Of a DNA stretch of 64,000 nt, positions 1-64,000 are shown piece by piece. Numbering within the stretch: the first letter of the stretch is position 1; every line of letters starts with the position of its first letter. Below the pieces are notes generated by a model. That model worked only from the letters and a program-made list of their open reading frames with translations, was not told the DNA's origin and searched no databases. The position numbers and the translations under genes were made by a program. This stretch comes from Hexactinellida sp. DTS-2022 (taxonomy: Eukaryota; Porifera; Hexactinellida): positions 1,612,001-1,676,000 of the forward strand of contig JAPNXP010000007.1 of assembly GCA_028753945.1 (NCBI GenBank). The letters are read 5' to 3'.

Positions 1-1876
1 CAAGTTTCTCAGCAAGCTGGAAAACTTTTCGCAGAGAGGGTGGAATCTCGTGGATACACTAAATATCTCACTGCTAACTTCCTGGTAAATACCCTCGAAG
101 GTTCAGTTAGTGACAGTAGCCTTATTACTCCATTAAATACTCTATCATTAGTATTCATTACATCATCCTTTCGATTCGAATAATCAATTAGCTGTAACTA
201 CAATTCCGTATAAGAGTGCAAAATACAACAACATTAGTAAACATGTTTTGAGCAGAGAGGCAGTTCGAGATATGCAGAGGTTAGGACATCTTGGCTTGGG
301 TAAAAAGTTTTTGAACTTGGAAGAATTCTTGGCAAAGAAGGGATTTGTTTTCCTATGGGGGGAATAAAAGGAACATGGGACGAAAAATGGTCTATATTTG
401 GAGATATATTCACTTCAGTATCCATCAAGCTCAAGCGTTCAGCAACAGAAAACTTTGAACTAATTCCAATTGGAATTTGTACTGATGTTGAAAGATCATT
501 GAATATTATCACGCATCAACAGTCAAATAGAATCTCTAGACTTAAAGTACAGCTTGATGGCGGCAAACAATTCCTCAAACTGTCTGTCAATATCGTTGCA
601 ATGCTTCCGAATAGTCTGTATCTACTAAGTCCTAATAGCGTTCTTTCAAATTTTATAATTGCGATGGGTCACGCGTCTGAAAATTCAGAAAATCTGCGGT
701 CAATCCTAAATTTCACATCAATTCGAAACATCTTTAACTTAGGTATCCCTATCCAAATTGCTTGTGATTTTAAAGAGGCTGCAATGCTCGTTGGAATTCA
801 GCAGGCATCCAGCAAGTACCCCTGCCCATTCTGTACATGGAGGAAGAACACAAAATGTACTGGAACACCTTCTCGTGCAAGAATATATAAAGAATTAATG
901 AAAGACCTTCATTCAAAAAACTATAGCGTTTCCCATGAACCAATTATCCGGTGGTCAGATTCACCTATGGAAATACTTGCTCCTCTCCATATACTTCTAG
1001 GCAATGGCGGCGCCAAGGGTGGTCAAGGGTGGTCAGCTGACCACCCTATCAAAGTGCTTGACACCCTCCTGACTATACTATATTTGATGTTTGACCCACA
1101 AAATACGCATACTGACCCATGGGTGACCACCTAGTGGTGGAGCACACGCGCCGCCACTGCTTCTAGGTCTCGTAAATCGGTTGTATGGTGTGGCTAGGCC
1201 ATCCTAGAATGCGACTAACCGATATGACCATTTACTATATAAACAACACTGTCAAGCTTTACAAAGATGCAAAGTATATCGATCTGAGTACTGGGATGGC
1301 GCTTTAGAAGGAAATTCTTGTTCTCGACTTTTGGATAATTTAGATATTATACCATTCCCCAGCCATTATACCTCCCTGATAAATGCATTGAAATCGTTAA
1401 AGATGGTAAAAGACAGGTGTATGGGTCTTTTTAGAATGCCTATTTGGGAAGAGAGTATTTGTCTATTCAGGGAGTCATGGAATGCAACCGGCTTACCTGG
1501 GTCATTAAAGTCACACATACTTTCCGACCATCATACGGATTACTTCCTCCTTTACGAACCTCAATCAAAAGCAGGGGCAGCAATAAGTTCAGAGCAGAGC
1601 GGAGAGATGTTGCATTCCAGAATGCAAACTCCTTGGGAACTTAGATATAAGACTAATGTAGAGCACGAGTTATACCCACAGCGATTGGTTGATTGTATGG
1701 TGACGTGTAATTATTATTTACGGTGGGATGATGCAGAAAGGCTATCTAAAGAACAGGGGAATATATTTGCTGATGAATGTAGAGACTGTCATGATGAGGA
1801 GAGTTATGACAATATTGAAAGGATAGAGCTCCATAATTGGGACACAGATGAAGAATCTTGTGATATTGATTACTAA
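1..1876 (+). pseudogene. decayed transposase with RAG1/Transib-like motifs
   Basis: Three stretches of one protein in shifting frames: 3-180 (reads QVSQQAGKLFAERVESRGYT), about 238-369 (SREAVRDMQRLGHLGLGKKF) and 355-1876 with one MITE insertion and at least one stop. Motifs in order are CDFKEAAMLVG followed by YPCPFCTW (near 760-840), APLHILLGLVN (restored once the MITE at 1002-1159 is removed), LKSHILSDHHTDYF (about 1500) and SSEQSGEMLHSR (about 1590). The order Asp, Cys-x2-Cys, PLH, Lys-x-His-x-Leu, Ser-Glu-x2-Gly-Glu parallels the Transib proteins at 44 and 48 kb, so I infer a divergent member of the RAG1/Transib clan. The family is not named with certainty. The 5' end is cut by the window edge, and stops and frameshifts make this copy dead. 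Confidence 0.55.
1002..1159. mobile_element. hAT-type MITE with exact 8-bp TSD
   Basis: A 158-bp GC-rich insert begins CAATGGCGGCGCC and ends GCGCCGCCACTG. It is flanked on both sides by CTTCTAGG (994-1001 and 1160-1167). Removing the element and one duplication rejoins the reading frame of the surrounding transposase across the PLHILLGLVN motif, which proves insertion. The 8-bp duplication and CA..TG ends fit a non-autonomous hAT element. Confidence 0.9.
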
Positions 1877-1879
1877 TCT

Positions 1880-2845
1880 TGTTAATTATAATATAGTAGA
1901 TAGTATACTTAATCAAATGGCTTGGAAAATAACTCAAATAAGGAAATTCTAGGTTAGGGTATATCTATATCAATAATTTATTGCTATCAGTCTGTTTGTC
2001 TGTATTTTTGTCCGATTTTGAAAATGAATTATGGTCGCATTTACTACCAATATACGTAGATAATTAATAAACTTTATTGGAATTAATTTTTCGCTAGAAT
2101 GAGCATAGTAAAAATTTCCTACGTGTAACATTATATTTGTTTAGTAAATTCGAAGGCCGCGCCTTATTATGAAGTATACTATTGAGTAAAGTATAATTAA
2201 ATCTTAGACCAAATGTGGATATATCATATGTAAACATTATGATCAATAAATTCGTCAAAATGCCAACAAATATGTGAATTCATGTAAAATATCACGAAGA
2301 ACGAAGAAAAAATTAGCACCAAAATAGTGTGCTATAAATGTGAATTGAAATTTTTACTAATCCAAAAAAAACCAAATTTTTATTTTGAAAAATATTTCTG
2401 TAAATTATTTTGGGACAGGCGGAATAATTTTGTAGATAAAAGTTTTTTGGACGTCACATAGATTGAAGAACATCAAATTCGTATTCCACAAGGTCAAAAA
2501 TAGTGAGCATATATGGTCATCCACGTTGGGAATTTTTTCCATTTTATCTTCCAATAATTACACCCGTGTCGGAGTTGTTTCAGCTTCAATTAATAAAAGA
2601 AATAGTACCACTCAAAAATAATATTAGTTGTAATTGATCGAAATGAAAGTTTTTATAAATAAATATTATATTTCAACAATATTAAAATCTTAAATACTGT
2701 CAATGTTGATTCTGTATAATGAATTTTAAATAAATGACAATTTAGTATAAACTAATTAAATACTTAGTTTGGGATAAAAACTAAGTAATACTAAGTTTTA
2801 CTTAGTTTAAGTTTAAGTAGTTTAGTGAATAAGGCCCCAGCTGAC
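1880..2845. other. non-coding AT-rich stretch
   Basis: No ORF, RNA gene or clear terminal repeats seen. Around 2755-2825 there are repeated ACTAAGT/CTTAGTTT words that look like degenerate inverted repeats of a small element, but no ends can be fixed. Confidence 0.4.
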
Positions 2846-2910
2846 CTGCAAAATTATCAACTGTTACTTGCTTGAGTACAAGGATCATAAAATAGGAGTG
2901 ATTTAATAAA

Positions 2911-4533
2911 TTATTTAATAGAATGTGAAAATAATAATAATAATACAATTAATCTGTGAAAAATCTGAAACCTAGACTCTATAAAGGAAAGGCACATGGG
3001 ACAGGGTTGACCAAGGTCAGCGATTCTTTGGATACATACATTGCAGCAGTTTGCATGCCGACATGGCATAAATACCCATGTCTCAGTACGGGATCCAAGA
3101 CAAACAAGAGATTGATTTCCTGATGCATAATTTTCATCAATCTCATCTTCGGAATCGCTTGAAGAGGTGTTATCATTCGCTATGTTTCCGATTGAATTGC
3201 TTATTGATTTCAAAAATTGCTACGGATTGTAAATTCCATTTTGGAGTTTTTGCTTGCATGCCAACCTATAATCATCATTTTTAAGGTCTTTCTCATTTCT
3301 AGCCTTCTAGGTCTGGATATTTCTCGCCCCTGGCGTAAGCGTCCAATATCATTGTCCTTATCTGCAATTACCTCATTTAGTGTCGACATAAACCGATAAA
3401 CGTCCAAATTCGTGGGTGTCAAGTTTTTACTATCGACTTCAACTTTGAATGGTAGCTTTCGGCCGCGTTGTTAGTAGAAATATTCAGTTCATGAATTGAT
3501 AGTTCTTCGGGTGTTATTCGGGTTAGCCATCTCTTTTAAAAATATCTTTTTAATTTTTCCAATTTTTGCAACTCAGAATGTTCGATACTAGGCATTTGAA
3601 TTAAGTTTGCAGTGGGAGTAATCAGAGGTCCTGGCAAAAAGGGATAGCCATCAATTGTTTTATGAAAGATCTTGTGTCTGCGTTGTTCCTGAATATATGA
3701 GCCAGTCCGAGTTTCTGTGTTTTTGCCCATAAACGTAATGTATAGTGGAACCAGCAGCCATATAACTTCACCTGTGGGTAAACTTCTTTTAGTGCATTTC
3801 TAGCTGCAGGTTCCCAATGTGACATGGAATTGAGGGACATAGATGGTAATATTTACAACACCGCTTTATATAACTCCTTACTCTTTGCCGTCATTAAGCA
3901 GTGAATTGCTGGTAAAGTATGACGTCCTACCGAAACAAAAATAGTCCACAATTGAGCGAATTGGATAGGAACTCTATAAAACGTTCCATCAAATTGAATA
4001 TTTTAACTTCACTTAGCAATTTGGCCATTTGTACAGAAAAGAAAATCACTCCAGTCTGCTCACCACAAGTCACCTGAATTAAGAAATATTGGCCAGAATG
4101 TGTTGTTGGCAACATCTTACAAAATTTATCAGCTGTCAGAGGAATCTTTTGTTGAATCTTCCTTCTAGCCCTGTACATGGATGACTCACATTCCGGAAAA
4201 GGAAATATCGCAAGAATGAGGATCAGTTCTAGTCGTATCATCGAAGACTTTCCTGAGGTTTGATTGTGATGATTTAGAAGTGGATTTGCATTTGAATTTA
4301 AGTTTAAAAATTTCTGACATATAATCATTCACAGTATGGTTGTGATCTCGCAAAGGGGTAATTAAATTAGTTTCACGATTAATCCTACTAGTCCCCTTGC
4401 AGCCAGTACGAAAGATAGCAGATTTAAGGAAAAAAAATTTGTCCGTAGGTTTTGACTGAATGTATTTATTTCCATAACAACTTGTAAAGATTTTTCCAAA
4501 GCTGCGTTTATATTCTTCAATAGTATATTCCAT
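2911..4533 (-). pseudogene. MULE transposase with FLYWCH and RING domains, copy 1 (decayed)
   Basis: Read on the minus strand: FLYWCH-like N-terminus (GCKGTSRINRETNLITPL then DHNHTV), a linker ending in RARRKIQQKIPLTADKFC, the first catalytic Asp in the frame reading FDGTFYR (near 3975), WEPAARNALKEVYPQVKLYG with CWFHYTLRLW, the Glu motif NNAAESYHSKL (about 3450), and a C-terminal RING (VFMPCRHANCCNVC then CPMC). At least four frameshifts or stops break it. The first Cys of both zinc modules is replaced by Ser (FLKSAIF instead of LKC; QSLVC instead of CCVC). The same architecture occurs at 30156-31741 and 22440-23880. Confidence 0.85.
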
Positions 4534-4607
4534 TGTATTTTGGACAACAAAAATATTTCGTAGTATTTATGCATTATATAAGAGATTAGATTTGTGCCTG
4601 GAATAAA

Positions 4608-4697
4608 TAAGAAGCCGAAGTATTTTGGATTAACACCGTTACATCAATTGAAAAATTATGGTGTTAACTCAAAATACTAAGTATACCTTCGGCTTCA
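4608..4697. repeat. small palindromic MITE inside MULE copy 1 flank
   Basis: About 90 bp whose ends read GAAGCCGAAGTATTTT and AAAATACTAAGTATACCTTC then GGCTTC. The arms are near-perfect inverted repeats around a short loop. No reliable target duplication was found. Confidence 0.6.
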
Positions 4698-4719
4698 TAT
4701 TCAAACTAATTATTAATTC

Positions 4720-4885
4720 GGATCTAAATATGTATTCGGACAAGTGACAGTCGAACACATATTGATTCGGACAAGTGACAGTCGATCAAATACTATTCGG
4801 ACAAGTGACAGTCGATCTAAATATTGATTAGAACAAGTGACAGTTGAACAAATATTGATTCGAACAAGTGAAAATTCTGACAAAT
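4720..4885. repeat. tandem array, about 31-bp unit x5, MULE terminal array
   Basis: Five head-to-tail units with core TTCGGACAAGTGACAGTCGA and diverging 3' parts. The array lies just upstream of the FLYWCH-MULE-RING pseudogene, in the place where the related element at 29858-31997 has its terminal arrays. A single degenerate inverted copy (CAACTGTTACTTGCTTGAG, 2859-2877) lies past the other end of the gene, so I infer the element spans about 2850-4890. Confidence 0.65.
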
Positions 4886-5039
4886 GCATGCACCTCGTTG
4901 TGGGAAACACGACATCGAATGTCAAAGGTCCCTCGGTACCTCATCGTGCGCTTTGATGGGGAGATAGTTCTACGCAAGCGACCATGACTGTTCTAATCAT
5001 AGCGCATCGACGAATCCCTCTCATTCACCCCAAACATGA

Positions 5040-5600
5040 AGTCAGCCTGTAACAGAGCTGCTGGTCACGTTAATCTACTGCGATGCAACTATGTGCAACA
5101 TCAACCAACGCTGGCTGAACCGACTTGAAGGAATCCAGAGCGGTGCCGATAGGTTCGTATTAGGATCGCCTAGGCACCCACGCAGACAACGCTGTATCAT
5201 CCAGGTAAACCAGACAGCTGGGTATCAGCAGCAACGGCGGTTAACGCATCTCCCAGCTCCGGTAGGTTCCTATATAAGAGAAGCGTCACATGCACCTAGC
5301 TGGCCAGATATGGTCATCATGCCTCGACAAACTGTGGCCGCTGACCATGTATCTGCCAGAACAGCGGAGAATCTCAATTCATATTCTTGCCGCCAACTCC
5401 AAAACCTTGTAACAACCCTAGTAGTGCAAGTCAACATTTGGGCAGAAGGCATTTAGCGTTCAGTGGCCCTCAGAGTGGAACAGTCTCCCCGCCCAACATC
5501 CGTAAAGCGCAAACACTGCAAAGGTTTCGAGGGGATACATGACCAGCTGGAGACCAGAAAATCAAGACAGAGGAAGTTAAACTTTTAAATAGCGCCCAGT
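5040..5600 (+). pseudogene. LINE reverse-transcriptase 3' end, fossil
   Basis: A GC-richer island. 5091-5456 is open and reads NRLEGIQSGADRFVLGSPRH, resembling the post-catalytic RT segment of CR1/Jockey-type LINEs (leucine-rich then LQxIQNRALRxILG). After a frame change 5448-5500 reads AFSVQWPSEWNSLPAQHP, matching the WNSLP tail motif of such elements, and then RKAQTLQRFR in another frame. No endonuclease or YADD motif is present, so only the 3' end remains. This is the only retroelement recognised in the window. Confidence 0.6.
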
Positions 5601-6360
5601 TATCTCTCTTCAATCATTTTTCTTAGAATTATTCTAATTAACTTATTTCTGCATTTTATAATGTACTTACTTGACGGAATCCATGTTCAGGGTATGCTGA
5701 CTGTACCAAAAATGGCCCTCGTATACAGTTAAACTTCAAACTTCATTGTCTAATTAAATATATAATTTCTGATCATTATGAGGCAATTAGAATATGCAAA
5801 TTCTGATTCTATATTTGAATACAACATGGTCGAATTATTCTAGGCGGATAATTTATATTCGCTAGGAATATTTTCCACTGAGATATAGCCACTTTCCCAT
5901 TTTTGTCATTTGTGCCACAAGTGGCAAGGTGATTTATGCCACTTCAAGAATATTGATCAGATTACTTGAGATCACATCGTTATGAAATTTATACATGTAA
6001 TAAGACATTTAAAGCCATTTAAGAGTAGTATAAACATCAGTTATTAGGCTACAAGAAGCTTATTGTGTATGTAATAAAATTATCGCTTTTAAAATACTTT
6101 TGTTAGGATAGTATATATACTGTATATATATATATACGTAAATATATAGATATCCAGAAATTGTCCCTAAAGCTCGTTTTTTGTCCCTAAATCTCCAAAA
6201 TGTTTCTAAATGTCAGATTTTGCCTAGGCAAAATCAAAGCGTGTTCTATGGGGCATTTTGCAGATTAAAGACACTTATGCTGGATAATAACCATAAGACA
6301 CACTTAAAAGCATTTGCTGGATTCAGGGACACTTTTTTACATATATGGATATAAATATAG
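5600..6360. other. non-coding, remnant of a Tc1-like palindromic element
   Basis: No gene. 5880-5955 holds a hairpin built from GTGCCACAAGTGGCAAG and GCCACTT, with flanking words (TTTTCCACTGAGATATAGCCAC) shared with 45535-45640 and 53320-53380, so a decayed member of one MITE family is likely. 6100-6150 is a TATA-rich microsatellite. Confidence 0.45.
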
Positions 6361-6363
6361 ATA

Positions 6364-6907
6364 CAGTGTACTCCGCTTAATTGGGACACCGGTTAATCGA
6401 GACAGCCGCTTAATTGGGACAACGCCCCAAGAACAGAATCCTTTCGTTAGAAGCTATTATTAAATCTTCGGTTAATCGGGACAAACTCCGCTTAATCGGG
6501 ACAAACTAAATAAATTTGGTTCAAAATTGGTGCTCGCTCAATAGAAAATTCATATTGATCAGAACGAATTCTAATAATCTTTGCCAATACTGATGAAGGC
6601 AGGACAAAATATCTAATATTTTCTATTTCTTATTGATTTCCATGATATCGAAATTTACCAGAGATTATGACCTTGTGGTTCAGGGATATATCAAACGGTC
6701 CTGAGAATATTAATGCTCATTATATGGGTTTGAGAAGAATCAAGGGTCCGCTGGCTTTGGAGGAATTGTTGTAACAGGTTTAAAACCAAAATTTGTGTAA
6801 ATCACAGGTAATCACCACTTTACAATGGTTTTTCGGTTAATGGGATCTCCGCTTAATTGGGACAAAAGGCCTGGAACAAACGTGTCCCAATTAAGCGGAG
6901 TAGACTG
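6364..6907. mobile_element. Tigger/pogo-type MITE
   Basis: The left end starts CAGTGTACTCCGCTTAATTG and the right end closes CAATTAAGCGGAGTAGACTG, both bounded by TA dinucleotides (6362-6363, 6908-6909). Several internal copies of GCTTAATTGGGACA lie near the ends. A 544-bp element with no coding capacity. The CAGTG start and TA duplication fit a non-autonomous Tc1/mariner (Tigger) element. Confidence 0.88.
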
Positions 6908-7414
6908 TATATAGCCTTGTGATTAAATAATATAGATTTGCAGTTTAGGGTGTTTTAGGAAGGTTTAAGGAAATCTGGAAAATTTATTTTTAGAAAAATA
7001 AATAAGGGTATTTTATGAGTCAAGATCTAAATTGATCGAGGAATCTAATGAGTGAGCAAATTCAATGACTGGAGACAACATTTAAATCAGATAAAATCCA
7101 CAAGTAATTAGCTACATCTCTGTCTCAAACTAATTCCTGAGAAAATTACAACACTTCGATTAAAGAACCTAAATATAAAATACCTCAAATAAAAACTTAA
7201 GATGTCAAAATTATAAGTCATATTCCATTAGTACATGGATTAGTCCAAGGGCATGTACATTGTGGACTAGTAAAGCGCATGAACTGCAACATATCCGAAT
7301 TTTAATCAATTCTGATTCCAAAATGAAAATAAATTTCTCAGAGGTGCTGCCAAAATTAATACGACGTTGGTGTTTATAATAACAATAAAGATTAAAAAAG
7401 GGAAATTTTATTAC
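6908..7414. other. non-coding stretch
   Basis: AT-rich with no ORF, no terminal repeats and no RNA gene seen. It ends at the splice donor of the candidate exon on the minus strand at 7415-7730. Confidence 0.4.
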
Positions 7415-7730
7415 CTAAGAAATCTCTCCAATAATGTTCCATTTAGTTCTCCTTCGCAACCTTCTGACATCAATTCAATATCTTCTGCCAGTTGTTTGTA
7501 TCTTAATTCTAAATTTCCTTGACTTCTCCTGATTTCAGCATCTAAGTTAGCTCTTATTTCCAAATCTTCTTTAGCTTTCTCATTTCTATCGTGCAATTGG
7601 TGCAAATTCTTTACTTTTTGAATTTCTATTATTGCATCCCTGACTTGCTTCTTCTTCTTTTTCTTCTCAATATTCTTCAATTTCTTGGTTCCAACTATTT
7701 TTGGAGGTAAATCTCGATGTAAATCTTCCC
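7415..7730 (-). CDS. candidate exon encoding a charged coiled coil
   Basis: An open segment of about 105 codons bounded by a plausible acceptor (ATATCTTCAG) and donor (CTTAG/GTAATA). It reads GEDLHRDLPPKIVGTKKL, then a lysine-rich KNIEKKKKKKQVRD, then long heptad-like stretches rich in Leu, Glu, Arg and Lys (ENLEIRANL-like), ending NGTLLERFLR. The composition predicts a coiled coil. I do not recognise the protein. Length, splice signals and codon content favour a true host exon, but no adjacent exon could be joined to it. Confidence 0.5.
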
Positions 7731-7839
7731 CTGAAGATATAAAATTATAATACGGTAGACACTGCTTAATAGGTTGACATGTCAAACGGGTCAAACCCCT
7801 AATTGGTCGATGTAAATAAAGAAACAAATTCACATACAA

Positions 7840-8853
7840 AGTACAATTACAATAATTCCTATTCCTCGAAGATCTAGTAAATTATAGAAATTCCCAAAAT
7901 TGGGGTTTAATCCTAGGATGGAAGGAAAATATGCTTACCATCGACAAAATTTACATTTTATGTTTAGTTATTTCTTAAATTAATAGAATGTGTTCCACTA
8001 TATATAGCTTTTTGGCAATAAAATGGTGTAATATACCTAATAACATATCTTTGATTAATTTGGTGTACCGCTTAAGAGGGTCAAAATACCCTCGGAGCAT
8101 CGTGACCATATATAAACGAATCATGAGTATAATGTGCATAACTCAATAGAATAACAAAAGAAATAACTGCTTACTGATATGGGTACTTTTAGCTAGAAAA
8201 ACAGTTTACACATGGATTTCCTAATTCCTGTAACTAATTGAGTCAATGCTCAAGATGAGTAAGCACCGAAATATGGGGGACAGATATAAATAACAAGCAA
8301 GCCTTATTATTTTTGACGGTAGTGTGTCGAGTAAATATGAATTAGTAAATTCGATTGAGTCAAAAATTGGAAGCAAGGCTGGAATCGGTTAACCGTTGCT
8401 AATATCAATTAACGATTTTAAATAGTACTATATTAAACAGTTAGCCGGTCTGTTGAACATAAGAGGTGTTACTGGGAAACTATTAAGTGTATATAAAATA
8501 GTAAATTCTGAATATTGTCAAAATATTAAATCCTAAATCAATTTCACGTGATAAATGGAATAAAGGTTATAAATCAGAATATAATTCTGTAGTATAAACA
8601 AATGATGTGCATTGAGTAGGAAAGGTAGTTAAATGTCGAACCACACCTTAGACACGGCGATCCAGACTATTGATCAAATATATATTAGTGCATATTTCGC
8701 ATGCTCTTCACAGGAATTTTCATCCCGAAATTCGAAATTATTTAGGAAATATACAACCTCGCGCCACTGACGTAATACAAAATTTGGTAGGGATTTCGAC
8801 ACAATTTATAGCCAAATTATCTAATTTATACAGCTTTATACTTCACAACATTT
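7840..8853. other. non-coding stretch
   Basis: AT-rich, without convincing ORFs or terminal repeats. It ends at the target duplication of the hAT MITE that starts at 8862. Confidence 0.4.
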
Positions 8854-8861
8854 AATTAAAC

Positions 8862-9470
8862 CAGTGGTTCCCAACCTTTTTTAACTCATGAACCCCCTGA
8901 TACCCGAAAATTTGGTGGTGCACCCCCAGGACATACCTAGGTCTGAAGGATTCTATTTACAAGGGCATCGATTATAAAAACAGGATGGGGTAACCATCAT
9001 ATGGTCTGATTGGAATGAAAAGCGTCAGAATGTAATAGTATCACAAGGTAAATCTAAGTATACATAGATTTATAGACGAGCGAGCGCAGCGAGCGAGAAA
9101 AATTTTCTGGGGTGAAGAGGATTTTCAAATATCATTGAGTATTACTAACAATTTATGACAACAATATTTGCTGAATTGGGGGGATAAAATTATGAGGTGC
9201 ACCAATATTGGGGGGGGGCGAATTCCCAAATGTAGGTTGTGGTAAATGGACCAGAACGGACCAAGCCCTCTTCGAAAAAGCGTCGGGTAACTTACAGAAC
9301 ACAATAGTAATAAATCAATATAGTCGAGAAATATAACTTGTAGATTATAACTATATATTAAAAACTTAATTTAAAATGAAGTATATTCATCCATTCCTTG
9401 TCCCGTGCACCCCCGAAAAGTGTCCCGTGCACCCCCAAGGGGTTCATGCACCCCAGGTTGGGAACCACTG
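8862..9470. mobile_element. hAT MITE (Charlie-like ends), exact 8-bp TSD
   Basis: 609 bp. The left end CAGTGGTTCCCAACCTTTTT and the right end AGGTTGGGAACCACTG are near-perfect terminal inverted repeats. AATTAAAC is duplicated exactly on both sides (8854-8861, 9471-9478). Inside are GAGCGAGCGCAGCGAGCGAG at about 9078 and a G9 run. No coding sequence. Ends and duplication length are diagnostic of hAT. Confidence 0.95.
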
Positions 9471-9478
9471 AATTAAAC

Positions 9479-10250
9479 CATTGCATAAGACTTAATTCAC
9501 ATTGTAATATAACCACTATATAATATTTTTAGTATATAGTATATAGGAAAACTGTATTATAATATAAATACTCTATAAAATTTGTTTCGACGGTAGAGAC
9601 TCACCCACTTGCGCACCTAGCCCAGAAAATTGTTTCAAGTATATATTGATTTTAGTTTTTAGGATTATTCATAGGATACCTGTAGATAACCGACGGCCAT
9701 GAACTAAGTTTCAAATATATAAGAATTGTTATAGGTGTTTGAATTAAAAAAATGCAAAATAATCATAAATCATCGTGATTCTTTACTTTCAATACTAATA
9801 ATTATATAGTAAGCATTTAAATTGGCTATTCTATGGCCCAGTGATTTACACTAGTATATGCATTGAATAAATAAAGATAGATCAGCAATTAAACTTCAGT
9901 GGTTTTTCTAAAATTTTGACGCGAATATTTTCACTCAGGTATAGGAATAACAATATTACGTAATATGGAACTAAACACGATCACTCGAGCGAATATTATT
10001 CGAATTCAATTTTGATTGCTGATTTGTTATCAGTATAGATAAGGATAAAACGGATATAAGTTTGGAATTGATTGGAAAAAATTTCTTACGGTTGGGATAC
10101 CAAACTACACCCAGTTGGAAATTACTTTATACTAGCCCATCCGCGATATTTGTTATGTTAGTTAAGGATTAATATCACGTGTAGACACATTATTACTGTG
10201 CCGACTATACTTTAGTATAGTGGCCCAGTATTGAAATCACTGCCTTTATC
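9479..10250. other. non-coding stretch
   Basis: No gene, array or paired termini seen. Some words near 9955-10010 recur inverted near 46320-46400 (CACTCGAGCGAATATTATTC), suggesting another dispersed element whose ends I could not set. Confidence 0.4.
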
Positions 10251-10256
10251 GTATAC

Positions 10257-10665
10257 ACTACCCGGACAAAAGTATTCGACCTTCCAACATTTTCCCATTG
10301 AAAATAGTACTACAGTAGGTTGAACAATGGAAGATAGTGTAATTAAAAAAACATGAGATATTGCTATTTCGATTACAAATTCGTGTTCTGCGCATTCGAA
10401 TTATCAATTGTAGAAGCTTTCAATTCATTCCCATTTTGATTTGGTTAAAAATTATCATCCTGTGCCATTATGCACCACTTTTCCAAAATTGCCACTATGG
10501 GAGAGATGGGAGAGGTGGCACATGTTGCCATTTGATGATAATTTTCAACCAAATTAATATATAATTAATTTGAAAGCATCTACAGTGGGTAAATCGAATG
10601 CGTAGAATACGAATCTGAATTCAAAATACAAATATGTTTAAATTTTTAATACATTGAACAATATT
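10257..10665. mobile_element. Tc1-like palindromic MITE
   Basis: Starts CACTACCCGGACAAAAGTAT after TATA, matching the start of the element at 60158 (CACTGCCCTACCAAAAGTAT). The centre (about 10450-10560) folds back: CAAAATTGCCACTATGGG pairs with the GTGGCACATGTTGCCATTTG side, and ATTATCATC with GATGATAAT. Flanking blocks (GAATGCGTAGAATACGAATC) also match the 60-kb copy. The right end is decayed. No coding capacity. Confidence 0.6.
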
Positions 10666-10669
10666 ATTA

Positions 10670-11222
10670 GGCCTATTACAGCTATTGAGATAAAGATATG
10701 TTAGCTAATAATCAATGGCCTTTAAGTAATCCATGGTTCGGAATAGTAGTAAGGCCTTATATAACGAAGGTCACTATACTAGTTAATTCCTTGTTCACTC
10801 TACAAATAAGTTATTTCCTTGTTCACTCGACCATAGAAATATATAATTATTACAAATAATAAAAATTATAGGTTTAATATTCGGAATCATAAACTTCCGT
10901 ATCTCCGGAGCCTTTAGGTGTGTAAATTATCGAAAATCCAATCGTGGGAAGGGAGAAGTTTCGATTTGATCTGTGCTCAGTTAAATACTGCGGCCAACAT
11001 CAAACTCGTTTGCAGAGTTCCCTTCCCACTTTCATGTTTCTATGCAAAATCCAGTGAATCGTTTAGTAACTAGCAAAGTAAATCTACAATTTCTGAAGGG
11101 ATAGTTAAGTTGTATGATATTTATCCCTCTTTAATCTATAGACAAAATCAGAATACAACATATAGTACTTCTAAAATTTATCATTTGGAACATATTATTT
11201 ACTAAATTGATTGTTTTCATTC
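10670..11222. other. non-coding stretch
   Basis: No ORF above background. A slightly GC-richer segment lies at 10900-11040 but has no recognisable motif or splice-bounded frame. Confidence 0.35.
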
Positions 11223-11420
11223 ATGGCTGAATGTTCGTTAATCCCCAAAACAAGAAGTGACTTTACAAAGATCTTAAGAGACAATAGTTACAACATCATG
11301 AAAACGCTGTCTCAATTGGAAGAATACTTTGAGTTGGACAATGAGAAGAGAGATACATAGCGATCAATGCTACCACAGGTTCGGAAGAATTGAAAAAGAA
11401 GCAATCTATTTTTGGATGGT
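11223..11420 (+). pseudogene. Transib N-terminal fragment
   Basis: Starts ATG and reads MAECSLIPKTRSDFTKILRD, continuing NIMKTLSQLEEYFELDNEKR, clearly homologous to the N-termini at 50484 (minus) and 15298 (plus). A TAG follows DNEKRDT and the frame then decays (RSMLPQVRKN, KKKQS). The rest of the protein is absent. A possible degenerate 3' terminus TAAGCCACTGT lies at 11594-11604, but the heptamer is incomplete. Confidence 0.75.
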
Positions 11421-11705
11421 TAATTAGGGGAAATTTCATTAGATTTTGAACCTAGGTTAAAGGAAAGGCGTGATTTTTACCAGTCGAATTAACTGATGGT
11501 CTGCGTCTGAATCAAAGGCATCTGTTCATAATAGGAAGAAAATCAATTATTAATCTTTTATACTATAGCGATTACGGTTATCGATAGTCTTAAAGGCCAT
11601 AGGATAATAAGCCACTGTAACTGTGACTTGTGTGTGTGAATAAAAGGCACACGCAGTATTATGAAATTTCAATACGTTAAAATATTGATTCAAACTTGAA
11701 AAAAT

Positions 11706-12071
11706 AGTAGGGCTGAAACGAATATTCAAATGTAACGAACGAACCTTTTTCTAAACGAACAAATATTCGAATATTAGTTCGTTTGGATGAATAAACATTA
11801 AATCAAATTCAAGACACAAAATACAATGGAAAATAGGTGTTAATTAATGTTACAACATTTGGTCAAATAATAGTTACAAAGTGCATTATACAAAAGTTAA
11901 CTAATAACATAATCAGCTAGTTTAGGTAGGAATTTCTATTCACGATCTCTCCTAGTTAAACAAAGTCATGTTGTTGTCTTAAAGTAGTCAACGAATATCT
12001 GTTTCAATCTAATAACGTTTGGAAACAAACGAATATTCGTTCAATCATTTCGAGCGAATATTCGACTTTAT
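11706..12071. mobile_element. hAT-like element with AACGAATATTCG subterminal repeats
   Basis: Begins GTAGGGCTGAAACGAATATT and carries many palindromic AACGAATATTCG words near 11740-11790 and 12010-12060. It is closely related to the element at 35818-36195, whose right end reads CGTTTCAGCCCTA. Here the matching right end is missing, apparently because the next element inserted at 12072. No target duplication can be read. Confidence 0.55.
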
Positions 12072-12292
12072 CAGGGAATTAAAGGTTTATGAACGAACTT
12101 ATTGAACTTGAATTGAACGACCAGAAAGCAGGACTTTTATGGCATTTACTCTGAACGAACTGAACAAACACCAACGGTTGCCTGAATGGCAGTTGAACGA
12201 ACTGAACGCAAGAATTTAACGAACTGAACGAACGAACTGAATGAATATACTGAATATCGATAAATTAGAAATACTGAATTATGAATCCATAC

Positions 12293-12813
12293 ACGAGTGT
12301 GAATTTGGCTGAATGTTCGACCTGCACAACTTCAGTCAATAAGTTGACTAACTTGCTGACATCAGATTTAAATGTTTTTTGCAGCATTCGAAAGAGTAGA
12401 AACCTACGTTTATGAAGCTAGCATTACAATTTTTTTAAAAATTCATCTTCGACAAAAATAATTGACCTCTGACCCGCACTAGTTGACCCACTTTTTTAAT
12501 ATACTAATACTAATTATCAAGCGCTGAAATTATGTATGTAAACTCCAGAGACATCTACGTTTATGTTATAGAAATTTCATCAAAAAATATAATGTACTTT
12601 TTGAAATATTTACGTTTGAATATTGAAGTTGTCAAAATCGAGTCGCCATAAAATCCTACTATACGTATATGCATACAGCTAGCAATAGCGTCAATTCCAG
12701 TTTGACGTAGACAGTTAGAAGTGATTAAATTAGATCACAAGCTTCAAGCTGATATGCTATTACGTATTAATAATTCCTTATGAAGAGGATAATGTCAACT
12801 CCCGCCTCATTCT
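12293..12813 (+). repeat. MULE left terminal inverted repeat (521 bp)
   Basis: Pairs with 19884-20404 on the opposite strand at roughly 95% identity by eye, from ACGAGTGTGAA to CTCATTCT. Mismatches are scattered substitutions and short indels. The high identity suggests a fairly recent insertion or ongoing arm-to-arm conversion. Confidence 0.93.
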
Positions 12814-13080
12814 TTGAATAGTCCTTTGATATAGCAACACTATTTATTGTTTGTTTGCTTATTGAATCAATAAACTATTTCATCATCAAAACGAATCTTT
12901 TAATTTCCGAAATCATATTCAAAGCCCGCAGTTATTTTATTTATCTAATCTCGCGATTAATTGATCCAATACAAATACAGCCAAGAAACTATACCATTTC
13001 TAAATTTGACTTGTGAGTATTGACTCTTGAGGTCCGTTTCTTCTTATTACATAAGATTTATGGTTTTACATATATTATAT

Positions 13081-13407
13081 CAGGGCTTTTCAACCTGAGG
13101 ATCGCAAAGGCCTCCTTGGGAGGGATCACGAAACGATTATCTTCATTGATTAGTATTTTAAATTATTTAATTATTCATAAAATACTATATATACTGGCAT
13201 CATCAATTGTCAAGTGAATAGATTGGATTTTTGGACCTGTTGTCTCTCAAAATCTTAGCCTAGGGTTTCTCTAGTTCTTGAAAAAAGCAGTTCCAACTCT
13301 ACATCAATATTTTGTTAATTATATAAGAGTTCTGACAATAAAATTTATCCCATGAACATTAAGGTGTTCGTGCGAATGTTCACAGATGCAAAAGTTAAAA
13401 ACCCCTG
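13081..13407. mobile_element. hAT MITE, exact 8-bp TSD
   Basis: 327 bp with ends CAGGGCTTTTCAACC and GTTAAAAACCCCTG. The octamer TATTATAT is present exactly on both sides (13073-13080, 13408-13415). It lies in the 5' non-coding part of the MULE, between its left TIR and first coding exon. No ORF of note. Confidence 0.92.
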
Positions 13408-13865
13408 TATTATATTGACTTTCTATTATATTGATTAATTGTTTCTACAATTTAGATTTACATTTACGACTCCACGATACATGGCTCGAAATTTCAACAC
13501 ATCTTTCCCTGGAACCAGCTTTTCTAAAAGTAAATTTATTGATATGTTTATCTAGGGCCCAAATCTATTTTATATATATCGTTCTACTCTTTCGTTTCAA
13601 ACAATATTCGTTTATGTCCAATGTTAAAATAAATATATTAGATTCACTTAATTAATTAAATTATTATGATATTATTCCTGACAAATTATTTAAGTATGAA
13701 CTAACAATCGCTTCTAATTACCGAATTATCTGAATATGTGCTGGGCATAGTATGTGCAGCATTTTTCTTTAGTAATAATCTGGGTGGAGGTGATTCCACG
13801 ATACTTTTTCAGGAAAATACCATATGCATAACTAATCCCTATTTATTTAACTCTCGTTTTTTTAG

Positions 13866-14582
13866 TACCTCGAGAACTCCAGCAATTACTTTCATATGTT
13901 GAATCCACATCACAATCATACAGTGAGATTATGAATTCCCTTTCTACCAGTCCTAGTGTCGCAGATTCAATTTGGGGATTAATTTCTAAGAAAGTTCATG
14001 GACGTAATAGTCAAGCTAAACGCGTAAAACTCTATTTGAAATGGAAGAACAATTCCCATAATATCCGTGAATTGTTAGAACGATTAATTAATCCTGATTC
14101 CACCTCTCAAAATATGTCATTTTTCGTTAGTTTAAGTCTCGACTCTCTCTGCCCTGAAGGGTTAGCATCGTTACAGACCTCTGTTATGCTGCGAGAAATA
14201 TCTCTATGTGTGTCCCTATCTAGTCTTAGCCCTGTAGTTCGTGAAGAAATTTCATGGGAATCGATTGAACCTGATTTGCAGGATGACAGGTTATTGTTAA
14301 TTTGGTCTTCCTCAGCATCTGACTTGGTTACCTACCATGAACTTAAGCAAAAGGACGAGCGTGTTTCATTTGATCTTAGCAATAGTAATTCTATTAGTAA
14401 TACACAAGCATACTATTATTACAACAATAGCCAGGCTCAATTATGGGTTGATGGTTGTAATTTTTATGGTTACCGAAGACGAAATTATTTTGAAAACTTT
14501 TTGAAATTTGAAAACATGATAGATTTGGAACAGTGTAATAGATTTGTTCGTAAATGTATTGATGAGTTTGAGGTTGAGATTA
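13866..14582 (+). CDS. MULE protein, N-terminal part (interrupted)
   Basis: An exon-like frame opens after a strong acceptor (CTCGTTTTTTTAG) and reads VPRELQQLLSYVESTSQSYS before the ATG at 13931, then about 217 codons. It stops being collinear at 14582, where the Transib element inserted after CIDEFEVEI. Removing that element and one GATTA restores an uninterrupted frame into 16396 (EIIEQTPLLLIW). No catalytic motif lies in this part. It is presumably the N-terminal region of the transposase. Upstream coding exons were not found. Confidence 0.75.
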
Positions 14583-15297
14583 CACAGTGGCTTATGGCAG
14601 GGAATAGACCAATTATTGAGGTCTGTATTATTGTGTTTTCCAGCTTGTTTATTGTTATTTGATTGCCATAGTGTTCTAAATTTCAAATTTCCAGCTTATC
14701 TAAAGCCTACAAGTATATAAAAATTGCCTTCGAACGTTGGAGTAATTTAGTTCCATTTGCGGTTTTGTTGGAATTTGAAATAAGGTATTCTACTTAGAGT
14801 CAATATAATTATGTTACTATGGCAATTTTTTGTGTGTACTAAATTTAGATTAGTAATATAAGTATTCTGAAACTGTATTTTTTAATCATAGTAGTGTAGC
14901 TTAAATATTTTTCCAAGAAATATTATTTTTAATATCACCTGTAAAATTAAACAAATTGTAACAAATCTAGATATTTGAAGTGTGCGGAAACACCATTATG
15001 CAAAGAAATGCAAATTGAATATACTTTCAGAAAATTAATTAATGTATGTAGAGTTAGTATACAAAGTCACAACCTCCGGTTCGCTCCGGAAATAAAAATA
15101 TATACTACATTCCAATGTGAGCATTCGGTTACTATGCAAGATTCCAAGTCTCAATTTGGTAACTGCAATTCAATATCCATTGTAACCACCAAGTTATTTG
15201 ATTCTGCTGTTTCATATGTGATATATATTTTGTTTAAGATAGTAGTGACCATAATTCGCGTCAATTTTCATTCATTTTTTTGTGTATTTATCTCAAA

Positions 15298-15919
15298 TGG
15301 CAGCTAGTGATCAGAATATCCCCAAGACCAGACTTGATTTGGCAAAGATTTTGAAGTCGCATGAATTCAATATTCAAGCAGCATTGACTGAAATTGAAGA
15401 GTCTGTTGGAATAAATAATAGTGCCTTGCAATCATTGCTATGGAGGGTTCGTAATAATGTGAGGAAAGGAAGGAAGTCAGTTGACGAATTGGATGGAGAA
15501 TGGTGGAATTCTCAAATCGATTTTAATTATGGACTTTAAAAAGAGTCGTCTATCAACTCCAGCTGACTTTACTACGTCCTCTGTGCCTGATGAAAGTAGA
15601 CCTATCCATAGAAAGAGTCTCGATAGTGTTTATTTGAAACATCAGAGATCACGCCTCTCTAAATTACTGGAGTGCATTAAAGAAATTTCAGAAATTGAAG
15701 ACATGTCAGAAATTTCAATCGCAGCTATTTCTTTACAATTGGTATCCAATCAAGACGATAACCGTCAGTTAGCTCAGATTTCCAAAAAGATTGCCTATGC
15801 TGGAGATTTTAGTGATGCGATAACACGAAAAAAGTTCCGATTGATAAGTAGTTGTTTCTTCTTGATTATTTGGAAATTGGTAAAAGAAAATATACGAGCT
15901 TACGTCAGCTGTAAATAGT
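15298..15919 (+). pseudogene. Transib transposase N-terminal domain only
   Basis: ATG at 15298 reads MAASDQNIPKTRLDLAKILK. One frame change near 15535 joins it to KKSRLSTPADFTTSSVPDES and then HQRSRLSKLLECIKEISEIE, AAISLQLVSNQDDNRQLAQI and SKKIAYAGDFSDAI, followed by a decayed tail (KKFRLISS..LEIGKRKYTSLRQL-like in a shifted frame, near 15835-15910). It aligns block for block with residues 1-200 of the minus-strand protein at 50484-49579. The frame ends at 15916-15918; D-D-E residues are absent. Confidence 0.88.
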
Positions 15920-16069
15920 GTATTATATAATTAATAAACCTATTTTGAATGAATTAAGGCAATAAGTAAATTAATTTTCTAAGCAATTCCTAGGTACAGT
16001 CGACACATAATTGCAAAATATTAATTTAAGGGGTTAAATTAATTAATACCAGAAATTAAAAAAAAACAC

Positions 16070-16340
16070 GGTTGTATGACGTCATAACTAATACATCTGG
16101 AGCCATAAATAATTTTTTTATATGTCAAAAGATGCATAGGCATCGATAACCCATATGTAATTAATTCATAGTACAACGCAAACTCGAAAGATATAGCGGA
16201 TTTCAGAATTTCAAAAAAATAAGTAACATCATCATGACGTCATAACAGACAAAGTATGAGGTGTAAATAAATTTTGATATGACCAAACATTTTCTAAACA
16301 TCGATAACCCATATGTAATTAATACATTATAATAGGCTAA
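16070..16340 (+). repeat. two direct repeats in the Transib derivative
   Basis: Two diverged copies of roughly 100-110 bp share ATGACGTCATAAC at the start (16077, 16233), CATCGATAACCCATATGTAA near the end (16140, 16298) and TTAAT. They lie between the truncated ORF and the 3' terminus of the derivative. Function unknown. Confidence 0.7.
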
Positions 16341-16395
16341 AGTGCACACAGATATCTATTCCCTACCAACTGCGATTTTAAGCCACTGTGGATTA

Positions 16396-18656
16396 TTGAA
16401 CAGACACCATTATTGTTAATTTGGTCAGTTCTTAAACAAATTAATTGTAAATGTATTGACAAGTTGTTTAAAAAACAATACGCACTTTTGACCAACGAGC
16501 AACTAAGTGAATTCGTACATTGGATAACAGATTTACGTGATCAGTTTTCGAGTAAAGGTGTTGATGTATTGAAAATAATTTATACTGATTGTTTAGCTAT
16601 AATATCTAACCCAGAAGTAGCTCCAGAATTGTCCCCACTTCCTGAAAATGTACCTCTTCATCTTGTTGAAGAGGAATATAATGCCGAGGACGCCATCAAG
16701 TGTAGTAATAATATCATTAACAACGTAAATGATACTGTTTCAAATTTGCATGGGTGTAATGAATGTAACTTTGTACCCGATTTGAGTGTTAATGGTGAAT
16801 TTTTTCTGGACGTGGACGAGTGGAATAGCATTCATTTTATTGATATACAAGGAAGAGATAAGTTAAATCGAGATTGGACAGCTTTGTTTAGCAGTAAAGT
16901 TGCTAAAATCTATCCCATGTGTGTTCTTAAATTTAACAATTATTGGTTTAAGAAGATTTATAGTCGTAAAGTAAACTCACCATACTTTCGAGCATGTGCT
17001 GACTGTAAGTTCCTTAACTGATATTCGTTTGAGTTTTACATAAATGAAAACAAAACTAGTCTACCAGGATCTACAAATACCTTAGCAGTACACTTTATAT
17101 CTAAAGGTTCTCTCTCAGTGCAACACAATAATGGAGAGAACAAATATGCACGCTATGTATCTGGTATTCAGCGAACACATCTAGGTGGAATTCTACAACA
17201 TAACTCTGTTTCAAAATATTTTCATAAACAATTTGGTTGTATGGATAATGTTGTCGAGTACTGTAGTGGTAATTTTTCTCATCTTAAGACCCAAGATTGC
17301 TTAAGACAGATAAAATTTGAAGTTAACTCGTCTAACAGATTTTCAAACGATATGATCACGGATATTTCTGCAACTCAGGAATACTACCGTAACTTATTAA
17401 ATGAGAAACCAATTACTGGCTACGTACAATATTGTGTTAAGGAACCGTTCATTATCCATTTATACACTATGCAACAGATAGAGCTATTGAAACTTTTAAA
17501 TAAAGAGATAAATGTTTTTTTGGATGCTACGGGTTCTCTTATTAGTAAACCTCAATCGGTCACAAAACCAATCTACTATTATGCACTCACTCTACAGCAT
17601 CCAGACTACCATACTCGCCCGATACCAGTAGCAGAGATGATTAGCTCGGACCATGGTACCGCAGAGATATCACATTTTCTAAATAAATGGTATTTAAATT
17701 CTAAGTTTGTTCTCAACAAAGAAATACACATAACTTGAATAGAAATTGATTACAGTTGGGCTATGATTCATAGCACTTGTATAGCATTTAATAAAAGTAA
17801 CATTGTAGGCTACCTAGAGAGTTGTTGGAAAGTAGTAAATACAAATGTAAAGGTTCTGAATAACTTAACTGTTATACATTTATGTTCCGCCCACATAATG
17901 CATAGATTAAGTCATAACTTAGATAAGAAATTTAAGATTCAAAAAAGTTTAAAACATCTTATTTTACACGTGTTTGCTGTAATTTTAAAAGCAAAAAGTA
18001 TGCAAGAGATAAATAGGGTTTTCGTAGGATTAAGTAATATTTTATCTATACAGTGTTATAATGATACTGTCAGCTCCAGTTTAGTGGAATTAAATGGTTT
18101 AGTTAGAGGCGACATGCTATATCAACTTGACTATGTGGAACCACCTGAAGATGATTGCGCGCAAGTAGAAAACGCCACTACATATCGTGCTAAATCACCC
18201 TTTGGTAGACATTTTGATTCACTAGTATCTAAGAATCGTAATGATTTAAAAACTGATAAAATTAGTATGCTAAATGGCTGTTATTGTCCCGATATTTTAG
18301 AATATTTGTTAACATACTATATGCCAATCTTGCCTTTATGGACTGGAATTATATTATCTCGAACTGGTAATCAAGAAGAAACTAAAGCAAGTAATGCCAT
18401 AGCAGAAAATTGGTTTAGGATAGTTAAACATCCAATATTCGAATCTAATATACACATCAGACCTGGTGATTTTATTCGTACAATGTATAGTAATATTCAT
18501 GATAGAATTTCTGCTTTCAAATTTGGATTTCATCCCTTGGCTTCTAAAATATTTAAAGCAAAGAAGCGTAAACTAGAAGTACCTAATGAAGAAAATTGTA
18601 AGGAGGAATGGTCTGGGAGGAGCAAAATTCATAGGAGTTATATAACCCAGATGTAG
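16396..18656 (+). pseudogene. MULE DDE transposase, catalytic part
   Basis: One frame, broken only by TGA at 17019-17021 and TGA at 17736-17738, continues the 13866-14582 segment. Motifs: SPYFRACADCKF, GYVQYCVKEPFIIHLYT, first Asp in NVFLDATGSL (about 17520), PVAEMISSDHGTAEISHFL, second Asp in IEIDYSWAMIHSTC (about 17748), LCSAHIMHRLSHNL (the MULE Cys-x2-His motif), and Glu in AIAENWFRIVKHP (about 18410). All catalytic positions survive. The first stop falls in CKFLN(stop)YSFEF and the second just before the second Asp. A related fragment ends the window (63880-64000). Confidence 0.88.
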
Positions 18657-18745
18657 ATAATGTAGATAAAGTTTTTTTTTAATGTTATCAAACTTTAAAT
18701 AATAATGTACAGTCAAAAAGAGCTAAATATTTAAAGAGAAAGATT

Positions 18746-19486
18746 TTGGACTCTGAATTTCCGGGAAAAAAGATAATTCTAGAAAAAGAGGTCGTATCCA
18801 CAGCCCCTGATGTGGTCCTCCAGGCAGCTGATGTCGATATTATCACTGACATCGATATAATTGAAATTTGTACAATGAATTACGACCTTCCACCCTATAA
18901 GCCACTCTCCCACCCTGGTCAGATAGATATTTGTCATAATCTGAATTTTAATGTTGTAATATCGCCAGTACATAACAAGATTAAGAGTAATGTAAAGAGA
19001 CCACTGAATGAGTATGTACCTAGCAAGACTTATTGTGTCCCCGGAGATGGAAATTGTTTGTTTTCTTCTATAGCATATTGGATTACGGGTTGTTCGGATA
19101 ATTGTCACGAAATACGGAAACTTATCGTTGATAGTATGATAAATAAATTAAGAGTAATATGTGTGAAATTTATTAATAATAAATACACAAATACTTACAG
19201 AAATATCGGAGATTATGTGGCTAAAACTGGTATGAAGAGTAATGCCAAATGGGGCGGAGATTTAGAATTATTTGCAGCAGGTCTCTTATTTAGGACAGAT
19301 ATTTGGCTCTTTTCGAAAGACACGGGTAACACATGGAATGTTTTCTCTGGAAAAGGTGCTAGTATAGATCAGGTAATTAATACACCACCCGCCAACACCA
19401 CTGGATCTATTTACATTGTACATACTGGTAATCATTATGAACCAGTCTTGGAATTATCAGATAAGGAGATAGAGACGAAGTTTTAG
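18746..19486 (+). CDS. OTU-family cysteine protease domain of the MULE
   Basis: 246 codons, no stop. The domain begins YCVPGDGNCLFSSIAYWITG (Asp101, Cys104), continues WGGDLELFAAGLL (169-181) and ends GNHYEPV (His230), so the Cys/His pair and the DGNC oxyanion motif of OTU deubiquitinase-like proteases are intact. There is no ATG at the start. A T9 run at 18672-18680 separates it from the transposase frame, so it is probably the transposase C-terminus after a frameshift. OTU or ULP peptidase modules are known passengers of MULEs; their role in transposition is not established. Confidence 0.88.
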   Translation: MDSEFPGKKIILEKEVVSTAPDVVLQAADVDIITDIDIIEICTMNYDLPPYKPLSHPGQIDICHNLNFNVVISPVHNKIKSNVKRPLNEYVPSKTYCVPGDGNCLFSSIAYWITGCSDNCHEIRKLIVDSMINKLRVICVKFINNKYTNTYRNIGDYVAKTGMKSNAKWGGDLELFAAGLLFRTDIWLFSKDTGNTWNVFSGKGASIDQVINTPPANTTGSIYIVHTGNHYEPVLELSDKEIETKF

Positions 19487-19489
19487 ATC

Positions 19490-19883
19490 ATTTATTTTCG
19501 CGCGCATATTATGGTTATTCTATTTTAATTCTGTGGACAACGATTAACGATTAATGATTAACGATTAATTTATAAGTGTATTAATGATATTTGTGTACAC
19601 ATTATGTAGAATTTTGAATGATATAATCAATGCTTTGTATAATCTTTGAAATCCAATAAGTCATCCAATTAATTAAACTATCAAATTATTTATTATCTTA
19701 TTTATGACCGAGGTCATCTCCTTGCAATAATTAAAACAAAACTCTCCCTCCATTTGTGAAAAAGGCTATTCAGTCTACAAAATTTGGTATTAATTAATTG
19801 ATGGAGTAAATTAGCCCGTTTACTATTATTGCGGGACTTGGGTGATTGATTACATGCTTGGAAATAACTCAAATTTATTAATA
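19490..19883. other. MULE 3' non-coding region
   Basis: AT-rich sequence between the OTU stop and the right TIR, with repeated ACGATTAA words at 19540-19570. No gene. Confidence 0.5.
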
Positions 19884-20404
19884 GAATGAGAGGCGGAGTT
19901 GACATTATCCTCTTCATAAGGAATTATTAATACGTAATAGCATATCAGCTTGAAGCTTGTGATCTAATTTAATCACTTCTAACTGTCTACGTCAAACTGG
20001 AAATGACGCTATTGCTAGCTGTATGCATATATGTATAGTAGGATTTTATGGCGACTCGATTTTGACAACTTCAATATTCAAACGTAAATATTTCAAAAAG
20101 TACATTATATTTTTTGATGAAATTTCTATAACATAAACGTAGATGTCTCTGGAGTTTACATGCATAATTTCAGCGCTTGATAATTAGTATTAGTATATTA
20201 AAAAAGTGGGTCAACTAGTGCGGGTCAGGGGTCAATTATTTTTGTCGAAAATGAATTTTTTTAAAAATTGTAATGCTAATTTCATAAACGTAGGTTTCTA
20301 CTCTTTCGAATGCTGCAAAAATCATTTAAATCTGATGTCAGCAAGTTAGTCAACTTATTGACTGAAGTTGTGTTGGTCGAATATTCAGCCAACTTCACAC
20401 TCGT
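19884..20404 (-). repeat. MULE right terminal inverted repeat (521 bp)
   Basis: Inverted partner of 12293-12813. The outer end reads CACACTCGT and is followed directly by the duplicated octamer ATCCATAC. The inner limit is at AGAATGAGAGGCGGAG. Confidence 0.93.
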
Positions 20405-20923
20405 ATCCATACGTAGAATATAAATATATCACTTGAAAAGTAAATTTAAATAGATCACTACTTATACCTGCTTCTCATACCTAATAACCACTACCAACTC
20501 ATTACGTATACTGAATGAACTGAACGAACGAAATGAACGAACTCAACGAACGAATTGAACGAATCGAACGAAATGAACGAACTGAACGAACGCAAGTAGT
20601 GTTGAAGTTATGAGGTGAACGTGAACGAACTGAACGTGCGTTAATTTGAAATGAACTAAATTGGGTTTATTAAGTCCGTTCGTGAACCATCATTCCCTGA
20701 TATTTATGTGTACATAATGTTCGTAATCTAGCTAAATATCGAATGTTGTCGTTTAGTTATGAAACATTAATTAACAGGATCCGATTTTGACGTAGGATGT
20801 CAGTGTTTTCATTGTCAAGGAAGAGTTTGAACAAGGGGCCTTAGTTTGTTTGTATTATTACTAAAGTTTATTATCAATATATTCATGAAAACGATAATAA
20901 TTGTGTCAAAAATAGAAACTCAC

Positions 20924-21110
20924 CCAATTGTTGTTCATCCAAAGTCTGATTAGTATTTATGACCTGGGTCGATTGGTAAATGTCAGCTTGATTCCGATAA
21001 TACATCTGTTCACTTGATCGAGTTAAATACTTGCGTATGAGAATCAGAATCGTGATCAAACCACCCAACAATATGATAACAAACAATATTATCACGGATA
21101 TTATATCCAT
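20924..21110 (-). CDS. candidate first exon of a small membrane protein
   Basis: ATG at 21110 reads MDIISVIILFVIILLGGLIT then ILILIRKYLT: a hydrophobic helix of about 24 residues followed by basic residues, then a polar stretch ending TLDEQQL. A consensus donor follows (TTGG/GTGAGT). The N-terminal membrane anchor, ATG and donor make a real host first exon plausible. The protein is not recognised, and later exons were not found downstream on the minus strand. Confidence 0.45.
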
Positions 21111-21861
21111 TTATAAAGCTCAAAGAGATCAGATGACAATTCTTTTTACTAATTTTTGATGAATTTGCCTATTTCATATGTTAAAATACAAATTGTTAAA
21201 TAATGTTCAGTTCCGGTATTTAGAAATAAAATATTGATACAAATGTTACCTTACAAATATAAATAAACAAATTTGGTAGACAATTAAAAAAAGATAATGT
21301 ATTTAATGTAAATAAATATGCCATCAGAATCTCAAAGTAAACTTAAATTTAATTGCATTAATTACTACAGCCTCAAGTATAATGTGGAACAAATCAGAAA
21401 AATTATGTGAAGAACTCACAAATATACACATGTAAAAATAGAATTGTTCATTGGTTGGTACATCGAGGCATAAAGCAAAGTTATTAAATAATTAAACAAA
21501 GAAAGACCGAATGAATGGTTCGTAAATTAAATAATCTGAAAAAAAATGCGATATACGTATACTTAAACAAATTGAATTTTCGACGGATGTGAAATATCAA
21601 CAAGTAAATTATTAAAAATTCCTAATATAGGAAACCAGGCTTTCATCCAGGAAAAAATTCTGCGTGCATAGAGTACATAAAATAATCAATTACGTCAATG
21701 GGAGAATCTCTTGCTGTTCGCGCGCCTAGAAAATTTCCGCATGCCTAAATGAAACTCTGCAGGACACCCTCGAAATCCACATCAATCGTTAGTCAAACAG
21801 CGAGTCGGGAAATCAAAAGTGTTTTATTTGCTCCTCATCAATCCAAATTGACATAACCTAC
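21111..21861. other. non-coding stretch
   Basis: No gene or repeat structure recognised. It becomes less AT-rich from about 21650 toward the candidate exon at 21862. Confidence 0.35.
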
Positions 21862-22082
21862 CTGAGGATCCGATTGGTGAACGATTTAAACAGAGATTTA
21901 TATAGACTTTCTGCCCCGCACTTTAAAATGTTATCATAATAGATGATCGATAAATTCAATGATGCGGCACTATTAGATGGAGGATAAATTCGTACGGTAC
22001 CTAAATAAGTTTCATCGAGGAACTTATGGGCCAGCAAATTCTGACAAGACAGCAGGAACTTAATTAAGTGCAAAGCCGGCAC
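21862..22082 (-). CDS. candidate internal exon, unknown protein
   Basis: 73 codons open between an acceptor (TTCGATTTAG) and a strong donor (CCTCAG/GTAGGT). The frame reads PALHLIKFLLSCQNLLAHKF, GTVRIYPPSNSAASLNLSII and ends SLFKSFTNRIL. Base composition is higher in GC than its surroundings. The family is not recognised. It could be host sequence or part of an unidentified element. Confidence 0.4.
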
Positions 22083-22440
22083 CTAAATCGAATCATAATG
22101 CAAGCACTTTGGCTACTTAACAGATGCAGGGCTAGCAACTAAATAAACCCCAGTATTTGACGAATTACTCACATAATATGTACAGCGCAGAGTAGCATAT
22201 GGGAAGCGCGGGATGGACCGATGTGCGCCAAAATACTCGTACTCCCGCCGAACCATCAAACAAACGTAACGATATAATTCGAAACGATCAGATTCGTGGG
22301 ATAGGGACAATTTTGCTAGCGGAATATATGATCGTGGGATGCGGGAAAGGCATTGTCACGGGACAGACTTGTTATAATTCTGGGTCGTGTCACAAAATTA
22401 CTACACGTCTAATTATGGGACACAGGGGTTGTCGCAGGAT
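22083..22440. other. GC-richer stretch without a supported gene
   Basis: Short overlapping ORFs on both strands but no motif or splice context that decides between them. It adjoins the 3' (RING) end of MULE-RING copy 3. Confidence 0.35.
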
Positions 22441-23880
22441 CTGGCCCAGACAGTGAAGGAGCTTTTAGTATAAATCAGGGGAATGCCCCAAGAAAGGCCG
22501 AGCAACACTTAGCGTGTCTGCAAGGCATAAATTACCAGGTTGTTGTGCGAACTGTCAAACAAACCGCGCAGGTATGATCTGTAATTTCATCGGCAACGTA
22601 ATTCTCTAACTCCGCAATGCCGGCGCCACGTATTATGAGGTGTGGGTGTAGTGGGTGTCCACTGTATAGTCTAGTGGGTGTCACTGTCCAAGGACCGCTT
22701 CATTTCCTTGAGGAAGTGGGTGTCCGGACACCCAGACACCCCAGGTGGCGCCGGCCCTGCTCCAATTCAATGTCCGAAAATTCTGTCTCAGCTGTCACAA
22801 CACTACCAACCGTATGGCTAATTGCTTGTATATACTGCCAAGGAGTGTATGCTCCACTCCGTAGTTTTTCCTTGCAGGTTTCCCACCTTTTTTCTAATAT
22901 GACATTCTTCTTCTTCCTTGGCCTTGATATATCTTTTCCTAGTTTTAGTTTCCCAATTTCATTATCAGTGTCAGCCATTACATCATTTAAATTGTTGGAT
23001 GAGATATATTTATAATTGATTTAAGTTTCGCATGGTAGCTTTCTACACCAATGTTTGTTGTGTCTTTAGCTTCGTGTATAGAGAATTCCTCAGGGATTAT
23101 CTGGAGCAACCAACGTCTTTTGAAATACGTAACAAGTTTATCCATTTTCATAGATTCTGTTGCAGACAGATCCGGGCTTGAATGAATAGGTAAGTTTGAC
23201 GTATTATACTTGCTGGTAATAAGTGATTGCCATCAGCTGCTTTAGAAATTTAGATATTTCACTGTTCACTTGGAAACTTTGAGTGAGACCGAGCTTTTGT
23301 ACAACAACCATTAATCTTGATAATAGGGTATATTTCCTTGAATCTAATTCGAGGCGCTGAAAAAATTCGATACAATATTGCAATGTACAGCTGCTGACTT
23401 TTGGATGTATTCAAACAATGTATTGCTGGCAGTGTATATCTATCAACTTCAATAAAATTGTCCATAGTTGATAAAACTGAACAGGTACGGTATAAATGTT
23501 CCGTCAAATTGGATGTCTGCGATTTCGGGGAAAAATCATCATAGTTATAGAGTAGAATATAACTGCAACTTGAGTATGTAGAGATATCGTAAACTTATGG
23601 TGTTTTCCATAGGTCGTACCTGCCACATGGTACATTTTAGAATTTCTTCAGCTCTAAGAGGAATATTTGCTTGTGTTTTCCATAGAAGATTCACATTCGT
23701 TGAATGAAATTCTAGATGCGAAAGGGTACCGGGTCCTTTCTAATTTAATGATCAAATAAATTTTCTCAAACTACCTTGTGAATTTCTCGCGAAATTCTTG
23801 TATGGGTTTCTCAAATCATATACTTCTGATTCATATGCATCGACATCATAGTTATGAATAGAAGATGGATGGAAAATCGG
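22440..23880 (-). pseudogene. MULE with FLYWCH and RING, copy 3 (decayed)
   Basis: Minus strand. Traces of the N-terminus lie near 23600-23880. The segment 23259-23507 carries the catalytic-region homologue in broken frames (VDRYTLPAIHCLN). The Glu motif NIGVESYHAKLKS lies near 23040-23070. 22978-22767 reads MADTDNEIGKLKLGKDISRP and GAYTPWQYIQAISHTVGS. The RING (HTCAVCL then MPCRHAKCC) lies at about 22500-22575. A hAT-type MITE at 22612-22759 splits the last two segments. Several stops and frameshifts. Confidence 0.75.
22612..22759. mobile_element. hAT-type MITE inside MULE copy 3
   Basis: GC-rich insert with ends CAATGCCGGCGCCAC and GTGGCGCCGGCCCTG as inverted repeats. It contains GTGGGTGTCC repeats pairing with GGACACCC. 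Flanking octamers CTCTAACT and CTCCAATT match at 6 of 8 positions, so the duplication is degenerate. The host MULE frame continues on both sides. Confidence 0.65.
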
Positions 23881-24147
23881 AATCAACATTCAATACCTGT
23901 CCCTTTACACCCATTTTCCCATAAAACACAAATCAAATATGCTCTTGTCCTTAACCTTATATTTCACGTATTTGAAAAACCATCGCTTGTTGTATTTTTT
24001 CTACCAGTGCGTACACAGCTGCCTAAGGAGTATACCATGATTTCGATTTTTTAGATATGAATTTGCTGATGAAAATATTGAAAGTATGGAACAAGTGTAG
24101 TTACAACTAATAGTAGAGGGTTGTTCCACACATAAGTGTAGAACAAC

Positions 24148-25088
24148 CAGTGGCGTCAGGTACTGGGGGGGCGGGGGGCTCGCCCCCCCTGTTTTGAAAT
24201 GAGCCAAAAACCGGGGGGGCCGCCCCCCAGTTTCTTTTCAAAAATTATGCTCACTTTCAGACTTGGGGCTGATTACTAGTGAGTGATTACGATTACGATT
24301 ACGATTACATCCTTCAGAAAAAGCTTGATTACGATTACGATTACGATTACAGGAAATGTTGTAATTGATTACAATCGATTACAATTCATTTTCTTTACGA
24401 TGCAATTACGATTGTTTCGATCATGCTCCGGAGTTTCACGGACGAAAAATAATGCCCGTGTGCATGGGGGTAGCCACCAAGAATTATTTGTAGGGGCCGG
24501 ATATATATTTGGAGGTGCAATGAGATCAGCGAACCCTCAAACAATATCCTTATTTAAAGTTACTGTGGAAAATTTGGGGGGGGGGGGGCTGTTGCCATAC
24601 CTGGGGCTGATTTGAGTGATTACGATTACGATTACGATTACGATTACATCCTTCAAGAAATGTATGATTATGATTACGATTACGATTACAGGAAAAGTTG
24701 TAATCGTAATCAGCCCCAAGCCTGCTCACTTTAAAGCTATTTTGATCGTAGTTTACTCAATGTGCTGTGAATCAAATATGCAGTGCGTGATTGCAATACT
24801 AGATACTACTGATTATATATTATTTAGTTATGTATTTGAAATGTATACGTGTAATATAAGCCAATTAACATTATCATAAACAAATTAATGTCATTATCTT
24901 ATTTTAAGAATTCCTCAAGCTATCTTCACTTAGCTTGAGGAAATGCAGACATTGAACGCAGACATTAAGGATTCAAAAGATAATTGATATGTCTATTCAT
25001 TTTAATTTGTGTATTTGACATATTGAATGAACTAGTACAACGGCCCGGGTCGGCCACCCCAGCTTTTTTGGTCAACCTGACGCCCCTG
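24148..25088. mobile_element. hAT non-autonomous element, exact 8-bp TSD
   Basis: 941 bp with ends CAGTGGCGTCAGGT and ACCTGACGCCCCTG. AGAACAAC is duplicated exactly (24140-24147, 25089-25096). G/C homopolymer hairpins lie near the left end (24165-24235). A second element with its own duplication (24258-24724) is nested inside. No transposase coding. Confidence 0.92.
24258..24724. mobile_element. nested hAT-type MITE with GATTAC arrays
   Basis: 467 bp with ends CAGACTTGGGGCTGATTAC and GTAATCAGCCCCAAGCCTG, and CTCACTTT duplicated exactly outside (24250-24257, 24725-24732). Both flanks carry (GATTAC)n arrays separated by TCCTTCA-type words. A second partial terminus (CCTGGGGCTGATTTGAGTGA, 24600) lies inside, hinting at a further truncated copy. 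Confidence 0.9.
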
Positions 25089-25115
25089 AGAACAACCCTC
25101 TACTATTAGTTGTAA

Positions 25116-27120
25116 TTGGTTATTTAGTAGGGTGAGGTAAAAAGATAGATCTTTTCAGTGAATTTTTTAAATGCTGACGTCATCATTAAATTGCGGTTAA
25201 TCCACTTAACCGCAATCCTTAGAAATTTAAAAATGGTATCAATGGATTGGCCATAGCTGAATACCTTATACAAAGTCAATCTGACAATCTAAGAAGGCTA
25301 GATTGCACTAGAATGAATATTAGAAACTGGCCTCTTTGTTTTATGGCCTTCTCTGCGAGATATATAGCCGTATATTAAGTAGGCCATGGATCAGACTAAA
25401 ATGCGTTTCCGCTTTCATTTTGCTGAGCTATTATGCTTGTAGAGGTACCTTTAGCAGGTAGTATAGTAAGGCTGCATGTACTACTTTAGCCAACATTCTA
25501 TTGAAAGCTCATGTCCTCAATGTAAGTGACAAAAAAGTATTTGGGATGCCTCAGCAGGCAAGAAAAGCTCTTCGACTAATGACAGACATAGCAACGTTGT
25601 AATAGACCTATATAGTGTTGTAACATGCACATAATGTTTATGTAAATACATATATGACAATTAATATTAAATTAGGGCTGTTATACACTAATGCATCTCA
25701 TTACAATTAGCAATCTCTCACCGTTTATTAGTTGGACAGAAAAACGGGCAAAAATTTCCAAAATTAACCCATTTTACCCTTGAATTTTAAGATGGCCCAG
25801 GCGGTGTTGAAAATGGCGCGATTGAACTCGCCATCCTCAAAAGCTCCTATATGGACCCGCGATCGTGTCTCCAGCCTTTCTAGAAGTCTTTTTAGCCCAG
25901 GACTCAAGTTAATCCTTCAAACTGAAGTTAAAAACCCCGAGTATGGGAGGCTTCAGTCCTTCTCTAAAGGAGTCTATGATTTGAACACTATAATTGACGC
26001 TATAATAGTTGCAATGCACATAATAAGGATGTAAGTAATTAGAATCGAATACATCCAAAATATGTCAGAAACTGGACAAAAAGGCCCATTTTCATGTATG
26101 AGAACTGAAATTAATTTGTCGCATGGTAAAGAAAGAATTTTTCCGTTTTTTAAAACATATTCTGGTTAATAACATTCAAACACATCCCAATGCACATTTG
26201 CAGAAACAAAATTTAAAATAAAGTCATTTTCGCAACACCCAAATATATAACTCCCGTTATAACCAAGTCTGATATAACGAAAGTACCTGCTTATAGCGAA
26301 GTCATTCAGTGGTCCGGAAACCCTTCTATCTGATTAGATTAAACAAAATTCGGTTATAATGAAATGGATATAACGAAATTCCGCTTTCAACGACCTCTAA
26401 TACCTACGTTATATAAGGCCTATGTAGCAAATTTGTGAAACTGGACCATGGATTAAAGGAAGGCTATTGATAAATAGGTTATTTATCGTTATCTAAATAA
26501 CTGGTAGTGATAGAACTCATTAATGTTCTATAACTATATAGGAAAATGTATCAGGGTATACATAGCACCCTTCAGAATTGAATTATATCATCATTTGATT
26601 ACGTAATCGCTATTTTTGGTGGGTATTATCGTGTTTTTATAGCCTGCTTTTAACATAGTTAGACGCGTTATAAATGTTCAAATTGGAACATGATGATGCC
26701 CATAACTAGTTAGATGAAATATACCGAAATTATAAATGGAATGTTATCACATTCCTCGGTTTCCAGGGAAATGTATATTTCCTAAATGAGCCATAACTCA
26801 AAAACTATCTGTTTTATGTAAACTAGGCTAGTACTGATCTATCCGCAATAGGTAACTTCCTATTCATTGATAATACATTATATATGCCTAACTACAATAA
26901 TTTTTCAGAGAATTTGTGTATTACCTCATAAGGAATTAAGAGCTAATTATCTAATTCTCTCAAAAATTATTAGCTTCAAAACTCAACTAGTGTAGATGGG
27001 GCTGATTTACAATTTGGAGATACATTAATATGTATGGGATTAGAAGCTTATATGGACACGGCAACTAGACTCCAGCGCTAGGTAAATCACTTATATTGCA
27101 GCGAGAAACTAGTAACTACA
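25116..27120. other. non-coding stretch with one Tigger-like remnant
   Basis: No convincing gene. Around 26240-26400 are GTTATAACCAAG, TATAACGAAAGTAC and TTATAATGAAATGGATATAA words in opposite orientations, typical of decayed Tigger-type MITEs. 25800-26030 is open for 84 codons but shows no motif. Confidence 0.4.
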
Positions 27121-27130
27121 AAAACAACAT

Positions 27131-27379
27131 GCAGTCATTACAGTGGCTGTTCGGAATCGTGTGATTGTAGAAAACATACCCTATAATTTAGTACCACGAA
27201 TTTCTCAATTTTTGAGAAGAGAAGTAAACAAAGGATTTGCTGAGGTCACAGGAGATAAAGTAAACAGAGGAGCTGGTTATGGACTGAAGTTCCATGTGTA
27301 CCGCCTATATGGACTTAAAGCGGACATTGGAAAGCTAAAAGAATTTGTGATAGACTTGAGAGACACTGGACTTGCATAG
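27131..27379 (+). CDS. short open segment after a splice-acceptor-like site, unknown
   Basis: After GCAGTCATTACAG the frame reads VAVRNRVIVENIPYNLVPRI, SQFLRREVNKGFAEVTGDKV, NRGAGYGLKFHVYRLYGL and ends at TAG 27377-27379. It has no ATG at its start. The sequence is not low-complexity and looks protein-like, so it may be the last exon of a gene or element. The family is not recognised. Confidence 0.35.
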   Translation, partial: AVITVAVRNRVIVENIPYNLVPRISQFLRREVNKGFAEVTGDKVNRGAGYGLKFHVYRLYGLKADIGKLKEFVIDLRDTGLA

Positions 27380-27527
27380 CTAAATATGATCTTGTGAAAT
27401 TTGATACTAACATGAGAATTATAAATAATAGAGTATACCTCATTCAATGTGACATGGAAATAAAAGAGCTGATAATGTAATAAAAGAGCTGATAATACAA
27501 AAAATATTAAATATAACAAAAACATAC

Positions 27528-27689
27528 TGGATTAGTTTCGCCCAATAACATTCTGCCTATTCTGACTACATCCAATCCTTCCCATATCATACACACAACT
27601 GGACCACTGGCCATAAAAGAAATTAGACCTTGAAAGAAAACCTGACTTTTGAGGTCTTCGTAATGTTGAACAAGTTGTTCCCGATTAGG
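27528..27689 (-). CDS. nucleoside diphosphate kinase, second exon
   Basis: 54 codons, phase 0 at both ends, between acceptor TTTATTTTTAG and donor CCA/GTATGT. It reads [40 protein letters not shown] and [14 protein letters not shown], the central part of group I NDP kinases, which transfer the gamma phosphate between nucleoside di- and triphosphates. The GETNP boundary matches the conserved exon limit in animal NME genes. The exon with the catalytic His (NxxHGSD) and the C-terminus was not found downstream in this window. Confidence 0.88.
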
Positions 27690-27699
27690 CTAAAAATAA

Positions 27700-28250
27700 A
27701 TATATCTAAACGTAATAAATCCAGGGATTTACAGGAATAAAGACACTTTCTGAATTTCAAAATTCAAAATAAGCTAAAGCATATTCCTTTGGAGGCACAA
27801 ATTTTTATTAGTTGGATAATTTATAGCGCCTCAATGAGAAATGCTGTCGCCACAGCTGTAATTTATAAAATTAATTTATAAAACAAATTCAAGAAATTGT
27901 CTAGGAAGGTAGGAATTTATTCATGCTTTTGAAATTTCAGTAAGATAATTGTGCACAACTAAGCTAACAAGAACGAGTTAGGGTTCCTAAGAGTATTTGT
28001 GCGTGTGATAGTTTAACTCAGCATACATCTACCATCTTTAAATCCAATGCAATAATACCATTACCTGGAATATGACATGGCTTTTAATTAATAGTCCCAT
28101 CGTAGATATCTGATCAATAATCATGGGTTAATGATAAAGGATAGTTACAAAATCAAAATATAATTAAACACCAATTACAATGAATCGTCGACTGTTTTGA
28201 GATTACATAAATCATTTTTGGAGATACGATTCGGTTTGCAGATATCAATA
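27700..28250. other. intronic non-coding stretch
   Basis: AT-rich sequence in the NDPK intron with no gene or paired termini recognised. Confidence 0.4.
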
Positions 28251-28257
28251 AACTTAC

Positions 28258-28425
28258 GTCAATAATATTTAATTTGTGGCCATCTGCTAGCAAAATTTCT
28301 ATTTCCCCTAAAAAGGCCTTTTTGCCGAAGTGAATTGATGTCTGAATTAAATTTATGTTTAAAATGAATTTTTGACGATGGAACTTTTGAACAGTTAAAT
28401 CGCCAATATAAGGAATTTCTATCAC
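28258..28425 (-). CDS. candidate exon, unknown protein
   Basis: 56 codons in frame, ending at a consensus donor (GAC/GTAAGT). The frame reads IEIPYIGDLTVQKFHRQKFI and QTSIHFGKKAFLGEIEILLA, ending KLNIID. It is protein-like but unrecognised. It lies on the same strand as NDPK, inside the NDPK intron. The 5' limit is uncertain: the best upstream AG is ACCATTGAG. It could be an exon trapped from a transposon. Confidence 0.35.
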
Positions 28426-28429
28426 TCAA

Positions 28430-29857
28430 TGGTATAATTGACGAAGTGAGATATAATCTTTTCCGAAAAATATCATAAGGCACAATGTTCAATAGTCTAA
28501 TAATTGCGTGTAAGTGAAAGTGCAATTCCTCCGAGCAAGATCAAATTCCTCCCTGGGAAGGAATTCCCCCCAACCCCAAAGTTTATAACAACTGGTATAA
28601 ATAATCAATATATAAATTAATAAAATCAACACAAACATCCACTGTGAATAAATTAAATCAAACAACTTCCATTAGATATAATTTAATTACCTTTAATCAA
28701 TTGTATTGGAATACAAAATTTCAATAGAAGCAGGACTTCATCTGGGTGCGCATTGCGCACCCAGAGGTGTATAATTTGATGTCAAAATCTAAAGGGTGTA
28801 TGTAATTAGGTATTACTAAGGGTGCGCCCATAGTATTTATTACTACTAATTTTGGTCTTTTATAGTAATGTACTAATTTAGTAATTTGGTTGCTCGATTG
28901 GAAAATATACATCACCTAGGGTGCGAGGATCTCTTTAGGCTAGAATAAGGCTTGAATAGAAGCCAGATCGAACACATACATGTAAGTAGATCAAGACAAT
29001 TCCTAGATGAAACAATATAGGTAGATTAACTGTATTATTCGAACTGAAGTAGGAGTATTCACACCCCATCAATGGCAAAAACTATAATCCAATACGAAAT
29101 TTCGTATAAACCCATCAGACGCAGATTGTGTTTTGAATTTAATAATCAAATAGAAAATGGGGGTTTATATCAACATTTTTTAGTATGGACCTGCAGTAGT
29201 TTCAAAACATATCCCTACATAGTAGTAGGAACAGCAATTTTCTTAAATTACAGCTGTGCATGTAGCATTTTCACTCGGCAGTGTATCTTGGGGTATATTG
29301 GTAGTGCCTCCATTAGAAAATGCTGTCTACACAGTAGTAATCTTAGAAATAGCGTCATTCATCATTACCTCAGTGTTAAGACCCATTTGCAAAGTGGTCA
29401 CAAGCTACTAAGAACAATTGATAAATTGGTAGTTTGATTCTATCTTTTAAAACATCCAAGAGTTTAAAGGTATTTAGTAAATGTATAAATTATAAACTAT
29501 ATATTTAAAACGTATGTTAGTTATTGAGAATGTTGTTTGTTCGGAATTAATTGAAAAGACCAACTAATGGAGAGCTAAAATTTGGTGTTAGAACACGGGT
29601 CTATAAATTTTCAAGAGAAATAATGTGAGCAAGACATCACACGGTAACCATTTCGTCAATAACATTACAAATTTGACTCGACTAAAATCAAAATTATATA
29701 AAACGAGGCCTTCGGTCTCGGTCGCTTCGAGACGGAAAATTCGATATTTCGAATGTGTGTATTGACGTTGGGTAAATACCCAACATGAACAGAAAAATGG
29801 TGACTCATCGTGTATCATCTTCATACTGAAACTAGATTAACAATGAAGTAAATTAGG
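28430..29857. other. intronic non-coding stretch
   Basis: Short ORFs only (for example 29072-29437), without motifs or splice support. No repeats with defined ends were seen. Confidence 0.4.
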
Positions 29858-29869
29858 GAAGCGCGGCAA

Positions 29870-30020
29870 TTGATCGACTGACAACGTTTGCAATTGATCG
29901 AATTTCTAAGGTTTGCAATTGATCGACTTAGGTTTGCAATTGATCGAATTTCTAAGGTTTGCAATTGACGACTTAGGTTTGCAATTGATCGAATTTCTAA
30001 GGTTTGCAATTGATCGACTT
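29870..30020. repeat. terminal tandem array of MULE-RING copy 2, right of its 3' end
   Basis: About seven units containing GCAATTGATCGA, alternating between spacers TTTCTAAGGTTT and CTTAGGTTT. It mirrors the array at 31880-31990 in inverted orientation. Probably transposase-binding subterminal repeats. Confidence 0.85.
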
Positions 30021-30155
30021 AGTGATAGACTTAATATGTGATTTATTCTAACTTTGAGTAATATTTTTGAGAATATAATGATTTACTTAAGGAATTGAGA
30101 AAAGATAATGAATTAAAATTGGATAACAACAACAACAAAAATATTAGAGTAAAAA

Positions 30156-31741
30156 TTAAGTAAAAATATTGAATCTTTGTTCTATATTGCACCTGCATAT
30201 TGGACATTGTTCCAAGGATGCACTGCATTCCTCACAACATTTTGCATGCCTGCAAGGAAGAAATAGGACTGTTGTTATTCTCTGAAGTAAGCACACACAG
30301 CAATTAACCTGATTATCATCTTCAGGCTCTTCATCCGTCAAAGACTCATCTTGGAAATCTCCAAGGCTAATTGAGTTTGTAACTGGGTGAATAGAGCTGG
30401 CTATGGCATCCACATATCGAGTTGGACTATATTCTCCCGATACAAGCATTTCTTTGCATTGAGCACGAAACGAATCATTTTGGATGTCCTTCAACTCACG
30501 ACTGCGAGTAATATCAATACCTTTTCCTAGGCGCTCAATGTCTAAATCTGTGTCTTGTATCGTCTTATTGAGGATTTCAACAAAAAACCATACACGCGGG
30601 TGAGAGACCACGATGTCCTTTTTTAATCTATAGTGGTAGTTCTCTGCTCCATTATTTGTGATATGTTGGCAGTTAAAGATAAATAATTCGTTCTTAGGAA
30701 TGGAAATAATCCATTGTCGTCTTATATACTTCTTAAAGATTGCATATTGATTCTTATGAACTTCACTAAGAGGCAAATCTCTCACTTCCAGTTGATTGAA
30801 TACAAATATAATCTGATCCTAAGGAAGGAAAGGAAGAGTCATAAATGATCTAACTAGTTTTTTAAAATCTGGATTAGTTTGATAAAGAGTAGATAGACCT
30901 AAGTTTTGTATTTTCCGCCAAATACATTGAGTATAGTGAAAATGACATCCCCGTAGATGAATACCTTGGAATTGTCTCTTTACAGCATTTCTAGCCCCTT
31001 TCTCCCAATCATACATTCCATGGCTAGGTTTTAGTTGTGGAACAAGTTCGTGTATTCTAGCGAGAACAGCTGTATAGATTTCCTCATGCTTGGCTGTAAG
31101 AAGACAATGGATAACCGGCAGTACATGGCGTCCAAAGCGGGCGAAGATAGTCCACAATTGATAGAACTGGGATGGTACCGTATAAAATGTACCATCAAAA
31201 TAGATGTGATCCACTTCAGGGAGAGAAATCTTCATCTTATCTGAGGAAAATATCACACCAGTGTCACCACCTACTTGTACTTCACCTTTATAGTATATAC
31301 CAAATCAGATGATACAATAAGTTGACAAAACTCAGTAGCACCTTTAGGAATAGGTGGTTCAATTTCTCTTCTTGCTCGATACATTGCACTCTCCAAATTT
31401 TTATAGGACACATGAACTGCAGAAGGATCATCACGAACAACATCTTTGAACACTTTAGATAACCTTTCACGTGAACATCTCGCCGCAGAAACACATTTAG
31501 ATTTTAAAATTAAAAATTCAGGATTATAATCAGAAACTAGATGGTTATGGTGTTTTATGGGATCAATAGTATTGGATTCAGAGTTTAACTTTGCAGATCC
31601 TTTACACTTTACTTTCTGATGTAAAACACATCGGAGATACATTACCCCAGGATTGGCTGTGTGTTGTGTGTATTTAAAACCATCTGGCGTAGTGAAAATT
31701 GTTCCCCTTCTATGTTTATAATTTCCGCATACGTAGTCCAT
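30156..31741 (-). pseudogene. FLYWCH-MULE-RING transposase, two lesions
   Basis: ATG at 31741. FLYWCH zinc finger at residues 3-70 (Cys38, Cys46, His65, His67). MULE core with Asp in IYFDGTFYTVP, Asp in MYDWEKGARNAVK, the GCHFHYTQCIW motif, and Glu in NNGAENYHYRLKKD. C-terminal C3HC4 RING (CCVCLLQRI, LPCRHAKCCEEC, QCPICRCN) ending NIFT. Only a frameshift near 31257-31280 and a TAG at 30819-30821 spoil it, so this is the youngest of the three copies. RING domains normally act as E3 ubiquitin ligases; fusion to a MULE is the unusual feature. Confidence 0.93.
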
Positions 31742-31879
31742 GTTAAGATTAGAGTGGAAATAAAGTTAGAGATAAGTACGTATTCGAATAAACAAATTGT
31801 AAAACGGACACTTATTTATACAATGAAACGTCTCTAGTATACATTTGTATGGTTTACAATTTATCGACAATTGTATTTT

Positions 31880-31990
31880 CGAACAATTGCAAACCTTAGA
31901 AAGTCGATCAATTGAAAACCTGTAGTCGATCAATTGCAAACCTTAGAAAGTCGATCAATTGAAAACCCTCAGAAGTCGATCAATTGCAGG
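31880..31990. repeat. terminal tandem array of MULE-RING copy 2, upstream of its 5' end
   Basis: Units of GTCGATCAATTGCAAACC and GTCGATCAATTGAAAACC, about five copies, separated by TTAGAAA or CTCAGAA. Inverted counterpart of 29870-30020. Confidence 0.85.
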
Positions 31991-32157
31991 CGCTCCAAGG
32001 ATATATATTAAAAAAGTCCCTCACAGACCGGATGGGATTGTGCTCCTTCTGATTGCACTTCCCCAATGTTTAATTTAACTAGAATTTCAATATTCAAATT
32101 AAATTTCATCTTAGTGTAATATAATCTAATTAATGTTTGAATTTGAAGACTTCAAAT

Positions 32158-32548
32158 CAGGGTAGATAAAAATCATCAAAAAAATCCGATTTTTTTTATT
32201 TAAATCAGAATTTTGATTTTGATTTTTTTTTGCAATCTATATCACACTGGCGTATATTATTTGGCTAATAGATTAATTACATTGTTAATTACTCATTATC
32301 AATGTAACTTGACTCATTATCAATGTATTTCTTTTCTTTTCGCAAAAAACAATAGACATAAAAAATCTGATTTAAATCAAAAAAGTCCGACTTTTTGATT
32401 TAAATCAGACTTCTTTGATTAAAATCAGATTTTTGATTTAAATCATGATTTTTGATTTAAATCATGATTTTTATTAATAAAAATCATTGATTTAAATCAT
32501 GATTTAAATCAATGAATTAAATCACTTGATTTAAATCAAACAACCCTG
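32158..32548. mobile_element. hAT MITE built of TTTGATTTAAATC repeats, exact 8-bp TSD
   Basis: 391 bp. Left end CAGGGTAGATAAAAATCATC, right end GATTTAAATCAAACAACCCTG. CTTCAAAT is duplicated exactly (32150-32157, 32549-32556). Most of the body is short palindromic GATTTAAATC words in both orientations, so it can fold extensively. No coding sequence. Confidence 0.93.
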
Positions 32549-32794
32549 CTTCAAATGTTTAAATTAATTAAAGATTAATCATTAAAAATAGAATTAGGAA
32601 TATGTGTAGTATTTACATTACTATTTGAATAATAGAATTCATTATTTCCATCATCATCAACTTGTAAATGTTCCAACTTCCAAGTGTTTTCATTGTACTT
32701 GTATGAAAGACATATTCACTTACAAACCAATTAATAACAGTCATTATCTAGCAGATAGTAGGCTTATGTAATATGTTCTATAGTATTCAGTATA

Positions 32795-32988
32795 CAGTCA
32801 GGTCTGCTTATTATGAACAAGATTTCGTCTGCTTAATATGAAGATTTTTTATTATGAACAAATCCTACGGTCCCAATTTAACAACTTACATAGGATTTGT
32901 ATTAAGTTGAGTTCGCTTATTATGAAGTCTCTCTATTATGAACACAATTTTTGGTCCCTTGAATGTTCATAATAAAAGAACCTGACTG
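32795..32988. mobile_element. Tigger-type MITE (194 bp)
   Basis: Ends CAGTCAGGTCTGCTTATTAT and AATAAAAGAACCTGACTG, flanked by TA on both sides. Internal repeats of TTATTATGAACA. Only 4 bp separates it from the next element. Confidence 0.88.
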
Positions 32989-32992
32989 TACT

Positions 32993-33489
32993 TAGTGGGG
33001 TCAAAAACTAAGATTATGTACCAAACCTCTGGCTAGTTAAGTTTTATGCCTCATTCTGATACTTTAGGAGACAAACTAAATAGCGAGTTAAAAGGTTATT
33101 GCATGTATAAGATAAGATATGCTCCAAATCCCTAAAAAAGAGTTTAAAGAATGGACCTCCCATGGTGACAAATGACGTGGGAATCTTCAAAAGGTTACTA
33201 CATTAAAAGAATAGTCCCGATTGAGTTGAAATTTTCACTGCAGCTAGTACTTATTATATACGGTTCAAAAACAGTCTAATCTCAATTTATGAAATGTTCA
33301 GAGAGGGGCCTTAATTTTTCAAAATGATTGCCGGAGGCCCTTTTGAATTTGTCGCTATAAAAAGTTTGCCCACACTTTCCAGACCGGCATGGGAGCTTAA
33401 ATCGCGAGATATATCCTAAGTATCAGAATCAGGCATAAAACTTAACTAGCCAGAGGTTGGTCACGGAATCTCAATTTTTAACCCCACTA
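32993..33489. mobile_element. long-TIR non-autonomous element
   Basis: Two arms of roughly 75 bp in inverted orientation. The left arm contains TAGTGGGGTCAAAAACTAAG and CCTCTGGCTAGTTAAGTTTT; the right arm contains the reverse complements, ending TTAACCCCACTA. The central part is unrelated to other repeats here. The target duplication is not clear, so no superfamily is assigned. Confidence 0.75.
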
Positions 33490-34082
33490 ACTATAGAGTA
33501 ATTACAATTTGGAGAAGATGGCTGATTTACATAAAAAACAGTTAATAAAACGTAGAATAGATAGCGCCTTAATAATTTTAATTGATATATAGAAAGAACA
33601 TCCTTAGGAGAAGAAAACCTCTATAATTTCAATAACTAATTCGAATTATTAAAGAGTCACTGGACCAGAATACAAATTTCGATATAACTGACGAACAAAA
33701 GCGAAATTGAGAATTCGGGCTTTAAGGTGATCATCTCCAGGAAATTCTATATCTCCTGTCCAAATTTTAAATCTCTATCTCGAATGGTTTAGTTAGGCCA
33801 TCGCGTACGGCCGGCCGGCCAGTTTCTGACAGTGGTAAATTAAATAGTGTGCACTTATAGTATAAACTATAGCAGGACCCTACTATAACGTTTTACTAGA
33901 AGAAGCACACTAAAATCATCGCGGATGCCTTGAAATCTCATTGCGTAAATATCAGATGAACATTACACATGCAGCACTGCATTTTTAAGTACATGCACAA
34001 TGTCCACACAATATACGTATTTAATGTGAACAATTTAAATAAGTTTTAACTTATATCTCGGTAGATTTCAACGATCTAATAT
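33490..34082. other. non-coding stretch
   Basis: No gene or paired termini recognised. A GGCCGGCCGGCC palindrome lies at about 33810. Confidence 0.4.
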
Positions 34083-34514
34083 CAGGGTTGCCAACCCTCC
34101 CGCTTTTTTGACTTTTTTTCTCTCATCCTCCCGACCTGCCGCCAAACTTTTAAAACTCCCGCTTTTTGGAAATTGTTTATATAATTAGATTTTATGATAA
34201 TTAAGCAAAATAACGGGATTTGTTTAAATTATTCAAGTAAATTAGTCAAGCTACGAGCAACAAGTTTTTTTAGTTTTAGTGTTTATTCAAGTTTTTTTCG
34301 AGTACCAAGTTTTTTTCCTAATTGTAGAGGTCAAAACATACTAAATAATCATATTATATCGTTCTATTCATGATAGATTTTAAAAAATAGCATATATATT
34401 GAGTCTCCCGCTTTTCTCCCGCTTTTTCATCTTCGACCTCCCGCTTTTTGGTAAAACTCCCGCCAAAATTGGCAAAATCTCCCGCTTTTTTGTTTTCACA
34501 GGTTGGCAACCCTG
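34083..34514. mobile_element. hAT-type MITE with TCCCGCTTTTT repeats
   Basis: Ends CAGGGTTGCCAACC and GGTTGGCAACCCTG are perfect inverted repeats. Both subterminal regions carry CTCCCGCTTTTT words. The flanking octamers (TCTAATAT, GTTATATA) do not match. A 3'-half copy occurs at 36196-36355. No coding sequence. Confidence 0.8.
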
Positions 34515-34606
34515 GTTATATAAATTTTCCTGAACTTTACGCGACCCCCCTAAAAGCCTTCGCGACCTCCCTGGGGTTCGCGCCCCCCAGGTTGAAAACA
34601 CATGTT
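34515..34606. mobile_element. hAT right-end fragment
   Basis: Contains the pattern GACCTCCCTGGGGTTCGCGC followed by CCCCAGGTTGAAAACACATG, the typical end of a hAT element of the 'GGTTTTCAACCTGGGG' type. No left end accompanies it. Confidence 0.5.
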
Positions 34607-34741
34607 CTAATACGATCCGCCTGGACCAAAAATTTTTTAAATATTACATTAAAAAAAATTTCTATCCCCCGTCTCCGTCTCTAAATAATAGAAAAATAAT
34701 TAAATCAATATCAATGAGTCGGACTTTGTCATTTTGTTCGG

Positions 34742-35038
34742 CAGGGGCGGCGCCAGCACATCCTCCTTGGGGGGGGGGCGGGCCAATGCACTGGAGGGGC
34801 AAACCCAATAATTATAAACATTCCTAAAATTCACATTCCAACCAAAATCGATATTTTTAATGACAAACTTAGTTAAATAATCTGTCCTTTAATAGTATAC
34901 GGTGGGGAATCTCAGCAAAACAGCTAAATATGGGCTCCCTGTATAGGGCGTATAGCATTTCCGCATTAACATTAAGTACTCCTATATCAGATAAGCGAGT
35001 CCCAGCCGCCCCCCGCGCCACAACTCGCGCCGCCACTG
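34742..35038. mobile_element. hAT-type MITE (GC-rich ends)
   Basis: Begins CAGGGGCGGCGCCAGCAC and ends GTTGTGGCG-type, reading CTCGCGCCGCCACTG at 35024-35038. The ends are inverted repeats of the same subfamily as the insert at 1002-1159. Flanking octamers TTGTTCGG and TGATGTTG do not match, so the duplication is lost or the ends have been altered. Confidence 0.7.
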
Positions 35039-35093
35039 TGATGTTGGGTTAAAACTTATATTCATCTACCTCAATATGAAAAGATGAACTTAT

Positions 35094-35285
35094 CATGGGT
35101 GTATCATCAATATTTGATTGTATTTATAAAGTATTTGAATATTTAAAATACTTTTTGATAGTGTTTAAATATAAATACAAATACTCTCATTTAGATAAAG
35201 TTAAAATACAAAAACAGCACAAATACTTGAAAAAAAGTATTAAATACTCTCAAATACAAATACATATGTATTTGACCCCATGTCT
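35094..35285. repeat. probable MITE rich in ATTTGTATTT/AAATACAAA words
   Basis: CATGGGTGTATCATC at the left and GTATTTGACCCCATG at the right form weak inverted ends. The body is made of AATACAAATACTCTCA-like words, resembling the termini of the hAT at 52124-55586. No target duplication. Confidence 0.4.
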
Positions 35286-35299
35286 GATAGGGGTAACTT

Positions 35300-35780
35300 T
35301 TGGCACCAGCTAACAAGTTGAGGTATCCACTCAAAATTTCTCACACATCGACAAGTTATGACGTCATTATCACATTTCGAGAACCCTGAAAATTCACATA
35401 ATCGCACATAATTCCCGCCCTCTAAGAGATAAAAATCTGAAAGTTTAATAGAATATGTACATTAATGATGCGGACACGTTGGTCACACCAGATCACCAAT
35501 ATGCTTACTCATTATCGGTTGATGACGTAATCATTAAAATTTCACATAGTTAAATTTGACTATTTAGGCCTATTTACGCTTCATAATCAATATTCTGCCG
35601 CGAAGCGACCTAGCAAGCGAAGCGCGCTAGTCTAATAGAAAAACATAATTTGTCAAAAACCATAATTCATTAATCTAGCTAGTATTTCGTTTTTGTAGTA
35701 GTATTGCTACATTGGGTGAATACGAGATACGCGGGAATTAATTTGATAGATAGTAGAAAAATAAGCGTTTCCTAATTGTA
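35300..35780. other. non-coding stretch
   Basis: No gene. A palindromic GCGAAGCGACCTAGCAAGCG segment lies near 35600-35630. From about 35780 the sequence is homologous to 34310-34345, the interior of the element at 34083. Confidence 0.4.
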
Positions 35781-35817
35781 GAAATCCCAACTTAAAAAAT
35801 GAATAGGGCTAAATGAA

Positions 35818-36195
35818 TAATATAAATGCAACGAACGAACCTTTTTAAAACGAAAGATCATTCGAATATTCGTTCGTTAGGATGACTAAGCATTAAATGT
35901 AATAGAAGACACAAAATAAATACATTGAAAAATTGGTCTTTGTTGGTCTTACAATGGATTAATAATAGTGACAAAATGTATTAGACACAAGTTAGCTAAT
36001 AATCAGCTAGTTTAGGTAGAATTTATATCTACGATCTCTCCAAGCTAAACAAAAGTCATGTTGTTGTCCAAAGGTAGTCAACGAATATCTTTTTCAAGCT
36101 AATATTTGTCAAACGAATATTCGTTTCGAAACTAACGGATATTAATTCAAACATTTCGAAAGAAAATTGGAATATTCAGTATATTCGTTTCAGCC
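35818..36195. mobile_element. hAT-like element with AACGAATATTCG repeats
   Basis: Starts TAGGGCTAAATGAATAATAT and ends GTATATTCGTTTCAGCCCTA. It shares internal blocks (TCAGCTAGTTTAGGTAG, ACGATCTCTCC, AAAGTCATGTTGTTGTC) with 11706-12071. It has split a copy of the 34083-type element: its flanks at 35780 and 36196 match adjacent sequence near 34320-34350. Confidence 0.75.
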
Positions 36196-36355
36196 CTAAA
36201 TAATCATATTGTATCGTTCTATTCATGATAGATTCAAAGAAATAGCATATATTTTAGTCTCCCGCTTTTTCATCTTCAACCTCCCGATTTTTTGGTAAAC
36301 TCCAACCAAAATGGCTAAACCTCCCGATTTTGGTATTCAGAGGTTGGCATTCCTG
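36196..36355. mobile_element. 3' half of a 34083-type hAT MITE
   Basis: Homologous to 34345-34514 from AATAATCATATT through TCATGATAGATT and CTCCCGCTTTTTCATCTTC, ending AGGTTGGCATTCCTG where the better copy has AGGTTGGCAACCCTG. Confidence 0.75.
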
Positions 36356-36554
36356 GTTTGCAAGTAATTTAAATCAGCAAAATAGTTTAAGCTTGACGTA
36401 TATTCAATAAAGAAAAATATTAAATTCAAAAATTAGGACAATAGAAAGATTGGTTATTATGCCTAAATTTACGGTTTTATCCAGGAGCGCGCCATACTCC
36501 TCGAGGCGTATAAATTAGGAAATGCTTGCGTTTAAGAGAAGTCCACAAAGAGTA

Positions 36555-36989
36555 CAGTGGAACCTCTATAAGTGGGGAGCATGGGACGGCGAAAATTTCA
36601 ATTGCCCCCCATTCCCCGGTTATAAAATTCAATTGGAAAAACATTATATATGCTATATTATACAAAGTATTCATATAACACACACATTAACGCACGTTAT
36701 AGTTATTATTTGTATATTTTGACAATTTAGTTAACTGCTGATCTACACTAGGTGATTTCTTCTAAGAACATCAGAGTAGATCAATCGAAAATATTTTTTC
36801 TGTAGAACTTTAGAGTCGATTTATTGGAAATATTGTATTATTTTATAAGAATCATGTTAGGATTTGTCCATTCCCCCCATTTATGGAGGCTGTTTTGTAT
36901 GCAGATAAAAACTCCTTGAAATTTATGGTCCCCCATTCCCCACTTCCCCGCTTATAGAGGTTCATTTGTATGGATATATACGAATATGG
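36555..36989. mobile_element. Tigger-type MITE, 3' truncated
   Basis: After TA, starts CAGTGGAACCTCTATAAGTG and is nearly identical to the first 435 bp of the complete copy at 57583-58082. It stops at CGAATATGG, where the other copy continues. The high identity shows recent activity of this family. Confidence 0.88.
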
Positions 36990-37560
36990 CAAAGCCGCGA
37001 GGGTGGGGCCTGTGCCCCACCTGAATTTAATTTTTTTTCCACCTCATTAATGTAATTGTGCCCAAGTTTAACAGCTTGTGCCCCAGCTATGACGTAATTG
37101 TGCCCCACCATTGGCGGCTAGCTCCGCCGCCACTTCCGGAACGATAATTGATTTTCCAAAGGTATTGAACAGTCATAGGATACAATAAGCTATAAATGAT
37201 AAATACAGTATGCCTACTTTAAAAAGGACACGATTCAAATAAAAAAACAGCAGTTTACTCTAATATTAGAGAAGTAGAAATTTAGAAATTACGAGTTAAT
37301 AGGTTAAACAACAAAATTATTTTAGAAAAGTAGAGAAGTAAATATTAGAGAGAACAGACCGTAAAAATTTTATAAGAAAAATGGCAGTGTGTAAAACTGT
37401 CCTTCTAAATAGGACATCTGTCAACCTACTTTTCAGGTCCTCAGACCATAACCATTCATACCCCTAACGCTCCTCCCGGCACCCCCTAGCAGCGGCTACA
37501 TTCGGCGCCTATGAAATAAGCCACCATATACAGTCAGTGCCTTAGCGAATTGGTTTAATA
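36990..37560. other. non-coding, with a hAT-type remnant
   Basis: 36990-37145 has GGTGGGGCCTGTGCCCCACC hairpins and GGCGGCTAGCTCCGCCGCCA near 37108-37128, typical of the GC-rich hAT MITEs in this window, but no paired ends. The remainder to 37560 holds no recognised feature. Confidence 0.4.
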
Positions 37561-37565
37561 AATAC

Positions 37566-37709
37566 CTGTATCATTTTAAGACCAATCAGTTTGTATCCTC
37601 TCTGCTCGAACCTCTTCATTATATCCGCTATGAGACCCCGCTGAACGCCATCTGGTTTGATCATAATGTAAGTGCGTTCGTCGCAGCAAATAACTGAAGT
37701 TGATGCCAT
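37566..37709 (-). CDS. nucleoside diphosphate kinase, first coding exon
   Basis: ATG at 37709, 48 codons, donor CAG/GTATTT. It reads [40 protein letters not shown] and [24 protein letters not shown] is the N-terminal NDPK signature with the nucleotide-binding Lys (KPD). The exon ends after LKMIQ, the conserved boundary in animal NME genes, and joins in phase to 27689-27528. The intron would be about 9.9 kb, filled with MULE, hAT, Tigger and other insertions. Start chosen because it is the only Met before the conserved motif. Confidence 0.9.
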
Positions 37710-38131
37710 AAAATTTCAATAATATACGAAAGAGAAGCTAAATAATAAATTGAAGAAAAGAATAATATGTACAATGTATTTACCAAGGTTGAAACCGAAT
37801 ACTGATATATTTGGTTGAACAAGGAAACTATTTTCCGAATAGTTGATATTCAGTTGCCAACCTGATATCACTATTCGGTAATCGGTATCCAGACCGAATA
37901 TTATCAGCATTCGTATTCGGTTGACGTAACCGAATATGAATCGCGGAAATCTAGTCCATGGAAATTTCGTCCCAAACAGAATAAAAACTAATAATATCAC
38001 TTATATATTGGTTTAATATAATGAAAAACATGAAAAAGTGACAAATTAATAATTGTAGAAATAAATAAAAGAATTGATGTCACTCATATAAATGAATAAG
38101 ATATGGTGTTAATAGTCCAAATTATAGCTAA
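37710..38131. other. NDPK upstream region with a MITE-like repeat
   Basis: 37785-37945 contains several inverted CCGAATA/TATTCGG words (GAAACCGAATACTGATATAT, GACCGAATATTATCAGCATT), probably a decayed MITE. It lies within 250 bp upstream of the NDPK start, so it may overlap the promoter. No core promoter element can be assigned. Confidence 0.4.
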
Positions 38132-38489
38132 GGCCATATAAAATAAATAACTTGTTTATCATCCGGATTTTTTCAGAAAATACGGACGGCGGACGGGATT
38201 TTATTTTTATTTTCTATTTCCGTTAATATGCAAAAACATTACCCTATGCCAAACAATAAATATTAATAATTAAATTAAATTATACAATCACATGACAATG
38301 CCCAAATAATGAAAGTAATGTTCTAAATACAAGACTAATTAAAAATTGCTAAATTAGGAGTACTTTACACAAGTTTATAGTTAATATCTGTACGATTATG
38401 TTCATAAAATAATAATAAAATAGATCCGGACGGGGGGTAAATATAGGGACGGACGGGCATGATAAACAAGTTATTTATTTTATATGGCC
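38132..38489. mobile_element. Harbinger-like MITE with TAA duplication
   Basis: Ends GGCCATATAAAATAAATAAC with TTGTTTATCAT next, and their exact reverse complement at the right. The TIR is about 31 bp, perfect, flanked by TAA on both sides (38129-38131, 38490-38492). The 3-bp TWA duplication and the GG-start fit PIF/Harbinger. 358 bp, no coding. Confidence 0.8.
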
Positions 38490-38589
38490 TAACACCTCTC
38501 AAGAAACTAACTGGATCTCTATTATAATAATCCGAAACAAGGTGCAACAGCTGTTCAGCACGAGTGACACTTTTCTTTGATTTTGCAAT

Positions 38590-39075
38590 GACACTTCCTG
38601 CTTCCCATTTGAGGAATTTTGCTTCTTAAAGCGTTTGTTCACTATGTAAAAATTTAAGGAACTTAACAAAAGATGGGTGTAGAGAAGATATGCTGGATTT
38701 GATCGCGTTGTGCCATCCTTCGACTGTGTTATTAGTTTTCGCCAGTTTCATACTTATTCTCTCATACATGTTCCATATACGAATTGGATATGGTGGAATT
38801 CTTCGGGTTTGATCGGCCACTTTTTTACCAATATAAGTATTTTCAAAATATATGGCTACGTCACGAGCTGATTCAGGAAAGTCTGGCATTAACAAATTAA
38901 AACAATCAACAACTTCGTGTTCTGGAACGAACGCCAGACTGGGAAGCATCTTTAATTTCAAAGCAAACTCTTGATCATTCTGGTATTGGGTTGCGAGGCC
39001 GGCAGATTGAATCCTCCTGTAGATATTTTGGCAGAAATGAGCAGCAATTAATTTCCAGCATTTTGATAGGTATAT
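38590..39075 (-). pseudogene. MULE transposase C-terminal fragment
   Basis: Minus strand. 39070-38960 reads KCWKLIAAHFCQNIYRRIQS, then AGLATQYQNDQEFALKLKML, and 38961-38626 continues LAFVPEHEVVDCFNLLMPDF, with the catalytic Glu motif KTNNTVEGWHNAIKSS. This is the common animal MULE type (not the FLYWCH-RING type above). The two Asp motifs are missing because the sequence breaks off at the fold-back that begins near 39050. Confidence 0.8.
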
Positions 39076-39835
39076 TGACTATATTTGGTGAGAATATTTT
39101 TTGGTTTTCCATAGCAACGGTAAGAATGTGATAAACATTCCGATCCCCCAATTTGGAGTAACCATATCGAGTGACCCCTTGTTTTTCTCGGGTATGCGTA
39201 CTGAGTGCGAATATACTATTGGAAACACTCTAAATATTAATTGTCAAGCCAAAAGTATGCATTTATCATTTCCTGCTATTGTGATTCGCCATTCGAGGGT
39301 ATTAATACAAAATGTGAGCATGAGGAAATTGAAACTCCAATAATAATAATATACAATTCAACAACAAATCCAAATGTCAGATATATCACAAAAGTTAACC
39401 TAGCCGGCGAGCCTCCTCCTAGCTACTGGCCTGACACAAGGACGAACAAATGGGGAAGCATGTGCATTGCACTATGGAACATGGCCGGTCCAAGCCTGTC
39501 TAGAAGTACTACAAGTACAAAGACATGTTCTTGCGGTTTTTTCTGTGATCATAGTACAGAAGTACTCCTTCAAGCAACTACTACTTTTGATCTTGGATAA
39601 ATCTTGGTTTTGAGCTGGAATATGAAAAATGCATACTTTTGGCTTGACAATTAATATTTAGAGTGTTTCCAATAGTATATTTGCACTCAGTACGCATACC
39701 CGAATAAAACAAGGGGTCACTCGATATGGTTACTCCAAATTGGGAGATCGGAATGTTTATCACATTCTTACCGTTGCTATGGAAAACCAACCACCAAATG
39801 TATTCAATATACCTATCAAAATGCTGGAAATTAAG
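39050..39835. repeat. fold-back: two 200-bp inverted arms around a 370-bp spacer
   Basis: 39050-39262 and 39636-39835 are inverted copies (for example GGTTTTCCATAGCAACGGTA against TACCGTTGCTATGGAAAACC) at over 90% identity. Each arm encodes the same peptide (GKNVINIPI then QFGVTISSDPLF). The arms include a short piece of the neighbouring MULE (TTTCCAGCATTTTGATAGGT). The spacer (39263-39600) is open on the plus strand (NPNVRYITKVNLAGEPPPSY, CSCGFFCDHSTEVLLQATTT) but unrecognised. Confidence 0.8.
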
Positions 39836-39864
39836 TGCTGAGCACGAATTTGACAATATAAAGT

Positions 39865-40090
39865 CGTTAAGAATGCATTTGAATGAGATATCCTGTATTT
39901 ATAATTCCGGCGATTCGATTAGGCACCAATTTTTGACCCCTGAAAAATTTGTTCTTCCAAAAATTCTGCTATGTGCCATAGCTGAAGTTGATCAGAACCA
40001 ATAATACCACAATTGTGCAAAATCTTTGGTACTTTTATCTCGAAAATGCACAATTCGATCATTTCATGCACCATATTGCTGGACTATAGC
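39865..40090 (+). repeat. duplicated block, copy A
   Basis: About 220 bp, nearly identical in the same orientation to 43685-43910 (TTAAGAATGCATTTGAATGA, GGCGATTCGATT, CACCATATTGCTGGACTA). It ends at CATATTGCTGGACTA, which in copy B runs into the Transib catalytic region. Here it instead abuts the Transib N-terminal half in the opposite orientation. Confidence 0.85.
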
Positions 40091-40099
40091 GAAAGGTGA

Positions 40100-41074
40100 A
40101 TTAGGAGAGGGATTTGTCCAGATAATATTTTCAAAGGAATCTTTAATCCAGATTACTTTGAACGCAAATAGGAGAAAGTTTTTAGTCGTAATATCTGGGT
40201 GGTTTCTTAATTGGTTGTATATTGAGTGTGATCCAGATCCGTCTAACCCATCACTAAGTTTGGCTGTTAAAGGATAATTAACATCTTGCAGTGATCTCTC
40301 AGCCTCAATTATTTGAGAAATATTTTGTGTGGCGATTTACTGATAAGAATGGTAAATGCCAACTGGCGTACCAAAACCTTTGTCAAAATAGCGCAGTTTA
40401 TCGACCAAACAAGTATCTTGACGAAATTTTGCAACTTTGTTATAAGAAGAAATTAATATTTGTTCGTCTTTTAAAAAACGTCTGAGTTCTCTGTATTTCT
40501 GTTTCCCAATAGAGAGGAAATCTAATAAGAATGAGGAATTTCTTTCAAACAATATTGTGTTGTGTTTTCTGTAAGTTCCCTGCAGAACTATTTCCTTGCA
40601 CACTTCGATAGTACCAGTATCCTTGTCTTCGTTGGCAATCAACTGAAGACACAAAGAAGCGATTGTCTTCGTTGTAACTCCCTCAATCTCCGCTATTGAC
40701 TTGATGTGTTATAATAATGACTGAAGGCGGGTTCTAACATGTTTGATGTTTAAGTTAGTAAGAGAAGTTCGAATTTCTTTCGTAGCATCAACTTCGAAAA
40801 CAAGTTGTTGCATAGGAATATCTAAGGAGGCCGATGACTTTCGTTTCTTTGATGCCAGACCCTCTGATACATCATAAAAGTGAAGTTCTTCCCAAGTGAG
40901 TAAATCGTAGTTTTTAACGAATGTTCTTCTGATCTCCTTGAGTTCTCGTAACTTGGATCGAATGGTATTCAATTCAGTTTCAGGATATTGGTATTCATAT
41001 ATTATACGTTCAGATGCGGCACAGGTATTGTTGTTGCATGCTTCGAGAATGTTGAGAGCTTGAAGATTATTCAT
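40100..41074 (-). pseudogene. Transib N-terminal half, inverted relative to its C-terminal half
   Basis: Minus strand from 41074. Segments: MNNLQALNILEACNNNTCAA, ASLDIPMQQLVFEVDATKEI (to 40709), then IGKQKYRELRRFLKDEQILI and YFDKGFGTPVGIYHSYQ (to 40337), then in a shifted frame LSDGLDGSGSHSIYNQ (first catalytic Asp motif, about 40240) and WTNPSPNSP at about 40105. It breaks exactly where the protein at 49582 reads NTTPNSPFCQRPIF. Two to three frame lesions. Confidence 0.85.
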
Positions 41075-41079
41075 TGTTC

Positions 41080-41659
41080 AATTCAAATTGCTATGTTTGT
41101 TCAAATTGCTATTATGGAAAATACAAATATTATATATATTTTAATTTTAAGTCAACCACATGGATCCCATTAATTTAAATTTTCCTAAATTGAAAGGGGT
41201 TTTTGTAGGCAGAGACCTTAGATCGGATGGGAATGTTTTTAGTCACGTTCAGTCACTTAGCAACCAAGTGCATTTGATAGAGAATTTTCTCTAGTTTAAT
41301 GAAAAGTGAATAAAATTTCTACCCAAAACAGGCCAAAGAAGTCCGAAAAGTATTCTAGAGTGGGATTGATAAATGTATGCTCATCTGAAACCGTAGGAAG
41401 TTGAGTTATAATTATTATTTTAGTATTGATCCACGATAAAAATTGATTCGAATAGGCTTGTGAATAGTGCATATATGCTGCTTTAAAAATTTTTAGTCTT
41501 ATTCTCTTGTACTTTTCCCAAAAAAGTCTGGCATTTAGTCCGGAATATGATCAACCGAAATATTCCCAGAAAATCGTGCTGAGCGGTGCAATCCTGTAGA
41601 AATTATTTTCATATCGTTTTAAACTTTACCTCCTAACTTGAATTGGATCATTGATATTA
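41080..41659. other. non-coding stretch
   Basis: No feature with defined ends. No intact Transib 5' terminus (CACTGTG with upstream CTATTCC) was found here, consistent with rearrangement of the locus. Confidence 0.4.
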
Positions 41660-41667
41660 CTAGGAAG

Positions 41668-42230
41668 CAGGGTTGTAAATAAAACATTTTTTTTTTCTCA
41701 AATCAAATCAAATCAAATCATTTAGATTTAAAATTATTTCAAATCAAATCAAATCAAATCATTTGAGATTTCAAATCATTTCAAATCAAATCAAATCAAA
41801 TATTTGAAATATCAAATAATTTCCAATCAAATCAAATCAAATATTTGAAATATTTGAAACTTTCAAATCATTTCTGAATCACTGTCGAAACGTATAGAAA
41901 TTTTGAAAATGATCTTATATATTTGAAATTGAATTGAAAATGACGTGAAATTATACTAAAGCGATTTGGAAACGATTTGAAAATGATTTACCGAATATTA
42001 TTTGAAAATGATCTGAAAATGATTTGAAAAATGATTCGAAAATGATTTGAAATCAAATCAAATCAAATCATTTGAGAATTCAAATATTTTCAAATCAAAT
42101 CAAATCAAATCATTTGAGGATTCAAATAATTTCAAATCAAATCAAATCAAATCATTTGAGAATTCAAATTCTCTTAAATCAAATCAAATAAATCAAATAT
42201 TTGAAATATTTGATTTGATTTACAACACTG
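41668..42230. mobile_element. hAT MITE made of TCAAATCAAATC arrays, exact 8-bp TSD
   Basis: 563 bp. Left end CAGGGTTGTAAATAAAACAT, right end TTGATTTGATTTACAACACTG. CTAGGAAG is duplicated exactly (41660-41667, 42231-42238). Both halves are arrays of TCAAATCAAATCAAATCATT with TTGAGAATTCAAATAATT spacers. Apparent ORFs here are repeat artefacts. The ends match the hAT at 52124 and the MITE at 32158 in CAGGGT(T/A)G. Confidence 0.95.
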
Positions 42231-42239
42231 CTAGGAAGT

Positions 42240-43280
42240 TAGAGCTAAGCTCTCGCATATTAATTAAAAAGAAAACGTACCCTCGAATGCTATTATAGGC
42301 CATAAAGTTTCACATTTTCACATTTTTAGAAAAAAATTTGATCAATTGTTCATTATTTTAGTCGGAGATTGCTTGGATAGAGTATTGAAAACACCAATCC
42401 TACCAATGTTGAGGAATAGAGTTTTGAGAATCGTTAAAAGTGGTGAAACCAATGTTTTGCTTTTGAAAATAGCTCATAACAATGTAAATTCGATTGGTAG
42501 AGACTCAAAATAATGTACAAACGTTAGATATGGTCGTTTTGCTGTACTTTTACCACAAATAACAAATCGGGGTATGTTGTATTTTTAAGGTAATTTCCGA
42601 TTTATTTCCATGCGTGGACACCCTTAGGTTTTTCCAATTCCAGAGGTGCGCTTAGCCTTAAATTTGCTTCACACGGTCTGACTTAAAATTATTTTTCAGA
42701 AGATTTCCACTAAAATCTCCATTAATTAATGGAAAGCTAACATTAATGACTATATAGGATCGACTTTTAAAATATCTGTACTTGAAAACTAGTGATGCGT
42801 TACTCCTGAAACTTGATATACAACTAAATATAGCATTTAATTAGATAGAATAAAATACTCATGAGCAATCCTTCACTTTTGGCCCGACGAGGCGTGTAGA
42901 GCCTTGAGTCAACCAAATACAAATATTAATAATATTCGGTGGGTTTCGGAAATCTCGTCCATGGAAATCTCGTCCATGGAAATTTCGTCCTGGAAATTTC
43001 GTCTATGGAAATTTCGTCTCATAGAAAAAATGATACCATTTAAATGTCTGTGTAATAAAATCTTCGTTCATTTGATTCTATTTAAAATGCCAATGTTTTG
43101 ATTAGTATGAATCATACAAAAACATGTTGTAAAAATCTCGCCTTGAATGGCTTATCTTAATAAACGTATAAATAACATTGCTAATACTCCATCGCTTATA
43201 TAATCGAAATGTCTTCTGAAGAGGTTGAAAATAGAAAGAATACAAAGCATCAGAAAGAAAGATAAAGCGGCAGTTAATGG
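42240..43280. other. non-coding stretch with a short tandem array
   Basis: 42948-43020 holds five imperfect units of TGGAAATTTCGTCCA or TGGAAATCTCGTCCA. The same word occurs once at about 37950. No gene. Confidence 0.5.
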
Positions 43281-43289
43281 ATTTTTTAA

Positions 43290-43690
43290 TTCTCTTCACC
43301 ATGTTACATGAAATACCCTACAATGGGTATGTGAGAAACGTGGCACTTGCAAAGCACGACTACACACAATAAATGACACAGTTGTAATGCCAGTTGACCC
43401 AGATGATATTAACACCACTCATACTCATGGGCCAGATCAGTCCCGAATAGAAATGCTAAAAGCCTATAGCAAAATAAAAGAGCAAGCTAAAGAATCAGAA
43501 ATGAGCACGAGATCGATTCTTTCAACAGGCATGCAAACGTTTATGCTTTGATGACAGATAAGAGTGAGTCTAGCTATAATATTGTTTTGAGGAAATTAGT
43601 GGGACTAGACTATAACAGTAATGTTGGATTTTGAAAAAGCTGCCATAAATGCTTTTGAAGAAAATTTTATAGCAGTCGAATCTGACAACG
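43290..43690 (+). pseudogene. MULE N-terminal and mid fragment
   Basis: Reads EKRGTCKARLHTINDTVVMP, DINTTHTHGPDQSRIEMLKA and YSKIKEQAKESEMSTRSIL, the FLYWCH-type zinc region and linker of common animal MULEs, then after stops VMLDFEKAAINAFEENF (second-Asp motif). It is collapsed and broken. It may be the missing front part of the 38590-39075 fragment. Confidence 0.75.
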
Positions 43691-43910
43691 TTAAGAATGC
43701 ATTTGAATGAGCTATCCTGTATTTATACTTCGGCGATTCGATTGGGCACCAATTTTTGACCCCAGAAAAAAAATTTATTCCAAAAATTCTGCTATCTGCC
43801 CTGCCATAGCTAAAGTTGATCAGAACCTATAATACTACAATTGTGCAAAATTTGGTACTTTTATCTCGAAATGCACAATCTTTCACCATATTGCTGGACT
43901 ACTATGAGAC
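43685..43910 (+). repeat. duplicated block, copy B
   Basis: Same-orientation partner of 39865-40090, with small indels. It lies between the MULE fragment and the Transib C-terminal half and runs without a break into the Transib sequence TMRPVALMALAESEGKV. Confidence 0.85.
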
Positions 43911-45025
43911 CTGTAGCATTAATGGCTTTAGCTGAAAGCGAAGGAAAAGTGTAATTTTTAATGGACACTACAATTAATTCTGATTCTAAACTTTACAAAC
44001 AACAGGAATACAGCTAAAGGCAGGAAAAGTTAATGTCAATATCACTAGGTGTTTGTTTGATACAAAGATGGCATATATCCTTGACGGAGCCGGAGGATCA
44101 CCATGTCACTTGTGCACGTGCACACGAGATCAAATGAAGGACATTGAGTTGATAAAGCAGGGTATCGATTCTGCGAATGAGATATTCGCTGAGGTCGATG
44201 AAGACGATTTTTTTTCTCTTCCAAGTAATGAATGATTTGGATTAACACACAAGCCTCTATCAGAGGAAAACATCCTATCTGCTTCCCCTCTACATGGCTA
44301 TCTGAGAGTATTCGGATGGTTCATGCAGTTGGTGTACCACATACATGCTGGCGAGAAGAAATGGGTACCATCTTCACCAAAGATTCGCCAATCGATGGAA
44401 TTTGTTCGTGGTGTTCAATGAGAAAAAATAAACGTTCGAATCGATTTTCCCACTAATCAAGGTGGTACAACCTCTACAGGAAATGTGGTTCGAACTTGTT
44501 TCCAACGTGTTAACGATAGCAACAGAGACTTCTTTTATTGGATCTTAACATTGATCTTGTGAGTTCCACCAATCTCTTACAGTTATCTACACTAACTTAG
44601 GTGTAGTCTTGCGCATATTTAACTCTGATGAGCGAATAGACCACGAAAAATTCGCAACACTGTGTAGTGACACTTACGAACTCATAAGAGATACTTTTCC
44701 TTGGGCGAGTATTACCCCAACGTTACATAAGGTGTTGGCTCATAGCGCTCAATTGATTAGAGATTATAATGGGGGGAGAGGTCTGAGATCATTGTCAGAA
44801 GAAGGTTTAGAGGCGTGCCATAAGCACATCAGACAATATAGCGAACAATTGGCTAGAAAATTCTCCTTCGAAGCAAATATACAAGATATCTTCATCCGTC
44901 TTACTTCTCAGTCAGATTACTTCTCATTCTACCAAAGGAAGCGAATTGGGAGGAAAATTGCTAAAAAGTACTCACAGGGGAATTCGAAAAATCAAGAACT
45001 CTTTGATAGCATGCTCATAATGTAG
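43905..45025 (+). pseudogene. Transib catalytic C-terminal half
   Basis: Reads TMRPVALMALAESEGKV, then MFDTKMAYILDGAGGSPCHL (44050), EDDFFSLPSNE, ASPLHGYLRVFGWFMQLVYH, IDFPTNQGGTTSTGNVVRTC, then 44609-45025 ITPTLHKVLAHSAQLIRDYN and LSEEGLEACHKHIRQYSEQL with the catalytic Glu, AQSDYFSFYQRKR-like tail and stop. It aligns along its length with the minus-strand protein at 49582-48308, with several frameshifts. It has lost the Zn-knuckle tail. Confidence 0.9.
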
Positions 45026-45300
45026 TTTCCTCAACAAAATTTGTATTATTTAGTTGCTTAATAGTTAGATGATGTGTAAAAACATAATATAATTATCCCC
45101 ATTATAACCTATTGATGAATATTATTACAATTTAGTGCGGTTTTTTATGGAATGACAAAATATAGAAAAATGCTATGTCGTCAAATCTCACGAAATAGAA
45201 GCCATATCATTAAAATTTTCATTTTCATTTTCATTAAAATTTTCTCATGGGTGATATACTATAGGTCATTAATACAAATTATTGCTCTAGCATGCATCCT

Positions 45301-45340
45301 AATACCTATTTCCTATGAATACAAGATTTTGACCACTGTG
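45301..45340 (-). promoter_or_regulatory. Transib 3' terminus, RSS-like
   Basis: Read inward from 45340: CACAGTG, then 20 bp, then GGAAATAG followed by GTATT. It lies 315 bp downstream of the Transib stop at 45025, as expected for the 3' end, and matches the long-spacer ends at 48085 and 16390. The next bases are GAGAC; the partner duplication is not identifiable because the 5' end is rearranged. Confidence 0.75.
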
Positions 45341-45479
45341 GAGACAATGGTCAAATATACACTAACCAGCCATAAGTATTTGAACAACAGGGATTCTAGT
45401 GCACACACGATACTCGTCTGGGGACTTATTAACGGCTATTTAAACTACTCCGAAATGACTAAAAATATCTGATTATAGA

Positions 45480-45945
45480 TATGCATTGCAAAATATTGTG
45501 ATTTCAATTCAATTTATCAAATATCCATGAAGTGGCATAAGTGTTCTGCCACGTGCCACTTGTGGCATAAGTGGCACAAATGTAAATGTGGCTGTATAAC
45601 AGTGGAAAATATTCGGATTGATTTGAAATTATGCAGTTAGAGTAATTTAACGATGAGGAATTCAAATCTGCTATCAGAATTCATATATTAACACTGCATC
45701 TTAATGATCACAACTTAATTCTTTAATTAACTAATTATATATTTAATCAGTTTAACGCCTCCATAAAAATTCAAATTCGAAAATTTTGCCGTTTTATTAT
45801 TCTTTACATATCGTTTTATGTAAATAGCCATTTTGTAGCATCTACTAATGTATTATGCTCGTATAACCTCAAATATCTGAATACAAATTATTGGTGTTCA
45901 AATACTTTTGGCCGTTTAGTGTAGAAAGTAAACACAATAAATATT
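45480..45945. mobile_element. Tc1-like palindromic MITE
   Basis: The central hairpin combines AAGTGGCATAAGTGTTCTGC and CCACTTGTGGCATAAGTGGC. The right end is GGCCGTTTAGTGTAG. The right part (ACATATCGTTTTATGTAAAT, AGCATCTACTAATGTATTAT) is present inverted at 53110-53215, inside the hAT MITE there. The left end is not clear. No coding. Confidence 0.6.
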
Positions 45946-46431
45946 CGACCGTGGTAGAGAGGATGTCTAAGACATTATAATAATTGCTGAAACTAGAGTA
46001 GATAAGAATGGTAACAATTGAGTATGCTAGGTCATACATAAATTGTGGTTAGATAAGAATCCATATAGAATAGACTGTAATACTGAATAATTGTCTTAAA
46101 ATAGCTACAGTTACATTTCTAAAATTCAGAATCAATTGAAAATTGTTGAGTACTTAGAAAACACTATAAGAATACATAATCCAATGCTACTTCGAAACCC
46201 ATGACGAGTGATGTAGTATTATCAGGCTCGACCCCCAAGTTGAAATGTTTTGTTCCATTCTGATCCATAGTTATATCAGTAAAGCCTACTATATACTGAT
46301 TACAAATCCACCATCAGAATTGATTTCGAATAATATTCGCTCGAGTGATTGATTATAGTTCCATATTTCGTAATATTAAATTCCTATACCTGACTTAAAT
46401 ATGTGCGCAGTTCTAACAATTAAGGTTCAGG
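45946..46431. other. non-coding stretch before the P element
   Basis: No gene. Words around 46310-46400 recur inverted at about 9960-10010. Ends with the target duplication of the P element. Confidence 0.4.
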
Positions 46432-46745
46432 AATAGCATTCTGTACATAAGGCAATGGCAGTCACTATTTTTTTTGGACCAGGGATTGGTTAGTATATTC
46501 AAATTTTTTTTTTTCCTTTATTACGTTATATAACATCCATAATTAAAATTTAGCTGTTCTGATATGAAAATAGTCTAAGAGATGCAAACTAACCTGTAAC
46601 ATATGAAACATGTACAAATTAGGTGTTTTCGAGATTTATTTTTTAATAACCCATAATGATTAAATTAACTATTCAACATAAATAAGCGATATTGAAATTA
46701 TTATTATCTACTATACACACTTATTCTAACTTCAATATCAACGAG

Positions 46746-48084
46746 ATGAGTTGTATCGTACCCGGATGTACCTCGAATTATCGGGGAGAAGAACATTTCA
46801 CAAAAGTATTAGTTTTCCCAAGGATGAACAACTTCGTGAAAAATGGTTTAGAGTCATTCCAAGACCTGTAGAAGATTACCAGAACTATATAAATATAAAG
46901 GTAAATACTCTTATACACTTATTTTAAACTAATCATTAGTTCACATTTGAAATTATTAAATCATTTCTTAGGTTTGTATGCTCCACTTCAAAGAGGAATT
47001 CATTGAAAGGACATTCGAATATTTTCATGGACAGAGATGGTTGTGGCACCACGAGACCGATTGTCCCTGACGAAGACTGCTGTACAAACTATATTCCCGA
47101 ACTGCCCCAGCTACTTGACAAACACTACAGAGAAGACGAAAAGAATTTCGAGAGACGATAGAGAGCTAACAATGGTTCAAACTGCAATCAATTTGAGCAT
47201 AGTGGACTATACATCCACCATAGATAAGTTCTCAATCAGTATTCTTTGTGATGTTGTTGATAAGCTGAGTTGCATCGATCTTTCTAATTGTTGGGTCGTC
47301 CACAAACCCGACACTGACACCTTGTTTTTTCTAAAAATCACCACTTTAGATAACCAACCTTCGATTCAATGTTCACTTGTAATAGACCAATGTTTATTGG
47401 TTAATGGTTTTGATCAACACAAGCGCCAAATATATTTATCTCTCAACAAAATTGATGACATCTGACAGATTGAGACATTGTTAATAGAAATTGAAACATT
47501 CCTAGTTATTAGTCCTAAATGCATGCCCACCCTCCGTTAAAACGCATGTTGAAAATGCTATTATTGAGTTGTAAAGTGCCATTGAACTAATAGAGCAGAG
47601 TGATAAAAATATAGAATTTCAGATACCCCAAATCGAGAACTTACCTATATTACCAAAAATTGGGATCATGTTTCTACTTGATCGATTGAGATATTTAATA
47701 ATTTCAAAATATTGGCGTCGTTATAGCGTGACAACGCAGGTTTTTCCCCTCAAGGTACACGGCATTTCTCCCGCTTGTTTTCGGCTAATCCAATCCTCAA
47801 ATTGTTTGAATCTCCCTCATGAACGTAATCTACTCAAAATTAAAAATTCAATTGGTCTAGACTCTAGAGAGTGAATATTTAAGTGTACTTAAGGAATTTT
47901 CATCTACATTCAAAGATTTAGAGAGGCGTGTTATACTTCAGATGGAAGGAGTTCATATAAGTAGAGATGCTAGTTATAAAGGTGGTATAATTATTGGCTC
48001 TATTGACGATCCGGAAGACCCACCCACCACTGTATTTTATATAATGATATCTAGTTTGATGACTAAGTTCTCTACCATTGTAAG
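46746..48084 (+). pseudogene. P-like transposase, THAP domain and first half
   Basis: ATG at 46746; exon 1 ends 46900 (AAG/GTAAATAC), exon 2 starts 46972 after TTTCTTAG. THAP C2CH finger: CIVPGC at the start and, after a frameshift, SISFPKDEQLREKWFRVIPR and the exon-2 VCMLHF (Cys-x2-His), then LTKTAVQTIFPNCPSYL. Further: ILPKIGIMFLLDRLRYLIIS, PLKVHGISPACFRLI, and the first catalytic region GVHISRDASYKGGIIIG (about 47950-48000). The frame runs through SSLMTKFSTIV into the Transib insertion at 48085. Several frameshifts. Confidence 0.88.
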
Positions 48085-51000
48085 CACAGTGGCTTAATTT
48101 GGCATTTGGTAAGGAATAGGTATCTGGGTGAATTTTTACCGTATATAATGTATTATTTGCCTATAGGTTATCGAATATTAGGAATCGATTGCGATAATTA
48201 GACCTCCCCTAAGTCTTGCGGTTTTCGAATTATGACGTAATCACAAATTCCCAAATTTAGAAAGCAAGAAATATTTTTACAAATTTTTGTATTTTTTAGT
48301 ACCAAATTTATTTAACAATAAGAGAATGTACTAGACTATCTATAGATGACTCTATTGTGTTGTTTGAGTCGTATTTGCTACAACACTTGGCAGACCTTCT
48401 AGTGTGACCCTCTTCGCCGCATCTCTCACACCTCAATTTAGAGCGAAATCCTAATAAAACTGGATCACTTTCACAAGCTAGCCTAACAAAGATGTCAATA
48501 ATGTTATCTTCAAAGGATGTCTTTCTTGCTAAATGTTCTCTGTATTTTCTAATTAATTTATTACAAGCCTCTGAACCTTCTTCAGAGAAACATTTAAAAC
48601 CATACCCAGAATTAAAGTCCCTTAACAATTCTTCGGAGTGTGCCAATAATTTGTGCAATGTGGGAGTGATGTTTGCCCATGGAAATGATTCAAGGATTAA
48701 GAGATAGGTACCTTTACAAAGTTTTCCAAGTTCATTGGTATTGATCTTTCTTCCACTGTTGAAGATTCTCAGAATTGCAGATAATTGTGTATGAAGTTTT
48801 GAGAGTGCTTCTTTGTGCTGTTGCTCAACTAATGAAGATACACACTCAATGAACTGGGACTCGCTAGAAAAAGCTTTTCGTGCAACGCTACCAGTTGACG
48901 TCGTTCCACCTGAAGGATCCGGTAGATCTATCTTTAATCCGATCCTTTCAAGTACCACGTTGCGCACAAAGTGCATCGATTGGCGGATAGCTGGGGATGT
49001 AGGCGCCCATTTTAATTTACCACTATTCAAATTGTAAACTAGTAAATTAAACCACCTGAAAATACATGTATAAGAGTGTAGAGGAGAAGCCGGTGTGATA
49101 TTGATGGTTGAAATAGGTTCGTGTGTTAAATTAACTCGATCATTGGATGGAAGAGAGAAAAATGATTCGATATCTTCCAGTTCTCCAAACATTTCTATTG
49201 CATCAGAAATGTGCCTGTTAATGGGAAACCCTTGCAATATTAGCTGTTGATCCTTCAATTCTTTATGAGTTGCTGTGCATAACTGACAGCTTGCTCCCCC
49301 TGCCCCTGAAAGTATTGCAGCCATTTTCCCGTCGAACATTGACCTGGTAATATCGACAGACACATGACCCATTTCAGGTATATCAATTCCTTCATTCTTC
49401 AATTTGTCAGTGTCAGGGTTTATTATGTCAGTCATAAATTGTCTGATATTTGACTCGTTTTCTTTAGCAGCGCACAAAAAGATTGGCCGTTGACAAAATG
49501 GAGAGTTAGGGGTAGTATTTTTCCAGAGGTCGTTGCCACTTGAAGACTTGATGGAAATGGATTTGAAGCAAAAAAATATCAATGACTTGGTGGAAGTATT
49601 TGTATTTGTTGGTTGTAGATAGTATGACTTCCTGATCCATCTAAACCATCTACTATTTGATAACTAAGCGGGAAATCCTCTACAAATGGTCGAGATATTG
49701 TAGAAAGGATTCTAGTAAATGTATGCTCTATATATTGGGCGTAGGATACACATACACCAATCGGTTCTGAAACATTAGGATATAGCTTTATTGAAGACCG
49801 TAAAATTATACTGTTTCTCCTATCGACAAGCTTCTGATAAGCAGGAAATTGAATATAACTAGATAGTAGATGTTGACGCAGCTTAGTATATTTCCTCTTG
49901 CCTATTTCCAGCATATCAAGAAGGAACAATGACTTATCAACATCAACATCTTTATTAACTACTTTACCAAAATCCCCAGGAAAATTGTCAGTTACAATTA
50001 ACTTAGATACCTTAGCTACTTGTCTGGAATCATACTCATTAGAAACTAACTGTAGAGCGAGTGCAGCAATCTTGATTTCTGAAATGTTTTCAAGTTCAGC
50101 GAGTACTCTGATGGAGTCTAACACATTTGATAGACGTGATCGCTGTTGTTTAAATGAAAGGTTGTCAATACTCTTCCTATGATGATGCACTGAAGAATTT
50201 TGTATATCCGCATCGAAAGATAAACACCTCTTCTTCAAATCTGGCTCGAGAAATACAGCAGAGTTCCACCATTCTCCACCCAGTGAGTCAATTGATTTTT
50301 TTGACTTTCTCATAGTATCCCTCACCCTAGATAGGATTATATGTATACTATCTCTCTTAGCAAGGTCTAATTCAAAATATTCCTCCAATTTGCCAATCGT
50401 TTGAGTAATATTATTGTCATTTTCTTTCAGGATTCTTGCAAAATCAAGTCTGGTTTTGGGGATAGTAATTGAGCTTTCAGCCATAGATGAGGATATAAAT
50501 ACGTAATTCGTTGTTATAATTATTGAAATCTTCCTTATTCTTTATATTATCTTACATACACGTGTATATATTATAATTTGTAGATATAAACAACAGGACA
50601 TTTGCTTATTCCGAAAGGTATATTGTTACATAGCAACAAATAACAATAATTGGAATTTCCATAGCAACATAAATTGACAATGGAATTCAATAACATTTTA
50701 GAAGTTGCGCACTGTTTCGGAAGCTAAGATTTCCATAATTAATTCTTACAACATTAATCTATAACGTGTCAAAATTTCTCGTTGATCTTTGATGTACTTT
50801 TTTTTTCCGCATACCTGAGATTTTAATATAAAAAATGTTGTACATTTTTGTACATAGAGCTTTTACCCCCTGTTGAAATTAAAATGCATCAGTGTAACTT
50901 TAAATCAGTATAGAAATATATATTTAGCATACTCGTTTTGTATATATTTGAATACAAAATAACCACGATTCCTTATACATTGTAATTCAGAGTGAAATGA

Positions 51001-51208
51001 AATATGTTGTATTTTTAGAATTCTCAAAACCACAAATGGAACTATAATTTGATGCAATTCATAAGTATATTTATAGGCGTAGTTTGTGTTCAAATCAATT
51101 GAAATTTCATATGATCGTTAGTATACTATCTAAATTTAATTTAATACCATTTAGAAGCATTTTGATAACCACAAATATTTTCCTATTTCCACGTGTTAAG
51201 CCACTGTG
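48085..51208 (-). mobile_element. Transib element with RSS-like asymmetric ends
   Basis: 3124 bp, inserted in the P transposase. GTAAG is duplicated exactly (48080-48084, 51209-51213), the 5-bp length typical of Transib and RAG transposition. The 3' end (48085) is CACAGTG + 21 bp + GGAATAG; the 5' end (from 51208) is CACAGTG + 11 bp + GGAAATAG. Both share CACAGTGGCTTAA. The single gene runs 50484 to 48308 with one frameshift. Removing it rejoins the P frame (STIV / RLVPLGSSS). Confidence 0.95.
48308..50484 (-). pseudogene. Transib (RAG1-clan) transposase, one frameshift
   Basis: ATG at 50484. The N-terminal ORF (301 codons to 49579) has KTRLDFARILKENDNNITQT, LGGEWWNSAVFL, LLDMLEIGKRKYTKLRQHLL and the first Asp motif IVDGLDGSGSHTIYNQ. 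A frameshift in an A7 run (49570-49576) leads into the second ORF: TTPNSPFCQRPIFLCAAKEN, Asp84 in SMFDGKMAAILSGAG, CQLC (99-102), SPLHSYTCIFRWF, PSGGTTSTGSVARKAF, ITPTLHKLLAHSEELL, the Glu motif FSEEGSEACNKLIRKYREHL (334-338) and SDPVLLGF. The tail C385-x2-C388-x3-G392-H393-x6-C400 resembles the CCGHC zinc motif of RAG1-like and Transib proteins. About 720 residues with one lesion, so young. Confidence 0.92.
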
Positions 51209-52123
51209 GTAAGGCTAGTCCCTCTTGGTTCTAGCTCTGCTGCTGCACTGTTACCCATTGTTATTAAGACAATTTCGGACATTGAAAGTTGTAATTTATA
51301 TGTAGATGCTGTCTGTACCGACAATTACCCCCTAAATGTGAGGTTATATGAACTTCTTTCCCTTAATCACAAAACACTGAGACCTAAAGTTATACATCCT
51401 TGTGACCCAAATAGAGACCTTATTTTATTTTTTGATATAGCCCATATTTTAAAAGCAATTCGAAATAATTGGTTAAATTTGAAAGACTACGAGAAAGTAT
51501 TTATTTTTCCTAATTTAATGATTGTATCACTCCTAACCATACATCTGCTGAAGATGAATCTCAGGCTCATTTGAGAGTATCAATCAATACTTCAGGGCTC
51601 AAAATTTATACAACTAATTTTGCTAATCTTTGTATCCTAAAGTATGCTATTCAGTTTTTGATGACATTAGGACCTTATACAAATTTGATAGATGTAATAT
51701 TTTTAAACGAGCTCCAAAATTAACTTCCAAAGCTTGCTGGCCATCTAGCTTGGAAAGACAGAATGTAAATTTGGCACTTAAGATTTTTCACGAGTCAACT
51801 TCAGCTGGCCTATTAGCTCTCAATTTTGAAAGGAAAAGTATAAGTCAAAACCAAACTGTTGATTTTCTGATGTTAATTAATGACATCTGGAAAATTTTTA
51901 ATGTAAATTGGGTCGGGAAAGGTATACGTTTTAATGACGACTTTTCTAGACCTCTATCTCCAGACGACTCTCGAATCTTGTTCCTACGAAATGTAGTTAA
52001 CTGGTTAGACTGTTGGAAAAACCTTCCCACTGTTAAGGAAAACTGTCATCTCAGACATTCACAAGTCTGAAACACACTTGCAACGCACTGCCCTTGCTTG
52101 TTGATATGCTTTGTACCAATTTA
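51209..52123 (+). pseudogene. P-like transposase, middle part
   Basis: Continues the P gene: RLVPLGSSSAAALLPIVIKT, second Asp region DAVCTDNYPLNVRLYELLSL, FFDIAHILKAIRNNWLN, then after a frameshift KLTSKACWPSSLERQNVNLA, DFLMLINDIWKIFNVN, FLRNVVNWLDCWKNLP, TSLKHTCNALPLLVDMLCTN, where the hAT insertion starts. These are the GTP-binding-insertion and catalytic segments typical of THAP9/P-like proteins. Confidence 0.88.
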
Positions 52124-52488
52124 CAGGGTTGTGTCCAAATACTTATTTGTATTTGTATTTGTATTTGATTTTTCTGAAATTGCGTATTTGTATTTGTATT
52201 AGAATATCATATGTTTAGGTGTATTTGTATTTGTATTTGAATTCGAAAATAAGTATTCATATTTGTATTTGTATTTGGCTTCTATATTTGACATATAAAT
52301 TTATAACACGAAAGATTGCATGGTTAACAAAAGAAATGTGTTCCTGCGATAACAAATCTCACTTATAGCACTACTAATGAAAAACTTAGTGGGTTTCTGG
52401 AAGTAAAATAAAAAAATCAAATAATTGAAACTAGTATAAAATAATTGTTTCATTAGTCAATCTCTGTCCTAACATTTAAACGTAACAA

Positions 52489-55405
52489 AATGTACAGTAA
52501 TGTGTTTAGAAGTTTTGGGCCCATTATACCTAATAGCGATAATTCCGAACAGTATACTACTATTTGCAAGCATTGTAGCAAGCCAGGTACTGGCAATACG
52601 AAATCCACATCAAACTTATGAACGCATATGAAGAGCAAAGGTGGGCACAGTTAATCAAAAAGTTAACTTCGTCAATCGTATATCCGTTAAGCATAAAGTT
52701 AACTTCGTTAACAGTTAATCCGTTAATACCTTAAAAATGTAACGGAAGTTAACGTTAATCCGTTACAGTAAATTTATATTATACAAACAACAACAAAAAT
52801 CTTTTTTTTTGCTATAAGACATCTCAAAAAGTTCTCTAACTATAAAATGTTCCTTTGTTGGGTCATTCAAGTAAGATATATGCTAGCACAACCTTTATAT
52901 CGTATAATCAGCGAATAATAAGGGAAATAAGTTGTTTTAAGGGATCTTAGAAGGATCTTACAAGGGGGGTTGAGAAAATTCCACGAAACGCATGTTTCCC
53001 TTCATGAAAAATAACATGTCAAAGTTTTCATCAGACTGGGTTGTTGACTAATATAGATATAAGATTCAAATTCACATAAGTGTCATTATTGAAAATCTAA
53101 AAATACACTAAACGGTCAAAAGGATTTAAAATATAATAATTTGTATTAATACATTCAAGCTACTAGCACAATAATTACATTTGTAGATGCTTCGACATTG
53201 ATGTTTACATAAAACGATAAGTTGACCAAAACAATATTAATTTACATTTTATGGAGGTGTTAAACTCATCAACTATAAAATAAGTAATGAAATATCCAAC
53301 TTATGATCATTATGAGATTTCTACTGAAATACAGTCACATTCCCATTTGTTCCACTTGTACTACAAGTGGCACGGCCGCACATGGCAGGGGCACGTATTC
53401 ATGGATATTGGGAAAAAAAATGTCTTAAAATCGCAAGTTTATGAATTTTATAACTATAGCAAGATATTTAAACTCTTCCAAAGTAGGTTAAAAAGCCGTT
53501 AATACGCTACAAGAAGCATATTGTGTGTGGAATAAAATACCTGTTGTTCAAAAACATTTGTTCGGTTATTGTAATATAAACTATCAATAATTCATAATTG
53601 CGTTAACGGACTTGTAAATGTAACGGAAGTTAATTAAGTCCGTTAATGATTTCAAAGTTAACTTAAAAGTTAATCGTTACCGAAAAATTTAACTTCCGTT
53701 AATTAACGATTAACGGATTAACGGATTAGTGCCCAGCTTTGATGAAGAGACACCATAGTAAAGAATATGATCAACTTAAGATGAAAAATTCAGGGAATAA
53801 TGAGCAGGTACACATTGACGAATTTATTACTACAATTAACTTAAAGTGGCCTGGAACCAATCCTCTACAGATAGAGGCGCCGCGTTTACTTATCGCTTTT
53901 GTTGCTGGTAACCTTCAAGCTCTCTCTATTGTTGATTGTCCATATTTTCGCAACTTCATAGATATTTGAAACCTGAATATTCTATCCCCACCTCTCTCCT
54001 TCCAAGCATAGCTTCAACAGTACATACAAAAATATTCACTAATATCAAATCTACTAAGTTTGTGAGCCTCACTCTCGATATATGGTCCAATCGTAGTATG
54101 CGCTCTTATCTGGGGATTACTTGCCACTATATAAAAGATTTCAATCTTTGTTCTGCGATGCTCGCTTGCACCCGTTTTCGTGGGACACATAGTCATAGTG
54201 CTGAACATATTCTAGTCAAATATGAAGAAATAATCTCTCTTTTCGAATTGCAAGGAAGTGGGCTGTATGCTGACAGATAATGCGTCTAATATGTTAAGAG
54301 CGTTTATCACGCTACCTGGTATGGATTTGATTAATTTTGAAGACGACTCTATTGATGATGATGAATCTGAGATTATTGATATGGTGCATGATAACAGCAC
54401 TGATGCTTTGGAATATTTACCAAAACTTACCCATGTTTTGCACATACACTTCAATTGTGTGTAAAAACAGGGTTGAAAGAATCTGGAGATCATCTCGCAA
54501 GGATTATCAATAAAGTCAGTAAATTAGTAAGTCACATTAGGCATAGTACACTCGCAACAGAACTTTTTGAAAATTAACTAAAGCTAGACCAATGCACTCC
54601 TGTCCGTTGGAATAGTCAGCTACATATGATACGAAAGTTCCGAAAAGTCAAACATGAAACTATGGAGAAGCTAGTCTATTCTTCTTATGAAAACAAAATT
54701 CTTAATGAGATGATAGAAATTCTCACTCCATTCGAAGTATCAACCAACTTCTCACAAGGACAAAATGTCGTAATTTCTAGCTTAGTAATCCCATGTATAA
54801 GGGGACTTCGGGCTGAGTTATCCAAACTTCAAGAAAAATATAGCTGTAAACTCGTTCGGATTTTGGCTTCGGAAGTAGACAGGCGATTATCTCGATATGA
54901 AAGCATTGACGTATTCCAATTTGCAGCAGCACTTAGATGGAACCTCAGGTGGGCTGCTCCAGAAGAAACATCTAGCATTCGTCATTGATTGATTAGTAAA
55001 GTGAAAGAACTTCTTCCTGAGATAACAGTAGAATCTAATTCCGGATCTCCTCATTCATCCGTTGAGAAGAGATGCAAGCTCTTCAGCTTCATGGGTGCAT
55101 GCCAAACCTCAACTCATGTTATTCCTCTATGTGTTGATAGTAAAGTTGATGTATATTTGGCTCAGCCACTGGAAAACGAATCTTGTAATCCCCCAAATTT
55201 CTGACAATGGATTGCACAAGAATACCCCCAACTATCAGAGTTAGCATGTCATTATTTTTCTACTCCTGCATCTTCAGCTCCAGTGGAACGAATATTTAGT
55301 GTTGCTGGTAAAATATTTCGTCCAGAAAGATGTCGCCTAAGTGATGAACGTTTCGAACAACATATTTTCATTAACTGCAACCAGGAAAAGTATAGTGATA
55401 GTTAA
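52489..55405 (+). pseudogene. hAT transposase (BED finger to hATC dimerisation domain)
   Basis: ATG at 52489 reads MYSNVFRSFGPIIPNSDNSE, then the BED finger CKHCSKPGTG, KSTSNL, and across the nested MITE THMKRHH. Next: IEAPRLLIAFVAGNLQALSI, first Asp in FVSLTLDIWSNRSM, second Asp in MLTDNASNMLRAF, TPVRWNSQLHMIRKF, and the C-terminal hATC signature SSAPVERIFSVAGKIFRPER then FEQHIFINCN. The usual CxxH between the second Asp and the insertion domain is degraded (LTHVLHIHF). At least five stops or frameshifts. Confidence 0.9.
52636..53741. mobile_element. hAT MITE inside the hAT BED finger, exact 8-bp TSD
   Basis: 1106 bp, ends CAAAGGTGGGCAC and GTGCCCAGCTTTG. ATGAAGAG is duplicated exactly (52628-52635, 53742-53749). 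Both subterminal regions are GTTAATCCGTTAA and TTAACGGATTAACG words. Removing it restores the BED finger THMKRHHSKEYDQ. Inside, 53100-53560 is an inverted Tc1-like palindromic MITE (CACTAAACGGTCAAAAGG, CCACTTGTACTACAAGTGG). Confidence 0.93.
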
Positions 55406-55586
55406 ACTAGGTAATTTATGATAGAAATAATATTTTAATAATAATTTAGTAATTGCTGTAATTGTATTTGTATTTGTAATTGTATTTGAATCTATTAATT
55501 TAGGCGTAATTGTATTCGTATTTGGTTCTGCTCAGTGTATTTGTATTTGTATTTGATCAAGAAAAATGTATTTGAACCCAACCCTG

Positions 55587-56551
55587 GCTACTACCAAATA
55601 TGGTTTCCAGTACCTGTTGACATCAAGAATACAAAACGACCCTTTAGAACATCATTTTGGTTTGTATAGACAAATGTCAGGTTCCCACTATCAAATCTCC
55701 TATAGCCAAATCCTAGAATCCGAACGCAGATTACAACTCTCTAACATACTAAAACTATTTGACATCAAAACTAAATCTGATACATTCATAAACCTACACT
55801 CATGGAATATTTGAATACGTTTTCTAGTATTACTGATGATGGCGAGGACTTAAATTTTGAATTAGAAAACCTTATCACAAATTTAGAACTGGTCACCCTT
55901 CCAGAAATAGCTATTTCTCAAGTTGAGTACCTCGCATTTGTGGCAGGTTATGCAGTTTTTTCATACCTAAATAAATCAAATAGCTGTCCAATGTGTAGAG
56001 ACTTTCTATCGACTAAAAAATCCATACAGGTTAACGATGAAATTGGTACAGTCGAAATCGGATTATTTTGTCCAATTCTTTTCATGGATAATTCGACAAA
56101 ATAATCCGTTAAGACAAATAAACCCGGTGGGCTATCCATGCAAAATGGTATACACGTATATATCATAATTTTCCTCGAATATTAGGACAAAATAGTTCGA
56201 TAAAACAAAATAATCCGATGACAAAATAATCCGATTTCGACTGTAATCAGTTTAGACCAATAGAATTGTTGGATAGAGGTTCTCTGAAATACCCATCGAC
56301 TTGTGTAATCGATATTGCAAAAATTATATATAACATATTTAGTAATCGACTGTCGAAAACAGCTGTTTGAGAACATTTTTACTGGTTCGTCTCGTACAAA
56401 AACTTGTTCAGTTAGCTTGTATAAGGACAGAAACAAAGTATGGTAATATGTGGAGGGTTTGGTGTGATTGTAGCATGTCACGTTGGGATATATTGCAGAA
56501 ATTATTTGTGACTCTTTTTAATTGTTTACTTTCCAATAAAGTCAAGACATA
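55587..56551 (+). pseudogene. P-like transposase, C-terminal part
   Basis: Resumes the P gene: TTKYGFQYLLTSRIQNDPLE, HHFGLYRQMSGSHYQISYSQ and ILESERRLQLSNIL (the DPLExxF motif with the late catalytic acid), then PEIAISQVEYLAFVAGYAVF, NSCPMCRDFL and, after the mariner MITE at 56049-56243, QFRPIELLDRGSLKYPS. The tail reads LQKLFVTLFNCLLSNKVKT and stops at 56549-56551. Several frame lesions. Confidence 0.88.
56049..56243. mobile_element. mariner-type MITE (195 bp)
   Basis: Perfect 24-bp terminal inverted repeats (CAGTCGAAATCGGATTATTT then TGTC, and their reverse complement) flanked by TA. It lies between NDEIG and QFRPIELLDRGS of the P transposase, so excision rejoins that frame. Confidence 0.93.
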
Positions 56552-56559
56552 AAATGCGA

Positions 56560-57033
56560 TGGTTCTAGGCCACGACAATTCTAAACTTAAAAAATTCAAG
56601 AACTAATTCTGTTTTTATTTCTTTTAGTTCAAAGCTTGCCTCCATCACTCTTAATATGTTTCGAAGTAAAAGTCCGTCTCATTAGCACAACTCCGCCAGT
56701 GATCGCCACATGAGTACAACTCCGCCACATGAGTACAAGTCTGTCCATGAAGTACAAGTCTGTCTATGAAGTACAAGTCTGTCCCCATATGTTCTTTAAC
56801 TCCAATGTATATTTTGTGTTTATACCTGTATGAGCTATACGTATATATTTACATTGTGTCTTAGTTGTTTTTTTCCGGAATAAAAATGATTAAGAAGATT
56901 AATTACGTCTTAATTAATAATATTGCTTAATTAACCTATATAACGTAATAAAGGAAATGCAAATTTGAAAATACTAACCAATCCCTGGTCCAAAAAAATG
57001 GTGACTTCCATTGCCTTATGTATAGAATGCTAT
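56560..57033. other. P element 3' non-coding region
   Basis: No ORF. 56690-56785 holds three to four units of GAGTACAAGTCTGTCCATGA or TGAGTACAACTCCGCCACA, a short tandem array. The right terminal repeat follows from about 56960. Confidence 0.6.
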
Positions 57034-57041
57034 GGTTCTGG

Positions 57042-57580
57042 TATACTTTAGAAAATTCAAAAATTTAGATAAAATCCCAACTAATGTCAATTTCGCTTTT
57101 ATTGCATTTTTGGATTGTATGGATACCCATGTGTACTCTCACGAAATTTCTAAGAAAAATGCTAATGATTTTTCCAGTTAGACACACTTTGGTCACCTCG
57201 AGTCTAGGAATATAAAGTTCTATAATCTTTTTCAAAAACCTACATCTCAAAAGTTACATTTTCGAACTTTGGTAGGATGTATATTTGTCAATATAGCAGG
57301 TAGAAACAAAAACTCAACGGTTTTGGGATGCTTTCGTAAGAAGATATCCTGTCCATATTTAGATAATTTCTATTTGAATTATTCAAGAAATATTTCAAAT
57401 TCATGTTAAAAAAATTCAATATATGATTGGCTTCACCTAAATGTCTTGAAAATACATAAAAAATATGTTTTCCACAATCGTTGTATGGACAGCGTACATA
57501 TATATATAATCAAGATAAACATTATAGTTAACTGTTAAACTCCCTAAAGTTCATCATTGGTTATAAATCTATTAAAGAAA
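57042..57580. other. non-coding stretch
   Basis: No gene or paired termini recognised. Confidence 0.4.
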
Positions 57581-57582
57581 TA

Positions 57583-58082
57583 CAGTGGAACCTCTATAAG
57601 TGGGGGAGCTGGGACGGGGAAAATTTCAATTGCCCCCCATTCCCCGGTTATAAAATTCAATTGGAAAAACATTATATATGCTATATTATACAAAATATTC
57701 ATATAACACACACATTAATGCACGTTCTAGTTCTTATTTGTATATTATGACAATTTAGTTAACTGCTGATCTACACTAGGTGATTTCTTCTAAAAACATC
57801 AGAGTAGATCAATCGAAAATATTTTTTCTGTAGAACTTTTGAGTCGATTTATTGGAAATATTGTATTATTTTATAAGAATCATGTTAGGATTTGTCCATT
57901 CCCCCCATTTATGGAGGTTGTTTTGTATGGAGATAAAAACTCCTTGAAATTTATGGTCCCCCATTCCCCACTTCCCCGCTTATAGAGGTTCATTTGTATG
58001 GATATATACGAATATGGTAAAAAAATTCCCCACTTATGGAGGTTCCCCATTTATAGAGACCCCACTTATAGAGGTTGCACTG
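57583..58082. mobile_element. Tigger-type MITE, complete
   Basis: 500 bp, ends CAGTGGAACCTCTATAAGTG and CTTATAGAGGTTGCACTG, flanked by TA. Contains several CCCCACTTATAGAGGTT words. The copy at 36555-36989 is nearly identical over 435 bp. Confidence 0.92.
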
Positions 58083-58089
58083 TACTTGA

Positions 58090-60157
58090 TTTGAGAAAAT
58101 TATATTTTTCTATGCTACTTTGATTTGCCAATATTAATGCATTTTTGAATACATCTCGCTTTTGCGAATCCGAAAGTGTAAAGAGGTTTCAATTCGGGAA
58201 ATTTTTTAAAATTCCTGAGAAGTATTCCTCAACCTTAAACCACAGAAGATTAAGCGCTGATCAGCTTTATCTATTCAATATATATACTAGTGTATAAGTT
58301 TACGCTATTTTACTCTCAAGTTTTAATGCATACTCTATGAATTATTAGTCATGAAAGTGAACCTAGCCAATGACTCATGGTTATTTTGCATTTTTTTGAT
58401 TCAAATTCTTATAACAATTCTTTGAATGTTTTGAAACGTTGTTTAGAAAACATTAATATAACATTTAAGATCGATCTTAGTGCTTAAGTTCGATCTTAAG
58501 TGTATTCACTAAGATCGGTATTCACTAAGATTTTAGTTCGATCTAGGGGGACACTAAGTGAATTTTCAACCATCGAATTTGAGAAAGTTGAAATAGCCAT
58601 TAATTTGCTCTATAACTATCTAGTAAATATCCATAATACCAGAAGTTGCGAATTCATATATTATCGGTTATAGCTTAATCAAATTTATATACTATACTGA
58701 TCCATACTAGCCAGGAAAAGTGAATTCACTATCTAAAATTATTTTTTCGAATAATAACCTCAATTATAAAATGTTCCTTACTCTATTTAGCTGTGTTGTT
58801 CCTTCTTAAATTTTGATTTTAGGATTACAATTTTCTAAAATTTTCTTTTGGATATTATAGTCGAAAATTAATAATTTCCCGTTAAAAAAATAATAACTCA
58901 TTAAAACATAAAAACATGCGAAATTCTAAAAGGAACAAACAGAGATACCTGCAATTATCGATGTTTTTTACATCGAATGTCTGTTTCAAAAAATGATATT
59001 TCTACCCTTTATCACTTTTGGCGCAGTGTCTTCAAAAATTATTTTACTTTTTTTTTACTTTTTTTCAATAAGTTCATAATACTCATATAAAACAACATTG
59101 GGGCCAGAAAAAAAAAAATTTAATTTTTTTTAATTTTTTAATTTTATTAATTTCATCCCAAAGTGACCTCAAAGGTGAAATTTTTTCGGATTCGTAATCT
59201 AGCTATATTTACGCACTATATATTATATTATCTATCATATCTGGCGATTTGACCTTTTTTTCCTTTTGCAACTTTGATCACTTAGTGTAGCCCTTAATAC
59301 ACGGCTAAATATGTTTCCGAGAGGGCCATGAAACGAGAATGCCAGTTTGCTTTTCCCATTTTGGATAATCTATTCATTATATATTTTACAGATTATGCTT
59401 TATTATGGTATTCGGATATGGGTAATCCATTGGTACAATTTTTGAGTTTGACAGACTTGTTTTTAGTGGTTAGGCGCCATTTATATATGACGTCAACAAA
59501 ATTATATGTTTGATAAATTACTAACATTCAACTTAATTTTCTAGCTGTTGATCAATTTTATACTTTTTTTGATGATACCAGTAGATCACTACTTTAATGG
59601 ATATATTCAAAATTTAACTAGCTAATAATAAACAATTTATAGTATAGGAAACTCATCATACGCACCGATAATCGTTGCTTTTATTAGTTATATAATACTA
59701 TGATGTTTTTCATACAAAGATTATTCCTATTCTTTTTCATACATTGTACTTATTCTTTATTTTTCTGATCAAAATTTCTTGAATTCTCTTACCTTATCCC
59801 TCCTCCTTGTTTCACTAACATCCCTAGCTAAATTCTAAGTAGCAATTTGAAACTATTGAATTTACTTTTCGACGACCAATCAATGAGTGTGCGGACAAAT
59901 GTACGAATCGTCCCAATCTGACGATAAACAATCCAGGATACTCTGAGCTAAAACTTTTGAGGGAAGTTCTACTCCTAGAATTCTTTGTTCCAGATATTCA
60001 AGGGTATAAAATGCACACTGTGTGTAGTTGTTTAGTAACGATGTTGGTAGCTTGAGTGCCCCTTATTGTATTCATCAACTATAAACTGGAAAATGGATCT
60101 AAACCGAGAGCTATTTTGCATTCTTCACAATCGATATTCTTACTAATGAGCGAGATA
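58090..60157. other. non-coding stretch
   Basis: No supported gene. 58470-58555 has four CACTAAGATC/TTCGATCTTA words. 59040-59150 is A/T homopolymer-rich. Short ORFs (for example 59328-59513) have no motif. Confidence 0.4.
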
Positions 60158-60640
60158 TACACTGCCCTACCAAAAGTATTCGTACTCCATAAGCATTCCC
60201 ATAGAAAATAGTAATATAGTGTGTCAATAATAATGTTTATTGTACACTAAATACATGGAATATTGCAATTTTGATTTCATATTCGTAATCTACGCATTCG
60301 AAATATACATTTAAAGAAGCTTTGAACTCTATTAGCTACTGATTTGGTTGGAAATTATCATCCTATGCCACCATGTACCACTTATTCCCATCTTGTACCA
60401 TGAGGACAAATGGAAGAAGTGGTACATGGTGACACCGGATGATAATTTTCAAACTAATAAATATGGGATTGAGTTGAAAGCTTCTACAATGGTCAATTCG
60501 GTGGCGTAGAATACGATTCTGAAACCAAAGTGGCGACATCTCATAGAATTTGTATACATTAGCGATAAATATTAGAGTTATATAGTACTATTTCATAGGA
60601 AATATTTGGGTGTACGAATAATTTTTGGTAGGGGAGGGTA
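60158..60640. mobile_element. Tc1-like palindromic MITE
   Basis: Left end CACTGCCCTACCAAAAGTAT, with TTCGTAC next. Right end GTACGAATAATTTTTGGTAG, with GGGAGGG next. TA-rich flanks on both sides. A central hairpin pairs CCACCATGTACCACTT with AAGTGGTACATGGTG. The copy at 10257 is more decayed. Confidence 0.8.
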
Positions 60641-60686
60641 TACCCAGAAAGGAAGGTAATTACTTCAACAGCGTCCTGACAGATTG

Positions 60687-61331
60687 TTATGAGGCTGATT
60701 CCTCATCTGTTACCGGACAAGTGATTGTGGTGAGTTCGACATTCTTATTAAAAAATGTTTTCAACTTAACAATTGATTCAGATCGATAGATCTCTTTTAG
60801 ACTCACTAAAAATCTACCCCATGACATTTGTCGATAAAGGGAGAATCTTCTTTCAAGAGGATCGGTTTGCAATCGTCCAGTAAGCACATATTTATATCCT
60901 TCGTTAAGTGAATCTGTACTCAGGTCCGCTATAGCTCGATTTATACTAATGAGAGCATTAAACGTTTGTTTTGAAATACCAAGACTGGTAGAATCTCTCC
61001 ATTTAGTCAACCAATCACTTACAATGTGTAAAAATTCATTTTTACCATCACCTGCAGTTACTGCGTTGCTAACAATAATAGGGTGGAATCTTTCTTTAGC
61101 ATTGACCACTAACCACCAGTTGTAGATTAAATTGAGAAAGGAAGATATTGTTTTGTCTTTAGGGTAATACTGGCTGGGGGGCGGAATGTTTATTATTTCC
61201 CGGATGCAAGGCTTGATACAAAATTTAGGAGCTTTTTTCACATGACACCCGATCGCTAAATCTTTTTCATGGACACGATGGAAAGTAGACCATTGGATAG
61301 TTCCTAATGGAATGTTGATGTCTACATCCAT
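60687..61331 (-). pseudogene. P-like transposase C-terminal fragment, family 2
   Basis: 214 codons open. It reads MDVDINIPLGTIQWSTFHRV, SFLNLIYNWWLVVNAKERFH and the diagnostic EGYKYVLTGRLQTDPLERRF, SLYRQMSWGRFLVSLKEIYR. Clearly homologous to the DPLExxF region of the THAP/P-like protein at 55.6 kb but divergent, so a second P-like family. No THAP domain or upstream catalytic Asp nearby. Confidence 0.85.
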
Positions 61332-61339
61332 GAGGGTGA

Positions 61340-62250
61340 ATTCAAAAGCTGGTATCTGGAAAAATTTGTGGCTAATAGATTGTTGCGAATGTTTTTAATT
61401 AGGTGTGTGTCAAATATTATGTATATGTATTTTTCTGGGTTGTATGGGTTTTCTTTCTTATCGCGTTATCACGTATTGAGCATGGATATAATTCTTTAGG
61501 TGTTTGTATGCACTAACGTTAGTTGAGTGGTTATCACAAACTAGGGCTCTGATAGTTAAAGTCGCTGAATAACAAGTTATCCCTCAATAAAACCAAACCT
61601 TTGCTTGTATCAATGGTTTGTGACTCTAACTTGCATAATAGAGAATTGCTAGGAAGGGGAATAAATTTTTCAAATATTGATATGCAGTGTTAGATGTGTA
61701 TCGCATGATTAGTGAGAATCTTCTCTATATAAGGCCTAACAGTAGATGTACCATGGATGCGGTAATAGATGGACTTTAGGAATAGAATAATCTTATGGGA
61801 GTGAACATAAAAGCACTTAAGTGGATATCAAGTCAAATATTTCCCAACCAAGTATATCCTGTGAATAAACCCATACATTTATTTGGAATTAATATATTTT
61901 AATGATAATAAGTAAACCTACATACAAAATACAAACATATAAACTACTGTAATACACAACACATATACGAAACACAACATGTCTTGGAACTCCTCTCTCC
62001 TATCTCTCTCTCTCTCTCTGTCTCTCCCTCTCTCTCAAACTTGACAATTGTGTATACTTGATAGCGCGAAATCTAAGATACAAATATAAAGAAATTAAGT
62101 GCTAACAACAATAAATATTCTGTAATGGTAAATAATAATTCATGAGAATTTTTTCAATTTACGTTTATCGATACCTATTTGAAGCACAGAGGAGTTGTAG
62201 TTTTTAATTTTATTGGCAAGAAAACAATTAGCAGCAGTAAAGATTAACTT
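61340..62250. other. non-coding stretch with a CT microsatellite
   Basis: 61991-62036 is a TCTC-rich microsatellite. No gene or terminal repeats otherwise. Confidence 0.5.
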
Positions 62251-62252
62251 GC

Positions 62253-63880
62253 TCAAAATACTCCAACTGTACACATCGCATTTAAAACAATTTGATTTCC
62301 AGATAGCAATATCATCATCATTTCCATGTATATCAAGGTGAGTTCTACTAATAACCTTCTAGAGGGACCGTCTACAAGCAAAGTCAACAGCTGATTATTA
62401 TTTTCTATTGCAATCATTATCTTCCATAAAGTTATAACTGAAGTAAGAACAGGCTCGGACGGATACTTAAGTCCGCCACGATTTGTTAATTGTAAGAGCT
62501 TAAACTCAGTATGTGATTCAACATCAAAAACAAATTCTTTATCATAAGTTAAAGTATCAGTGCACACATGGCATTCCGGAGATCTTTTTAAGAACTTATG
62601 GACCGTATAGCCTGCGATAAAAGCTAACGACTGAAGGATTTGTTGAGAGCATTCAATGGATGATAGATCGCCAATTTCATCAAGAAAAGGCATTACAGCT
62701 ATTCCATCATCACGTGATGTATCAGAGGGGTAGAAAAAGACTTTACAAATGTCTGAATCGTTTGGAAAGCGTCTTGTTGGTCTGCAAACATGTTTAATAT
62801 ACTAGAAAGTTTAAGACGACGCTCGGTTTCAAGAATCTGAAGGTAAGAAATATGGTAATTCGAACCCGACATCATACGGTAGAGTCCAAAATGGTGTTCC
62901 AACGGGTCAGTTTGTAAAAGGATGATAATACATAAGAAAAGCCACAATTTTCAGTTAGATGGTTAGTTATAAGTGGTAAGGCAGTACAGGCGTGTCTAAA
63001 ACTAGTATACGTTTGCTTACTCAATTTACCCGTTTTGTCAGGTAAATCCTGCCAAGCATCTAGCCAAAATACTATACGTGTCAAAAATAAAAATCGTTCA
63101 TCGTTTAAGATCAACGGTCTTGAGAGGCTATCATTTAAACGGGTCCCTTTGAACGGCGTATTGATATTGAATATTTTCCAAAGTGTAAGAAGGATACTTA
63201 CGAAACTAGATGTATTATTACGATACTCCGGACAACGACTTTCATTTTGGATTTCAAGAGCAGATAGTGTAAGTTCGCTAACAAACTTCAAAACCAATTT
63301 GACATTTTGCCTTTCTAAACTAGATGGAAAACAAGCTTTTACAGTCAAGTGAAGGGCTAGTTTTGCTAAACTGTATCGTTCAGAATTGCAGAGAAGGCGT
63401 ACATCTTGAAAGGAAGCAGAATGGACACTGAGGGGGTAGCTGCATTTATCAATGTCAATATATTCAAAATTTGGAAAACCAAAAGTTTTATCTAAATTTT
63501 TCTGATTTAACCAATTATTGCGTATAGTTTTCAATATATGGACAAAATCTAATGTAAGGAAGAGAGGTCTATTTTCATCAAAAGGGTGGGGTACTCTAGT
63601 TTCCAGCTTTCCATTAAGAGAAAACAATTTATACAAGTTTACATTCAATGGGTAGTTATCGGTAGAAATCATTTGGACCTTTAAACCACAATGCTCAATA
63701 TCGATTATACAAGATTTGATAGTGGGAAAGATTTTTTAGCTGAGATAGTTGCACATGGTAACAAACGGGTAATACAAGACCATTTCCTATGCAAACTAGA
63801 CACCATAATCGCGATACAGTTTTCGTCGGATCCTCAGGGTTCAAATTTGGTGCAAATATTTTCCCGCCTTTATAATCTTT
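62253..63880 (-). pseudogene. P-like transposase, family 1 relative
   Basis: Minus strand from about 63880: DYKGGKIFAPNLNPEDPTKT (first-Asp region), then CIIDIEHCGLKVQMISTDNYPLNVNLYKLF in pieces (second Asp), TLDFVHILKTIRNNWLNQKN, SVHSASFQDVRLLC, ACFPSSLERQNVKLVLKFVS, FLTRIVFWLDAWQDLPDKTG, and after a frameshift LQTDPLEHHFGLYRMMSGSN, ISYLQILETERRLKLSSIL, then SLAFIAGYTVHKFL and NRGGLKYPSEPVLT. The N-terminal THAP part is missing. Lesions are few (two or three). Confidence 0.9.
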
Positions 63881-64000
63881 GAATATTTCAATCTGCTTTT
63901 TTGTATATAAATGGGTTATAAATGGATCTTGTGCGATATATTGGACATAACCAGGTATCAGATTATCTGGTAATACCGAACGGAAATACTGTTGAGTTTC
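63880..64000 (-). pseudogene. MULE fragment at the window edge, fused to a P-like fragment
   Basis: Minus strand from 64000: ETQQYFRSVLPDNLIPGYVQ, YIAQDPFITHLYTKKQIEIF. It matches the plus-strand MULE at about 17370-17490 (ATQEYYRNLLNEKPITGYVQ). It then passes directly, in the same frame, into the P-like DYKGGKIF. The element continues beyond the window. Confidence 0.85.

What the first reader, a model, noticed from the sequence alone, without database searches (positions are those of the whole stretch)
48085..51208. Transib ends with a 12/23-like asymmetry: heptamer plus 11-bp or 21-bp spacer
Seen: both ends of this element start with CACAGTG. At the end preceding the ORF start (51208 inward) GGAAATAG follows after 11 bp; at the other end (48085) GGAATAG follows after 21 bp. 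The copy at 14583-16390, whose ORF points the other way on the + strand, has the same assignment: 11 bp at the ORF-start end, 21 bp at the other. A third 3' end (45340) has about 20-21 bp. Known: RAG1 derives from Transib-like transposases and pairs 12- and 23-bp spacer signals with heptamer CACAGTG. Inference: this family may already pair two unlike ends about one helical turn apart in difference, with GGAATAG as the second recognition block in place of the RAG nonamer.
Basis: partly seen in the sequence, partly recalled or inferred. Interest (0 to 1): 0.95.

Follow-up and report, generated by a model that had tools for sequence, protein, structure and literature searches.

The report
Sponge Transib transposons with paired unlike ends
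Jumping genes related to the antibody-gene recombinase RAG1, here in what is very probably a glass sponge, carry one short-spaced and one long-spaced end whose inner recognition word sits about one DNA turn further in, which makes the origin of the 12/23 rule of V(D)J recombination testable.

Summary
Both window elements have 5-bp duplications, CACAGTG at both ends, and GGAA(A)TAG 11 bp further in at the ORF-start end and 21 bp further in at the other. In the host genome (112 Mb; very probably a glass sponge) 526 of 537 CACAGTG-N(4-34)-GGAAATAG sites have spacers of 10-12 or 19-22; the reversed control has none. All 62 convergent end pairs among 284 listed sites are short+long, offset 9 or 10 bp. 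A search using only transposase, heptamer and duplication found both ends in 16 of 30 loci. With the window element they form 13 families (42-75% protein identity to one reference). The inner word differs among families but matches within an element, shifted 9-10 bp, in 12 of 13. The transposase has a homologue of RAG1's nonamer-binding domain, absent from the solved HzTransib chain. Best reading: a Transib transpososome pairing unlike ends, core on the heptamer, NBD-like domain on the inner word. Binding and a cleavage-level pairing rule are inferred. Asymmetric Transib ends are already known; replicated, co-varying inner words were not seen in the paper listings and passages I searched.

The parts
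48085..51208 (-). Transib element 1 (broken transposase frame), 3124 bp, TSD GTAAG at 48080-48084 and 51209-51213
48085..48091 (+). terminal heptamer CACAGTG, long (L, 3') end
48113..48119 (+). second block GGAATAG, 21 bp from the heptamer (L end)
51202..51208 (-). terminal heptamer CACAGTG, short (S, 5') end
51183..51190 (-). second block GGAAATAG, 11 bp from the heptamer (S end)
49579..50484 (-). transposase, N-terminal open frame (301 aa from ATG)
   Evidence: 69% to P0001 residues 1-299
49972..50184 (-). NBD-like helical region (residues about 101-171), homologous to the RAG1 nonamer-binding domain
48308..49663 (-). transposase, catalytic and C-terminal part (other frame), ends in a zinc knuckle CxxCxxxGH
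   Evidence: (HzTransib 6pqn E 2.1e-21)
14583..16390 (+). Transib element 2, 1808-bp internal-deletion derivative, TSD GATTA at 14578-14582 and 16391-16395
14601..14607 (+). second block GGAATAG, 11 bp from heptamer 14583-14589 (S end)
16356..16362 (-). second block GGAATAG, 21 bp from heptamer 16384-16390 (L end)
15297..15918 (+). remnant of the transposase N-terminal part incl. NBD-like region, in two frames
45334..45340 (-). heptamer of a third L end, with GGAAATAG at 45306-45313 (20-bp spacer); decayed element, partner end not found
43993..44556 (+). Transib transposase fragment on the inner side of the third end
   Evidence: 51% to P0053

Best explanation
These are Transib cut-and-paste transposons whose transposase, a RAG1-core relative, assembles on one short (5') and one long (3') end. 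The catalytic core reads the terminal heptamer and cuts next to it, giving 5-bp target duplications. The N-terminal domain, homologous to RAG1's nonamer-binding domain and probably dimeric like it, reads the inner block, which lies about 11 bp from the heptamer at one end and about 20-21 bp at the other, i.e. on the same face of the helix one turn further in. The asymmetry is kept because the paired complex fits one short and one long arm, as in the 12/23 rule. Shown: anatomy, duplications, spacing, polarity, block sharing within elements, NBD homology. Inferred: that the NBD-like domain reads the block, that it is dimeric, and that like pairs work badly.
For: Spacing: 537 CACAGTG-N(4-34)-GGAAATAG sites, reversed control 0; 248 at spacer 10-12, 278 at 19-22, so 11 at the other 24 lengths. 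Pairing: 284 listed sites (of 651 counted) give 62 convergent neighbour pairs within 8 kb; 62 of 62 are S+L; offset 10 bp in 46, 9 bp in 16; 36 distinct end combinations. In loci L001-L038, 15 convergent pairs, 15 of 15 S+L, 8 of 15 with perfect TSD; 7 of 10 pairs fetched for it have a perfect TSD. Block-blind test: among 30 transposase loci (20, 10) 16 show exact heptamers at both ends plus identical 5-bp TSD. Best shift between the two ends is 9 or 10 in 12 of 13 families; shuffled L ends give mean 1.7, maximum 5 of 13; with other word lengths and start positions it is 9 to 12 of 13. Exchanging L ends: 14 representatives, observed 110, mean 86, maximum 100, 0 of 2000 as high; 13 families, 106, mean 81.5, maximum 96, 0 of 5000; seven families with divergent blocks 57 of 63, best of 5039 other pairings 56. 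Polarity: 33 of 33 end-transposase relations, some loci redundant. NBD: profile of 11 families finds the RAG1 NBD 3gna first, E 1.5e-4; the full profile aligns with RAG1 chains from the NBD on but with HzTransib only from profile position 168. Predicted fold: RAG1 and HzTransib chains first.
Against: The families are related by descent, so 62 pairs are not 62 independent events; independent support is at most about 13 families. One family (C5:3979847) keeps 11/21 positions but only 5 of 9 bases match at shift 10, and its best shift is another. One TSD-flanked copy (C2:3509315) has a 7-bp short spacer, shift 14, while its close relative C12:3059406 has 11. In a first version of the end comparison, with words starting at position 8, 8 of 12 elements had best shift 9 or 10; two of the other four (one family) had shift 0 because their terminal repeat is longer. 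One decayed locus (C14:2913611) has an L-type end on the 5' side with no partner. In the most divergent lineage looked at (C2:3228258) an L end but no S end was found. 14 of 30 transposase loci gave no end pair with exact heptamers and perfect TSD. The RAG1 GRPR stretch is not conserved in the NBD-like region, so its specificity cannot be read off by homology. Extra conserved tracts in S and L ends could carry the asymmetry instead of spacing. PMC9435367 ascribes an NBD equivalent also to Subgroup II Transibs, which include symmetric ones, so an NBD alone does not explain asymmetry. No binding or cleavage data.
Confidence: 0.68

Rival explanations
1. Inherited asymmetry without a pairing rule: one ancestor had unlike ends, all families inherited them, and the enzyme would accept like ends if it met them.
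For: All families are homologous. HzTransib, which has been tested biochemically, has symmetric ends (PMC8289069, passage seen).
Against: Spacer and block sequences have diverged among families at 42-75% protein identity to P0001 while the 9-10 bp offset and within-element block identity were kept. No S/S or L/L pair among the 62, most of which are shorter than a full element.
Confidence: 0.25
2. End identity is set by end-specific elements, not by spacing: S ends by the A-rich tract at 29-36, L ends by AAAATGGCAnTT at 12-23 and GYATTT at 36-41, each bound or bent differently, as left and right ends of other transposons.
For: Position-wise conservation over 13 families. P elements have ends that differ in spacing, 9 and 21 bp, to an inner transposase site (PMC7776569, passage seen).
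Against: The shared, family-specific block at a fixed offset is better explained by one reader used twice. Not exclusive with the main reading.
Confidence: 0.3
3. The inner block is a regulatory site (promoter or host-factor site), not a transposase site.
For: The S end lies upstream of the gene.
Against: The block is at both ends, also in non-autonomous copies, and is specific to the element family.
Confidence: 0.07

Closest known systems
Asymmetric Transib transposons (Drosophila Transib5, Anopheles Transib2/N1/N2/N3; Subgroup I Transibs)
   Same: Transib transposase, RSS-like heptamers, unlike spacers at the two ends (PMC8355894 passages; PMC9435367 whole main text)
   Different: Those in PMC8355894 are described with 12 or 23 +/-1 spacers and RSS-like nonamers; here the offset is 9-10 bp and the second block is another word that differs by family
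AanRAGL transposon of Aureococcus (RAG1L+RAG2L)
   Same: 5-bp duplications and two conserved elements with 4/13-bp spacing behind a 13-bp element, so the second starts at positions 18/27 (PMC9435367); in a typical family here the block starts at 19/28 (C1:2361385)
   Different: Carries RAG2L; different block sequence; not a Transib
Vertebrate RSS and the 12/23 rule
   Same: Heptamer CACAGTG, one short and one long spacer about a turn apart, RAG1 NBD homologue
   Different: No nonamer at 12 or 23, offset 9-10 instead of 11, no pairing rule tested
HzTransib
   Same: Transposase core
   Different: Symmetric TIRs (PMC8289069, passage); the solved chain has no counterpart of the NBD-like region
Drosophila P element
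   Same: 9/21-bp spacing of the inner transposase site, likened to 12/23 by its reviewers (PMC7776569, passage)
   Different: THAP-type transposase and 8-bp duplications (same passages)

Membership tests
Transib superfamily | Transib/RAG1-type transposase core | tested here: met
   HzTransib 6pqn E 2.1e-21 with the window ORF, 2.9e-52 with the profile; fold matches of the relative P0001
Transib superfamily | 5-bp target-site duplication | tested here: met
   Both window elements and 16 of 30 transposase loci
Transib superfamily | CAC-type heptamer at both ends | tested here: met
Subgroup I Transib (Tao 2022) | asymmetric TIR pair | tested here: met
Subgroup I Transib (Tao 2022) | CTT1 zinc tail (CTT*: Cx2Cx3GHx4C in PMC7204232) | tested here: inconclusive
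   A CxxCxxxGH knuckle with a longer last gap in the window protein and its nearest relatives; 8 of the 19 aligned proteins lack the cysteines altogether
Subgroup I Transib (Tao 2022) | alpha11-alpha12 region in ZnB and position in the tree | not tested
   No tree with reference Transibs was built
RAGL/RAG transposon | RAG2L gene beside RAG1L | not tested
   No RAG2L search was run; ORFs of 50 aa or more listed in the element beyond the transposase frames are 71 aa or less
RSS (12/23) | A-rich nonamer at 12 or 23 bp from the heptamer | tested here: not met
   Second block is GGAATAG or other family words at 10-12 and 19-22. Runs of four or more A at 20-24 bp occur in S ends of 7 of 13 families and in no L end
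RSS (12/23) | cleavage only of unlike pairs | not testable with these tools
   needs biochemistry

The most novel reading that the evidence does not exclude
One genome holds at least six clearly different private lock-and-key pairs (NBD-like domain and inner block) under one fixed one-turn pairing geometry that is close to that of the algal AanRAGL. If so, a 12/23-type rule, with a re-programmable second signal, was a general property of Transib/RAG1 transpososomes before vertebrate RSS existed, and orthogonality between families comes from the second block while the heptamer stays shared.
Probability: 0.35. Interest if true: 0.8.

Novelty: new variant of a known kind. Interest (0 to 1): 0.6.

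Why it matters
Where the 12/23 rule came from is an open question; most Transib families, including HzTransib, are said to have symmetric ends (PMC8289069, passage). Here is a genome with hundreds of replicated short and long ends, several families whose transposase frame is open in the assembly, and co-varying second blocks. Domain and block swaps between families could test directly whether the NBD-like domain reads the second signal and whether unlike spacing is required.

Tried and rejected
Relatives elsewhere: P0001 in viral contigs and alignment A1 in genome contigs gave no encoded relative, so no second species could be tested. Of the 120 protein hits listed (137 found), the named ones all name Oopsacas minuta; the host is inferred from this and not otherwise confirmed.

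A partner for the third end (45340) was sought by its 5-bp flank and by heptamers: none. The most divergent lineage looked at (C2:3228258) gave no S end.

GGAATAG as a universal block: rejected. Deletion of one turn as the whole difference between the ends: rejected, since L and S ends have their own conserved tracts.

Dropped or changed before a count: C2:3509315 was left out of the 13-family counts as a copy of the C12:3059406 family (it is in the 14-representative test); of three further families two copies each were found and one was used. The start of the compared stretch was moved from position 8 to 12 (on) to leave out the terminal repeat; one search gives the result for four starts and four word lengths. 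In one search a hand-picked set of six divergent-block families (52 of 54; best of 719 other pairings 49) did not include C5:3979847; one search repeats it with that family. A note says 10 of 12 where the best-shift count is 8 of 12.

A Mantel-type test of NBD against block divergence was considered and not run: with 13 related families it would be confounded by descent. An NBD-only fold was not run.

Papers: Kapitonov & Jurka 2005 and Liu et al. 2019 are not held; their content is taken from other papers' words. Of PMC9435367 the whole main text was seen; of PMC8355894, PMC8289069, PMC7776569, PMC7204232, PMC4411706, PMC6941560, PMC11844651, PMC9885083 only passages. Searches for related reports (listings seen).

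Full report
WHAT IS THERE. The window element 48085-51208 is a Transib transposon: TSD GTAAG on both sides, CACAGTG at both ends, and a transposase in two frames on the minus strand. The C-terminal part matches the HzTransib chain 6pqn at E 2.1e-21. The second copy, 14583-16390 (TSD GATTA), is an internal-deletion derivative, about 96% identical in the parts compared to an element whose frame is open elsewhere (C17:2322531). The third end at 45340 belongs to a decayed element with a transposase fragment at 43993-44556. The best protein matches are from unnamed ENA sources; the first named one is from Oopsacas minuta, a glass sponge (69% identity). The held genome has 112.4 Mb in 18 contigs. 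That the host is a hexactinellid is an inference.

SPACING, GENOME-WIDE. CACAGTG-N(4-34)-GGAATAG occurs 114 times, reversed control 11. With GGAAATAG it occurs 537 times, control 0. The 100 rows listed of each show two main classes; for GGAATAG 4 of 100 lie outside 10-12 and 20-22 (15, 17, 17, 19), for GGAAATAG 1 of 100 outside 10-12 and 19-22 (15). Whole counts for GGAAATAG: 248 at 10-12 bp and 278 at 19-22 bp, leaving 11 at the other 24 lengths.

PAIRING. I pooled 284 listed sites of both patterns, out of 651 counted; the tool lists at most 100 per search. 62 convergent neighbours lie within 8 kb: 62 of 62 are short+long, the offset to the shared AATAG is 10 bp in 46 and 9 bp in 16, and there are 36 distinct end combinations. 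The copies are related, so the chance figure printed by that script is not a fair probability. Neighbours in other orientations, which are not pairs of one element, mix all classes. Perfect TSDs were seen in 8 of 15 convergent pairs of loci L001-L038 and in 7 of 10 pairs fetched for the purpose. Pairs without one may be old, or may be neighbours from two elements.

A TEST THAT DOES NOT USE THE BLOCK. Transposase matches were found with protein P0001 (68 matches). I fetched flanks of 30 of them, chosen for open or nearly complete frames and spread (ten more were asked for and not given), and looked only for CACAGTG-like heptamers on both sides with the same 5 bp outside. 16 of 30 gave exact heptamers and an identical TSD (12 of 20, 4 of 10). 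With the window element these are 17 elements, 14 groups in the script, 13 families after joining C2:3509315 with C12:3059406. Their proteins are 42-75% identical to P0001.

In these families the inner block is not always GGAATAG. Examples of stretches identical at the S and L end of one element: GGAAGTAGG; TAGGTCGATTAG; ATCTTCGAATAGGCA; CAGGAGAAA; ATCAGCCGTA; CAAGTGGAAAT. The best ungapped match between the two ends of one element falls at shift 9 or 10 in 12 of 13 families, against a mean of 1.7 and a maximum of 5 when the L interior is shuffled. This is with 9-base words from position 12 on; with words of 8 to 11 bases from positions 8 to 13, 9 to 12 of 13 families have 9 or 10 as the only best shift. 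Exchanging L ends among 14 representatives never reached the observed score (110; mean 86; maximum 100; 2000 exchanges), nor among the 13 families (106; mean 81.5; maximum 96; 5000 exchanges). Among seven families with divergent blocks the true pairing scores 57 of 63 and the best of 5039 others 56. So the block co-varies within an element while geometry is kept. This is the strongest evidence that one reader reads both blocks.

RESULTS AGAINST. C5:3979847 has diverged at both ends; at shift 10 only 5 of 9 bases match and its best shifts are -1 and 17. C2:3509315 has a perfect TSD but a 7-bp short spacer; its relative C12:3059406 has 11. C14:2913611, a decayed locus, shows an L-type end on the 5' side. 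In C2:3228258 no S end was found. 14 of 30 loci gave no perfect end pair. In the first end comparison 8 of 12 elements had best shift 9 or 10.

POLARITY AND FURTHER ANATOMY. The short end is at the 5' side of the transposase and the long end at its 3' side in 33 of 33 relations found in the first 68 loci and the window (14 S, 19 L; some loci are redundant); the contrary case is C14:2913611. Over 13 families S ends also conserve an A-rich tract at positions 29-36 (AAAAATTT), and L ends conserve an AAAATGGCAnTT-like stretch at 12-23 and GYATTT at 36-41. Runs of four or more A lie 20-24 bp from the heptamer in 7 of 13 S ends and 3-5 bp from it in 6 of 13 L ends. The extra turn in the L end is therefore not blank DNA. 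A bending role is a guess.

THE ENZYME. A profile of 19 transposases matches RAG1 chains from the NBD onward and HzTransib only from profile position 168. A profile of the NBD-like region of 11 asymmetric families finds the RAG1 NBD crystal structure 3gna first (E 1.5e-4); a designed repeat protein comes second (0.0023, no stretch passing alone), then RAG1 chains. The GRPR stretch of RAG1 aligns with non-identical residues but one. The predicted fold of the relative P0001 (pLDDT 77.9) matches RAG1 and HzTransib; rows that include the RAG1 NBD have high rmsd, as the domain's placement is not predicted well. An NBD-like segment was recovered in 14 of 14 groups, in C15:2210502 only partly because of a frame break.

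MECHANISM. Likely: a transposase dimer brings one S and one L end together; the core cuts at the heptamers; an NBD-like dimer holds both blocks, and an extra turn on one arm lets both be reached in a complex that is asymmetric or tilted, as described for RAG (recalled). Shown are anatomy, duplications, spacing, sharing of blocks, homology.

COMPARISON. Asymmetric Transib ends are not new: PMC8355894 (passages) reports 12/23 asymmetry for Drosophila Transib5 and four Anopheles elements after Kapitonov & Jurka 2005, and PMC9435367 (whole main text) states that all Subgroup I Transibs have asymmetric TIRs and that Subgroups I and II have an NBD equivalent. In AanRAGL a 13-bp element with 4/13-bp spacing puts the second element at 18/27, within one base of the 19/28 of a typical family here. 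P elements have 9/21 (PMC7776569, passage). What I did not see in the listings and passages searched is a genome-wide count, sponge Transib ends, or blocks that co-vary within elements at a fixed offset. Subscription papers are mostly not held, so this is a limited statement.

VERDICT. Observation confirmed; interpretation partly supported; a well-replicated new variant of a known kind.

Noticed in passing
13832-14662 and 16341-19486: Element 14583-16390 sits inside a run of open frames ending in an OTU-like protease domain (18683-19486, Pfam E 2.1e-10). Allowing for 1808+5 bp, the frames on both sides agree, so the insertion hit an ORF; what that gene is was not worked out.
   Followed up: partly
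15297-15918: The 1.8-kb non-autonomous copies keep the transposase's N-terminal and NBD-like coding part but not the catalytic core, which recalls P-element KP repressors; the frame is split in the five copies where it was read.
   Followed up: partly
30156-31765 (-): Pieces of a MULE transposase with a FLYWCH finger, next to a RING finger frame.
   Followed up: no
62872-63735 (-): Weak match to a TNP-like GTP-binding insertion domain (E 0.0018, below the family's cut-off).
   Followed up: no
G000 C2:3509315 (L123, L124): A copy with perfect TSD but a 7-bp short spacer, a natural spacing variant next to a relative with 11.
   Followed up: partly
L133 (C14:2913611 5' side): An L-type end on the 5' side of a decayed transposase, without a partner.
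   Followed up: no
proteins P0039, P0043, P0046, P0048, P0053, P0055, P0057, P0063: These related full-length transposases lack the C-terminal zinc-knuckle cysteines that the window family has, while families in this genome whose NBD is nearest to P0055 and P0057 still have asymmetric ends (C9:627458, C15:2210502).
   Followed up: partly
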